Below, in pieces: positions 1-41,564 of a DNA stretch of 41,564 nucleotides (position 1 is the first letter of the stretch; every line of letters starts with the position of its first letter). The position numbers and the translations under genes were made by a program. Origin of the DNA: Candidatus Aegiribacteria sp. GTDB taxonomy: Bacteria; Fermentibacterota; Fermentibacteria; Fermentibacterales; JCC-6. The notes under the pieces were generated by a model that searched no databases, was not told where the DNA came from, and was given only the letters and a program-made list of their open reading frames with translations. The DNA is taken from assembly GCA_021108435.1 (NCBI GenBank), contig JAIOQY010000144.1, positions 1 through 41,564 on the forward strand, in the 5' to 3' direction.

Positions 1-390
1 CTTGATGCTGCCCTGATTACTGTCAAGAAGTATTGCGAATAAAGTCTTTATCCGGAGTAATGGGCACATGCCAATGGCGTGCTGCAGAAGCTTCGAAGCT
101 ATCCCCTGTCTATGATGTTCGAAGTGGACGTAGTAGCTCACCTCAGCCGTATAACGAAGTGCCATACGTCCTGGACGATATGGACTGATGGTCAGGTATC
201 CGACGATCTGATTACCGTTTTCCGCTACCAGGATAGGATATCTGTCAGGGGTATGGTCTTCAAACCATTTCTTGCGATCCTTGATAGAAACAGGCGTAAG
301 GTCCGCTGTCTTCTGACCCGCGGCAATGGCCTGATTATAAATATCGACAATCGCTTCGATATCATCGAATGCTGCAGTTCGTATATCCAT
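1..390 (-). CDS. GNAT-family N-acetyltransferase, phosphinothricin-acetyltransferase-like (3' end outside window)
   Basis: The reading frame runs off the left edge of the window without a stop, giving 130 residues of an acetyltransferase. It begins MDIRTAAFDDIEAIVDIYNQ, typical of the PAT branch of GNAT enzymes. Next come a strand pair near residues 67-78 and the acetyl-CoA pyrophosphate-binding loop HHRQGIASKLL (Q/R-x-x-G-x-A). Family members move an acetyl group from acetyl-CoA to a small amine or amino acid; the substrate here cannot be read from sequence. The ATG is the only sensible start and is preceded by a weak GGTG. It lies 57 nt downstream of the TlpA-type lipoprotein gene on the same strand. 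Family assignment is secure, substrate unknown, and about 35-45 C-terminal residues are missing. Confidence 0.85.
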   Translation of the reverse strand, partial: MDIRTAAFDDIEAIVDIYNQAIAAGQKTADLTPVSIKDRKKWFEDHTPDRYPILVAENGNQIVGYLTISPYRPGRMALRYTAEVSYYVHFEHHRQGIASKLLQHAIGMCPLLRIKTLFAILLDSNQGSIK

Positions 391-425
391 TATTGCACCA
401 TTAACAATGTGATTTCATTTAGAAG

Positions 426-443
426 AAGGAGCAGAAGCCCCTT
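426..443 (-). terminator. Hairpin after the TlpA-type gene, possible weak terminator
   Basis: Just after the stop of the TlpA-type gene the minus strand reads AAGGGGC-TTCT-GCTCCTT, a 7-bp stem with one G-U pair and a 4-nt loop. A pyrimidine-rich but not pure U tail follows. The position fits an intrinsic terminator; the tail is weak. Confidence 0.35.
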
Positions 444-447
444 TTTC

Positions 448-1665
448 TTATTCAACCGCCAGCAGGCCGTCTATAACTTCGGTTAGTTTTAAGCCGAGGT
501 CAGAGCTGGATCCCACTTGAGCGAAAGCGATATACCCTTCCTGATCGATAACATAGAGCGTCGGAATTCCAGATACTTTGTATTCCTCAGCGACAGCATC
601 ACCTTCGAGAAGAAGACCGTATGTAAATGCGTTCTCCTGCATGAAAGCAGCAGGATCACCGGATTCCCACACATTAATTCCATAAATCTTTACAGGCTGA
701 TCCGCATATTTCTCATGAAGGGACTGAATCTCCGGCATTACAACTATGCATGGTCTGCACCAGGTTGCCCAGAAATCAATAACTACAACATTCCCTCTTA
801 ACTCTTCAAGCGAAACCATATTGCCATCGCTGTCATAGAGGTTCCATTCAGGGGCTGGTGCTCCGGTCAGCAGGAAAGCGCTGTAATTCTCTACTTCAAG
901 TTCTGCAGGCGGAACAAGAACAAACATGGAATCAGGAAGATCAAGAGAAGTTACAAGGTTATAAACTTCGAGAACAATTGAAGCCGGGTTTCCATCCTGA
1001 CCGGTTGTCATCCGCTCAACACGTCTGGGTAAATTGTCAGCAATGCCCAGAGACCATTTTGCCTGCTGTCCGCCAGCATATGTAACAAGATACGTATTAC
1101 AGGCTTCAGATCCAACAGAATCTGTACCTTCGAATACGATTGATTGTGCCGCAATTTCATCGGCGAATGGATCGCTGAGAAAGTACTCGTACATTATGGC
1201 ATAACTTGCATGTCGAAGCAGATCTTCCCCGCCCTCTTCCAGAGAACCCTTCCGGAAGACACCGTCCAACTCATCATAGAAATACACTGAATCGGTTCCG
1301 GATGCGAGCGTAAGAGAAAGTTCTATGTCATCTTCAATGTCAGGCGTAGTGTCCTGGCCGATTTCAGCAAACAGGAGCATTTCTTCTTCTCCATAAGATT
1401 TTCCTGAAATATTGCCAACCAGCATGGGGGCTTCAGCAAATGCGCCTGTACCGTACACTTTGAAAGTGTAAGAACAGGATTCAAGCGCTTCTGACGCGCT
1501 GTCAGCAAGTATGAAATCCTCCTGATTCGCATTCGGCTGCGAAACTGCTGCATCAACATCCTGAGCCTCTGCCGGCTGTTCGGTTTCAGCCTCGCCGCAC
1601 GAACTGACGATCATCAGCAAAGACATAATCAAAACGAGCGTTGCAATCATTTTCCATAGTGACAT
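448..1665 (-). CDS. Lipoprotein with unidentified N-terminal domain and C-terminal TlpA/ResA-type thioredoxin domain
   Basis: The 405-residue product starts at MSLWKMIATLV, with an AGGAG ribosome site just upstream; the longer open frame runs into the preceding gene and is not used. Residues 1-23 form a lipoprotein signal ending in the lipobox IVSSC. Residues about 50-265 form a beta-rich domain of unclear family, reminiscent of LolA-like or DUF2092-like periplasmic domains. Residues about 268-405 are a TlpA-type thioredoxin fold with active site W302-C-R-P-C306 and the cis-Pro motif GIPTLYVID. Such domains reduce periplasmic disulfides, for example in cytochrome c maturation. The gene follows the cysteine-desulfurase-like gene by 10 nt, so they are probably co-transcribed. 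The thioredoxin part is certain; the role of the N-terminal domain is not known. Confidence 0.85.
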   Translation of the reverse strand: MSLWKMIATLVLIMSLLMIVSSCGEAETEQPAEAQDVDAAVSQPNANQEDFILADSASEALESCSYTFKVYGTGAFAEAPMLVGNISGKSYGEEEMLLFAEIGQDTTPDIEDDIELSLTLASGTDSVYFYDELDGVFRKGSLEEGGEDLLRHASYAIMYEYFLSDPFADEIAAQSIVFEGTDSVGSEACNTYLVTYAGGQQAKWSLGIADNLPRRVERMTTGQDGNPASIVLEVYNLVTSLDLPDSMFVLVPPAELEVENYSAFLLTGAPAPEWNLYDSDGNMVSLEELRGNVVVIDFWATWCRPCIVVMPEIQSLHEKYADQPVKIYGINVWESGDPAAFMQENAFTYGLLLEGDAVAEEYKVSGIPTLYVIDQEGYIAFAQVGSSSDLGLKLTEVIDGLLAVE

Positions 1666-1675
1666 TCTTTCTCCT

Positions 1676-3067
1676 TTACATTTCATTCCCGTAGAAATCC
1701 CAGAAGGGCGTGTAATCATCAGCAAAATTCTTCGGTACAAATTCGCCTGTTCTCGGAATCTGATAGTAATCACCGGAATAATCGCCGTTCTGAATCATGT
1801 TAAGCGCTTCAATGAGACGATCAACATCCTCCGTGTTACTGTAGCATCCGAAACTCATTCTGACCATTCCGGGCATAAGCCTTTTGTCACCGGCAAGACA
1901 GTGCTTTCTTCTATAGGCAAGATCATCCTCAGGAAGATTTCTCAGCTTCACCACATATGGATGAGCACAGAAACAGCCGTTCCTTACGCCTACTCCAGCT
2001 TCATAGCCGGCTATTGCGGCAACGAGAGCATGATCGGTGTCCTCCAGATTGAATGGTATCACGCCCACTTTTTCATGTGCTTTTGCGGGGTCGGTTTCTC
2101 CGTACACATGCACACCCGGCATATCGCCAAGCTTTTCAAGAGCGTATGCGGTAAGCACTCTCTCATGCTCTGCGATTGTATCCAGGCCTTTATCCATCAG
2201 GGTTTTCGCGGCGACAGCCATAGCAATCGCTCCCATTATATTCGGGCTGCCTGCCTCATCTCTTTCCGGCATTCCCGCCCATTTGACAAAATCACCTGTA
2301 ACAACATCAACTGTTCCACCACCGCTGTAGTCCGGACCACTGTTAAGAAACTCCTGACTGGGGCCTATAAGAGCCCCTGTTCCGTAGGGGGCATACATTT
2401 TGTGACCTGCAATTACCAGAAAATCCAGATGTTCCGGATCATTATCAGGTTTCATATTTATCCGCCTGTGCGGAGCAAGCTGTGCGGCATCTACCATTAT
2501 TCTCGCTCCAGCTTCATGCGCTTTTCTGGCATATTGGTAAATAGGTTGTATATAGCCTGTTACGTTTGACGCACCCGTTACTGTCACAAGAGCGGTTTTT
2601 CCGGCGTTCTCCTTTAACAGCATATCAAAATGTTCTTCGTCAAGGCGCCCGTCATCAGTTACTCTGACATGAAGTGTCCTGAAGTGATCACGCCAGGGCA
2701 GATCATTCGAGTGATGTTCCATGCATGTTGATATTACTATTGAATCCTCCGGTATGTTTATCCTGTGTGAAAGCTTGTTGATGGCTTCTGTGGCATTCTT
2801 CACAAAAATAACTGTATTCAATTCAGTATCCACTCCAACGAATTCCGCGATTATCTCATGGGCGCGATCGTATGCGTCAGTGCAAAGCCTTGATTTGAAT
2901 CCGGTTCCCCGATGAACACTGGAGTATAATGGTGCAAGCTTCGCGATAGCGTCCACAACCTTCACAAGCGGGGGTGTACTGGCTGCATTATCAAGATTCA
3001 CGTAACGAACCATGCTTCCGTCCAGAAGCGGAACTTTCACATCAAGGCCGTATATACAATCACGCAT
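1676..3067 (-). CDS. Class V aminotransferase-fold PLP enzyme, cysteine desulfurase-like
   Basis: A 463-residue fold-type I PLP enzyme. Landmarks include NLDNAAST (residues 24-31), the cofactor-stacking region CMEHHSND (H118/H119), D193 and Q196 in VDAAQLAPH, and the PLP-binding lysine K223 in IAGHKMYAPYGTG. Near the C terminus NGCFCAHPYV aligns with the SufS-type active-site loop (HCAQP), which supports a catalytic cysteine that abstracts sulfur from L-cysteine. The protein is longer than ordinary SufS (about 405 residues), with the extra sequence mostly at the C terminus. No SufBCD or IscU genes are adjacent; the next gene downstream is the thioredoxin lipoprotein. A selenocysteine lyase or another class V activity remains possible. 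A purine-rich GGTGAAGAG precedes the ATG. Confidence 0.82.
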   Translation of the reverse strand: MRDCIYGLDVKVPLLDGSMVRYVNLDNAASTPPLVKVVDAIAKLAPLYSSVHRGTGFKSRLCTDAYDRAHEIIAEFVGVDTELNTVIFVKNATEAINKLSHRINIPEDSIVISTCMEHHSNDLPWRDHFRTLHVRVTDDGRLDEEHFDMLLKENAGKTALVTVTGASNVTGYIQPIYQYARKAHEAGARIMVDAAQLAPHRRINMKPDNDPEHLDFLVIAGHKMYAPYGTGALIGPSQEFLNSGPDYSGGGTVDVVTGDFVKWAGMPERDEAGSPNIMGAIAMAVAAKTLMDKGLDTIAEHERVLTAYALEKLGDMPGVHVYGETDPAKAHEKVGVIPFNLEDTDHALVAAIAGYEAGVGVRNGCFCAHPYVVKLRNLPEDDLAYRRKHCLAGDKRLMPGMVRMSFGCYSNTEDVDRLIEALNMIQNGDYSGDYYQIPRTGEFVPKNFADDYTPFWDFYGNEM

Positions 3068-3157
3068 TTCTCTTCACCCCGCTGTTCACATTATTGAAAT
3101 GAAATTCACTGATTCAGGAATTATAAATCAACCCGCATATATCACCAGCCGCAACGG

Positions 3158-3925
3158 CTACAATGAAGGATCAACACAGCAGATGATACCCTCCTCGTTA
3201 TTACTGACCCAGAGGTTCCCTTCAGTATCAAAAGTAATTCCGGTAGCTGAAGATATTATAGTTCCGCTTATACTGGAGACCATCCTTCCCGAGGAATTGT
3301 AGCAGCGAAGAGGGAGTTCCGAATCGTCGGTTGCTACCCATATCAGCCCTTCCGAATCCCGGGCTATATCTCTTGTTCTGCTGTCATTCCCGAATCTGGT
3401 TGAAGCGTTCCGCCCGTGCATGCCCGGCAGTGAGTATCTGTATGTTCTATCCTGTGCTCGTGATGAAAGGTAAAGATAGTCCATATGAGCTGCAAGTCCC
3501 GTCACCGACGAGACAGGATTCCCTCAACCACCACACATTCTTGTCGAACCCTTATTAAGTCCATCCGGAGTGTACTGATAAACGTAACCATTTGTGCCAT
3601 AGTCCCAGAATCCCACAATGAGAACAGCATGTTCCTCGCTGAAAGCCAGACCTGTGGCTCTGAAATTCCTTGCATGACTTATCGGAAATGAGTCAACTGT
3701 ATCACCTGTTGATGCATTGATACTGAAAACCATATTAGATGAAGCATCAACCGCCCAAAGTAAACCGGCACCCCATGCCAGACCGCTGATTTCATCCCCT
3801 GGAGACGTAATCGTAGTGATTATCCGCTCATTTTCAAGAGCGCTTTCATCTGATTCACCTGAGTTATCAGTACAGGCGTTTGAAAAAAGCGCCAGAATGA
3901 GAACAAGACAGAAAAGCATCTTCAT
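3158..3925 (-). pseudogene. Beta-propeller-like lipoprotein gene interrupted by an in-frame TGA
   Basis: One reading frame of 256 codons is split by a single TGA at 3524-3526. The first part starts at ATG 3925 with GGAGG 6 nt upstream, has a lipoprotein signal MKMLFCLVLILALFSNAC, then repeats typical of six- or seven-bladed propellers or NHL proteins (GLAWGAGLLWAVDASS, GLAFSEEHAVLIVGF). The second part continues in the same frame with GLIWVATDDS and GNLWVSNNEEG and ends at a TAG. Both halves look like coding sequence, so this is one gene. A nonsense mutation (TGG to TGA) is the simplest explanation. A compensated double frameshift or UGA recoding is possible but less likely. A propeller this short would be incomplete or would need a partner. 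The molecular function is unknown. Confidence 0.75.
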
Positions 3926-4130
3926 TAACAACCTCCGTTTGTAAGTTAATATATGCTTCCATGATGTTCGAACAGCAATACACAGCTGGAAATCTTGATA
4001 AGACGGAGCCTTCAAGTATATTAGTGTTTCTATTGAAGCAGCTTCTCCATATGTGCCTTTGAAAGGTAGAATCAGGAATGGTACAGGATCCAGAGATATA
4101 GAGAATGAATTCTGGAAGGAATGATAGATA

Positions 4131-5942
4131 ATGTCAAAAGAGCTCAGAAACAGAAATGAAGTTCCGCTTGAAGATAGATGGGCTGTAGAAGCCATTTATG
4201 CATCAGATGAAGAATGGGAAAAGGACTTCAGCCTGACAGACGCATTTGCTGACAGCTTCAGACAGTGGACTGGAAGACTGAACGAATCGCCGGGAATTCT
4301 TAAATCGGCAGTTGAAGAGATACTCTCGCAGAACAGGCTGATTTCCAAACTATCAACGTACACTGAAATGAAGAGGGATGAGGATCTGAGCAACTCTCAC
4401 TACAGCGGTCTTGCGGCAAAAATCTCAAGCAGAGCAGTTTTGGTTAGAACCGCTCATTCATTTTTCACTCCCGAACTGCTTTCAATATCTCAGGAAGCCA
4501 TTGAATCCTGGCTTGTAACTCCTGAACTGGCACCATACAGAATCTGGCTGGAAAACATCCTCAGATATCGTCCGCACACTCTTTCTGATAAGGAAGAGAA
4601 ACTCCTGGCAATGTCAGGCGAGATAACAAGAGGATTCAGCACTGTATTCGGTAAAATGAACAATGTAGATATACCGGCAAGACTTCCTGAAATCGTTAAT
4701 GAAAAAGGGCATCCTGTTAAACTGACAAACGGCAACTTCAGTGCATTCCTTCAGAATAAAGACAGAAGAGTAAGAAAGGATGCTTTCGAAGGATTTTACA
4801 ACGAGATCTCTGGTAACGTAGCAACACAGGCTGCTCTGCTTGAAGGCCAGGTGCGTACAAATATCTTTTACGCCAAAGTACAGAAGCACAGTTCAGCACT
4901 GGTTTCCTCCCTTTTCAATGACAAGGTAAGTACAGAAGTATACGATTCCCTTATCGACTCTGTTCACAATAATTTCCCAACGCTCTACCGCTATCTTGAT
5001 CTGCGCAAGAAAGTGCTTGGATTCGATTCGATGCATCTGTACGATGTGCAGGTTCCGATCGTACCTGAATCCAAAGGAGAATACACCTGGGATGAAGCTG
5101 TAGACCTCACTCTTGAAGCTGTGGCTCCACTTGGCAGTTATTATGTAAACACGCTGAAAAGGGGTTTCGAGGATAGATGGGCTGACAAATACGAGAACAG
5201 AGGGAAGAGATCGGGAGCGTATTCGGGTGGCTGTTATGATTCCTATCCATATATCCTGCACAATTTCAATGGAACGCTTCGCAGTGTCTTCACACTTGCT
5301 CATGAAGCAGGGCATTCCATGCACAGCCTTCTTTCAAAGAACGCTCAGCCGTATCATATGTCTTCATACAAAATACTTCTGGCTGAAGTTGCTTCCACAA
5401 CAAACGAGATGCTTCTCGTAGATCTCCTGTTGAAAAGAACGGAAGACAGAGATGAAAAAGCTTATCTTTTTGATCATCTTCTGAGCAAATTCAAATCAAC
5501 TCTGGTAAGACAGACAATGTTCGCTGAATTTGAGAAATACATACATGAACATGTTGAAGCCGGAGGATCCCTCACACCGGACTTATTGAACGAATCATAC
5601 CTCAAGCTTGTAAAACTCTACCACGGAAACAGTTTCGCCTTCGATGATACCGATTCCGTGATTGCGCATGAATGGTCCAGAATTCCACACTTCTATTACA
5701 ATTTCTACGTATACAAATACGCAACCGGTCTGGCTTCCTCTGTAGACATCTCATCAAGGATAATCGCGGGTGAGAAAGGAGCGGTGGAAAACTTCATTGA
5801 TTTCCTTAAAGGCGGCTCATCTAAAGCACCTCTGGAGCTCCTCAAAGGCACAGGTGTTGATCTCTCCACACCTGTACCGGTGAATTCAGCACTTCTGAAG
5901 ATGGACAGCATTCTGACAGAACTCGAGGGTTTGCTTACGTAG
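4131..5942 (+). CDS. pepF: Oligoendopeptidase F, M3B-family zinc metallopeptidase
   Basis: A 603-residue cytoplasmic peptidase of normal family length. It has the zinc motif H391-E-A-G-H395 in TLAHEAGHSMHSLL, with the third-ligand glutamate in the following helix (LAEVASTTNEMLL). The N-terminal half has the mostly helical M3B architecture and the C terminus carries the usual HFYYNFYVYKYATG stretch. Members degrade short peptides, roughly 7-17 residues. There is no signal peptide. The ATG is preceded by GGAAGGA. The gene is transcribed divergently from the interrupted propeller lipoprotein across a 205-nt spacer with no clear sigma-70 promoter, and it converges on the DUF116 gene with a 9-nt gap. 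Confidence 0.93.
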   Translation: MSKELRNRNEVPLEDRWAVEAIYASDEEWEKDFSLTDAFADSFRQWTGRLNESPGILKSAVEEILSQNRLISKLSTYTEMKRDEDLSNSHYSGLAAKISSRAVLVRTAHSFFTPELLSISQEAIESWLVTPELAPYRIWLENILRYRPHTLSDKEEKLLAMSGEITRGFSTVFGKMNNVDIPARLPEIVNEKGHPVKLTNGNFSAFLQNKDRRVRKDAFEGFYNEISGNVATQAALLEGQVRTNIFYAKVQKHSSALVSSLFNDKVSTEVYDSLIDSVHNNFPTLYRYLDLRKKVLGFDSMHLYDVQVPIVPESKGEYTWDEAVDLTLEAVAPLGSYYVNTLKRGFEDRWADKYENRGKRSGAYSGGCYDSYPYILHNFNGTLRSVFTLAHEAGHSMHSLLSKNAQPYHMSSYKILLAEVASTTNEMLLVDLLLKRTEDRDEKAYLFDHLLSKFKSTLVRQTMFAEFEKYIHEHVEAGGSLTPDLLNESYLKLVKLYHGNSFAFDDTDSVIAHEWSRIPHFYYNFYVYKYATGLASSVDISSRIIAGEKGAVENFIDFLKGGSSKAPLELLKGTGVDLSTPVPVNSALLKMDSILTELEGLLT

Positions 5943-5951
5943 AACGATCTA

Positions 5952-6665
5952 TTACTGAAGAAACATCTCCAGAGCAGCTTCCAGTTCCGCAGAGTTGACC
6001 CATGTATCGAAGCATGGCCCGTGACGCCATTCGTTGAGAACCCCTACTGTTGTAACCGGGTGAACATCAAGGATCCCGAGAGATAGATCTACAGGACAGG
6101 CAACAGCGACAATGAGTGAAGGTTCTATCCTCTCTACAATCCTTCTTGCGGAAGTACCCCCTGAAGCAATGGCAAAATGGGTATTGAATCTGCTCCTGAT
6201 CTCAAGCAGATCTCCAATTGGACACCTGCCGCATCTCTCGCAGGATTCAGGATTGAATGTAAGCCTGTGAGAACACTCATGATTCTGAAGGCAGTGAGGA
6301 ACGAGAATAAGAGTTTCTTCTCCCCGGAATTTCCTTGAGCAGTCAGAGATGGCTTTTCGGTTATTCATAGTAATTACCATTTTCTCAGGAGTATGAATAT
6401 CCATTGAAAGAACAGGCTGCATCATCTTCAGTGTCCAGAATGAAATCCTCAGTATGAAAGGATGTCTGATTACTCCTCTTCCATATAACAGACCGGTGAC
6501 CTGAACAGCGAGCAGGATAATCATGGCTGAGACAAGAGACCAGAGGAGACCCGTTCCGGCGACAAGCGAAACCAGAAACACAATCGCGGACGGAGCGATT
6601 GAGAAAAGAAGCAAACCACCCTGAAACAGAGTATTTATCTTACTTCTTGCATCCAAGTTTATCAC
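5952..6665 (-). CDS. DUF116 family membrane-associated protein with cysteine cluster
   Basis: The 237-residue product has two hydrophobic segments near residues 14-36 and 40-62. A cysteine-rich domain follows: VPHCLQNHEC, then ESCERCGRCPIGDL, and later ACPVDLSLG. This arrangement is diagnostic of DUF116, a family of unknown biochemistry whose conserved cysteines probably bind a metal or Fe-S centre. The GTG start lies inside the end of fmt, overlapping it by 26 nt, so translation is probably coupled. A position behind def and fmt is known for DUF116 genes in other bacteria, but no mechanism linking it to formyl-methionine metabolism is established. The family call is good and the function unknown. 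Confidence 0.8.
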   Translation of the reverse strand: MINLDARSKINTLFQGGLLLFSIAPSAIVFLVSLVAGTGLLWSLVSAMIILLAVQVTGLLYGRGVIRHPFILRISFWTLKMMQPVLSMDIHTPEKMVITMNNRKAISDCSRKFRGEETLILVPHCLQNHECSHRLTFNPESCERCGRCPIGDLLEIRSRFNTHFAIASGGTSARRIVERIEPSLIVAVACPVDLSLGILDVHPVTTVGVLNEWRHGPCFDTWVNSAELEAALEMFLQ

Positions 6666-7563
6666 CTGTTCTCATTGAGGTTCCCCTGAGGAAATCCGCC
6701 GCTGCCATGATTCGTTTCGATGCCGGCTGTAAAGTCAGTATTTTAAGACTTCCTTCGCCACAACCGATAGAAAGTGTATTATTCTCGATTGTAATTACCC
6801 CTGGTACCGATTCCATCGAAACTGGTGATACTTTGATTATCTTGAGCATATTTCCGCAGTATTCGGTTCTGGCTCCTGGAAAAGGCTGAAAAGCCCTTAC
6901 CTGTCGTTCAAGGAATTCAGCAGACATGTTCCAGTCCAGCCATGTTTCCTCTGATGTTATTTTTTCTGCGTAAACTGTTTCACCTTTTTGAGGTTCGGGA
7001 ATAATCAAACCTTCAGCATATCGCTCAAGAACAGTCTGCAAATGAGCGGCAGCAATATGTGAAAGCCTTTCCTCAAGCATACCTGTTGTATCATCCGGCA
7101 TGATTCTCTCTTTGAAACTCTCAAGCAATGGTCCTGTATCCCATCCGCTGTCGGTCAACATGAATGAGACTCCGGAATCTTCCGCTCCATCAATTATCGC
7201 TCTTGCGACAGGGGCAGCTCCTCTGTATGCCGGCAGCAGTGAAGGGTGAATGTTGACCACTCCAAATGGTGCTGTTTCAAGAAGTTTCTTCGGAAGCCAG
7301 GCGCCATACGCTGCTGAAACCATTATATCAGGCTTCAGAGAATGCAGATAGCTGATAATATCTTTGTTCAACTTCTCTGGTTGAAGCAGCTCAAGTTCAT
7401 TCGCTGCAGCATAATCCGCTACTGGAGGATTTCTTGGTTTTCTTCCTCTTCCAGCTTCTCTTGGTGGCCTGGTTATAACAAGTACCAATTCATGAACGGA
7501 TTCCATAAGCGATTTCAGCGGGGGCAGCGCAAACGATGAAGTTCCAAGAAAAATGACTCTCAT
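6640..7563 (-). CDS. fmt: Methionyl-tRNA formyltransferase
   Basis: A 307-residue enzyme that transfers a formyl group from 10-formyl-tetrahydrofolate to initiator Met-tRNA. It starts MRVIFLGTSSFALPPL. The catalytic triad region is present, with N104 and H106 in VVNIHPSLLPAYRGAAP and D142 in DSGWDTGPLL, matching N106/H108/D144 of the E. coli enzyme. The C-terminal tRNA-binding OB-like domain covers about residues 205-300. The ATG overlaps the def stop as ATGA, so deformylase and formyltransferase are translationally coupled, a common arrangement. Confidence 0.95.
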   Translation of the reverse strand: MRVIFLGTSSFALPPLKSLMESVHELVLVITRPPREAGRGRKPRNPPVADYAAANELELLQPEKLNKDIISYLHSLKPDIMVSAAYGAWLPKKLLETAPFGVVNIHPSLLPAYRGAAPVARAIIDGAEDSGVSFMLTDSGWDTGPLLESFKERIMPDDTTGMLEERLSHIAAAHLQTVLERYAEGLIIPEPQKGETVYAEKITSEETWLDWNMSAEFLERQVRAFQPFPGARTEYCGNMLKIIKVSPVSMESVPGVITIENNTLSIGCGEGSLKILTLQPASKRIMAAADFLRGTSMRTGDKLGCKK

Positions 7564-8093
7564 CAGAGAATCCTTTTTCCGCTCCTGTATTCCTCTTTTA
7601 TCTCAGAAAGCCGCCTCCTGATTAGCCGTTTTTTGATGGGACTGAGTCTATCAATAAAGAGTATACCCTCGAGATGATCATATTCGTGCTGGGCGGCACG
7701 AGCGGCGTAATCATCAAGTTCAAGTGAAAATGATCTCCCGGCCTGATCCAGGGCGGTGAGACTCACATGAGAGGGTCGTCTCACGAGTTCAAATATCCCC
7801 GGGATACTCAGGCAACCTTCCTCATCCTTCAAGAAAGGACCGGAAATCTCGAGTCTCGGATTGATGAAGACACTATGTCCGCTCAGATCAAGCTCTTCAG
7901 GGTTGAGTATGAACAGCTTGACGTTCTCTCCGGATTGAGGTGCTGCTAAACCCAGACCATTCTCCGTATACAGGATTCTACTCATATCATTTATCAGAGT
8001 CTCAATAAAATCCTGCTCTGTTGAAAAGACAAGTTCCCTGGATTGCTTACGGAGAACCTCAGAGCCGTAATATTCCAATGATCTGAATGACAT
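7563..8093 (-). CDS. def: Peptide deformylase
   Basis: A 176-residue metalloenzyme that removes the formyl group from nascent proteins. All three signature motifs are present: GLGLAAPQSG (motif 1), EEGCLSIPG with metal ligand C94 (motif 2), and QHEYDHLEG with H136, E137 and H140 (motif 3). The length is normal. The ATG at the right end gives MSFRSLEYYGSEVLRKQS, the usual N terminus. It is the first gene of the def-fmt-DUF116 group and is separated from yajC by a 99-nt spacer containing a long perfect hairpin. Confidence 0.96.
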   Translation of the reverse strand: MSFRSLEYYGSEVLRKQSRELVFSTEQDFIETLINDMSRILYTENGLGLAAPQSGENVKLFILNPEELDLSGHSVFINPRLEISGPFLKDEEGCLSIPGIFELVRRPSHVSLTALDQAGRSFSLELDDYAARAAQHEYDHLEGILFIDRLSPIKKRLIRRRLSEIKEEYRSGKRIL

Positions 8094-8143
8094 GATTCAA
8101 AAGTGCTTTCTTTGTGCGGACATATCAATCCAATTGATTAGTA

Positions 8144-8174
8144 TCAGTGACATGCGGGATACGCATGTCACTGA
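8144..8174 (-). terminator. Perfect 13-bp inverted repeat between yajC and def
   Basis: The repeat TCAGTGACATGCG, 5-nt loop, CGCATGTCACTGA pairs without a mismatch. It lies 18 nt after the yajC stop in the direction of transcription. No U tract follows on either strand, so it may be a factor-dependent terminator, an mRNA-stabilising hairpin, or a binding site for a dimeric regulator of def. Confidence 0.45.
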
Positions 8175-8192
8175 ACTTCAATAGATCTGAAT

Positions 8193-8642
8193 CTATTTAG
8201 TAACTGCACAGGACCCGCCTTCGGGCCCTTCGACCTGAAGAGAGTTCCTGTCAACATCAATCTTGACACCATCAGCAATTTTCACCGTGATGATATCACC
8301 CTTGATATTTGTTATTATCCCGTGAATCCCTCCTGCGGTAATAACTCTTTCGTTCATTGCGAGAGCCTCACGCATCTGGCGAAGCGTTTTCGCCTGTTTC
8401 TGCTGTGGACGGATCATGAGAAAGTAAAATATCCCGATAATCGCTATCATTGGTAAAAAACTCATGATACCGCCGCCACCAAGGCATGTTGCAGGTGCAG
8501 GAGCTTCTTCTGATGTGGTTACCGCCTCGGTGGTTGCAGCTTCCTGGATTCCCTGTCCTGCCGGTGCCGGGTCAAGCCTTGATTCGCTCTGCGCAAAAGT
8601 AAGACCCGATAGAATTACAAGAACTATCAACAATTTTTTCAA
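8193..8642 (-). CDS. yajC: YajC-like Sec translocon accessory subunit with an added signal peptide
   Basis: The 149-residue product has the YajC core from about residue 60: one membrane helix (MIAIIGIFYFLMIRPQQKQ) with the signature MIRPQQKQ, followed by a cytoplasmic RMREALAMNERVITAGGIHG domain. YajC associates with SecDF-SecYEG in the inner membrane. Ordinary YajC is about 85-110 residues and starts directly before the helix. Here there is an extra N-terminal signal-peptide-like segment (MKKLLIVLVILSGLTFAQ) and an Ala/Pro/Glu-rich linker with CLGGGG before the helix. The start is TTG with GGGGGAT just upstream. secD and secF are not in the window. It lies immediately downstream of ftsX. Confidence 0.85.
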   Translation of the reverse strand: MKKLLIVLVILSGLTFAQSESRLDPAPAGQGIQEAATTEAVTTSEEAPAPATCLGGGGIMSFLPMIAIIGIFYFLMIRPQQKQAKTLRQMREALAMNERVITAGGIHGIITNIKGDIITVKIADGVKIDVDRNSLQVEGPEGGSCAVTK

Positions 8643-8654
8643 TTTATCCCCCTG

Positions 8655-9530
8655 TCACGAACGTGGTTTCGGAATACCTGATCTCATACCCATCCAGCTT
8701 CCCGCTGCACCAGAGGCTGCACCGAGGAGAAGAACCAGTAAGATCCATTTTCCGGGCAAAAAGTCATGTGGTATACTGGATGATAATATACTGGAAATAA
8801 TTCCTGTAAGAAGAAGACTTCCAGCTGAACCGGCTATACCAGTTATGAGCCCCTCCCCAAGAAAAGGCATCCTTACAAACCATCCTGGTGCTCCTACTAT
8901 ACTCATTATTTCAACTGTAAGCGCTCTTTTTGCTACTGCCAGCCTTACCGTATTAGCTACAACCAGCGACAGGCTTATCGCAAGGACCAGCCCTGCAAGT
9001 ACAACAAGTTTTCCCATCATATCCACAGCCCTGCTCAAGCCGGGAAGATATTCCTGACCATAGACTGCATCTTTCACCCCATCCATCCCTGAAACAGTAC
9101 GGGCAAGTCCACTCACTTTTTCCGAAGTTCTATAATCAGGATGTAATGAAATCTGAATTGACGATGGCAGGTGAAATTGAGGTCCGAGAAGTAACAGAAG
9201 ATCCGCCTGTTCAGGAAGATCTGCTCTGAATACAGCCTCAGCTTCAAGTGAGGAGACGTAATAGACCGATCTCACTCCTTCCATCAAAGATATCAGGTCA
9301 GCCAGATTCACCGCTTCTACTTCAGTGACATCATCCATCAGAAATAGCTCTATTCCGACACTTTCCTGTTCGTCACGTAAAACGGTTCCAATATTCCAGG
9401 AAACCACAAGAAAAATATCAAAGACCATGAATGAGAGGCTGACCATCAGTATTGTAACAAGAAATGAACCAAGTTTTTCCCTGATATTGAGCAGACCTTC
9501 ATGAAGTGAGGTTTTTATAAGATGCATCAT
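8655..9530 (-). CDS. ftsX: Cell-division ABC transporter permease-like protein FtsX
   Basis: A 291-residue inner-membrane protein with the FtsX layout. A short N-terminal cytoplasmic part is followed by a membrane helix near residues 22-45. An extracytoplasmic domain spans about residues 47-160, including the FtsX-type LPEQADLLLLLGPQFHLPSS stretch. Three more helices follow near residues 172-195, 222-245 and 252-280. FtsX pairs with FtsE and activates murein hydrolases at the division site. It overlaps ftsE by 4 nt (ATGA). An M23 peptidase is encoded upstream in the same gene run and is a candidate partner, by inference only. Confidence 0.9.
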   Translation of the reverse strand: MMHLIKTSLHEGLLNIREKLGSFLVTILMVSLSFMVFDIFLVVSWNIGTVLRDEQESVGIELFLMDDVTEVEAVNLADLISLMEGVRSVYYVSSLEAEAVFRADLPEQADLLLLLGPQFHLPSSIQISLHPDYRTSEKVSGLARTVSGMDGVKDAVYGQEYLPGLSRAVDMMGKLVVLAGLVLAISLSLVVANTVRLAVAKRALTVEIMSIVGAPGWFVRMPFLGEGLITGIAGSAGSLLLTGIISSILSSSIPHDFLPGKWILLVLLLGAASGAAGSWMGMRSGIPKPRS

Positions 9531-10210
9531 AACTGGTTATACCCATCCCAGGATACGGGATTCGCAAGATGTCCTCTGTCCAGATAGAGATACTTCGCTG
9601 TACCGGCTGGAATCTGTCTCGGATCATGTGTCGCCAGAATGACCGCGGTTCCGGTTCTGTTGATCTCCAGCAGAAGTTCAATTACATGCTTTGAAACATC
9701 AGGGTCCAGATTACCTGTAGGTTCATCAGCCAGGAGAATTACCGGATGCGCAACCATTGCTCTCGCTATAGCGACCCTCTGCTGCTCCCCGCCGGATAAC
9801 TCATGTGGATAAGATAGACGTCTATGATTAAGCTCCATCTCCGCAAGAAGCGAGAAGACCCGCTTTCTGACAGCCCTGGGAGAAGCTCCGACAACCTGAA
9901 GGGGTAACGCTACATTGTCGAATACTGTTCTCTCTGAAAGAAGTCGGAAATCCTGAAATACAATGCCAAGCTTACGTCTAAGAGATGAAAGATCCCCTTT
10001 TCGAATTCTGTCAGATCTATACCCGCTGACTTCAACCACACCCGAAGTAGGATAATCACCCATCCAGATAAGCCGAAACAGCGTTGTTTTTCCAGCACCG
10101 CTAGGTCCGGACAGAACCAGAAATTCACCGGGTTCTACTGTCAGCTCAATGTTTTCAAGGGCTGGCCAGTCATTATAGTATTTGCTTACATTCTGAAAGG
10201 AAATCAGCAT
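9527..10210 (-). CDS. ftsE: Cell-division ATP-binding protein FtsE
   Basis: A 227-residue ABC ATPase. It has Walker A GPSGAGKTT (residues 35-43), the Q-loop region GIVFQDFRLL, ABC signature LSGGEQQRVAIARAM, Walker B VILLADEPTGNLD and H-loop ATHD. The sequence VFQDFRLL followed by a short helical domain is typical of FtsE. FtsE drives the conformational change of FtsX that controls periplasmic murein hydrolases. It overlaps the S4-domain gene and ftsX by ATGA junctions. Confidence 0.93.
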   Translation of the reverse strand: MLISFQNVSKYYNDWPALENIELTVEPGEFLVLSGPSGAGKTTLFRLIWMGDYPTSGVVEVSGYRSDRIRKGDLSSLRRKLGIVFQDFRLLSERTVFDNVALPLQVVGASPRAVRKRVFSLLAEMELNHRRLSYPHELSGGEQQRVAIARAMVAHPVILLADEPTGNLDPDVSKHVIELLLEINRTGTAVILATHDPRQIPAGTAKYLYLDRGHLANPVSWDGYNQL

Positions 10211-10479
10211 CAGTGCTCCGGTCCGACTGTTTTGAAGTAGCGGGATCTTTCCTTCCTGGAAACCTGCTTGCCTGATGGAATATCCAGAATTTCAATTGAA
10301 AGAATGGAACCATCCGGTTTCACAACTTCAAGTATGTCTCCCCTGCTTATCTCATGTGACGATTTCACCACACTACCGCCAATTAATACACAACCAGCCT
10401 TGCATGCTTTACCGGCAACTGTTCGCGTTTTGAAGATACCTGCAAGCTTGAGAAAAATATCAGTTCGCACTGTCATCAT
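10210..10479 (-). CDS. Small S4-domain RNA-binding protein, Hsp15/RqcP-like
   Basis: The 89-residue protein consists almost entirely of an S4 RNA-binding fold: MTVRTDIFLKLAGIFKTRT, then CKAGCVLIGGSVVKSSHEI and RGDILEVVKPDG. A basic C-terminal tail follows. Size and layout match Hsp15/RqcP proteins, which bind stalled 50S subunits with peptidyl-tRNA. RqcH is not in this window, so the ribosome-rescue role is inferred from family only. The start overlaps the end of the surA-like gene by 20 nt and the stop overlaps ftsE (ATGA). Two adjacent ATG codons are available; the first is used here. Confidence 0.75.
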   Translation of the reverse strand: MMTVRTDIFLKLAGIFKTRTVAGKACKAGCVLIGGSVVKSSHEISRGDILEVVKPDGSILSIEILDIPSGKQVSRKERSRYFKTVGPEH

Positions 10480-11719
10480 CCGTATTCAGATAGTAAATAA
10501 CCGGAATTTCTTTTCTAAGTGAATCAATAATAGTTTTGTATGTATCATGGTAAATTACCTGCTGTACAATTCCTGTCAGTTCCTCATCCGTATATGTGCT
10601 CCAGTCAATTTCTCCACTATCGTCATAGATCTTCAGCAACACAACAGCTCCCGCTTCAGACAGGAATACCGGTTCAGATACCGATCCATCCTCAAGCAGA
10701 AGTGCAGTTTCCGCGAGTACGGGAAGCCATAGTTTCAAGGGTACTGTTCCAAGATCTCCGCCAGCTTCAGAACTGGTTCTGTCAAGACTGTACAACCTTG
10801 CTGCCTGCTCAAAGGTTACCCCGCTGTTCGACAGAATACTGTCATAAAGAGCATTTGCTACAACCATTGTAGTATCAATGTCCATCTGATCGACAGATAC
10901 TATTAAAAGAATATGGCTTGCTTCAATCGTACCGTTTTCATGAATATTGTCAATGCGGATGATATGAACACCGAAAGGGGTAACAACAGGAAGACTGATC
11001 TCACCGAGTTCAAGGGAAAAAGCGGCATCTTCGAAAGCCGGAGTCATCTCTCCCGGACCGAATACACCCAGCGCTCCCCCATTAACGGCAGAACCGTCAT
11101 CTGACCACTGTTCCGCAAGTTCTTCAAAAGATTCGCCATTCATTATCTGATCTCTGAGCTGCATGATCTCATCAACTGCCTGATCAAGATCAGCTCCTGA
11201 AGGAAGCACTGGCAAATATATCCAGCCGACATGTTTCGGCATTACTATGTTCTCTACCAGTTCAGCATTGGAAATCAGATACGTTTCAGGATTGATCGGC
11301 ATATCCCGAAGCGCCACCTGAACACTGGAACCCAAAAATGTCTGGGCAGCCATGCGGTTACCAAGTATTACTGAAAGATAATCCCGATACTCCCTGGCAA
11401 TATCCGATCCGGCAGGAAACTGATCGGACAGATTAATCATTTCTTCATCTACAAGAATCTGAATCTCAGTATCCGTTGGATAATAACCGGCATCAATCGC
11501 AGCATGAACCAGCAGCTGCTCATCAACTAACTGCTCAAGAGCATCAAGATATTCGCTTGTCTGGAAGTCCACACGCAAATTTTCCATCATCGGAATGCCT
11601 GACTCAGACATATATTCCACAACCTCGGAATGCAGTATTGGTTCGTCACCTACAACGGCAACCACCTTCTCTACCGGAATCATACCGGCAATAAGGAACG
11701 CAAGTACCAGTGCCGTCAT
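10460..11719 (-). CDS. surA: SurA-like periplasmic chaperone with two parvulin PPIase domains
   Basis: The 419-residue product begins with a signal sequence (MTALVLAFLIAGMIPVEKVV). The SurA N-terminal region VVAVVGDEPILHSEVVEYM follows, with a helical chaperone domain to about residue 160. Parvulin domain 1 lies near residues 170-275 (GESFEELAEQWSDD, GGALGVFGPGEM, FGVHIIRID). A more divergent second parvulin-like domain covers about residues 280-380 (ASHILLIVSV, GGDLGTVPL). SurA escorts unfolded outer-membrane proteins to the BAM complex. It is the last of three consecutive parvulin genes, and its ATG overlaps the preceding stop (ATGA). The family is clear; the exact symbol is less certain in a distant lineage. 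Confidence 0.82.
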   Translation of the reverse strand: MTALVLAFLIAGMIPVEKVVAVVGDEPILHSEVVEYMSESGIPMMENLRVDFQTSEYLDALEQLVDEQLLVHAAIDAGYYPTDTEIQILVDEEMINLSDQFPAGSDIAREYRDYLSVILGNRMAAQTFLGSSVQVALRDMPINPETYLISNAELVENIVMPKHVGWIYLPVLPSGADLDQAVDEIMQLRDQIMNGESFEELAEQWSDDGSAVNGGALGVFGPGEMTPAFEDAAFSLELGEISLPVVTPFGVHIIRIDNIHENGTIEASHILLIVSVDQMDIDTTMVVANALYDSILSNSGVTFEQAARLYSLDRTSSEAGGDLGTVPLKLWLPVLAETALLLEDGSVSEPVFLSEAGAVVLLKIYDDSGEIDWSTYTDEELTGIVQQVIYHDTYKTIIDSLRKEIPVIYYLNTDDDSAN

Positions 11720-12561
11720 TCTACCTCTCTTCCAACTGAATCCCCCGGAACAGTTATTTCTCTCAATTCACGAGTGATCAGTGTCGAATCGATATATACT
11801 ACTCTATTCTCCATCGCTTCAATCAGGAGACTGTCACGGGCCGTACTGAGTCTATGATTGTATAGATGATCGGCAAGGCTCCAGATGACTCTCAATGTAT
11901 CAGTAAGCGGTCTCTCCTCACCAACAAGAAAGATATGCCATCCATACTGAGACTCGAAGATGTCGCTAAGACCATTGGTTGTCAGCTGGTCGCGAGGAAG
12001 GTTGTATGCTGTGAGTTCTCCGGCTGTAAGAAATCCGAGATCTCCACCAATACCGGCTTTCTGACCGATTGAAAGCCTCTCCGCAGTTATCTGGAAATTC
12101 TCCCCCCGGGAAAGCCTGGTGTAGATTGAGTCAGCAAGCCGCCTGTCAGCAACCAGTATCTGGTGATATTGTCTTTCGACCATAAACAGCAGACTGTCAG
12201 TTCTCATGTATTCAAATACTTCAGTACTGTCTGGAAATGGAATCCGCGAATATACAGAAGCAAGGAGTTCATCTTTCAAATAAAGCTGCCTTGCTCTGCT
12301 CTGGATTAACCTGCTCAGCCTGACATTCTCAAGCCCGTTCTCCTCGGCGAGTTCTGACAGCAGTTCATCTTCTATCCATTCGCATACTGAAGAATTACCA
12401 ATCCCGATAAGGTCAATATCTTCCAACAGAAGAACGGAGCTGTCTACCCTTGCAACTACCTCTTTATCTTCCTGATAGGATATTATTGATGGCTCAATGA
12501 TGGAATATGAAGCAGTTCTTCTTTCGGTTACAAGCACCAGCGCGATTGTAGCCCCAACCAC
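11716..12561 (-). CDS. Membrane-anchored parvulin-type peptidyl-prolyl isomerase, second of three
   Basis: The 281 residues shown run from the first canonical start (GTG). They contain a SurA-like helical region and a parvulin domain near residues 130-225, with YHQILVADRRLADSIYTRL, LSIGQKAGIGGDLGFLTAGE and YGWHIFLVGEE. The N terminus is doubtful. The frame stays open upstream and encodes KYLVWSIWALIPIVVGATIA, a full membrane-anchor segment that the GTG would cut in half. No ATG, GTG or TTG exists upstream before the in-frame TAA. ATC at 12613-12615, ATA or CTG would be needed to include the anchor. A periplasmic foldase role follows from the family. It overlaps the next parvulin gene by ATGA. 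Confidence 0.8.
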   Translation of the reverse strand: MVGATIALVLVTERRTASYSIIEPSIISYQEDKEVVARVDSSVLLLEDIDLIGIGNSSVCEWIEDELLSELAEENGLENVRLSRLIQSRARQLYLKDELLASVYSRIPFPDSTEVFEYMRTDSLLFMVERQYHQILVADRRLADSIYTRLSRGENFQITAERLSIGQKAGIGGDLGFLTAGELTAYNLPRDQLTTNGLSDIFESQYGWHIFLVGEERPLTDTLRVIWSLADHLYNHRLSTARDSLLIEAMENRVVYIDSTLITRELREITVPGDSVGREVE

Positions 12562-12604
12562 AATCGGGATCAGCGCCCATATCGACCAGACAAGGTATTT
12601 TCTG

Positions 12605-13423
12605 CTATTCGAGATGCTGAAGCAGCCTTTCCGGATACGTTACCACTGTATACTGAGTTTCCAGACCCTCAACCTGTTCCATGACAGCTTCCTCCTGCAT
12701 GCTCTGAGTAAGCTCCATCGTGACAACCTCCGTAATTTCACTCACGGTGGGCTCCGGTGAAAGAGGCTGTGTTTCCACAGCTTTTATAATGTGATAACCA
12801 ACTCCGGTCTCCACTATATCGCTGATACCACCCTCGGGAAGTCTGAATGCGGCTTCGTCAAAGGACATATATCCGGACTGGGCTCTGGTGATCCAGCCGA
12901 GATCTCCCCCGTCAACCCCGCTTGGTCCAATTGAATATTCCTGCGCAAGTGATGCAAAATCAGAACCTGCTCTGATCCTGGCAAGCAGGGAATTCGCGAG
13001 ATCGATATCCTGTACGATGATATGCCTGGCATGGATGCTTTTCTTGTAAGTATCAAGCCATTCATCAACATAGTTTTCTATTTCAAGCTGTGATGGCTGC
13101 AGACCGGATACGATATCACTCATATAAACTTCAAGAAGTATCTGCCTTCTGGCCTGTTCGATAGCAAAGGCAACTTCCGGAATGGATTCCAAATCGCTGC
13201 TTTCAGCAGCCAGCACCATTATTTCTTCCCTTACCCAGGATTGCAGGACTTCATCAGCTGAAGCTAAAGATGTTATTCCCAGGAACTGCGCGTTCTGCTC
13301 GCCGCCTATCATCTGCACTATATCATCCCACGACAGAGATGTGCCGTTAACGGTTGCAAGAACATCAGCTGAAGATACTGCTGCAAGCAAAAGAAGTATT
13401 GTGAAGATCATGATAAAACGCAT
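12605..13423 (-). CDS. Secreted parvulin-type peptidyl-prolyl isomerase, first of three
   Basis: A 272-residue protein with a cleavable signal (MRFIMIFTILLLLAAVSSAD), a SurA_N-like helical part to about residue 125, and one parvulin domain near residues 130-230. The parvulin domain shows IHARHIIVQDIDLANSLLAR, FASLAQEYSIGPSG, GGDLGWITR and VGYHIIKAVE. It probably acts as a periplasmic foldase. GGAG lies 7 nt before the ATG. It heads the triple-parvulin group, 57 nt after the small ORF behind mfd. The three parvulins differ in length and anchoring, so they are old paralogues rather than a recent tandem duplication. Confidence 0.85.
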   Translation of the reverse strand: MRFIMIFTILLLLAAVSSADVLATVNGTSLSWDDIVQMIGGEQNAQFLGITSLASADEVLQSWVREEIMVLAAESSDLESIPEVAFAIEQARRQILLEVYMSDIVSGLQPSQLEIENYVDEWLDTYKKSIHARHIIVQDIDLANSLLARIRAGSDFASLAQEYSIGPSGVDGGDLGWITRAQSGYMSFDEAAFRLPEGGISDIVETGVGYHIIKAVETQPLSPEPTVSEITEVVTMELTQSMQEEAVMEQVEGLETQYTVVTYPERLLQHLE

Positions 13424-13480
13424 ATTCTACTCCATTCATTGTTTCTCAATAATCGACTGGGTTCTTCAGAAATTCATCCA

Positions 13481-13660
13481 TCAGGGATAAACCAAAATCA
13501 TACTATCTGTATTTTCAATATTGCACTGCCATTCTCTATTCCTCAACAGAACCTCAGTTCCAGAGGGATCAGTCCAATATGCTGTCCAACCTGCCTGCCT
13601 GTCGAACCGCATACTATGATGATCAAGCGAATATAAGGGATACGATTCATTATTCAACAC
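13481..13660 (-). CDS. Small ORF of 59 codons translationally linked to the end of mfd, function unknown
   Basis: The space between mfd and the first parvulin gene is open in one minus-strand frame. It starts with GTG (or the next codon TTG) inside the last codons of mfd and ends at a TGA. The peptide is protein-like and rich in aromatic residues: SMRFDRQAGWTAYWTDP, then EVLLRNREWQCNIEN and a C-terminal MILVYP. It contains three tryptophans and no signal peptide. No Shine-Dalgarno sequence is visible, so translation would rely on reinitiation from the 11-nt overlap with mfd. An internal ATG would give 43 residues. I do not recognise a family. Coding status rests on composition and position only. 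Confidence 0.45.
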   Translation of the reverse strand: MLNNESYPLYSLDHHSMRFDRQAGWTAYWTDPSGTEVLLRNREWQCNIENTDSMILVYP

Positions 13661-16600
13661 TGTCTGAAATTTCCTCTTTCCGAGACAGTCTTAAAAAATG
13701 AGCAGTTCTTTTTATCTGTTCGTCGTGAGAAACCCCCTTAAAATCGATGGATACTATAATACGTCCTGTCTTCTCCACTTTCGATGATAATCGGAAACCA
13801 GCAAAGCAAGAAGCTTTGCGGTCCCGAACTGATGTTCGGAAACCGTCAGGAGCGGATCTTGAAACCTCTGTTCCCGGTGAGAAAACAATAAAAGCTTTTG
13901 AACCGCTGATAACAACTTCTTCCGCTCCTGCTCCCCCGGCGAGGTAATTCAGACGTGCCCTTTCAGCACAATTAAGCACAGGCTGCTCCGGTTTTCCAAA
14001 TCTGTCTGTGAGATATTCGATCCACTCATCTATCTTATCTTCAGAATCCACTCTCCAGACGCTTCTGTAAATCTTCACCCTCTCTGATACACCCGGTATG
14101 TATTCGGGAGGTATGAACGAATCATCAGGTATCTCCACTCTTATGGTAACATCTGAATCGAGATTCAGACCTTTCAGCCGTTTAACCTCCTGTTCTATCA
14201 GACGCTCGAAGAGCGCGTATCCAATCGAAATCATCTGACCATGCTGAGATGCTCCAAGCAGCTCGCCGGCTCCTCGAATCTCAAGATCACGCATCGCGAT
14301 ATTCCAGCCGGACCCCAGTTCTGTATAACGGCGGATAGCATCCAGGCGATTCCTGGCCTCCGGTTTCAATTTTTGATTCTCCGGCACAATCAGGTAACAG
14401 TATGCCTGGTGATGACTTCTTCCAACTCTTCCCCGCAGCTGGTAAAGCTCAGCCAGACCGAACATCTGCGCATTATCAATAAAAATCGTATTCACCCGCG
14501 GAAGATCGAGTCCTGATTCAATAATCGATGTGCAGAGAAGGATGTCGTATCTGCCTTCCATGAAAGAATGCATAACATCCTCAAGTTCCCTCGGATTCAT
14601 CTGTCCATGCCCGATAATAATCGAAACTTCCGGAAGAATGGATTCCAGTTTTTCCCTTACTCTCTCAATCGATTGAATCCTGTTATGGACGAAGAACACC
14701 TGGCCGTCTCTCTCCAGTTCACGGAGGACAGCTTTTGCAATTATCCTTGCGTTGAACCCAACCAGCTCCGTGTGAACCGGATACCTGTCTCTTGGAGGTG
14801 TGGCAATAATGGATATTTTTCGAAAACCTGACAGAGCCATGTGGAGCGTTCTCGGAATTGGTGTCGCAGTCATGGAGAGAGTATCGACTCCGGCCTTCAA
14901 CTCTCTGAAATATTCCTTCTGTTTCACTCCAAAGCGATGTTCTTCATCAGTTACCAGTAATCCAAGCTTGTGAAAACGTATATCCTTCTGAAGAATTCGA
15001 TGCGTTCCTATGATGATATCGATGTCCCCCACAGCGATATCAGCAAGAATTTGTTTCTGCTCCTGCTTCGTTCGAAATCTGCTGAGCATTTCAACTCTCA
15101 CGGGAAATTCAGCCAGCCTGTCTCTGAATGTGAAATAGTGCTGCTCGGCAAGAACTGTCGTAGGGACCAGTATAGCTGCCTGGAATCCTGAATCAACGGT
15201 TCGAAATACAGCTCTTATTGCAACTTCAGTTTTCCCGTAGCCGACATCACCGCATACAAGCCTGTCCATCGGGCAATCGATCGCGAAATCACCCATTATC
15301 TTCCCGATTGTTTTCCTCTGGTCAGGGGTTTCCTCATATGGAAAACTTCTCTCAAGAGCTTGAACATGATGTCCGGGCGGGGCGAAAGGCTCCCTTTTTA
15401 TCGCTTTCCTGCGGGCATACAGCATCGCCAGTCTTCCTGCAATCTCCTTTGCTTTTTTCCTCGCGCCGGAGACTCTTCTGGTCCATGACGTTCCTCCGAT
15501 CTTATCGAGCCGGGGATTAATCCTGTCAGGGGCCATGAATTTCTGAACTGAACCTATTTCGTTAATAGGAACAAGAAGCCGGTCTCCATCACGATATTCG
15601 ATTGCAAGACAGTCCAGAATCACGCCGGATGTCTCCACCTGTTCAAGACCCGTGAATCTGCCGATACCGTACCGTCTGTGTACAACCAGCTCTCCCGGAG
15701 AAATATCCCCTGAATCAGTAAGACCTTCTCCGCCCCTGAATTTTCTTATCCTTTCGGGTCTTCGCCTTCCCGAAAGCAATCTCCTCTCAGCGAGGATTAC
15801 CAGTCCCGCTTCCGGCATATGAAAGCCTTCGGATATCGATAGAACACTCAGGTCAACCGGAGTGTCAACAGGAAGCAATTCGGCAAAGGTTTCCTGTTCC
15901 GCTTCAGAATCGCAAAGCACTGCAATTCTGCATCCATCCGCAGTCCACTTCATGAACTGACGGATCATTTCATTCTTATGGCCTATGAAGTTTTCCTGCG
16001 GGAGAGTTTTATAGTATACATCAACTTCAGACCGGGGAAATGGTTCAAGCCTGAGAATTCTACTGAAGGTCTCAAGATTCTCCAGGATTTCATCACATCT
16101 GAAAAACTGTTTCTCAAACTCAAAAGGAAGCTTCGCTGATATGAAATTATCCCTGTGAAAAGCAAGAGAATCCCGCATATGAACAACGATGGATTCAGGA
16201 TCTGAGAGAACCAGAGTTCCGCCATCAGGTATGTAATCCAGAATACCGGATAGATGATCAAGGAATACCGGAAGGTAATGCTCAATTCCGGGAAATCCGT
16301 TTGAAGTCCAGAGTTTCTCACTCAACGGATGTTCGTCAGGAACTGTTTCGATAGCCAGATTCCAGTGTTCCGGTGACAGGAATGCTTCCCTTGCGGGGAG
16401 TAATCTGCATTCCTGGAGGTTCCTTATGCTTCGCTGAGATCTCTGGTCAAAAGTGCGGATGGATTCCAGTTCGTCTCCGAAGAACTCCAGTCTGATCGGA
16501 TTATCCATTCCATATGTTCCGACATCAATTATACCGCCCCGTCTAGCCCATCTTGCCTGTTCCCATACACTCTCTTCTCTTAAATAGCCTGCGGACAGGA

Positions 16601-17078
16601 GCCAGTTCTCGATATTTTCGATTGATAGACGCATACCTCTGTAAAGCCTGAAACAGGAAAAGTACTCAGGAGGGGGAATTCGCTTAACCAGAGCTGATGC
16701 TGGAGCAACTACAACTGTTGATGAATTCCCGGAGAGTAATCCATCCATGCATTCCACCCGGTCAGATATCACACCTGGATGTGCAGGTTCTCCTTCAAAA
16801 GGAAGGGTTTCATACGCCGGGAAATACAACACATTTCCCAGTATTGACTTCAGATCGTCTCTCATACTCATTGAGTCAGCCACTGAAGGAGTTATCAGGA
16901 GTGTTGGACCGGCCAGCCGGTGAGCAGCTGCCGCAGCGAAAGACTGCGCTGATGCGATCAGTCCCCCGACTATGGTCAGGTCCTTCGATGCCAGCGACGT
17001 AAGCATCTCAGAAAATACCGAATCCCAGAAGAACTCATCCAAGAGCCATTCGTTCGGATTCTTATCTGTATCTTTCAT
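13650..17078 (-). CDS. mfd: Transcription-repair coupling factor Mfd
   Basis: A 1142-residue superfamily-2 translocase of normal length. The N terminus has the UvrB-like region (PAYETLPFEGEPAHPGVISD). The RNA-polymerase-interacting domain is near residues 470-545 (GDISPGELVVHRRYGIGRF). The helicase motor has Walker A G610-DVGYGKT, D711-EEH motif II, TATPIPRTLHMAL and the translocation motif region QLRGRVGRSHHQAYCYL. The C terminus is the D7 domain. Mfd removes RNA polymerase stalled at lesions and recruits UvrA. The start chosen (MKDTDKN) overlaps the M23 peptidase stop as TAATG; the longer open frame would extend into that gene and is not needed. There is no separate Shine-Dalgarno sequence, which suggests coupling. 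Confidence 0.96.
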   Translation of the reverse strand: MKDTDKNPNEWLLDEFFWDSVFSEMLTSLASKDLTIVGGLIASAQSFAAAAAHRLAGPTLLITPSVADSMSMRDDLKSILGNVLYFPAYETLPFEGEPAHPGVISDRVECMDGLLSGNSSTVVVAPASALVKRIPPPEYFSCFRLYRGMRLSIENIENWLLSAGYLREESVWEQARWARRGGIIDVGTYGMDNPIRLEFFGDELESIRTFDQRSQRSIRNLQECRLLPAREAFLSPEHWNLAIETVPDEHPLSEKLWTSNGFPGIEHYLPVFLDHLSGILDYIPDGGTLVLSDPESIVVHMRDSLAFHRDNFISAKLPFEFEKQFFRCDEILENLETFSRILRLEPFPRSEVDVYYKTLPQENFIGHKNEMIRQFMKWTADGCRIAVLCDSEAEQETFAELLPVDTPVDLSVLSISEGFHMPEAGLVILAERRLLSGRRRPERIRKFRGGEGLTDSGDISPGELVVHRRYGIGRFTGLEQVETSGVILDCLAIEYRDGDRLLVPINEIGSVQKFMAPDRINPRLDKIGGTSWTRRVSGARKKAKEIAGRLAMLYARRKAIKREPFAPPGHHVQALERSFPYEETPDQRKTIGKIMGDFAIDCPMDRLVCGDVGYGKTEVAIRAVFRTVDSGFQAAILVPTTVLAEQHYFTFRDRLAEFPVRVEMLSRFRTKQEQKQILADIAVGDIDIIIGTHRILQKDIRFHKLGLLVTDEEHRFGVKQKEYFRELKAGVDTLSMTATPIPRTLHMALSGFRKISIIATPPRDRYPVHTELVGFNARIIAKAVLRELERDGQVFFVHNRIQSIERVREKLESILPEVSIIIGHGQMNPRELEDVMHSFMEGRYDILLCTSIIESGLDLPRVNTIFIDNAQMFGLAELYQLRGRVGRSHHQAYCYLIVPENQKLKPEARNRLDAIRRYTELGSGWNIAMRDLEIRGAGELLGASQHGQMISIGYALFERLIEQEVKRLKGLNLDSDVTIRVEIPDDSFIPPEYIPGVSERVKIYRSVWRVDSEDKIDEWIEYLTDRFGKPEQPVLNCAERARLNYLAGGAGAEEVVISGSKAFIVFSPGTEVSRSAPDGFRTSVRDRKASCFAGFRLSSKVEKTGRIIVSIDFKGVSHDEQIKRTAHFLRLSRKEEISDSVE

Positions 17079-18487
17079 TAAGGTGATGCGTTGATGCTGG
17101 ATGAACCTTCCTGCTGAGGTAACGGTATTCCATTTCCAGCCATGAGAGACCACGCATTCTCAAGTATGGGCAGCTGCTTGATGAATGTGTCGAGGTTTTC
17201 TCCCTCAAGAGGATCTGCCGGTGGGAGAATCTCCGTAGCGGGGTTTACGAATGCTCCGTTTTTCTTCATCTCGAAATGTATATGAGGACCGGTTGAAAGA
17301 CCTGTGCTGCCAATGTAGCCGATTACGTCACCCTGCCTCACATAGGATCCAATTGACATACCTGACGCGAATCGGCTCATATGTCCGTATCCTGTTTCGT
17401 ACCCGTTTGCATGACGAACACGAACCATGTTACCGTAACCGCCGAGAACTCCACGGACAGTGATCACACCATCTCCCACGGCGTATATCTCCGTTCCCAT
17501 CGGGGCTGCGTAGTCTATTCCCCTGTGCGCTCTCGTATATCCAAGAACAGGATGCATCCGAGCGCTTGAATACTCAGAACTGATCCTGCCGAATGGTACA
17601 GGCATTTTCAGAAACATCGTTCTGAGTGAGGCACCATCACGGTGATAATGATCCAGAATAACCGAAGTACCTCCTGGAGCTAATGAATCAGGCTGGTGAA
17701 AGAACGGCAAAGCTTCTGTCATACCGCCAAGGCTGAAATCGTACTTAGCTGCTATTATTCTGTTAAACGACGTCTCTGATGAGCCCGGATATCGTGTCTC
17801 TTCAAGAAGAACCCACACCTTATCACCTGGCTGAACATCATGATAAAAATCTATATCGTACACAAACAGTCTGTTCGCAAGCTCATTCTCGAATTCTTTA
17901 ATAAAAGCAATCTTTCTAATTGAATCTCGTGCTGTGATGATATGCCCTGACGGTGTAAGATCATACGGTACTCCTCCACCCTCGATACTCTCCCATACGG
18001 AGCTTCTTACATCAAGCGTTACCGCCCGAAGACGTGTCCAGCGTTCCTCGGGAACCCATTGCCATCTCGAAGGCTCCGGAGTACCCTCAAAGATGATGCT
18101 GTAATAGCCGCGACTTCTCCTCGGTCTTGCTTTCACTTCCCATAGTAAACCTCTTGAATACACGGCTTCCAGCGTATCTCCCACATGTACGGATGTCCAT
18201 CCAAGGCTGTCAAGGAATATAGAACAGCAATTCAAGTATCTGCTTCCTTCAATCCCGGTTGCGAAAAGGAGTCCGCCAAGAGTTCCGTCCTCTTCCACGC
18301 AGGCAATTCTGATAGAAAGCGTATCAGCCAGTATCGCGTTAAGTGAATCGATAACGTGAGTCAGCTCGGAATAGCTCTCGTGAAAGAACCACTCGTCACC
18401 TGTTCTATCATTATGCGGTTTACCAAAAATAAAAGTTGCAACTGCTCCCAGGATGAATAACAGCACCAGAATCAGTCTGGAGCGCAT
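17078..18487 (-). CDS. Periplasmic M23 (LytM-type) metallopeptidase
   Basis: A 469-residue exported protein with an N-terminal signal or anchor (MRSRLILVLLFILGAVATF), a long beta-rich middle region (about 30-290), and a C-terminal LytM domain. All zinc ligands are present: H321 and D325 in HRGIDYAAPMG and H404 in GPHIHFEM, with H402 as catalytic residue. The central motif GYGNMVRVRH and the SRFASGMSIG stretch are also typical. These enzymes cut peptidoglycan cross-links. The order M23 peptidase-mfd-parvulins-ftsEX makes it a possible FtsEX-controlled hydrolase, but no EnvC-like coiled coil is visible. GGGGA lies about 9 nt before the ATG. It is coupled to mfd by TAATG. Confidence 0.9.
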   Translation of the reverse strand: MRSRLILVLLFILGAVATFIFGKPHNDRTGDEWFFHESYSELTHVIDSLNAILADTLSIRIACVEEDGTLGGLLFATGIEGSRYLNCCSIFLDSLGWTSVHVGDTLEAVYSRGLLWEVKARPRRSRGYYSIIFEGTPEPSRWQWVPEERWTRLRAVTLDVRSSVWESIEGGGVPYDLTPSGHIITARDSIRKIAFIKEFENELANRLFVYDIDFYHDVQPGDKVWVLLEETRYPGSSETSFNRIIAAKYDFSLGGMTEALPFFHQPDSLAPGGTSVILDHYHRDGASLRTMFLKMPVPFGRISSEYSSARMHPVLGYTRAHRGIDYAAPMGTEIYAVGDGVITVRGVLGGYGNMVRVRHANGYETGYGHMSRFASGMSIGSYVRQGDVIGYIGSTGLSTGPHIHFEMKKNGAFVNPATEILPPADPLEGENLDTFIKQLPILENAWSLMAGNGIPLPQQEGSSSINASP

Positions 18488-18508
18488 ATCAGGATTCCCC
18501 AGTCATCA

Positions 18509-19699
18509 TTATCCCCTGAATAGTCTTGAAAACCATGATCGCGCTCTGGACATAGCAGTCTGTTTCGGTAATCCAGGAACAGTCATAGGTGAACGAAGGG
18601 CCTCCAGAATTCCTGCGAGATCAACATTCTCCCGAACAATCTCCACGATCTCGGAAATTTTAACCGATTCTCCCGGTTCAACTTTGAATACTCGCCTGTT
18701 TAATACTGAAGCGGAATCTCCAGCGCTTTTTGCTGTTCTGTACAGAGGTATATCAAGTTTTCTGCATGCTTCAACCAGATATGAATCATGTCCTGCGAAC
18801 GAACCGCAGATCACTATCGCGCCAGGTCCTTTTTCAAGTGCACCTGACAATCTTCTTGTTATCAGAGCATCAATAACTTCAAGCCTGGTTGCGCTGATAA
18901 GCAGAGCGCTGCCAGGACTTTCGATAACATCGGAGAGAATTTCTCTGATGTTTCCAAACGCTGTGATAAATCCCTCTACAGGCATATGGGGATCGGGCTT
19001 CCAGGAAATAACCGCTTCAAGATCGAGTTCTCTGCCAAGCATGCTCAGTGACGGTCTCGCGATGGAGGAAACGTACGGGATATACCCGAATACCGGTATT
19101 CCTCTTTCGGAAAACCATGGATCCAGAAACCTTTTCACCTTTTCCATTTTGCTTTTCCGAACACGATTAACAACAACTCCGAGAAGGGGAATATTCCTGT
19201 CATGAAAGAGACTGTTGCATAAAGCAAATCTGTCAATTGTTTTTCCGATACCTGCATCAAGAACAAGCAGAACCGGTATGTCAAGCAGACTGGCCACGCT
19301 TGCATTGCACAGACCGAATACGGAACCAACGCCGGGATGCCCTGTACCCTCGACAACAACAATATCGGAATCCGCTTCCAGATGTCTGAAAGCCTTCTGT
19401 ATCTTCCCGCTGATATTGACCGGATGTCCTTCCTCGAGAAATTTCTCGGAAGCACCGGAAGACATTGCAAAGGGAGCTGCGTACTTCAACTCACTATTCA
19501 GCCCCAGTGAAGTATTTACAAGAAAGGAATCCTCACCGACGGAAGCCCCATCCAGCAAAGTTGTTTTCTGACCAAGCGGCTTCATGAAGGATGCTCCCCG
19601 ATCAAGATGCTCACAAAGCCAGGAGATCAGTCCAAGAGAGAATGTGGTCTTTCCCGCATTCATGTCACTGCCAGCTATATAAATACCCTGCCGTTTCAT
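18509..19699 (-). CDS. BioD-like P-loop ATPase with DRTGG domain (phosphotransacetylase regulatory-domain family)
   Basis: The 396-residue product starts MKRQGIYIAGSDMNAGKTTF, a dethiobiotin-synthetase-like deviant P-loop. It continues with VVVEGTGHPGVGSV and LLVLDAGIGKTIDRF, typical of the AAA_26 fold. Residues about 215-330 form a DRTGG-type domain (ALLISATRLEVIDALI, AIVICGSFAGHD). This architecture equals the N-terminal regulatory half of long phosphate acetyltransferases (Pta), but the catalytic Pta domain is absent. Stand-alone proteins of this kind are often annotated as phosphotransacetylase family, which is misleading. The real ligand and reaction are unknown. The gene lies between upp and the M23 peptidase. 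Confidence 0.8.
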   Translation of the reverse strand: MKRQGIYIAGSDMNAGKTTFSLGLISWLCEHLDRGASFMKPLGQKTTLLDGASVGEDSFLVNTSLGLNSELKYAAPFAMSSGASEKFLEEGHPVNISGKIQKAFRHLEADSDIVVVEGTGHPGVGSVFGLCNASVASLLDIPVLLVLDAGIGKTIDRFALCNSLFHDRNIPLLGVVVNRVRKSKMEKVKRFLDPWFSERGIPVFGYIPYVSSIARPSLSMLGRELDLEAVISWKPDPHMPVEGFITAFGNIREILSDVIESPGSALLISATRLEVIDALITRRLSGALEKGPGAIVICGSFAGHDSYLVEACRKLDIPLYRTAKSAGDSASVLNRRVFKVEPGESVKISEIVEIVRENVDLAGILEALRSPMTVPGLPKQTAMSRARSWFSRLFRG

Positions 19700-19726
19700 T
19701 TCACTTCCTGATCATTATGGTTATTA

Positions 19727-20344
19727 TTAATTACCCTGATAAAGTCTGTCACCAAAGTCACCCAGGCCAGGCAGTATGAACCAGTTCTCATCGAGTTCCC
19801 TGTCCACCGATACTGTGATAATAGTAAGATTCTCGTATCCCTGGAGTCTGTGTATCCCCTCCGGAGCCGCAACTACACTAACCAGTGTAATCTCTTCAAC
19901 GCCTTTTTCAATAAGGTAATCAATCACGCCTGCGGCTGTTCCCCCTGTCGCAAGCATGGGATCAAGTATCAGAACATCTCTGCCTCGCAGATTCTGAATT
20001 GAATCATAGAGCCATTCTGCTGTTCCGGTTTTTTCATCCCGTCTCATTGCTATGAACGCCACAGGTGAATCAGGCAGAAGTTCCTGGAACGGAAGAAGAA
20101 GACCAAGACCGGCTCGAAGTACAGGGATGATGACAGGATGATTGTTGCATTTCTCGCCCAGTGTCTCTTCCATCGGAGTCTCAACCGAGATGGGTGAAGT
20201 CCCTCTATTCCTGGTCGCTTCAACGGCAAGCATGAGCCCCAGTCTGTATGCCAATCTCCTGAACTCATCAGGCTGGGTATTACGATTCCGAATATTCGTC
20301 AGGATGTCCCTTGCGACAGGATGCTCAAATTCAATAGTTTCCAT
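19727..20344 (-). CDS. upp: Uracil phosphoribosyltransferase
   Basis: A 205-residue enzyme of pyrimidine salvage that makes UMP from uracil and PRPP. It has VIPVLRAGLGLLLPF, the PRPP-binding loop LDPMLATGGTAAGVID and the C-terminal uracil-binding LPGLGDFGDRLYQGN. The start chosen is ATG with GGAG 7 nt upstream (METIEFEHPVARD); the open frame continues 10 codons further to a GTG without a ribosome site. The length matches E. coli Upp (208). It is the first gene of the long minus-strand run and is divergent from tyrS across 95 nt. Confidence 0.95.
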   Translation of the reverse strand: METIEFEHPVARDILTNIRNRNTQPDEFRRLAYRLGLMLAVEATRNRGTSPISVETPMEETLGEKCNNHPVIIPVLRAGLGLLLPFQELLPDSPVAFIAMRRDEKTGTAEWLYDSIQNLRGRDVLILDPMLATGGTAAGVIDYLIEKGVEEITLVSVVAAPEGIHRLQGYENLTIITVSVDRELDENWFILPGLGDFGDRLYQGN

Positions 20345-20439
20345 TATCTTCTCCGGTATTATGTTCTGTGTCACGAACAGAGGAAAACATAAGCACCAGA
20401 GAACTGTTATGCCAGTTGTTCTTTTGAAAGGAGCGTCCG

Positions 20440-21669
20440 GTGGGACTATTGCGAAAACTCAGTCAAAGAGGTCTTGTTTACCAGATGACCGCCGAGGAGA
20501 AACTGTCCGAGCTTTTAGACGGACCTTCACTGAGTTTCTATATCGGTTTTGACCCTACGGCAGGGAGCCTTCACCTGGGACACCTTGTACCGATCATGAT
20601 TGCACGTCATCTTCAAATGGGAGGACACAGACCCATACTGCTTGTCGGTGGAGCTACCGCACTTGTTGGAGATCCGTCCGAAAGAAGCCTGGAGAGAACC
20701 TTTGAATCAAAGGAAACAGTATCGAACTGGGCTGAATCGATCGGAAAACAGCTGGAGCATTTCCTTGAATTCAATGACAGTGAACATGGAGCGGTTCTGC
20801 TTGATAATTATGAATGGCTCAGTAAACTGAATCATATTGACTTTTTAAGAGATATCGGGCGTCACTTCAGCGTGAACCGGATGCTTTCCGCGGAATCGGT
20901 CAAGCTTAGACTGGAGAGCGGTATTTCCTTCCTTGAATTCGGCTACAGCCTCCTTCAGGCTTATGATTATCTGCATCTGTACCGAAATTTCGCATGCGTG
21001 CTTCAGGTGGGCGGTTCCGATCAGTGGGGTAATATCGTTTCCGGAATTGATCTTGTCAGGCGCGTTGAGCAAAATGAGGTATGGGGTTTCACATGTCCTC
21101 TGGTAACTACCGCTTCAGGTGAAAAAATGAGCAAGACCCAGGCCGGCGGAGCCATCTGGCTCGATCCGGAACTGACAAGCCCGTACGAATACTACCAGTT
21201 CTGGATAAACGTAGATGACAAGGACGCAGTCTATTTTCTCAGGCTTTACACTTTCCTGCCCGGAGATGAAATCGATGAGCTGGCCCTTCTGACCGGAGCA
21301 GATATCCGGCAAGTAAAGGAAAAACTTGCGTTCGAAGCAACAGTCCTCGCGCATGGGAGAGAAGAAGCTCTCAAAGCGGAGAAAGCCTCGCGCGCACTCT
21401 TCGCAGGACAGGGAGATCAGGAAGATGTACCAACGCTTGAAATTCCGAAGACAAGGCTGAATAATGGGATCAGCTGTCTTGATCTTTTCGTTGAAACAGG
21501 TCTCTGTCCGAGCAGAAGCGAAGTGAGAAGAATGGCGAAACAGGGCGGTCTGTACATAGATAATAATCGTATTGAAGATCCTCTTGAGAACCTTGATCCG
21601 CAAAGCACAAATAAAAGCATTCTGCTGAGAGCAGGCAAGAAAAGGTACTACAGGGTCAACTTCAGCTAA
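20440..21669 (+). CDS. tyrS: Tyrosyl-tRNA synthetase
   Basis: A 409-residue class I aminoacyl-tRNA synthetase. It has the tyrosine pocket SFYIGFDPTAGSLHLGHL with the HIGH-type motif H45-LGH48, the specificity motif QVGGSDQWGNI, the K229-MSKT (KMSKS) loop, and a C-terminal S4 anticodon-binding domain from about residue 340 (SRSEVRRMAKQGGLYIDNNR). The GTG start has AGGAG 9 nt upstream. No T-box leader is visible in the 95-nt divergent spacer towards upp. The diguanylate cyclase gene follows after 29 nt. Confidence 0.96.
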   Translation: MGLLRKLSQRGLVYQMTAEEKLSELLDGPSLSFYIGFDPTAGSLHLGHLVPIMIARHLQMGGHRPILLVGGATALVGDPSERSLERTFESKETVSNWAESIGKQLEHFLEFNDSEHGAVLLDNYEWLSKLNHIDFLRDIGRHFSVNRMLSAESVKLRLESGISFLEFGYSLLQAYDYLHLYRNFACVLQVGGSDQWGNIVSGIDLVRRVEQNEVWGFTCPLVTTASGEKMSKTQAGGAIWLDPELTSPYEYYQFWINVDDKDAVYFLRLYTFLPGDEIDELALLTGADIRQVKEKLAFEATVLAHGREEALKAEKASRALFAGQGDQEDVPTLEIPKTRLNNGISCLDLFVETGLCPSRSEVRRMAKQGGLYIDNNRIEDPLENLDPQSTNKSILLRAGKKRYYRVNFS

Positions 21670-21698
21670 CGGGGTCGTCACTTGCGGCACTTACAATA

Positions 21699-23075
21699 TT
21701 GAACAAACATGTAAGTGGATATCAGTCTGAGCTATTACTGATTGAAGGACCAGCATTGCGAGATATTGAAGATTTGAACAAAAATCAGCATATGCGTGAA
21801 AAACTGCTTGAAATCACCGCTGAACTTGCGGAACAGAAACTTATTAACTCATCTCTTCAGGATGAACTCAACAGTCTTAACCTTGTTTTCCGGAACTCAG
21901 TCGATATTCTCCTGATTGTCAATCCTGAAACCGTCCGCATCACTCGAGCAAGCGATGCTGCTGAAATACTGCTGGGGTACAATCCAGCCGAGCTTGTTGG
22001 AAAAATGTTGATGGATATCCTCCCCGATGCATCCGGTGTTGAGCCTGACACAACTCGAACCGCTGTTCCGAAAATCATGGACGGTGTCTTTCTCGATCAG
22101 AAGATGAAGTGCAGAGACGGCTCGATCAGAAAGATGGACATGACATCGAATCTGGTCAGCGGAAACGGCCATAACGCTATTCTGTTATCATTCCGGGACA
22201 CCGCCGAAAGGAGGCGGTTCCAAAGAGAAATGAAAAAGAGAAACAGCGCACTGGATGGCGCCCTCAGCGCGATGATTATTTTCGATACAGACTGGAAAAT
22301 TGACTACGCCAACCGTAAGGCAGCGATATACTGGAAACTTGATACAAGTGATATCGCGGATCTGGACATCTCGACACTCATACCCGACAAAAGCTGTCTC
22401 CAAACCATGAAACAGGCTATTTCGGAGAACAGCGAATGGGAAGATGACATCGACTGCATAAGGAACGATGGTTCCGTTTTTTACGCTCATGTTACATCCA
22501 CTGCGGTATCTGATGAACAGGATAAGCTCTGGTACGTTCTCTCATTTGTCGATATTACAAAACAGAAGAAACTGGAAGAACAGCTCAGAGATATGTCACT
22601 TCACGATGAACTAACCGGTCTGTACAACAGACGGGGTTTCATGACTGTAGGGCGACAGCTGCTTGAATCTTCGATTCGATCAAATCCAGAAATAGGGCTT
22701 CTCTTTGTTGATCTGGATAATCTGAAACTGATCAACGATAAGTTGGGTCATCAAGCCGGTGATAGAGCCATAATCGAGACGGCATACATACTCAGAAATA
22801 CTTTTCGAGAATCGGATATTACAGCAAGGATGGGTGGAGACGAACTCGTTGCTCTTTTCCTTGGCGCTCCCTTCATTGATCAGAAATCATTCAAAACCAG
22901 AATCCACTCCAGCATTAATGAATTAAACGATAAGGGAAATCTTCCATTCAAGCTCTCGCTCAGCTGCGGCTATGCTTCTACAATACTTGATGAGAATACA
23001 TCTCTTGAGGAACTTCTCAGCAGGGCTGATTCACTTATGTACTCCGACAAGCTTCTCCACAGAAACAGCAGGTAA
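21699..23075 (+). CDS. Soluble PAS-PAS-GGDEF diguanylate cyclase
   Basis: A 458-residue cytoplasmic signalling protein with no membrane segment. A short coiled coil (about residues 24-58) is followed by two PAS domains: about 60-170 (SVDILLIVNPET, LLGYNPAELVGK) and about 182-290 (GALSAMIIFDTDWKIDYANR). The GGDEF domain runs from about residue 300 (DMSLHDELTGLYNRRGF) with active site G379-GDEL383. The F-to-L change at the last position is common in active cyclases. An I-site RESD lies five residues before it, so c-di-GMP product inhibition is expected. The TTG start has no good ribosome site; ATG at 21792 is an alternative that removes only the extreme N terminus. Confidence 0.88.
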   Translation: MNKHVSGYQSELLLIEGPALRDIEDLNKNQHMREKLLEITAELAEQKLINSSLQDELNSLNLVFRNSVDILLIVNPETVRITRASDAAEILLGYNPAELVGKMLMDILPDASGVEPDTTRTAVPKIMDGVFLDQKMKCRDGSIRKMDMTSNLVSGNGHNAILLSFRDTAERRRFQREMKKRNSALDGALSAMIIFDTDWKIDYANRKAAIYWKLDTSDIADLDISTLIPDKSCLQTMKQAISENSEWEDDIDCIRNDGSVFYAHVTSTAVSDEQDKLWYVLSFVDITKQKKLEEQLRDMSLHDELTGLYNRRGFMTVGRQLLESSIRSNPEIGLLFVDLDNLKLINDKLGHQAGDRAIIETAYILRNTFRESDITARMGGDELVALFLGAPFIDQKSFKTRIHSSINELNDKGNLPFKLSLSCGYASTILDENTSLEELLSRADSLMYSDKLLHRNSR

Positions 23076-23099
23076 ATCTCACACATCCACAAAAGCAAT

Positions 23100-23128
23100 A
23101 TGGGGACAGTTCAATGAACCACCCCCAT
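23100..23128. terminator. Interrupted hairpin between convergent genes, probable bidirectional terminator
   Basis: The spacer between the GGDEF gene and the convergent lipoprotein gene holds ATGGGG-ACA-GTTC-AAT-GAAC-CAC-CCCCAT. This is a 6-bp outer stem, a symmetric 3-nt internal loop and a 4-bp inner stem. No strong U tract follows on either side. The location between two converging genes supports the call. Confidence 0.4.
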
Positions 23129-23158
23129 CACTAAATACTTCTTATCAGTTAAGTAAGG

Positions 23159-23710
23159 TCAGCGAGACCCGCTGGTGCCAGAGGTGCCGCTGGTGCCTGA
23201 TCTTGTTCCGCTCCCTGTCGAAGAGGACGATCTTGAAGTTCCAATATGATTAATGGTATATCTGAGATCAGCGACTTCAGAACTGAGATTGCTGAGTTCT
23301 GTCTTCAGTGAATCGTTTTCCAGAATAAGGCTGTCCAGTGAAAGGACAACTTCATTCAGTGACTCATCAATAACTGTCATGCTGTCTGTAAGCAGATTCA
23401 TTGAGTCCTCGAGACCCTCGACATCGGAAATGGTTATAATCTTTTCCTCGGAAGGTTCGATGTCACCTGGTTCATCACTTTCCTCTACTGAACGTTCCGT
23501 AGTCCCGGAAATTTCACCGGTTTCAAGGAAAGTAACCCTTTCATCAAGGTCTTCAATGTCGTCCAACACCTGAGTAAAACTGTTTGTAAGCTCGGAATCA
23601 TCATAGCTCACAGAAGTCTCCAGAACATCAACTCTCTCTTCAAGCTCTCCTACTCCCGGCATATTACATGCAAGCAGGAGAAACGCACCGGTCAAAATTG
23701 CGAGCTTCAT
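23159..23710 (-). CDS. Small coiled-coil lipoprotein with Ser/Gly/Thr-rich tail
   Basis: The 183-residue product has a lipoprotein signal MKLAILTGAFLLLAC (lipobox LLAC). Two heptad-rich segments follow, near residues 22-65 (GELEERVDVLETSV) and 95-155 (LNEVVLSLDSLILENDSLKT), separated by an acidic linker. The C terminus is low complexity with short SGT repeats. The build recalls Lpp-like or YbgF-N-like envelope spacers, but no family is recognised. The ATG overlaps the AMMECR1 stop as ATGA, so it is coupled to the AMMECR1-MEMO-dap group. Confidence 0.75.
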   Translation of the reverse strand: MKLAILTGAFLLLACNMPGVGELEERVDVLETSVSYDDSELTNSFTQVLDDIEDLDERVTFLETGEISGTTERSVEESDEPGDIEPSEEKIITISDVEGLEDSMNLLTDSMTVIDESLNEVVLSLDSLILENDSLKTELSNLSSEVADLRYTINHIGTSRSSSSTGSGTRSGTSGTSGTSGSR

Positions 23711-24264
23711 TCAGAATCAGCCCCTTCCTCCGATTCGCCGAATACTTCGGCTGTGTATGTGTATATCTGAACATCTTCCTGACGAAAACAGTCCGGTGAC
23801 AGTCCCGCCTTGAGACATGTATGTGAAAGGAAGGTTTCTCTGTCCCATCTCTGCTCGATGGCAACCTGTGGAAGCAGAGTTCCGGCTCGGAATCCTGATT
23901 TGATATAGATACCGTGAATTCCTGGAACTACATTTTCCGCTCTGGTCAGGATCATCGGGCTTAAAAGGGAAATCTCCAGATCAATTCCATCCACGTCCTC
24001 GGGACTGACCTTCGGAAACCTCGGATCGCTAACGGCAGCTGAAGCCGCCATTTCAATCACGGTCTGTCCCAGAGAACCCGTTCCTGTAAAATGGCCTATA
24101 CAACCCCTGAGTAAGCCATCCTTCCTGAGAGTAACAAAAGCGCCGCCTTCCCTTTCAAAGACATCTCCCGATGGTATGTCCGGAAGCTGTTTTCCGGCTG
24201 CTGCAGCTTCAACAGACCTTCTTGCAAGATCCAGTATTCTCTTTCTGCAGGCAGAATCAGTTAT
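23707..24264 (-). CDS. AMMECR1 domain protein, apparently starting at AUA
   Basis: The 185-residue product is a complete AMMECR1 domain. The helical N terminus RKRILDLARRSVEAAAAGK leads to the core LRGCIGH motif (LLRGCIGHFTGTG), AASAAVSDPRFPKV, LEISLLSPM and TLLPQVAIEQRWDRETFL. The first canonical start in the frame (GTG 24060) would delete the LRGCIGH core. Instead AGGAGG sits exactly 7 nt before ATA 24262-24264, which overlaps the MEMO stop as ATAA. AMMECR1 proteins occur with MEMO and a radical SAM protein (AmmeMemoRadiSam), whose chemistry is not settled. No radical SAM partner is present here except the unrelated rimO. Confidence 0.88.
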   Translation of the reverse strand: MTDSACRKRILDLARRSVEAAAAGKQLPDIPSGDVFEREGGAFVTLRKDGLLRGCIGHFTGTGSLGQTVIEMAASAAVSDPRFPKVSPEDVDGIDLEISLLSPMILTRAENVVPGIHGIYIKSGFRAGTLLPQVAIEQRWDRETFLSHTCLKAGLSPDCFRQEDVQIYTYTAEVFGESEEGADSE

Positions 24265-25076
24265 TCCTGAACCTCCTTTGCGGTGTAACCGGCAAAATAT
24301 CCTACAACGGAGTTTCTATCTCCGCTGGCTGTCGCGGATGTATCCCACATGATTTCACCGAATTTAACAGAACCGGCAATTATGGAGTAATTCATTAGCG
24401 TAAGCATGGGGCCGCCTCCGCATGCCTCGATTCCGCTTGAAAGAACACCATTCAGATTAATCGGATCTCCACTGACAAATGCGTCGATCACCTTTCTATC
24501 CATTCGCTTCGCTTCGTCATAAGGATGGTAATGTGAAAGGTCACTTGAAGCCACTATCAGAATATCCTCTCTGTTCTTCAGAACATCGTGGAGATTCTCG
24601 GCAAGAGTTCGCGAATGGCCATTGAACACAGAGCCCTGAAGAATAACAACGATGGATGCGTCAGGCCACTTTGTCTGGATGAAAGGAATCTGAACTTCTG
24701 CTGAATGCTCTCCTCTGTGAGCAGGAGCCTGGAAGGAAAGGCCGGAGTCCAGCAGATCGGCAGTTATTTCACTGTCAATCATTGCGACACCAAGCGGTGT
24801 TAAGTATCCCTCTCCTTCGTAAACCGACGCACCATGAACCGGATATCCGTGCGATGGCGCCAGTATAATAACTGTACTCACGCCAGCCGGAGCAGAAGCA
24901 AATGCGGCTCCAGCCACTGCACCGGAGTAAACATATCCTGCATGAGGGCTCACAAGACCGGTTATTAAGCTGTCAGGTTTTCTGCCTGAGAACGACATGA
25001 AATCGGCGATCATCGAACTCAGATGTTCTCCGTCTGACGGGTAGAACATACCTGCTACCACCGGATTCCGTATCAT
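24261..25076 (-). CDS. MEMO1 family protein
   Basis: A 271-residue protein of the MEMO family, structurally related to class III ring-opening dioxygenases. Family landmarks are NPVVAGMFYPSDGEHL at the start, LVSPHAGYVYSGAVAG with a conserved His, IILAPSHGYPVHG, HRGEHSAEVQIPF and VASSDLSHYHPYDEAKR. The conserved histidines form a metal-binding-like pocket. The family is cytoplasmic and its bacterial reaction is unknown. The stop overlaps the AMMECR1 start and its ATG overlaps the dapB stop (ATGA), so the pair is embedded in a lysine-biosynthesis run. Confidence 0.9.
   Translation of the reverse strand: MIRNPVVAGMFYPSDGEHLSSMIADFMSFSGRKPDSLITGLVSPHAGYVYSGAVAGAAFASAPAGVSTVIILAPSHGYPVHGASVYEGEGYLTPLGVAMIDSEITADLLDSGLSFQAPAHRGEHSAEVQIPFIQTKWPDASIVVILQGSVFNGHSRTLAENLHDVLKNREDILIVASSDLSHYHPYDEAKRMDRKVIDAFVSGDPINLNGVLSSGIEACGGGPMLTLMNYSIIAGSVKFGEIMWDTSATASGDRNSVVGYFAGYTAKEVQE
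24262..24277 (-). promoter_or_regulatory. Ribosome binding site AGGAGG with ATA in start position
   Basis: On the minus strand AGGAGG (24272-24277) is followed by 7 nt and then ATA (24262-24264), which opens the full AMMECR1 frame. Strength and spacing are ideal. This decides the start, although the codon is near-cognate. Confidence 0.7.
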
Positions 25077-25804
25077 TTTTCATCTCTTTTGCTCATCATG
25101 TCCTCCATTGAGTAAAGTCCTGGAGGTTTTCCAAAAATAAAATCTGCCGCTTTCAGCGCTCCGATGGCGAACGTTCTCCGTCCAGTAGCTGAATGAGACA
25201 GAAGAAGTTTCTCTCCGTCTCCAAGCAGATAGAGCTGGTGATCTCCGACTATATCACCACCTCTGACGGAATGAATGCCTGTTTCATCCGGGCTTCTTGG
25301 CCCTGCAGGTCCGGATCTGCCATAGGTGATCTTCTTTCCGCCGCCGTTCTTCTCCCAGATATTCAGCAAAGTAAGAGCTGTTCCGCTGGGACTGTCGATC
25401 TTCCCGCTGTGGTGAAATTCAACAATCTCAAGGTCGAAATCATCGGCAAGCATGGAGGCTGCGGTCTGCAGAAGTCTGCCAAGAACAAATATCCCCATAC
25501 TCATATTGGATGAAAAGAAAACGGGTCTAACCGAAGACCACTTTCGAAGCAGTTCCATCTCGGCATTTCCCAGCCCGGTAGTTCCTGACACGAGCCCCGC
25601 AGTGTTGCCTTGAAGCAGTTTATCAAGGTCTTCCCAGGCGGATGGAAGGGTAAAATCTATGACCGTATCGACTTCAGGAGGAAGCTTTCCATCAACAGAG
25701 TTTCCCGGAGTGGTTATGTCATAGCACGCTATTATGGAGGAGCCTGCCTCTTCTCTGACAAGTCGCCCCATTCTCCCTTCACTGCCGAATACACAGATTT
25801 TCAT
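25073..25804 (-). CDS. dapB: 4-hydroxy-tetrahydrodipicolinate reductase
   Basis: A 243-residue NAD(P)H-dependent reductase of the diaminopimelate/lysine pathway. The nucleotide-binding start is VFGSEGRMGRLV, and the catalytic and substrate motif is EFHHSGKIDSPSGTAL with H131, H132 and K135. The middle motif SGTTGL and the SSNMSMGIFVLG stretch are also typical. It overlaps dapA upstream and MEMO downstream, so it forms a tight dapA-dapB-MEMO-AMMECR1 unit. The length is slightly shorter than E. coli DapB (273), as in many DapB proteins. Confidence 0.95.
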   Translation of the reverse strand: MKICVFGSEGRMGRLVREEAGSSIIACYDITTPGNSVDGKLPPEVDTVIDFTLPSAWEDLDKLLQGNTAGLVSGTTGLGNAEMELLRKWSSVRPVFFSSNMSMGIFVLGRLLQTAASMLADDFDLEIVEFHHSGKIDSPSGTALTLLNIWEKNGGGKKITYGRSGPAGPRSPDETGIHSVRGGDIVGDHQLYLLGDGEKLLLSHSATGRRTFAIGALKAADFIFGKPPGLYSMEDMMSKRDEK

Positions 25805-26670
25805 CAGATCAGATCAGCCTGTTCCAGTATTCTTCTCAGTTCCGGAACATATTCTTCTTTCATGGAGACCAGCGGCAACCGGAGCTCGTTCTGAATCCTG
25901 CCCATCAAAGCAAGTGATTTCTTCACGGGCATTGGATTTGTCTGAAGGAACATCGCCTTTATCACGGGGTACAGTCTGGATTGAATTTTTCTTGCTTCCT
26001 GCAGATTCCCTGAAGCCGCAGTAGAGATAAGTTCAGACATGGCCGCAGGCGCAATATTGGATACTACGGAAATAACTCCTGCGGCTCCAAGAGCAACCTG
26101 AGCCATTGCTATGGGATCATCACCACTCAGCACGGTTATATCGCATAGATTCAGAATCGCGGTTACCCTCTCAGCAGAACCGGCTGCATCTTTGATCGCA
26201 ACAATTCTCGGATGTTCCGACAGTAGAGCTATTGCCTCTGGCAGCATATTCGTGCCTGTTCTTCCAGGCACGTTGTAGAGTATTACAGGACAGTCAACCG
26301 CATCCGCAACCAGAGTATAGTGTTCTATCTGCCCCTCGGGAGTCGGCTTGTTGTAATATGGAGTGATTAGCAGAACAGCATCCACTCCCAGATCTGCGGT
26401 CTCGCGCGAGAGTCTGACCGAAGATTCAGTATCATTCGTACCTGTTCCTGCAATCACCGGAACGCGGCCTTCAGCAGCCTCCAGGACTGTCCGGACCACC
26501 AGATGATGTTCCTCAGTACTGAGAGTTGCAGCTTCACCGGTACATCCGCACGCAAGCAATCCGTCTATCCCCTGGTCGATCTGCCAGTTAACCAGATCGC
26601 TCAAGGAAACCGTATCAATTGCGCCTTTTCTGAACGGTGTTACCAGTGCTGTAATCGCTCCGCTGAACAT
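25804..26670 (-). CDS. dapA: 4-hydroxy-tetrahydrodipicolinate synthase
   Basis: A 288-residue aldolase that condenses pyruvate with aspartate semialdehyde, the first committed step to diaminopimelate and lysine. It has GCTGEAATLS (Thr44-type motif), ITPYYNKPTPEG, LYNVPGRTGTN with Y132, and the Schiff-base lysine K160 in IVAIKDAAGS. The ATG start lies 3 nt after the slipin stop, with GGTGA upstream. The stop overlaps the dapB start (TGATG-type junction). Confidence 0.96.
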   Translation of the reverse strand: MFSGAITALVTPFRKGAIDTVSLSDLVNWQIDQGIDGLLACGCTGEAATLSTEEHHLVVRTVLEAAEGRVPVIAGTGTNDTESSVRLSRETADLGVDAVLLITPYYNKPTPEGQIEHYTLVADAVDCPVILYNVPGRTGTNMLPEAIALLSEHPRIVAIKDAAGSAERVTAILNLCDITVLSGDDPIAMAQVALGAAGVISVVSNIAPAAMSELISTAASGNLQEARKIQSRLYPVIKAMFLQTNPMPVKKSLALMGRIQNELRLPLVSMKEEYVPELRRILEQADLI

Positions 26671-26673
26671 CGG

Positions 26674-27420
26674 CTAGTCACCGAGTTGCTTCAGAAAGGG
26701 CTTGAGAAGCTCTATAGGCAGCGGGAATATGGTAGTCGAGTTGTTCTCAACGGCGATCTCTGACAGAGTCTGCAGATATCGGAGCTGAAGAGCTACAGGA
26801 TGAGCACTGATGATATCCGCAGCATCGGCAAGCTTCTGTGAAGCCTGGAACTCGGCTTCTGCCCTTATGATCTTGGCTCTTCTGTCTCTTTCAGCTTCAG
26901 CCTGCTTGGCCATAACCCTCTGCATCTCCTCGGGGAGATCAACATGCTTGACTTCGACCGTACTGACCTTGATTCCCCATGGGTCGGTCATCCTGTCAAG
27001 TATATTCTGCAGCTTGCCGTTGATCTCATCCCTCTGCGAAAGAAGCTCATCAAGAGTTGCCTCACCAAGAACACTTCTGAGAGTAGTCTGAGCCAGCTGA
27101 CTTGTGGCATAAATGTAGTTTTCAACTTCGAGAATAGCTTTCTTCGGGTCGATAACCCTGAAGTAGACCACTGCGTTCACTCTCACAGATACATTATCCT
27201 GCGTAATAACATCCTGTGGAGGAACATCCATCGCGATAACCCTCAGATCAACACGACGGATAGTATCTATAAGCGGCCAGACTATTATCAAACCGGGTCC
27301 TTTAAGCCCTATGACCTTTCCAAGTCTGAATACCACACCCCTTTGATATTCCTTGAGTACTTTCAGCGCTGAAAGAAGAAAAAAGAAAAGTATAACAGCA
27401 ATGACAATTAAGAATTCCAT
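26674..27420 (-). CDS. Slipin / SPFH-domain membrane protein
   Basis: A 248-residue stomatin-like protein with an N-terminal membrane hairpin ([18 protein letters not shown]) and an SPFH/Band 7 domain from about residue 28. The SPFH domain shows [39 protein letters not shown] and [22 protein letters not shown]-terminal helical region near residues 185-248 is rich in Ala, Glu and Arg. Slipins oligomerise at membrane microdomains, usually with an NfeD partner, which is exactly the upstream gene here. AGGAG lies 6 nt before the ATG. Confidence 0.92.
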
Positions 27421-27444
27421 TAGAACTCCTTCCTCAATTTGTTC

Positions 27445-27789
27445 TTATTGACTTTTAATACGCTTCACTTCAAGGATCATTGAATCCTCTTCAATCCCGA
27501 CGATCTCTACAGTCGCTCCCTTTTCAATCCTATCATCACCATTCGGCTGTAAACACCACCAGAGTTCACCCCTGATTTCTACAATTGATCGCTGCCTGAA
27601 TCCCGATGTTTTCCTGATAATTCCGGTTTCGCCTATCATGGAAATCTCCCCTGTCACCTTCGGTCTGCTCTGTGCCCTGAGACCGAGATAAAGCTGTATC
27701 AGAGCCAGAACGAGTAGAATGGCACCGGCAGTAATCACAAGAGGGATAATATCAATAGAAATACCAAACAGATCTGTATTCATCATCAT
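27445..27789 (-). CDS. NfeD-like membrane protein (short form with C-terminal OB fold)
   Basis: The 114-residue protein starts with a hydrophobic helix (DIIPLVITAGAILLVLALIQL). It ends with an OB-fold NfeD domain (about residues 50-112: ISMIGETGIIRKTSGFRQ, GATVEIVGIEEDSMILEVKR). Short NfeD proteins work with slipin, encoded directly downstream. Three consecutive ATG codons are available. The first overlaps the pilT stop as ATGA and was chosen; the longer frame starts with a TTG inside pilT. Confidence 0.85.
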   Translation of the reverse strand: MMMNTDLFGISIDIIPLVITAGAILLVLALIQLYLGLRAQSRPKVTGEISMIGETGIIRKTSGFRQRSIVEIRGELWWCLQPNGDDRIEKGATVEIVGIEEDSMILEVKRIKSQ

Positions 27790-28916
27790 TCCATCTTCCA
27801 ATCCGAAGCGGTTTCAATGCCCTTGAGCCTCAGATCCAGTTTTGTCGGATTGGATGCCGAGGCAAGAGCAGTTTCCTTGTCTATTTTATCATTCACAATA
27901 AGCTGGTAGAGGGCCATATCAAATGTCTGCATACCATATTGTGAAAAGCTTTTCTCTATCGTTTCAGTCAGAAGATATGTCTTGTCAGGATGGATTATAC
28001 ATTCAGTAACAGTGGAAGATCTGACAAGCACTTCCGCCGCAAGTACTCTCGACGTGTTTTCACCTTCTTCATCTTCATCATTCTGCTTACCGGGTAGAAG
28101 CCGCTGAGATATGATTCCGCTGATAAGCTGACCAAGCTGAAGCCTTACAAGATGCTGCTGAGAGGAGGGAAATACATCGATAATACGGGATATCGTTTCC
28201 ATCGTATCGGTTGTGTGCAGTGTACTCAGAACAAGGTGCCCGGTTTCCGCACCTGTTAAAGCGGTCGCTATTGTTTCAGGGTCTCTCATCTCGCCAATCA
28301 GAATTACATCCGGATCCTGCCTGAAAACAGCGCGAAGTCCGGAACTCCAGCTCTGTGTATCTATTCCGACTTCACGCTGGCATATTGTGGAGTTTATGTC
28401 TCTGTGCAGAAATTCTATAGGATCCTCTATGGTTACGATATGAACCGAACGATTCTGATTGATATAATTAATCATGGCTGCTATTGACGTTGATTTCCCG
28501 CTGCCTGTTACACCTGTAACAAGAACCAGACCACGGGGTTCCATAGCAATCTTCTTGACTACTTCAGGAAGACCGAGCTCATCAATATCCGGAATCTCAT
28601 AAGGTATCCTTCGCATAACGACAGCTGGTGTTCCGCGCTGATTATAGATATTCACCCTGAACCTGGCTTTCCCCGGGAGCGAATAACCCAGATCAACCTC
28701 TTCGCCACGGGCAAGACGTTCAGCCTGATATTCAGATACAAGTTCATCAACAATTTTTTGAACATGCTCCGTCTTCATGGGCTTGAATTCAGCCACATGA
28801 ATGATCATTCCAGCTTTTCTTATAATCGGGATGCTTCCGACTTTGAAATGAATATCGCTGACATCCTTCTCGAGTACCGCGTTCAGAAGCCTGTCAACCG
28901 CCTTTTCGTCCGGCAT
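27786..28916 (-). CDS. pilT: PilT/VirB11-type ATPase, twitching motility PilT-like
   Basis: A 376-residue hexameric secretion ATPase of the PilT group. An N-terminal PAS-like region (VSDIHFKVGSIPIIRKAG) is followed by Walker A GVTGSGKS (135-142), Asp box EDPIEFLHRD, Walker B LIGEMRDPETI and His box STLHT with H234. PilT retracts type IV pili, but no other pilus gene is nearby. An acidic insert NDEDEEGE (near 279-286) lies in the C-terminal helical region, where most PilT proteins have only a short loop. The start chosen has GGGGAG 10 nt upstream inside the end of nadD; two upstream ATG codons lack proper spacing. Confidence 0.9.
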   Translation of the reverse strand: MPDEKAVDRLLNAVLEKDVSDIHFKVGSIPIIRKAGMIIHVAEFKPMKTEHVQKIVDELVSEYQAERLARGEEVDLGYSLPGKARFRVNIYNQRGTPAVVMRRIPYEIPDIDELGLPEVVKKIAMEPRGLVLVTGVTGSGKSTSIAAMINYINQNRSVHIVTIEDPIEFLHRDINSTICQREVGIDTQSWSSGLRAVFRQDPDVILIGEMRDPETIATALTGAETGHLVLSTLHTTDTMETISRIIDVFPSSQQHLVRLQLGQLISGIISQRLLPGKQNDEDEEGENTSRVLAAEVLVRSSTVTECIIHPDKTYLLTETIEKSFSQYGMQTFDMALYQLIVNDKIDKETALASASNPTKLDLRLKGIETASDWKME

Positions 28917-29475
28917 AAAGTTCATTCTCCCCAATGTATTTCTGTACGCTGTCAGGTACAAGATAGCGTGTATTCAATCCTCTGGCAAATCTATCTCTGA
29001 GATCGCTTGAAGATATGAACAATCCGGGAACAGGAAAGGTCTCGATCATCGATCTGATTTTGGGGTCAACAGATGATATTTCATATCCCGGTCTTGTTCC
29101 CACAACCAGTTTCGCTCTTTCAGAAATACGTTCGGGATCTTTCCAGGTATGCATTTCCTCAAGGCTGTCCATACCCATGATAAAACAGATATCCAGCCCT
29201 TCATCCGCAAGGTTCTCCAGCAGATTTACAGTCCAGGACGGCTTATCATGAGGTTCAAGATCAGCAGCGGACAGCTCAGGAGAATCCTTCAGGGCAATCT
29301 TCGTCATTTCGAAACGGTGATGGAATGGAGTTACTCTAAATCCTGGCTTATGCGGAGGAAATCTGGAGGGAACGAGAAGAACATTTTCCAAATGAAATCT
29401 GTGATATGCCTCAAGAGCAAGAACCAGATGGCCAAAATGAGGAGGATCGAACGTCCCCCCCAGAAGCCCGGTCAT
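28894..29475 (-). CDS. nadD: Nicotinate-mononucleotide adenylyltransferase
   Basis: A 193-residue enzyme that makes nicotinate adenine dinucleotide from NaMN and ATP in NAD synthesis. It has the nucleotidyltransferase motif GGTFDPPHFGHL (H13, H16), VPSRFPPHKP and the C-terminal ISSSDLRDRF (ISSTxIR-type) motif. GGAAGAAC precedes the ATG. The 3' end overlaps pilT and the gene follows the BamD-like gene by only 1 nt. Confidence 0.95.
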   Translation of the reverse strand: MTGLLGGTFDPPHFGHLVLALEAYHRFHLENVLLVPSRFPPHKPGFRVTPFHHRFEMTKIALKDSPELSAADLEPHDKPSWTVNLLENLADEGLDICFIMGMDSLEEMHTWKDPERISERAKLVVGTRPGYEISSVDPKIRSMIETFPVPGLFISSSDLRDRFARGLNTRYLVPDSVQKYIGENELYAGRKGG

Positions 29476-29476
29476 C

Positions 29477-30217
29477 TTATAGTTCTTCCAGAATGTTCTG
29501 CAGTTCGATTAACTGATCTTCATTCAATTCGCACTCGTCAAGCGCCCTCTGAAAAAATCTCCTTGCTGAATATTCGTTTCCCCTTTTAATGTAGACGCCT
29601 CCAATAGCCATTAGAATCTCGGCTTTGCATTCAGTATCACCATAATCATTCAGAGCTTCGCGAAGGTATAGAAGAGACGCATCGTACTTATTTCTTCTGG
29701 CATAGAATTGACCCACAAAAAGAGCTCTCATCGAAAGGACATTGTTGATACTGTCGCTGAGTGCCGTAGCTTCCTCGATCAGAGTGGATCCGGGATACTT
29801 CTCGAAGAAAGAGATCAACTGAGTTCTGGAGTTCATGATGGGAGTCAGATCCTTCTTGTAGTTATGCCTCTGTAACCACCAGATACGAGCTGATTGAAAT
29901 GAACAGTCATCAGCCAGTGAACTCCGGGAGTACTCCGACTGGACGCGGTTGAAATAGAACAGGGCATCTGCCCAGAACCTCAAGGCAGCCTCGGACATAC
30001 CGAGTCTGTAAAGATATAGATCGGTATTTGCCGCTCCGGGGTATCCGAACATCAGTTCCGTATACATTCCGGCAGCATTATTGAAATCCTCATCAAGGAA
30101 TGCGGCATCAGCAAGCTGCTCCAGCTGTTCATGATCCAAACCTCTGGTATTGTAGGATTTTCCGCAGGATGTTACAGCAATCAGAATAAGTAATGCAAAG
30201 GCATAATATTTTATCAT
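29477..30217 (-). CDS. BamD-like TPR outer-membrane lipoprotein
   Basis: The 246-residue product has a lipoprotein signal MIKYYAFALLILIAVTSC (lipobox VTSC). Several TPR-like helix pairs follow: QLADAAFLDEDFNNAAGMY, MSEAALRFWADALFYFNRV, FFEKYPGSTLIEEA, and a C-terminal RRFFQRALDECELN. Length (BamD is about 245), the lipid anchor and spaced TPRs match BamD/ComL, which helps BamA fold outer-membrane proteins. Sequence similarity to typical BamD is modest, so another TPR lipoprotein is possible. A longer frame begins at ATG 30244, but the signal peptide supports the downstream ATG. Confidence 0.65.
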   Translation of the reverse strand: MIKYYAFALLILIAVTSCGKSYNTRGLDHEQLEQLADAAFLDEDFNNAAGMYTELMFGYPGAANTDLYLYRLGMSEAALRFWADALFYFNRVQSEYSRSSLADDCSFQSARIWWLQRHNYKKDLTPIMNSRTQLISFFEKYPGSTLIEEATALSDSINNVLSMRALFVGQFYARRNKYDASLLYLREALNDYGDTECKAEILMAIGGVYIKRGNEYSARRFFQRALDECELNEDQLIELQNILEEL

Positions 30218-30230
30218 TCGAATATCCCGT

Positions 30231-31220
30231 TCATTCAATTCCATAGGTTAACGAATCTCTTCTTGCGGCAGCAAGGCTTGCTGCCAGTGAAGATGATCCC
30301 GGTGAGACACTGCATGCTCTTCTGTACCATTGGAGCGCGCTTTCTATACTGCTGTTTTCCTCTTCCATCAGACCCAGCATATATGCCGCCTGAATCCTTT
30401 CTCCGGAGAAATTGGAATTCCAGACCTCAAGCAATTTCTCACGGGCAAGAATACTTCTATCCAATCTAATATCCTCTTCCGCCGAATCCAGGAGAAGATG
30501 TATTCTTCTCTGTCTTTCTTCCGGTTGTATCCCTCCGAGCCTGTCAAGTTCCGTCAACACATCGAGCTCTTCACTGATCCTGGATGTATAAGGCAGCAAA
30601 GCCGCCCTGGCCTTCAGTATATCTTCTCTGAGATCTGTTCTGGAGCGTGATATTCTTTCAAGTTCGACAAGGTAAATTTCAGCTGCGATTGATAAAAGAC
30701 TGTCACCGGAGGAGAAACCTATAACGCTGTCCGGAATATCAGACAGCATTTCCAGGTGATCACCTGCATAAACGCCGCGAAACAGCCATTCCTCTTCGAA
30801 TATTTCCTGGATATTGTAATCCAGCGCATATTCAAAACACTGAAAGGCCTGAAGAGAATCCGCATTTCGTGCCATCTCCCAGGCCAGTCTTCTCCATAGT
30901 TCTCCGATCTCTCTCGGATCGATATCACCGGGATGCTCAGAGAGAATAAGAACGGCTTCTCTGGCTTTCTGTCTGTAAAGGGAGCTTCTTTCCGCCTGAG
31001 CTGCAAGAACAGCTGTTTCTGCAAACTCCAGCAGTAATCCGGGCTGGTTGTCTCCCTGTGCCACCAGTTCTTCAAAAAGCATTACAGATTGTACATAACG
31101 TCCTGATTGTCTTAGAAGTCTTGCTTCATTCAGACTGTCACTACCTGAATTATTATCGCATGCAAATGACGCTGAAAGCAAAACAGCAGTTGTGATAAGA
31201 GCTGTCTTGAAACGTATCAT
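30231..31220 (-). CDS. TPR-containing lipoprotein of unknown function
   Basis: The 329-residue product has a lipoprotein signal (MIRFKTALITTAVLLSASFAC). An almost wholly helical body contains TPR-like units: EARLLRQSGRYVQSVMLFEE at the start and SALQWYRRACSVSPG near the end, with many Glu/Arg heptads between. No catalytic motif is seen. It is followed by the BamD-like lipoprotein after 13 nt, and both may act at the outer membrane. The start is uncertain: the frame continues 17 codons upstream to another ATG, but the shorter form has a proper signal peptide. Neither has a strong ribosome site. The MITE-like element lies about 90 nt upstream of the start. Confidence 0.7.
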   Translation of the reverse strand: MIRFKTALITTAVLLSASFACDNNSGSDSLNEARLLRQSGRYVQSVMLFEELVAQGDNQPGLLLEFAETAVLAAQAERSSLYRQKAREAVLILSEHPGDIDPREIGELWRRLAWEMARNADSLQAFQCFEYALDYNIQEIFEEEWLFRGVYAGDHLEMLSDIPDSVIGFSSGDSLLSIAAEIYLVELERISRSRTDLREDILKARAALLPYTSRISEELDVLTELDRLGGIQPEERQRRIHLLLDSAEEDIRLDRSILAREKLLEVWNSNFSGERIQAAYMLGLMEEENSSIESALQWYRRACSVSPGSSSLAASLAAARRDSLTYGIE

Positions 31221-31312
31221 GGGAGTAAATCGCAAGTTAAAGCGGATCGTGTATCGTCCTGATATTATCATCAGGATTTCTCTGTAATTTCAAATGAAAT
31301 CAATTTGCTTTT

Positions 31313-31478
31313 CTAGGAGCTTGTCCGATAATGTGCATTGAGCAGAAGAGCCTCGCAGATGAGATAGAATGCTCGGAGATTTGAGGAGAATACTGGAAGT
31401 ATTTGACGATAATATCCGGGTATTATAGCCAGCTGTGTGGGTTTTATGCCGATGCTTCATTGTCGGATATGCTCCTAG
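31313..31478. mobile_element. MITE-like element with 21-bp imperfect terminal inverted repeats
   Basis: The left end CTAGGAGCTTGTCCGATAATG and right end CATTGTCGGATATGCTCCTAG are inverted copies matching at 18 of 21 positions. They bracket a 166-bp non-coding segment. A TA dinucleotide flanks both GGAGC ends (C-TA-GGAGC ... GCTCC-TA-G), as expected for TA target duplication by IS630/Tc1-mariner-type transposases. No transposase is present, so it would move in trans. The right end supplies the TAG stop of the adjacent gene. Excision with one TA would restore GAC-TAG-AAA, so the insertion was neutral for the protein. Confidence 0.65.
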
Positions 31479-32068
31479 TCTGCTCTGCTGGAATAGAACA
31501 GATATACAAGGCTGGCGACCACACCGGATACAATCAGAGGTTCAAGAATGGAAGAACCTGAATCTTCAGGCAGTTCCCTGGACAGCCATTCCCATTCCGA
31601 AGATCCGCTGAGGGTAGAAACATCAGACCATGAAACAACATCGTCTGCTGTACCATTCGTTCTGGCGGTTGTAACAATCTTACCGTTTGAATCGACCAGA
31701 GTCGCTGAAAGTTCGCATCTGGCAATCCTCTCAACGCGTTTGCTTCCAATCAACCAGGGTCTGCTGACATCTCCATATTCAACAACGATCTCCATTGGTC
31801 GAACCATCAGCCGATCGAAAGAACGGAATGATGAATCGGAAACTGAGCTGATGATCGAGATATCATTCTCACAGAGCACTGAAGCAAGTGTCTGCTCCAG
31901 GAACCATCCTCCTTCATGCTCACCAAGAATTTCGATTATAATATTTTGTACATTGTAAGATTCCAGGATGTCCGAAAGAGCTTCACTTGATATTACAAGC
32001 GCCTCTTCAGCCAGTTCCATATTTGACGGAGTAAGAGCAAGTACAATTGTCAGCAGAATTGTATTCAT
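31475..32068 (-). CDS. Exported protein with C-terminal membrane anchor, unknown function
   Basis: A 197-residue protein with an N-terminal signal sequence (MNTILLTIVLALTPS). The extracytoplasmic domain has alternating strands (YNVQNIIIEILGEHEG, CELSATLVDSNGKIVTTAR). A C-terminal hydrophobic anchor follows (ILEPLIVSGVVASLVYLFY). The middle part loosely recalls FlgO- or CsgG-like periplasmic folds, but I cannot assign it. AAGGAAC lies 5 nt before the ATG. Its stop codon is formed by the MITE-like element. The gene is downstream of a probable terminator behind rimO. Confidence 0.7.
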   Translation of the reverse strand: MNTILLTIVLALTPSNMELAEEALVISSEALSDILESYNVQNIIIEILGEHEGGWFLEQTLASVLCENDISIISSVSDSSFRSFDRLMVRPMEIVVEYGDVSRPWLIGSKRVERIARCELSATLVDSNGKIVTTARTNGTADDVVSWSDVSTLSGSSEWEWLSRELPEDSGSSILEPLIVSGVVASLVYLFYSSRAD

Positions 32069-32150
32069 TTCAGTTCCTTCATATTCTCAGTTGAAAACCA
32101 TACCAGAAGCCGGCTTCGCTGACTTCAGGTAATAAAACTAGGAGTAAAGA

Positions 32151-32187
32151 TAAAACCGGAGCAATCTCAGCGCCACTCCCGGTTTTA
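32151..32187 (-). terminator. Intrinsic-terminator-like hairpin at the end of rimO
   Basis: Read on the minus strand from the rimO stop codon, AAAACCGGGAG and CTCCGGTTTT form ten base pairs with one bulged G around a 14-nt loop. AUCUUU follows. The A-run/U-run flanks are typical of rho-independent terminators. The stem overlaps the rimO stop codon. Confidence 0.55.
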
Positions 32188-33422
32188 CCGAAGCACTTCA
32201 ACAAGCATCTCCGATCCAAAACATTCACTTACGCGGCAGCTGATTATCTGTCCTGGTTCGACAATCCTGTCAAAGCTGCAAGCTCCATCCACGACAGGCG
32301 CATCCAGCCGTCCGTGTCCAAGTTCCGCTGTATCAGCAAGAACGTCTATTACTCTCCCCTCAATTCTTTCTGCCCAGCTAGTATAAAGCTGATCCGATAC
32401 ATCACCTATCCCCATCAACCTTGACTGTACAGTATTCGGCCCAGGCAGATCAGCGGCAGTTGTTCTGGAATATTCCATTGTTCCCTCCTCAGGCCAGTAT
32501 GGAAATGCCGAGATCGTTCTGAGACAATCGTAGTCAGACAGAAAACCAATGAGCCTGTCAAAATCAGCATCGGTCTCCCCCGGATACCCTACAATTACAG
32601 TCGTTCTAACGGAAAGCTCTGTATTCGATTTATCGAAGCTCTCAAACATATTTCTGAGATATTTTTCCGTATAAGGACGGCCCATCCGTTCCAGAACAGT
32701 ATTGGAAACATGCTGAATGGGCATATCAATATATGGCATGATATTGGTGTACTTCTCGACCATAACCGGAAATTCATCCGGGAAATGCGCCGGGTGAATG
32801 TAATAGAGTCTGAACCATATATCCGGATACGTTGAGGCCAGATGGGTGACAAGCTGTGAGACGGAGCCTCTGCTGCTTTTCCAGCTTCCGGTATCCCCAG
32901 AGCGCCCTGTTCCGTAAGGTATCCGGCATCCAGCAGTATGTCCTCAAAACTCCTGTCCTCCCGGCGCCCTCTGATAAGGGGAATTGTGCAATACGCACAA
33001 TTATTTGAGCACCCCTCGGAAATTTTCAGATATCTGTGATAAATACTTTCAACCGGAACCGGCCCGGAGGAAGCGGAAACGGAGAGATACTTCCTGAGCT
33101 CAGCTGTATCACCGGGACCCGTAATCAAATCGAAATCTTCCAGTCCGCCGGAGCTATCGTTACTGTACCTGCCGGGCAGACAACCCGCAAGGATGAGTTT
33201 TCTGCCTGGCTTACAGTTTTTCCACTCCACAGCCTCAGCTATCGCTTCAAGCGATTCTTCAACAGCAGGCTGAATGAATGCGCATGTGTTAAGAAGGAGA
33301 AGATCCGCTTTTTCAGAGTTATCAGCTATCTCCCAGCCTCCAGCAGAGAAGCAACCGGCAAATGAGTCGGAGTCAGCTTCATTCTTCGGACATCCGAGAG
33401 TAAGCAGAAAAACAGAGGGCAA
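32185..33422 (-). pseudogene. rimO: RimO, ribosomal protein S12 methylthiotransferase, frame-shifted by an internal deletion
   Basis: Two overlapping frames together give RimO, the radical SAM enzyme that methylthiolates Asp of ribosomal protein S12. The 5' frame holds the UPF0004 cluster (C11, C47, C81) and the radical SAM motif C138-SNNC-AYC145, and is good to EQGAL (residue 175). The 3' frame resumes with DTGSWKSSRGSVSQLVTHL and runs through YIDMPIQHVSNTVLERMGRP, VGYPGETDADFD and a TRAM-like end. At the joint near 32896, about eight residues normally read as (KEILVISQ)DT are missing and the frame shifts, consistent with loss of 22 or 25 nt. Unless this is a sequence error, the protein is cut in the radical SAM barrel and inactive. 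Confidence 0.85.
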
Positions 33423-33424
33423 CT

Positions 33425-34015
33425 CTATATCTCCCCCGGATTGATAACTGTATAACCATCAGGAACATCCATATCAAAAATACCCTCGGGAAAACCGCTT
33501 TCAATCTCAATATTCCACATGTTATATAATGTGCTGTTGCCGTTTACATCGGTTGTTCCGAACAGGAACGGCAGACTGTCCGATGATGTAAATCCAACTT
33601 CCATCCTGATTAAACCCTCGCCGAAATCTCCCTCCAGAAACACAAGCAGGCTGTCATTGTTATATTCAATTGTTACAGCAGCAGATGAATCAGCACATTT
33701 TTCTATCATGTGAAGAAAACTCCCCGGTTCCCGTCCCGGATAAATTATCATCTGCCTTATATCAGGTTCAATCGTATAGAAACTTGATCCATCGTATCCT
33801 GTTCCAGCGCCCTGTGGATCGGTGTACTTCAGAAGAAACAGATCCGGATGAGCGATGTACATCGTTCCGGAAGATATTTCCTCCTCAAGAGTTAATGCCC
33901 AGATATCCGTCTGAGAAAAGAAACCGGTCATGAAAACGGAATTCTGCATCTTCTCAAGCAATGGATCCAGCGGTGAGACAGCGATAATCGAAGATAATAG
34001 CGCAATATACAGCAT
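33425..34015 (-). CDS. lolA: LolA-like outer-membrane lipoprotein carrier protein
   Basis: A 196-residue periplasmic protein with a short N-terminal signal (MLYIALLSSIIAVSPL). The LolA/LolB half-barrel follows: MQNSVFMTGFFSQTDIWA, SSGTMYIAHPDLFLLKYTDP, GSSFYTIEPDIRQMIIYP and LPFLFGTTDVNGNST. LolA shuttles lipoproteins from LolCDE to the outer membrane, which fits the many lipobox proteins in the window. Identity to classical LolA is modest. It is transcribed between the small lipoprotein gene and rimO, 2 nt before rimO. Confidence 0.78.
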   Translation of the reverse strand: MLYIALLSSIIAVSPLDPLLEKMQNSVFMTGFFSQTDIWALTLEEEISSGTMYIAHPDLFLLKYTDPQGAGTGYDGSSFYTIEPDIRQMIIYPGREPGSFLHMIEKCADSSAAVTIEYNNDSLLVFLEGDFGEGLIRMEVGFTSSDSLPFLFGTTDVNGNSTLYNMWNIEIESGFPEGIFDMDVPDGYTVINPGEI

Positions 34016-34057
34016 ACCTGGTCAATCCTTTCGAAAACCGGAGCAACAGAGATTCAA

Positions 34058-34690
34058 TTAAAATGAAGCATCAACAATTGCATCCGTTCCGATAACGATT
34101 ACAACTCCCTGATGATGAGGCGCAACAGTCTTGACAATATCCCCACCTGGCTGAATCGGTACTGAAGAGTGCGATGAAAGCCAGGAGGACAATGAATCAG
34201 ATACAATATTTGCCTGAAGAAGATAACCCTCCGGGTAAAGAACAAGTGTTACATCCGGTGCACCGTAATCCTCAACGATAACAGGTGAAGCACCTGCAGA
34301 AATCAAAAGCGCTTCCAGCTGAACAACACTCGCTGATACAGCGGGAGAGCTGACAAGAGCAACATTTGGAAATGGTGTCAATTCATTATGATTCTGATTC
34401 ACAGGCATAGAAAGATCCGGATTCCCGGACAGTTCAAAATCAATTCTTCGTACTGCAAGCTGTGCATCATGATTAAGAGGTGAATCGGGAAAACGGTAAA
34501 TGAGGCTGTTGAAGTTCTCTCTGGAACTGGAAAGGCTTCCTCTGAAATACTGCTGGGATGCTCTTGCGAAGATTGACGCATCATCGTCACCAAGGACCAG
34601 ACCGGACCGATCAACGCTCTCATTTCCCTGACCACAGGAGGTGGCAATCACAAGAAGAATGGCAAGTAAAACAAATAATACTCTATTCAT
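34058..34690 (-). CDS. Lipoprotein with TPR-like segment and LytR_C-like domain, unknown function
   Basis: The 210-residue product has a lipoprotein signal MNRVLFVLLAILLVIATSC. A short helical repeat (FARASQQYFRGSLSSSREN, YRFPDSPLNHDAQLAVRRID) resembles YbgF or BamD repeats. The C-terminal alpha/beta region (ALVSSPAVSASVVQLEALL, DVTLVLYPEGYLLQANIVSD) resembles LytR_C domains, which follow LytR-CpsA-Psr or stand alone in envelope proteins. Function is unknown. The chosen ATG lies within the last codons of ftsK, with GGTG 7 nt upstream. Confidence 0.7.
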   Translation of the reverse strand: MNRVLFVLLAILLVIATSCGQGNESVDRSGLVLGDDDASIFARASQQYFRGSLSSSRENFNSLIYRFPDSPLNHDAQLAVRRIDFELSGNPDLSMPVNQNHNELTPFPNVALVSSPAVSASVVQLEALLISAGASPVIVEDYGAPDVTLVLYPEGYLLQANIVSDSLSSWLSSHSSVPIQPGGDIVKTVAPHHQGVVIVIGTDAIVDASF

Positions 34691-36857
34691 CGCTTTCACC
34701 GGTTCCCTCCAGCTCGTCCGGAGTTATAAGGACGTCTCTTGCTTTGCTGCCCTGAAACGGACCCACAACACCCGACTGCTCCAGCATATCGATCAGGCTG
34801 GCTGCACGAGAATATCCAACTCTCAGCCTTCTCTGAATAATGGATACTGAACCCTGCTGAGTGTGAACAACAACCTGTTTTGCTTTTTCAAAAAGTGGGT
34901 CATCAATCTTTATCGCACATGGATCCATAAGGTTCCCGCCAATATCATCAGGCAGCTCGAATTCAAATGGAATTTCAGGCTGATCTCTTAAATGTTCTAC
35001 GATTGTTCTGATTTCTTCAGTTGTGATAAACGAACCATGGATTCTAATCGGTTCAGGTGTTGCTGTTGGAAGAAACAGCATATCACCGTTGCCAAGAAGC
35101 TTTTCCGCACCATTCATATCCAGAATCGTACGTGAATCAGTTTTTGATTGAACGTTAAACGCGATCCGCGACGGGAAGTTCGCCTTTATCACACCTGTGA
35201 TAACATCAACTGAAGGTCGCTGTGTTGCAAGAACCATATGAATACCTACAGCTCTGGCCATATGAGCAAGCCTTGCAATGGCCGGTTCCACTTCCCTTGA
35301 TACGGTAAACATGAGATCGGCCAGCTCATCAATGAATACAACAATAAATGGAATACGTTCATCTTCAGACTCAGGTGAAATTTTTGCATTAAACTCAGTA
35401 ATGGATCGCACTCCAATTCTGGAGAGTCTTTTGTATCGGGTTTCCATCTCTGATACAAGTGCGTCCAGCAGCAATGTTGCCTTGTCTGTTTCCAGAATTA
35501 CGGGTGCCCACAGGTGCGGAATGCCTTCGTAAATCGAAAGCTCGAGCATCTTCGGGTCTATCATCGCAAATCTGACTTCCGACGGAGTCCTGGTTAGAAG
35601 AAGGGTCGTGATTATCGAGTGCATACAGACACTCTTTCCCGAACCTGTAGCTCCCGCTATTAGAAGATGAGGCATGTTGGTTATATCACCAACGTAAGGC
35701 TTTCCCTCTATTCCTTTGCCAAGTGCGATAGGAAGCTTCTCGTGTGATACTTTGTCCATTATTTCTCTGAGATATACTGTTTCTGGAGTCGGGTTTGGAA
35801 CTTCAATCCCGACTGCTCCCCTGCCTGGAATAGGGGCAAGGATGCGTATCCTTCTGGCTTTCAGGGCAAGTGCAAGATCATCAGAAAGAGATACGAATCT
35901 GTTCACCTTGATTCCGGGGCCGGGAGTAACTTCAAATCGTGTAATTACAGGACCTGGATAACTGTTCTCAATACGGCATTCAATCCCGAAATCGTCCAGC
36001 TTTTCAACAAGGAGATCGCCCTGTTCCTTTATCATCTGAGGTGAGGTTCTCTTCCTCAAACGCTCATCAGGCATGTCAAGACAGGAAATGGGAGGAATGA
36101 CAAAACTGGACAAATCATGCTTATCTATCCTCATTTTGGTTCCTGGTTTTCTGGAAACAGGTACGGGTTTTTGATAACGGGAAGGATCTACAGGGATATC
36201 TTCCTTCATGAATGGAAGTTCCGTAACCTCTTCTTCACTTTGCTCTCTTGACCATACGTTTGATGTAGAAGATTCGGATTCATCAGTTGATCGAGTACTC
36301 CTCACCTTTTTTTTCTTCTGCCTCATGCCGTCGAGTAATCTTAACAGACCGTCTGCGATAGACTGGAAATCTCTGCCGATATCCCAGCCTGTGAAAGCTA
36401 CAAGAGATGCTACAAATGCTGTGAATAGAATCAGAAATGTTATCGGAGCTCCGATGAGCGGGATAAGGATATCACCGAGCCCGCCGGCAATACTGCCTCC
36501 TGGAATATCATGAAAACCACCGGACAGGCGACTTATCACCAGGTCTAAAACAGCCGTGAAGAAATATCCGATGACAGCTATTCCTGATAGAATTCTGAAT
36601 CCAGCTTTTTTCATCCTCAGATCAAGCAGCCAGGCTCCGGACTGAAAAAGAAACAGTGGAAGCAGGATAGAAAGATAACCCAGATTTCCAAGGAGAAACC
36701 CGCGAATCTTATCAGTAATGGAAGTTGCGGGTATCGCAAGTATAATCGCGAGAGAAACACCAAGGGAGAAAAAAAGAACAACAAAGATATTACGCAGACG
36801 ATTTTCTTTTCGCTTTGAAGTTCTTCTTCTTGCTGATTGCCGTCTTCTTGTCGCCAT
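34683..36857 (-). CDS. ftsK: DNA translocase FtsK
   Basis: A 724-residue FtsK/SpoIIIE motor. A basic N terminus (MATRRRQSARRRTSKRKENR) leads into four membrane segments within residues 24-165. A short charged linker follows, then the alpha/beta motor with Walker A GATGSGKS (402-409), Walker B PFIVVFIDELADLMF and LATQRPSVDVITGVIK. The C-terminal gamma winged helix (VSIIQRRLRVGYSRAASLID) reads KOPS-type sequences. It pumps chromosome ends through the septum for dif resolution. The linker is short compared with the E. coli protein. The ATG overlaps the HU-CBM48 stop (TAATG), so the two genes are translationally coupled. Confidence 0.95.
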   Translation of the reverse strand: MATRRRQSARRRTSKRKENRLRNIFVVLFFSLGVSLAIILAIPATSITDKIRGFLLGNLGYLSILLPLFLFQSGAWLLDLRMKKAGFRILSGIAVIGYFFTAVLDLVISRLSGGFHDIPGGSIAGGLGDILIPLIGAPITFLILFTAFVASLVAFTGWDIGRDFQSIADGLLRLLDGMRQKKKKVRSTRSTDESESSTSNVWSREQSEEEVTELPFMKEDIPVDPSRYQKPVPVSRKPGTKMRIDKHDLSSFVIPPISCLDMPDERLRKRTSPQMIKEQGDLLVEKLDDFGIECRIENSYPGPVITRFEVTPGPGIKVNRFVSLSDDLALALKARRIRILAPIPGRGAVGIEVPNPTPETVYLREIMDKVSHEKLPIALGKGIEGKPYVGDITNMPHLLIAGATGSGKSVCMHSIITTLLLTRTPSEVRFAMIDPKMLELSIYEGIPHLWAPVILETDKATLLLDALVSEMETRYKRLSRIGVRSITEFNAKISPESEDERIPFIVVFIDELADLMFTVSREVEPAIARLAHMARAVGIHMVLATQRPSVDVITGVIKANFPSRIAFNVQSKTDSRTILDMNGAEKLLGNGDMLFLPTATPEPIRIHGSFITTEEIRTIVEHLRDQPEIPFEFELPDDIGGNLMDPCAIKIDDPLFEKAKQVVVHTQQGSVSIIQRRLRVGYSRAASLIDMLEQSGVVGPFQGSKARDVLITPDELEGTGESDE

Positions 36858-37387
36858 TATATCTGCCTCATGGTGCTGCCATTTGAGTCAATGGGAAATG
36901 CCGGGTCACTCTCAAGTTTTCCGTCTATCCAGTACTTGTATTTAAAAGTCTGTCCTGAGACTATATCCATCTCTGATACCCAGCTGCCGTCAGGAAGTCT
37001 CTGCATCGGATTTCTGTTTTCATTCCAGTTATTGAATTTCCCTACAACGGAAACCTTCATCGCGTTCTTTGCGGTAAGGCAGAGAAAATCAATCTTAATC
37101 TTTTTACCAAGCTTTGCCTGTATGGACTGCTTCAGATCATTATATGGTCTGAATACAGGTCTTATTCGAGGGGGAATCTCAATTATGCCATCACCCTGGG
37201 GATCGCGTGCCCTCCTTTTTCTGCCTTCCTTTGATTCGAAACAGCCGAACCCTCGAAGGTAAATTGTCTCCCCGGTACACAGGCGCTCAGTGATAGTCTC
37301 CAACAGCGCTGTAAGTACAGTCCGCGTATCTTTTCGACTTATACCTGTTCTTTCAGCCACTTCACATGCAAGCTCTTCTTTAGTCAT
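36857..37387 (-). CDS. HU/IHF-type DNA-binding domain fused to a CBM48/AMPK-beta-like E-set domain
   Basis: A 176-residue two-domain protein. Residues 1 to about 94 are a complete HU/IHF fold: MTKEELACEVAERTGISRKD, then the beta-arm region LRGFGCFESKEGRKRRARDP and IPPRIRPVFRPYNDLKQSI. Residues about 103-176 match the glycogen-binding CBM48/E-set fold: VSVVGKFNNWNENRNPM, LPDGSWVSEMDIVSG, FKYKYWIDGKLESDP. Tryptophans occur at positions used for glucan binding in AMPK-beta. HU bends DNA and shapes the nucleoid; what the E-set contributes is unknown (glycan sensing or a protein-protein module). GGGAG lies 5 nt before the ATG. It is the first gene of the ftsK operon and has a candidate promoter. 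Confidence 0.85.
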   Translation of the reverse strand: MTKEELACEVAERTGISRKDTRTVLTALLETITERLCTGETIYLRGFGCFESKEGRKRRARDPQGDGIIEIPPRIRPVFRPYNDLKQSIQAKLGKKIKIDFLCLTAKNAMKVSVVGKFNNWNENRNPMQRLPDGSWVSEMDIVSGQTFKYKYWIDGKLESDPAFPIDSNGSTMRQI

Positions 37388-37427
37388 GATACTCCCAGCT
37401 ATCTCACCTTGTTAACAGACGTTGAAC

Positions 37428-37456
37428 TCAATACACTCTTTAATGTTATCCGTCAA
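37428..37456 (-). promoter_or_regulatory. Candidate sigma-70-type promoter for the HU-CBM48/ftsK operon
   Basis: Minus strand TTGACG (37451-37456) and TATTGA (37428-37433) are separated by 17 bp and lie about 40-70 nt before the start codon. The -35 box is strong (5 of 6), the -10 box weak (3 of 6). Confidence 0.4.
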
Positions 37457-37536
37457 GCTGGTACCGCATATCGAATGCCATTCAAAAGACAAATGTTTCT
37501 CTCCCGCAACCGGTTTAAATGTGTTATCATAAATCC

Positions 37537-38064
37537 ATGAACAAATTTGACATTCAATCTGTTTCAGTCTTTATCGCAGGTCCTCCCTTTTCGGGCAAGT
37601 CTTCAACTGGAAGTATCCTGGCATCAATGCTTGAATTACCGTTTTTCGATCTGGATACCGCTATTGAATCCTTCGCAGGAATGCGTATTTCCGAGATTTT
37701 CAGAACAGCAGGTGAAGAAAGATTCAGAGAGCTGGAATCAGACTGCCTGAAGCGTTTACTCAAAAAGAATGATAGAATGATTCTCGCTCTCGGAGGCGGC
37801 TGCCTTCTTCAGGAGTCAAATCTCCTTTCAATCAAAGAACGGGGAATTATTTTCACTCTTACCGCATCTGCTGAAACTCTTCAAAAGAGAAGAGAACAAC
37901 AGAATGGAAAGCGACCACTCGCTTTTAATGAAGCCTCGCTGCTCAAACTTCTTTCAGTAAGAAAGCAGCACTATGATTCGCTTCCGAACCGGATTGATAC
38001 CACACACCTGACACCTGTGGAAGTAGCAACCAGAATCGCAGTATTAAACAGTGACAGTCAGTAA
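37537..38064 (+). CDS. aroK: Shikimate kinase
   Basis: A 175-residue NMP-kinase-fold enzyme that phosphorylates shikimate on the way to aromatic amino acids. It has P-loop GPPFSGKSSTG (15-25), substrate aspartates in FFDLDTAIE (D38, D40), the EERFRELE region with R63, and GGG (86-88) in ILALGGGCL. The lid RPLAF carries the ATP-binding Arg. The ATG used gives the normal N terminus; a GTG six codons upstream is less likely. No Shine-Dalgarno sequence is visible. TATCAT lies 6 nt before the ATG, the spacing expected of a leaderless transcript. It diverges from the HU-CBM48 gene; no other shikimate-pathway gene is near. Confidence 0.92.
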   Translation: MNKFDIQSVSVFIAGPPFSGKSSTGSILASMLELPFFDLDTAIESFAGMRISEIFRTAGEERFRELESDCLKRLLKKNDRMILALGGGCLLQESNLLSIKERGIIFTLTASAETLQKRREQQNGKRPLAFNEASLLKLLSVRKQHYDSLPNRIDTTHLTPVEVATRIAVLNSDSQ

Positions 38065-38140
38065 TAAGTTTAAGATGTAATAAGTTGATTATCCTTCTAC
38101 TTTTTGGTTGCAATAAGTTGTAACATCGGCATCTTTATGC

Positions 38141-38169
38141 TTGACAATAGTTGATGCCACGCACATATT
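38141..38169 (+). promoter_or_regulatory. Strong sigma-70-type promoter for the AAA/DUF4143 gene, probably leaderless
   Basis: TTGACA (6 of 6) at 38141-38146, 17-bp spacer, CATATT (4 of 6) at 38164-38169. The start codon begins 7 nt after the -10 box, so transcription should start at or next to the ATG. No Shine-Dalgarno sequence is present. Confidence 0.6.
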
Positions 38170-38175
38170 ACAGCC

Positions 38176-39507
38176 ATGAGACGGAAGACAGAACAAGCGT
38201 TATTACAGTGGAGAGAGAATTCTAACAGGAAACCTCTCCTTCTCAGAGGCGTCAGACAATCCGGAAAGACCTACCTTCTTAAGAAGCTCTTCGCCCCATT
38301 CTTTCCAGCCTCACACTATTTTGATCTGAAAATGAACAGAGCAGCTCATGCAGTATTCTCATCAGGCGATCTGAATCCGAAATCCCTGCTGTCAGAGCTG
38401 GAATTTGTATCAGGGAAAACTATTGATATAAACAGTGAGTTGCTCATTCTTGACGAAATTCAAGCTTGTCCAAAGGCACTCACAGCGCTCAAGTACTTCT
38501 GCGAATTAATGCCGGGAGTTTTCATTGCCGCGGCGGGTTCACTTATCGGAGTACACCTTTCACAGGAATCTTTTCCTGTGGGTAAAATTGATATGGTAAA
38601 TGTTGATCCGCTTGATTTCAGGGAATTTCTCTCTGCCATCGGAGAGGATCGAGCCAATGATCTGCTGCAGGAAGCCCACCCTCTGAAGCCATTCTCTGAT
38701 CTTGTACACAACAGGATATGGCAGTTATACGGTAAGTACCTTGCTGTAGGTGGAATGCCGGAAACTGTGAAGGTTTATACTGATAACATTCCAAGGGGAG
38801 AATGGACTGCATACAATGCTGTTCGTGCTGTACAGGAACATCTGGTCGAAGGCTGGATTTCAGATATTGCCAAACATTCGGGGAAGGCAAACTCTCTCCA
38901 CATAGAACAGGTCTGGAAAAGTCTGCCTTCGCAACTTGGGCGGGAATTCGACGGAAATGCAAAAAGGTTCAGATTCAAAGGCGTTATTCCAGGCAGAAAA
39001 AGCTACAGAGATATTGCAGGTCCAATTGCATGGCTTGAAAAGGCAAGAATGGTGAACAGGGTACCTGTGGTTAACCGGGGAGAGTCCCCCGTATCTGTAT
39101 GGGAAAAACAGTCGCTCTTCAAGCTTTTTGTTCATGATACAGCTATTCTCAGGTACATGGCTGGAATTCCCCTGAATGAGAGCCGTGTGTTCAACCCCGG
39201 TTTTTACAAAGGATGGGTTGCTGAGAACGCTGTTGCGCAGGAGCTGGTTGCCAACGGTTTTAAAAGGCTGCACTGCTGGACGGAGAGAAATTCAGAAATC
39301 GAATTCCTGCTTGATGGAACCTCTGGTCCAATACCGGTCGAGGTCAAGTCAGGCAGAAACACCAGATCAAGATCTCTTTCCGTTTTCAGGGAAAAGTATG
39401 ATCCTGAAATATCTGTAAAACTTGGAGCCTGGAACTTCTCTGCAAGTAAAAAGGTACTGCTCCTCCCCCTCTACGCTGCTTTTAAGCTATCTGATCTAAT
39501 CAACTGA
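38176..39507 (+). CDS. AAA ATPase with DUF4143 C-terminal domain
   Basis: A 443-residue protein of the widespread AAA_14/DUF4143 family. It has P-loop GVRQSGKT (25-32), Walker B LLILDEIQACPKAL, sensor AAAGSLIGVHLS and the FPVGKIDMVNVDPLDFREFL motif typical of the family. The C-terminal DUF4143 region ends in a PD-(D/E)XK-like core (NSEIEFLLDGTSGPIPVEVK). The physiological role is unknown; members are numerous in anaerobes and archaea and move horizontally, often as solitary genes. Here it stands alone on the plus strand with its own strong promoter and converges on dprA, consistent with an acquired unit. Confidence 0.88.
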   Translation: MRRKTEQALLQWRENSNRKPLLLRGVRQSGKTYLLKKLFAPFFPASHYFDLKMNRAAHAVFSSGDLNPKSLLSELEFVSGKTIDINSELLILDEIQACPKALTALKYFCELMPGVFIAAAGSLIGVHLSQESFPVGKIDMVNVDPLDFREFLSAIGEDRANDLLQEAHPLKPFSDLVHNRIWQLYGKYLAVGGMPETVKVYTDNIPRGEWTAYNAVRAVQEHLVEGWISDIAKHSGKANSLHIEQVWKSLPSQLGREFDGNAKRFRFKGVIPGRKSYRDIAGPIAWLEKARMVNRVPVVNRGESPVSVWEKQSLFKLFVHDTAILRYMAGIPLNESRVFNPGFYKGWVAENAVAQELVANGFKRLHCWTERNSEIEFLLDGTSGPIPVEVKSGRNTRSRSLSVFREKYDPEISVKLGAWNFSASKKVLLLPLYAAFKLSDLIN

Positions 39508-39532
39508 CCGCATAGCATATATAACTGTATCT

Positions 39533-40564
39533 TTAAACCAGGGAGAATATCTTGCCGGGATGCTGCCTGATTACTCCGGCTATTTCCAGCTTCAGAAGTT
39601 CTGACTGCAGCAACGGAGTTTCAGTTTCTGTGAGCCTCAGTAATTTATCGAAATGAAGAGCTTCCTCCGATAGAAGCTCCAGAATTTTACGAGTTATCCC
39701 GCTGTCAGATTTAAATGTATGTTCACGTTCAGCCGCATTTTTTGCTATTCCCAGAGGTTCCAGAACATCCCTGGCGGTAATCACCACTCCCGCTCCATCG
39801 CGAAGAAGCATATTCGTACCCATGGACAGGGCTCTCGTTATTTCACCAGGAACGGCAAACACCTCCCGCCCCTGGTCAAGAGCTGTATTAACCGTAATCA
39901 TCGTCCCGCTTCTTCTGCCTGCTTCAACGACTACAACTCCCTGTGAAAACCCGCTGATGAGTCTGTTCCTTTCCGGAAATCTGAATCTTGCGGGTTGCGT
40001 GCCAGGGGGATACTCACTGACAAGAACACCGCTCCCGATGATTTTCATAGCAAGCCTTTCATGTTCCGGTGGATAGCAGACATCAAGCCCGCTTCCAAGA
40101 ACAGCCATGGTCTTTCCACCAGCATCCAGCGCTCCTCTGTGCGCCTCTGCGTCGATGCCGCGAGCCAGACCGCTGACAACCCCCACTCCGTTGTACACAA
40201 AATCCCGTGCAAGCCTTCTGGCAACTCTTCTTCCATAGGTTGTACACCTCCTCGAACCTATAACAGCCACCGAGGGAATACTCAGATATTTCTGAAGATC
40301 ACCCCTGTAAAACAGGACTACAGGAGGGTCGGGAATGCTTTTAAGTATTGATGGATATCCTTCTTCACCGAAGATCACAGCCTGAATAGACTTTGATGTT
40401 GACAGGGCTGCCATACGATTCATTTCTTCCTCATCAGGCCTGCCCGAAGGAATCTCTCTGTCGAGTATCTCAAGCGCCTTATCCGGCACCATCTTTTGAA
40501 GAAGCTTTCTCAAATCATCTCTGTGTACTTTACTCCAGCATGAAAGCCAAACGGCCTGCTTCAT
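39533..40564 (-). CDS. dprA: DNA processing protein DprA
   Basis: A 343-residue protein of the DprA/Smf family, which loads RecA on incoming single-stranded DNA during transformation. The Rossmann-like core shows VAVIGSRRCTTYGRRVARRL, VSGLARGIDAEAHRGAL, VLGSGLDVCYPPEH and SEYPPGTQPARFRFPERNR. An N-terminal helical part and a C-terminal winged helix (LHFDKLLRLTETETPLLQSE) complete the family layout. The start was chosen at the ATG that overlaps the obg stop (ATGA), with GGGAAG upstream. The longer frame reaches into obg. No other competence gene is visible apart from the PilT-like ATPase. Confidence 0.94.
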   Translation of the reverse strand: MKQAVWLSCWSKVHRDDLRKLLQKMVPDKALEILDREIPSGRPDEEEMNRMAALSTSKSIQAVIFGEEGYPSILKSIPDPPVVLFYRGDLQKYLSIPSVAVIGSRRCTTYGRRVARRLARDFVYNGVGVVSGLARGIDAEAHRGALDAGGKTMAVLGSGLDVCYPPEHERLAMKIIGSGVLVSEYPPGTQPARFRFPERNRLISGFSQGVVVVEAGRRSGTMITVNTALDQGREVFAVPGEITRALSMGTNMLLRDGAGVVITARDVLEPLGIAKNAAEREHTFKSDSGITRKILELLSEEALHFDKLLRLTETETPLLQSELLKLEIAGVIRQHPGKIFSLV

Positions 40565-41564
40565 TGTTCTGCTTCCCTCAGGCATCGAATCGATCCTGAT
40601 ACCCTGATAAGGAACTCATCCATTCCCCTTCCGGTAACCGCGCTTATAACAAGAGTATTTCCCGGAAGAGTCTCAAGTATGACAGCTACCTCATCATCAG
40701 TGATCAGGTCAGCCTTTGACAGTACTACAATCTCATCAAGTTCTTCCAGATCAGGTTTGTAGGCAAGAATTTCATCTCTGACAGTTCTGTACTGATCTGC
40801 AGGAGACAGTTCAAGTCCAGCACCGACTACGTAAATAAGTATTCTGTTTCTCTCCACATGCCTGAGAAACTGAAGTCCAAGCCCCATTCCTTCGCTTGCG
40901 CCCTCAATAAGCCCCGGAAGATCAGCAAGAACAAAACTGAATCCCCGAGCCATCTTTATCATGCCCAGAGCCGGATGAATTGTCGTAAAGGGGTATCCTG
41001 CGATCTTCGGTCTTGCGGCACTTATCGTGGACAGAATTGTGGATTTCCCGGCATTGGGAACGCCAACAAGTCCGGCATCGGCAATCAGGCTCAGCTCAAG
41101 CCTGATTCTTCGAAACTGACCGGGTTGACCTTTTGTAGCTTTTCTTGGAGCCTGCACCCTGGAAGTTGCAAACGAGGAGTTACCTCTTCCTGGGTCTCCA
41201 CCGAACGCAATAACCTGTATCTGGCCATTCTCCGTCAGATCGCAAAGCAGCTCTCCTGTTTCCGCGTCAAAAACAGCAGTACCCGGAGGGATTTTCAGGA
41301 GCGTGTCCTTCCCCCTCCGTCCGGTCTTGTTATTCGAACCGCCCGATCTGCCCTTCTCAGCCCTGAATATCGCGCCGTTCCTGAAATCAACCAGAGTTGT
41401 AAGCTTTGGATCAACAACAAGCTCAACGCTTCCGCCCGCACCGCCGTCACCACCGTTGGGCCCGCCTCTGGGCACGTACGCTTCCCGTCGAAAGGATACA
41501 ATACCGTCCCCACCCTTACCGCCATAAACCTCAATAGTTACAAGATCAATAAATCGCTTACGCA
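40561..41564 (-). CDS. obg: GTPase Obg (start codon cut by the window edge)
   Basis: A ribosome-associated GTPase of the Obg family. The frame is open to the right edge and reads RKRFIDLVTIEVYGGKGGDG, then RREAYVPRGGPNGGDGGAGG, the glycine-rich Obg fold. The G domain follows with GVPNAGKST (G1), the FTTIHPALG region (G2) and DLPGLIEGASEG (G3), and LSKAD (G4). The last two bases of the window (TG on the minus strand) lie directly before Arg in frame. A start codon NTG, giving MRKRFIDLV, therefore probably straddles the edge. The GTG at 41475 would delete half the Obg domain and is not the start. dprA follows with an ATGA overlap. Confidence 0.94.
   Translation of the reverse strand, partial: RKRFIDLVTIEVYGGKGGDGIVSFRREAYVPRGGPNGGDGGAGGSVELVVDPKLTTLVDFRNGAIFRAEKGRSGGSNNKTGRRGKDTLLKIPPGTAVFDAETGELLCDLTENGQIQVIAFGGDPGRGNSSFATSRVQAPRKATKGQPGQFRRIRLELSLIADAGLVGVPNAGKSTILSTISAARPKIAGYPFTTIHPALGMIKMARGFSFVLADLPGLIEGASEGMGLGLQFLRHVERNRILIYVVGAGLELSPADQYRTVRDEILAYKPDLEELDEIVVLSKADLITDDEVAVILETLPGNTLVISAVTGRGMDEFLIRVSGSIRCLREAEQ

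Follow-up and report, generated by a model that had tools for sequence, protein, structure and literature searches.

The window, i.e., the whole stretch of 41,564 nucleotides that was analysed, is contig 144 of a genome of 2.92 Mb in 218 contigs (G000). On its minus strand a gene for a MEMO protein is followed by a gene for an AMMECR1 protein, and the features of this region are, in the order in which they are read:

25073..25804, minus strand: dapB-like gene, upstream, ATGA overlap with MEMO
24261..25076, minus strand: MEMO gene (AmmeMemoRadiSam protein B), from ATG 25076 to TAA 24263-24261
24272..24278, minus strand: Shine-Dalgarno sequence AAGGAGG within the MEMO tail, AAGGAGGT (8 nt) when 24271 is included
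24262..24264, minus strand: ATA, proposed start codon of AMMECR1, ATA in 5 of 15 and ATG in 10 of 15 genomes of the genus
24261..24263, minus strand: MEMO stop codon TAA, two-base overlap with the ATA (ATAA)
23707..24264, minus strand: AMMECR1 gene (AmmeMemoRadiSam protein A), 185 codons plus TGA
24058..24060, minus strand: GTG, codon 69 of AMMECR1, first in-frame canonical start, within the domain
23159..23710, minus strand: downstream ORF, 183 aa, no Pfam match, ATGA overlap with AMMECR1

At the junction the minus strand reads GCAAAGGAGGTTCAGGAATAACTGATTCT and presents, one after the other, AAGGAGG, TTCAGGA and ATA (24264-24262). As had been described in the initial annotation, and as is borne out by the minus-strand sequence from 24280 to 24250, AGGAGG (24277-24272) precedes the ATA by 7 nt, and the ATA overlaps the MEMO stop codon as ATAA. 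The spacing is proper for a Shine-Dalgarno sequence, and the overlap of stop and start is of the type seen in pairs coupled by termination and reinitiation. The ATG/TGA overlaps reported there for the neighbouring junctions were likewise found, as ATGA at 25076-25073 (dapB/MEMO) and at 23710-23707 (AMMECR1/next ORF).

Pfam identified both Memo and AMMECR1, the latter at residues 12-175 of the 185 residues that are encoded from the ATA to the first stop (TGA 23709-23707), and scores of 168.9 bits for TIGR04335 (cut-off 99) and of 227.9 bits for TIGR04336 (cut-off 26) identify AmmeMemoRadiSam proteins A and B, respectively. The direct neighbours of this pair are dapB and the ORF without a Pfam match. 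The AMMECR1 frame already opens 17 codons before the ATA and, just as the initial annotation had it, contains no ATG, GTG or TTG before GTG 24060; in-frame codons of these three kinds occur in AMMECR1 at positions 69, 72, 91 and 104 only, and residue 53 is the first of the RGCIG motif. The additional claim that GTG 24060 lies after the conserved core holds for the RGCIG motif, but the codon is only about one third into the AMMECR1 domain and not past the whole core. Residues following the ATA (TDSA.RK..LDLA) match the N-terminus that follows the ATG in relatives. When 111 coding-scored ORFs in 194,494 bases of G000 (the window and 20 contig stretches) were inspected, four had no canonical start near the onset of coding and AMMECR1 was the clearest of them, with a coding score of 9.4 lost before the first canonical start versus 1.6, 0.9 and 0.3 for the other three. 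Gene finders that accept no starts other than ATG, GTG and TTG would truncate this conserved gene or overlook it. A second MEMO-AMMECR1 copy of G000 (L001, G000:C182:14286-14780) is fused and has a signal-peptide-like N-terminus.

The closest public relatives of the MEMO gene belong to MAGs named Candidatus Aegiribacteria or Fermentibacteria, and G000 is a Candidatus Aegiribacteria-like MAG. Our set for this genus comprised 19 genomes (G000-G018), 15 of which have a readable separate MEMO/AMMECR1 junction; left out were G003, G005, G014 and G015, with a fused or partial copy only or with none found. Loci L049, L050 and L054 appear to come from assemblies identical to G008, G006 and G004 and were not counted as independent, and the contig of L051 (84% for MEMO) stops short of the junction. 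The aligned first codon of AMMECR1 is ATA in five of the 15 genomes, namely in G000 and, with AMMECR1 identities to G000 in brackets, in G006 (92%), G004 (88%), G008 (84%) and G018 (68%). The other ten have ATG, which is shifted downstream by one codon in G007 and aligned with the ATA in the rest. The initial annotation had named relatives with an ATG and no use of AUA as one observation that would refute its reading, and this was encountered only in half: ten genomes do carry ATG, but four besides G000 have ATA. The ATA of G000 shows the signs of a near-cognate (AUN) start: there is no canonical start within reach, it occupies the ATG position of relatives, it lies at a proper distance from a Shine-Dalgarno sequence, and it is conserved between species. 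Among the rows listed for more distant relatives, no ATA was found at the aligned codon. The ATAA overlap is present in four of the five ATA genomes, G004 being the exception. In the latter genome (L016/L054, G004:C259) the MEMO tail is one base shorter, so that the MEMO stop becomes a TGA five bases on and the ATA is retained; this base loss, real or an error (contig coverage 8), also places an in-frame TTG 10 codons before the ATA. Nucleotide conservation at the junction was unremarkable, and an extra conserved element there was unsupported since a 40-nt run identical between G000 and G008 is tied by another such run elsewhere.

In a joint tree, G000, G006, G008 and G004 form a clade with a support of 100/99, G018 groups with G013, a species with ATG (99/96), and the codon state amounts to two changes. 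A single origin, with the five ATA genomes forced together, was marginally rejected (AU p = 0.0415, for a group chosen after the first trees had been seen). Outgroup rows with ATG and GTG are compatible with a putative ancestral ATG and two G-to-A changes. The mutation from ATGA to ATAA with a preserved MEMO stop, which the initial annotation had offered as an option, is well supported by this tree and by the ATG of relatives and has apparently occurred twice. Pairwise dN/dS values for AMMECR1 within the ATA clade ranged from 0.11 to 0.29 (NG86) or from 0.14 to 0.36 (YN00), and G018/G013 gave 0.24 or 0.32; within the ATA clade, AMMECR1 evolves under purifying selection and is maintained as a protein. 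The ATA persisted within pairwise dS values of about 0.22-0.65. One A-to-G change would bring back ATG, with TGA then as MEMO stop, and the persistence of ATA suggests that there is no strong pressure to revert, the lack of reversal not being significant over so short a tree.

Duplex energies of the AMMECR1 Shine-Dalgarno sequence with the textbook anti-Shine-Dalgarno sequence were -12.3 in G000, G006 and G008, -11.2 in G004 and -10.9 in G018, and reached up to -12.0 in the ATG rows. A stronger Shine-Dalgarno sequence with ATA is therefore no strict rule, as G018 and G004 do not lie above the ATG species. An initiator-type tRNA gene (GGGCTCATAACCC) was found in 7/7 genomes searched, with a tRNA-Met(CAU) in 6/6 loci scanned (G008 being without a locus). 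An altered initiator tRNA was discarded as an explanation because the tRNA gene is of the ordinary type, modifications not being readable from DNA.

Might the AMMECR1 protein begin elsewhere? CTG at codon 11 (24234-24232 in G000) is present in 5/5 ATA species, and upstream in-frame codons exist in two of them, TTG at -10 in G004 and GTG at -28 in G008. A start at the CTG would lack an AGGAGG-like site ahead of it and would drop ten residues matched after the ATG of relatives, and the open frame of G000 and G006 extends only 17 codons upstream, with no canonical start in this part, so that a different start seems very unlikely. We also considered that ribosomes shift by -1 shortly ahead of the MEMO stop codon and so make a fused MEMO-AMMECR1 protein, with the internal AGGAGG as stimulator. 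Fused MEMO-AMMECR1 proteins are common, G000 itself has one, and AMMECR1 occupies the -1 frame, with 17 open codons upstream. However, no slippery run of the form X-XXY-YYZ exists at the MEMO end of the four ATAA genomes (GTT CAG GAA TAA or GTT CAG AAA TAA), the ATG of relatives sits exactly at the ATA position, and ATG has likewise changed to ATA at a second, unrelated pair of genes and in a gene that no upstream gene overlaps; frameshifting is very unlikely on these grounds.

Purifying selection on AMMECR1 makes both decay and sequencing error unlikely. That the separate copy is silent or decaying while the fused copy suffices would fit the occurrence of fused copies in G000 and several other genomes of the genus, but ATG species possess a fused copy as well, and in the ATA clade the frame has stayed open in four species and dN/dS is 0.11-0.36, which renders this highly improbable. 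An error of sequencing or assembly at 24262 might be suspected in a genome bin of 218 contigs; given the same ATA in the genomes of four other species, with AMMECR1 identities of 68-92%, its probability is close to nil.

The explanation that we favour is that translation of AMMECR1 very probably begins at the AUA (24264-24262), a codon that would derive from ATGA, through the joint action of fMet-tRNA, the Shine-Dalgarno sequence and ribosomes terminating on MEMO. AUA as initiation codon had already been proposed in the initial annotation, and the proposal is well supported, since the conserved ATA stands precisely where relatives have their ATG. A single G-to-A change would have converted an ancestral ATGA overlap to ATAA, turning the MEMO stop from UGA to UAA and leaving AUA as the start. 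Ordinary fMet-tRNA (anticodon CAU) would then initiate with two paired positions and a mismatched third base, while the well-spaced 8-nt Shine-Dalgarno sequence would hold a 30S subunit or a ribosome terminating on MEMO with the AUA in the P site, and ribosomes finishing MEMO one base further on would assist AMMECR1 initiation. The ATA state would have been maintained in three sister species and have arisen a second time in G018. Weak AUN starts would be tolerated in the genus and might possibly serve low or IF3-responsive expression. We infer all of AUA use, coupling to MEMO termination, lower yield and IF3 sensitivity, and for the inefficiency and IF3 sensitivity of AUA we draw on other bacteria (PMC13009471, PMC9955659). 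The low AMMECR1-to-MEMO ratio that the initial annotation expected might be deduced from the weakness of AUA elsewhere, and beyond this a low ratio as the purpose of the AUA is not supported; fused MEMO-AMMECR1 copies, of which the one in G000 fixes a ratio of 1:1, argue that such a ratio is acceptable and do not favour the idea.

In Staphylococcus aureus, AUA and AUU starts with an extended Shine-Dalgarno sequence reach about 10-30% of AUG in vivo, and conserved starts of this type include those of ccpN, infC, citZ (AUA) and cvfC1 (AUU), according to PMC13009471. The AMMECR1 start resembles them in that an AUN codon follows a long Shine-Dalgarno sequence and is conserved across species, as are part of the S. 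aureus genes. In contrast, the S. aureus starts were shown by ribosome profiling and reporters, whereas ours is predicted from sequence, and they are not described there as AUAA overlaps; they belong to another phylum and, except for infC, to unrelated genes. The four-nucleotide stop/start overlap within an operon is shared with the ATGA overlaps of termination-reinitiation (PMC6728339), the start being AUA in our case. When aUAA replaced AUGA in E. coli in a context without a Shine-Dalgarno sequence, zero downstream product was obtained (PMC9955659). These S. aureus and E. coli results bracket the AMMECR1 case, so the Shine-Dalgarno sequence should be decisive. An AUN start with a strong Shine-Dalgarno sequence is known, and the new aspects here are its recurrence and its position where stop and start overlap as ATAA. 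Among the papers listed in literature searches, none was seen that treats an AUA start in AMMECR1 or in Aegiribacteria, although this does not prove that there is none.

The infC gene of E. coli starts with AUU, by which IF3 regulates its own synthesis, a case also mentioned in PMC13009471. Similarly, infC of the genus (L153, G000:C46:31659, and other loci) starts behind AGGAGG, at the same codon in 11/11 loci, with ATT (4) or ATC (7), i.e., AUU or AUC; in G006 and G007 canonical codons are also present far upstream in frame. Unlike infC, AMMECR1 encodes no translation factor and no autoregulation is implied.

Other non-AUG starts were surveyed mainly behind AAGGAGG, and the counts are lower bounds that are biased to strong Shine-Dalgarno sequences. 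G000 contains 20 matches to AGGAGG-N5-8-ATAA, and at two of these the overlap is flanked on either side by a long coding-like frame and an early canonical start is missing. For AAGGAGG-N4-8-ATA there are 27 matches in the whole genome, and the filter, which demanded a long coding-like frame and neither an early nor an upstream canonical start, was passed by three: AMMECR1, a gene on C30 and a gene on C182. The form with ATC or ATT was present at 61 places, and from 31 sites in 30 loci examined only infC passed. With ATG there were 51 places, and 24 of 30 examined look like real starts. Among the candidates set aside were glmS and a repeat protein, in which the ATA is internal, L195, L204 and L207, which have an upstream ATG, GTG or TTG in frame, L358 (46 codons only) and L258, whose apparent G000 counterpart L204 has an upstream in-frame ATG. 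G006 yielded three passes from 33 sites (AMMECR1, the C30 orthologue and one doubtful short frame), G008 a doubtful one from 19, with its AMMECR1 excluded by the in-frame GTG at -28, G018 none from 30, G011 one from 32, G013 none from 17, and G004 none in seven loci examined of 18 places.

On sequence grounds, the C30 and C182 genes are two further probable AUA starts of G000 behind AAGGAGG. The C30 gene (L234/L190, G000:C30:16876) encodes a 249-codon membrane-type protein without a Pfam match and has an ATAA overlap with an upstream glycogen-synthase-like ORF, both names coming from reading translations. Its codon is ATA in G000 and G006 (L235) and ATG in six others including the sister species G008, which has an ATGA overlap; 12 rows were listed, four with unclear N-termini. 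A strong Shine-Dalgarno sequence (-12.1 to -12.6) precedes this gene only in G000, G006 and G008, the others having -3.2 to -8.3. Possibly the Shine-Dalgarno sequence came first and made AUA tolerable, which fits the strong Shine-Dalgarno sequence yet ATG of G008. The C182 gene (L211/L214, G000:C182:4290, minus strand) encodes a 227-codon secreted-protein paralogue with a signal-peptide-like N-terminus, from a family with 13 matches in G000 and 16 in G006. The corresponding position in 14 other relatives listed shows 12 ATG, one GTG and one ATG two codons on, and as the ATA is known from one genome, it may be a sequence error there.

The match in G011 (L270:1516, G011:C15:48078; orthologues L457-L464) is an NtrC-like, sigma-54-type response regulator with a strong Shine-Dalgarno sequence before the codon. 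When 11 orthologues are aligned, six have ATC at this codon, G011 has ATA and two have ATG, and two codons upstream of it there is ATG in G000 and ATT in G006. Upstream canonical codons are found in G003 (ATG at -5), G002 and G016 (GTG at -3), G017 (GTG at -19) and G006 (GTG at -26); only G011, G013 and G018 are free of any such alternative in the open frame. Judging from these alignments, the regulator probably has a conserved AUC or AUA start in several species.

We tentatively suggest that the genus may discriminate the third base of the start codon only loosely when the Shine-Dalgarno sequence is near-perfect, with AUA, AUC and AUU possibly serving as regular low-level starts (infC, AMMECR1, the NtrC-like regulator, the membrane and the secreted protein) and AUG and AUA perhaps exchanging repeatedly at stop/start overlaps. 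If AUA is used, natural AUG/AUA pairs are available within the genus at identical junctions, with two apparent changes in one gene and one in another, which could show what a weak start costs where two genes are coupled and whether a strong Shine-Dalgarno sequence makes it near-neutral. A natural aUAA with a Shine-Dalgarno sequence would complement the negative result published for E. coli, in which this sequence was absent.
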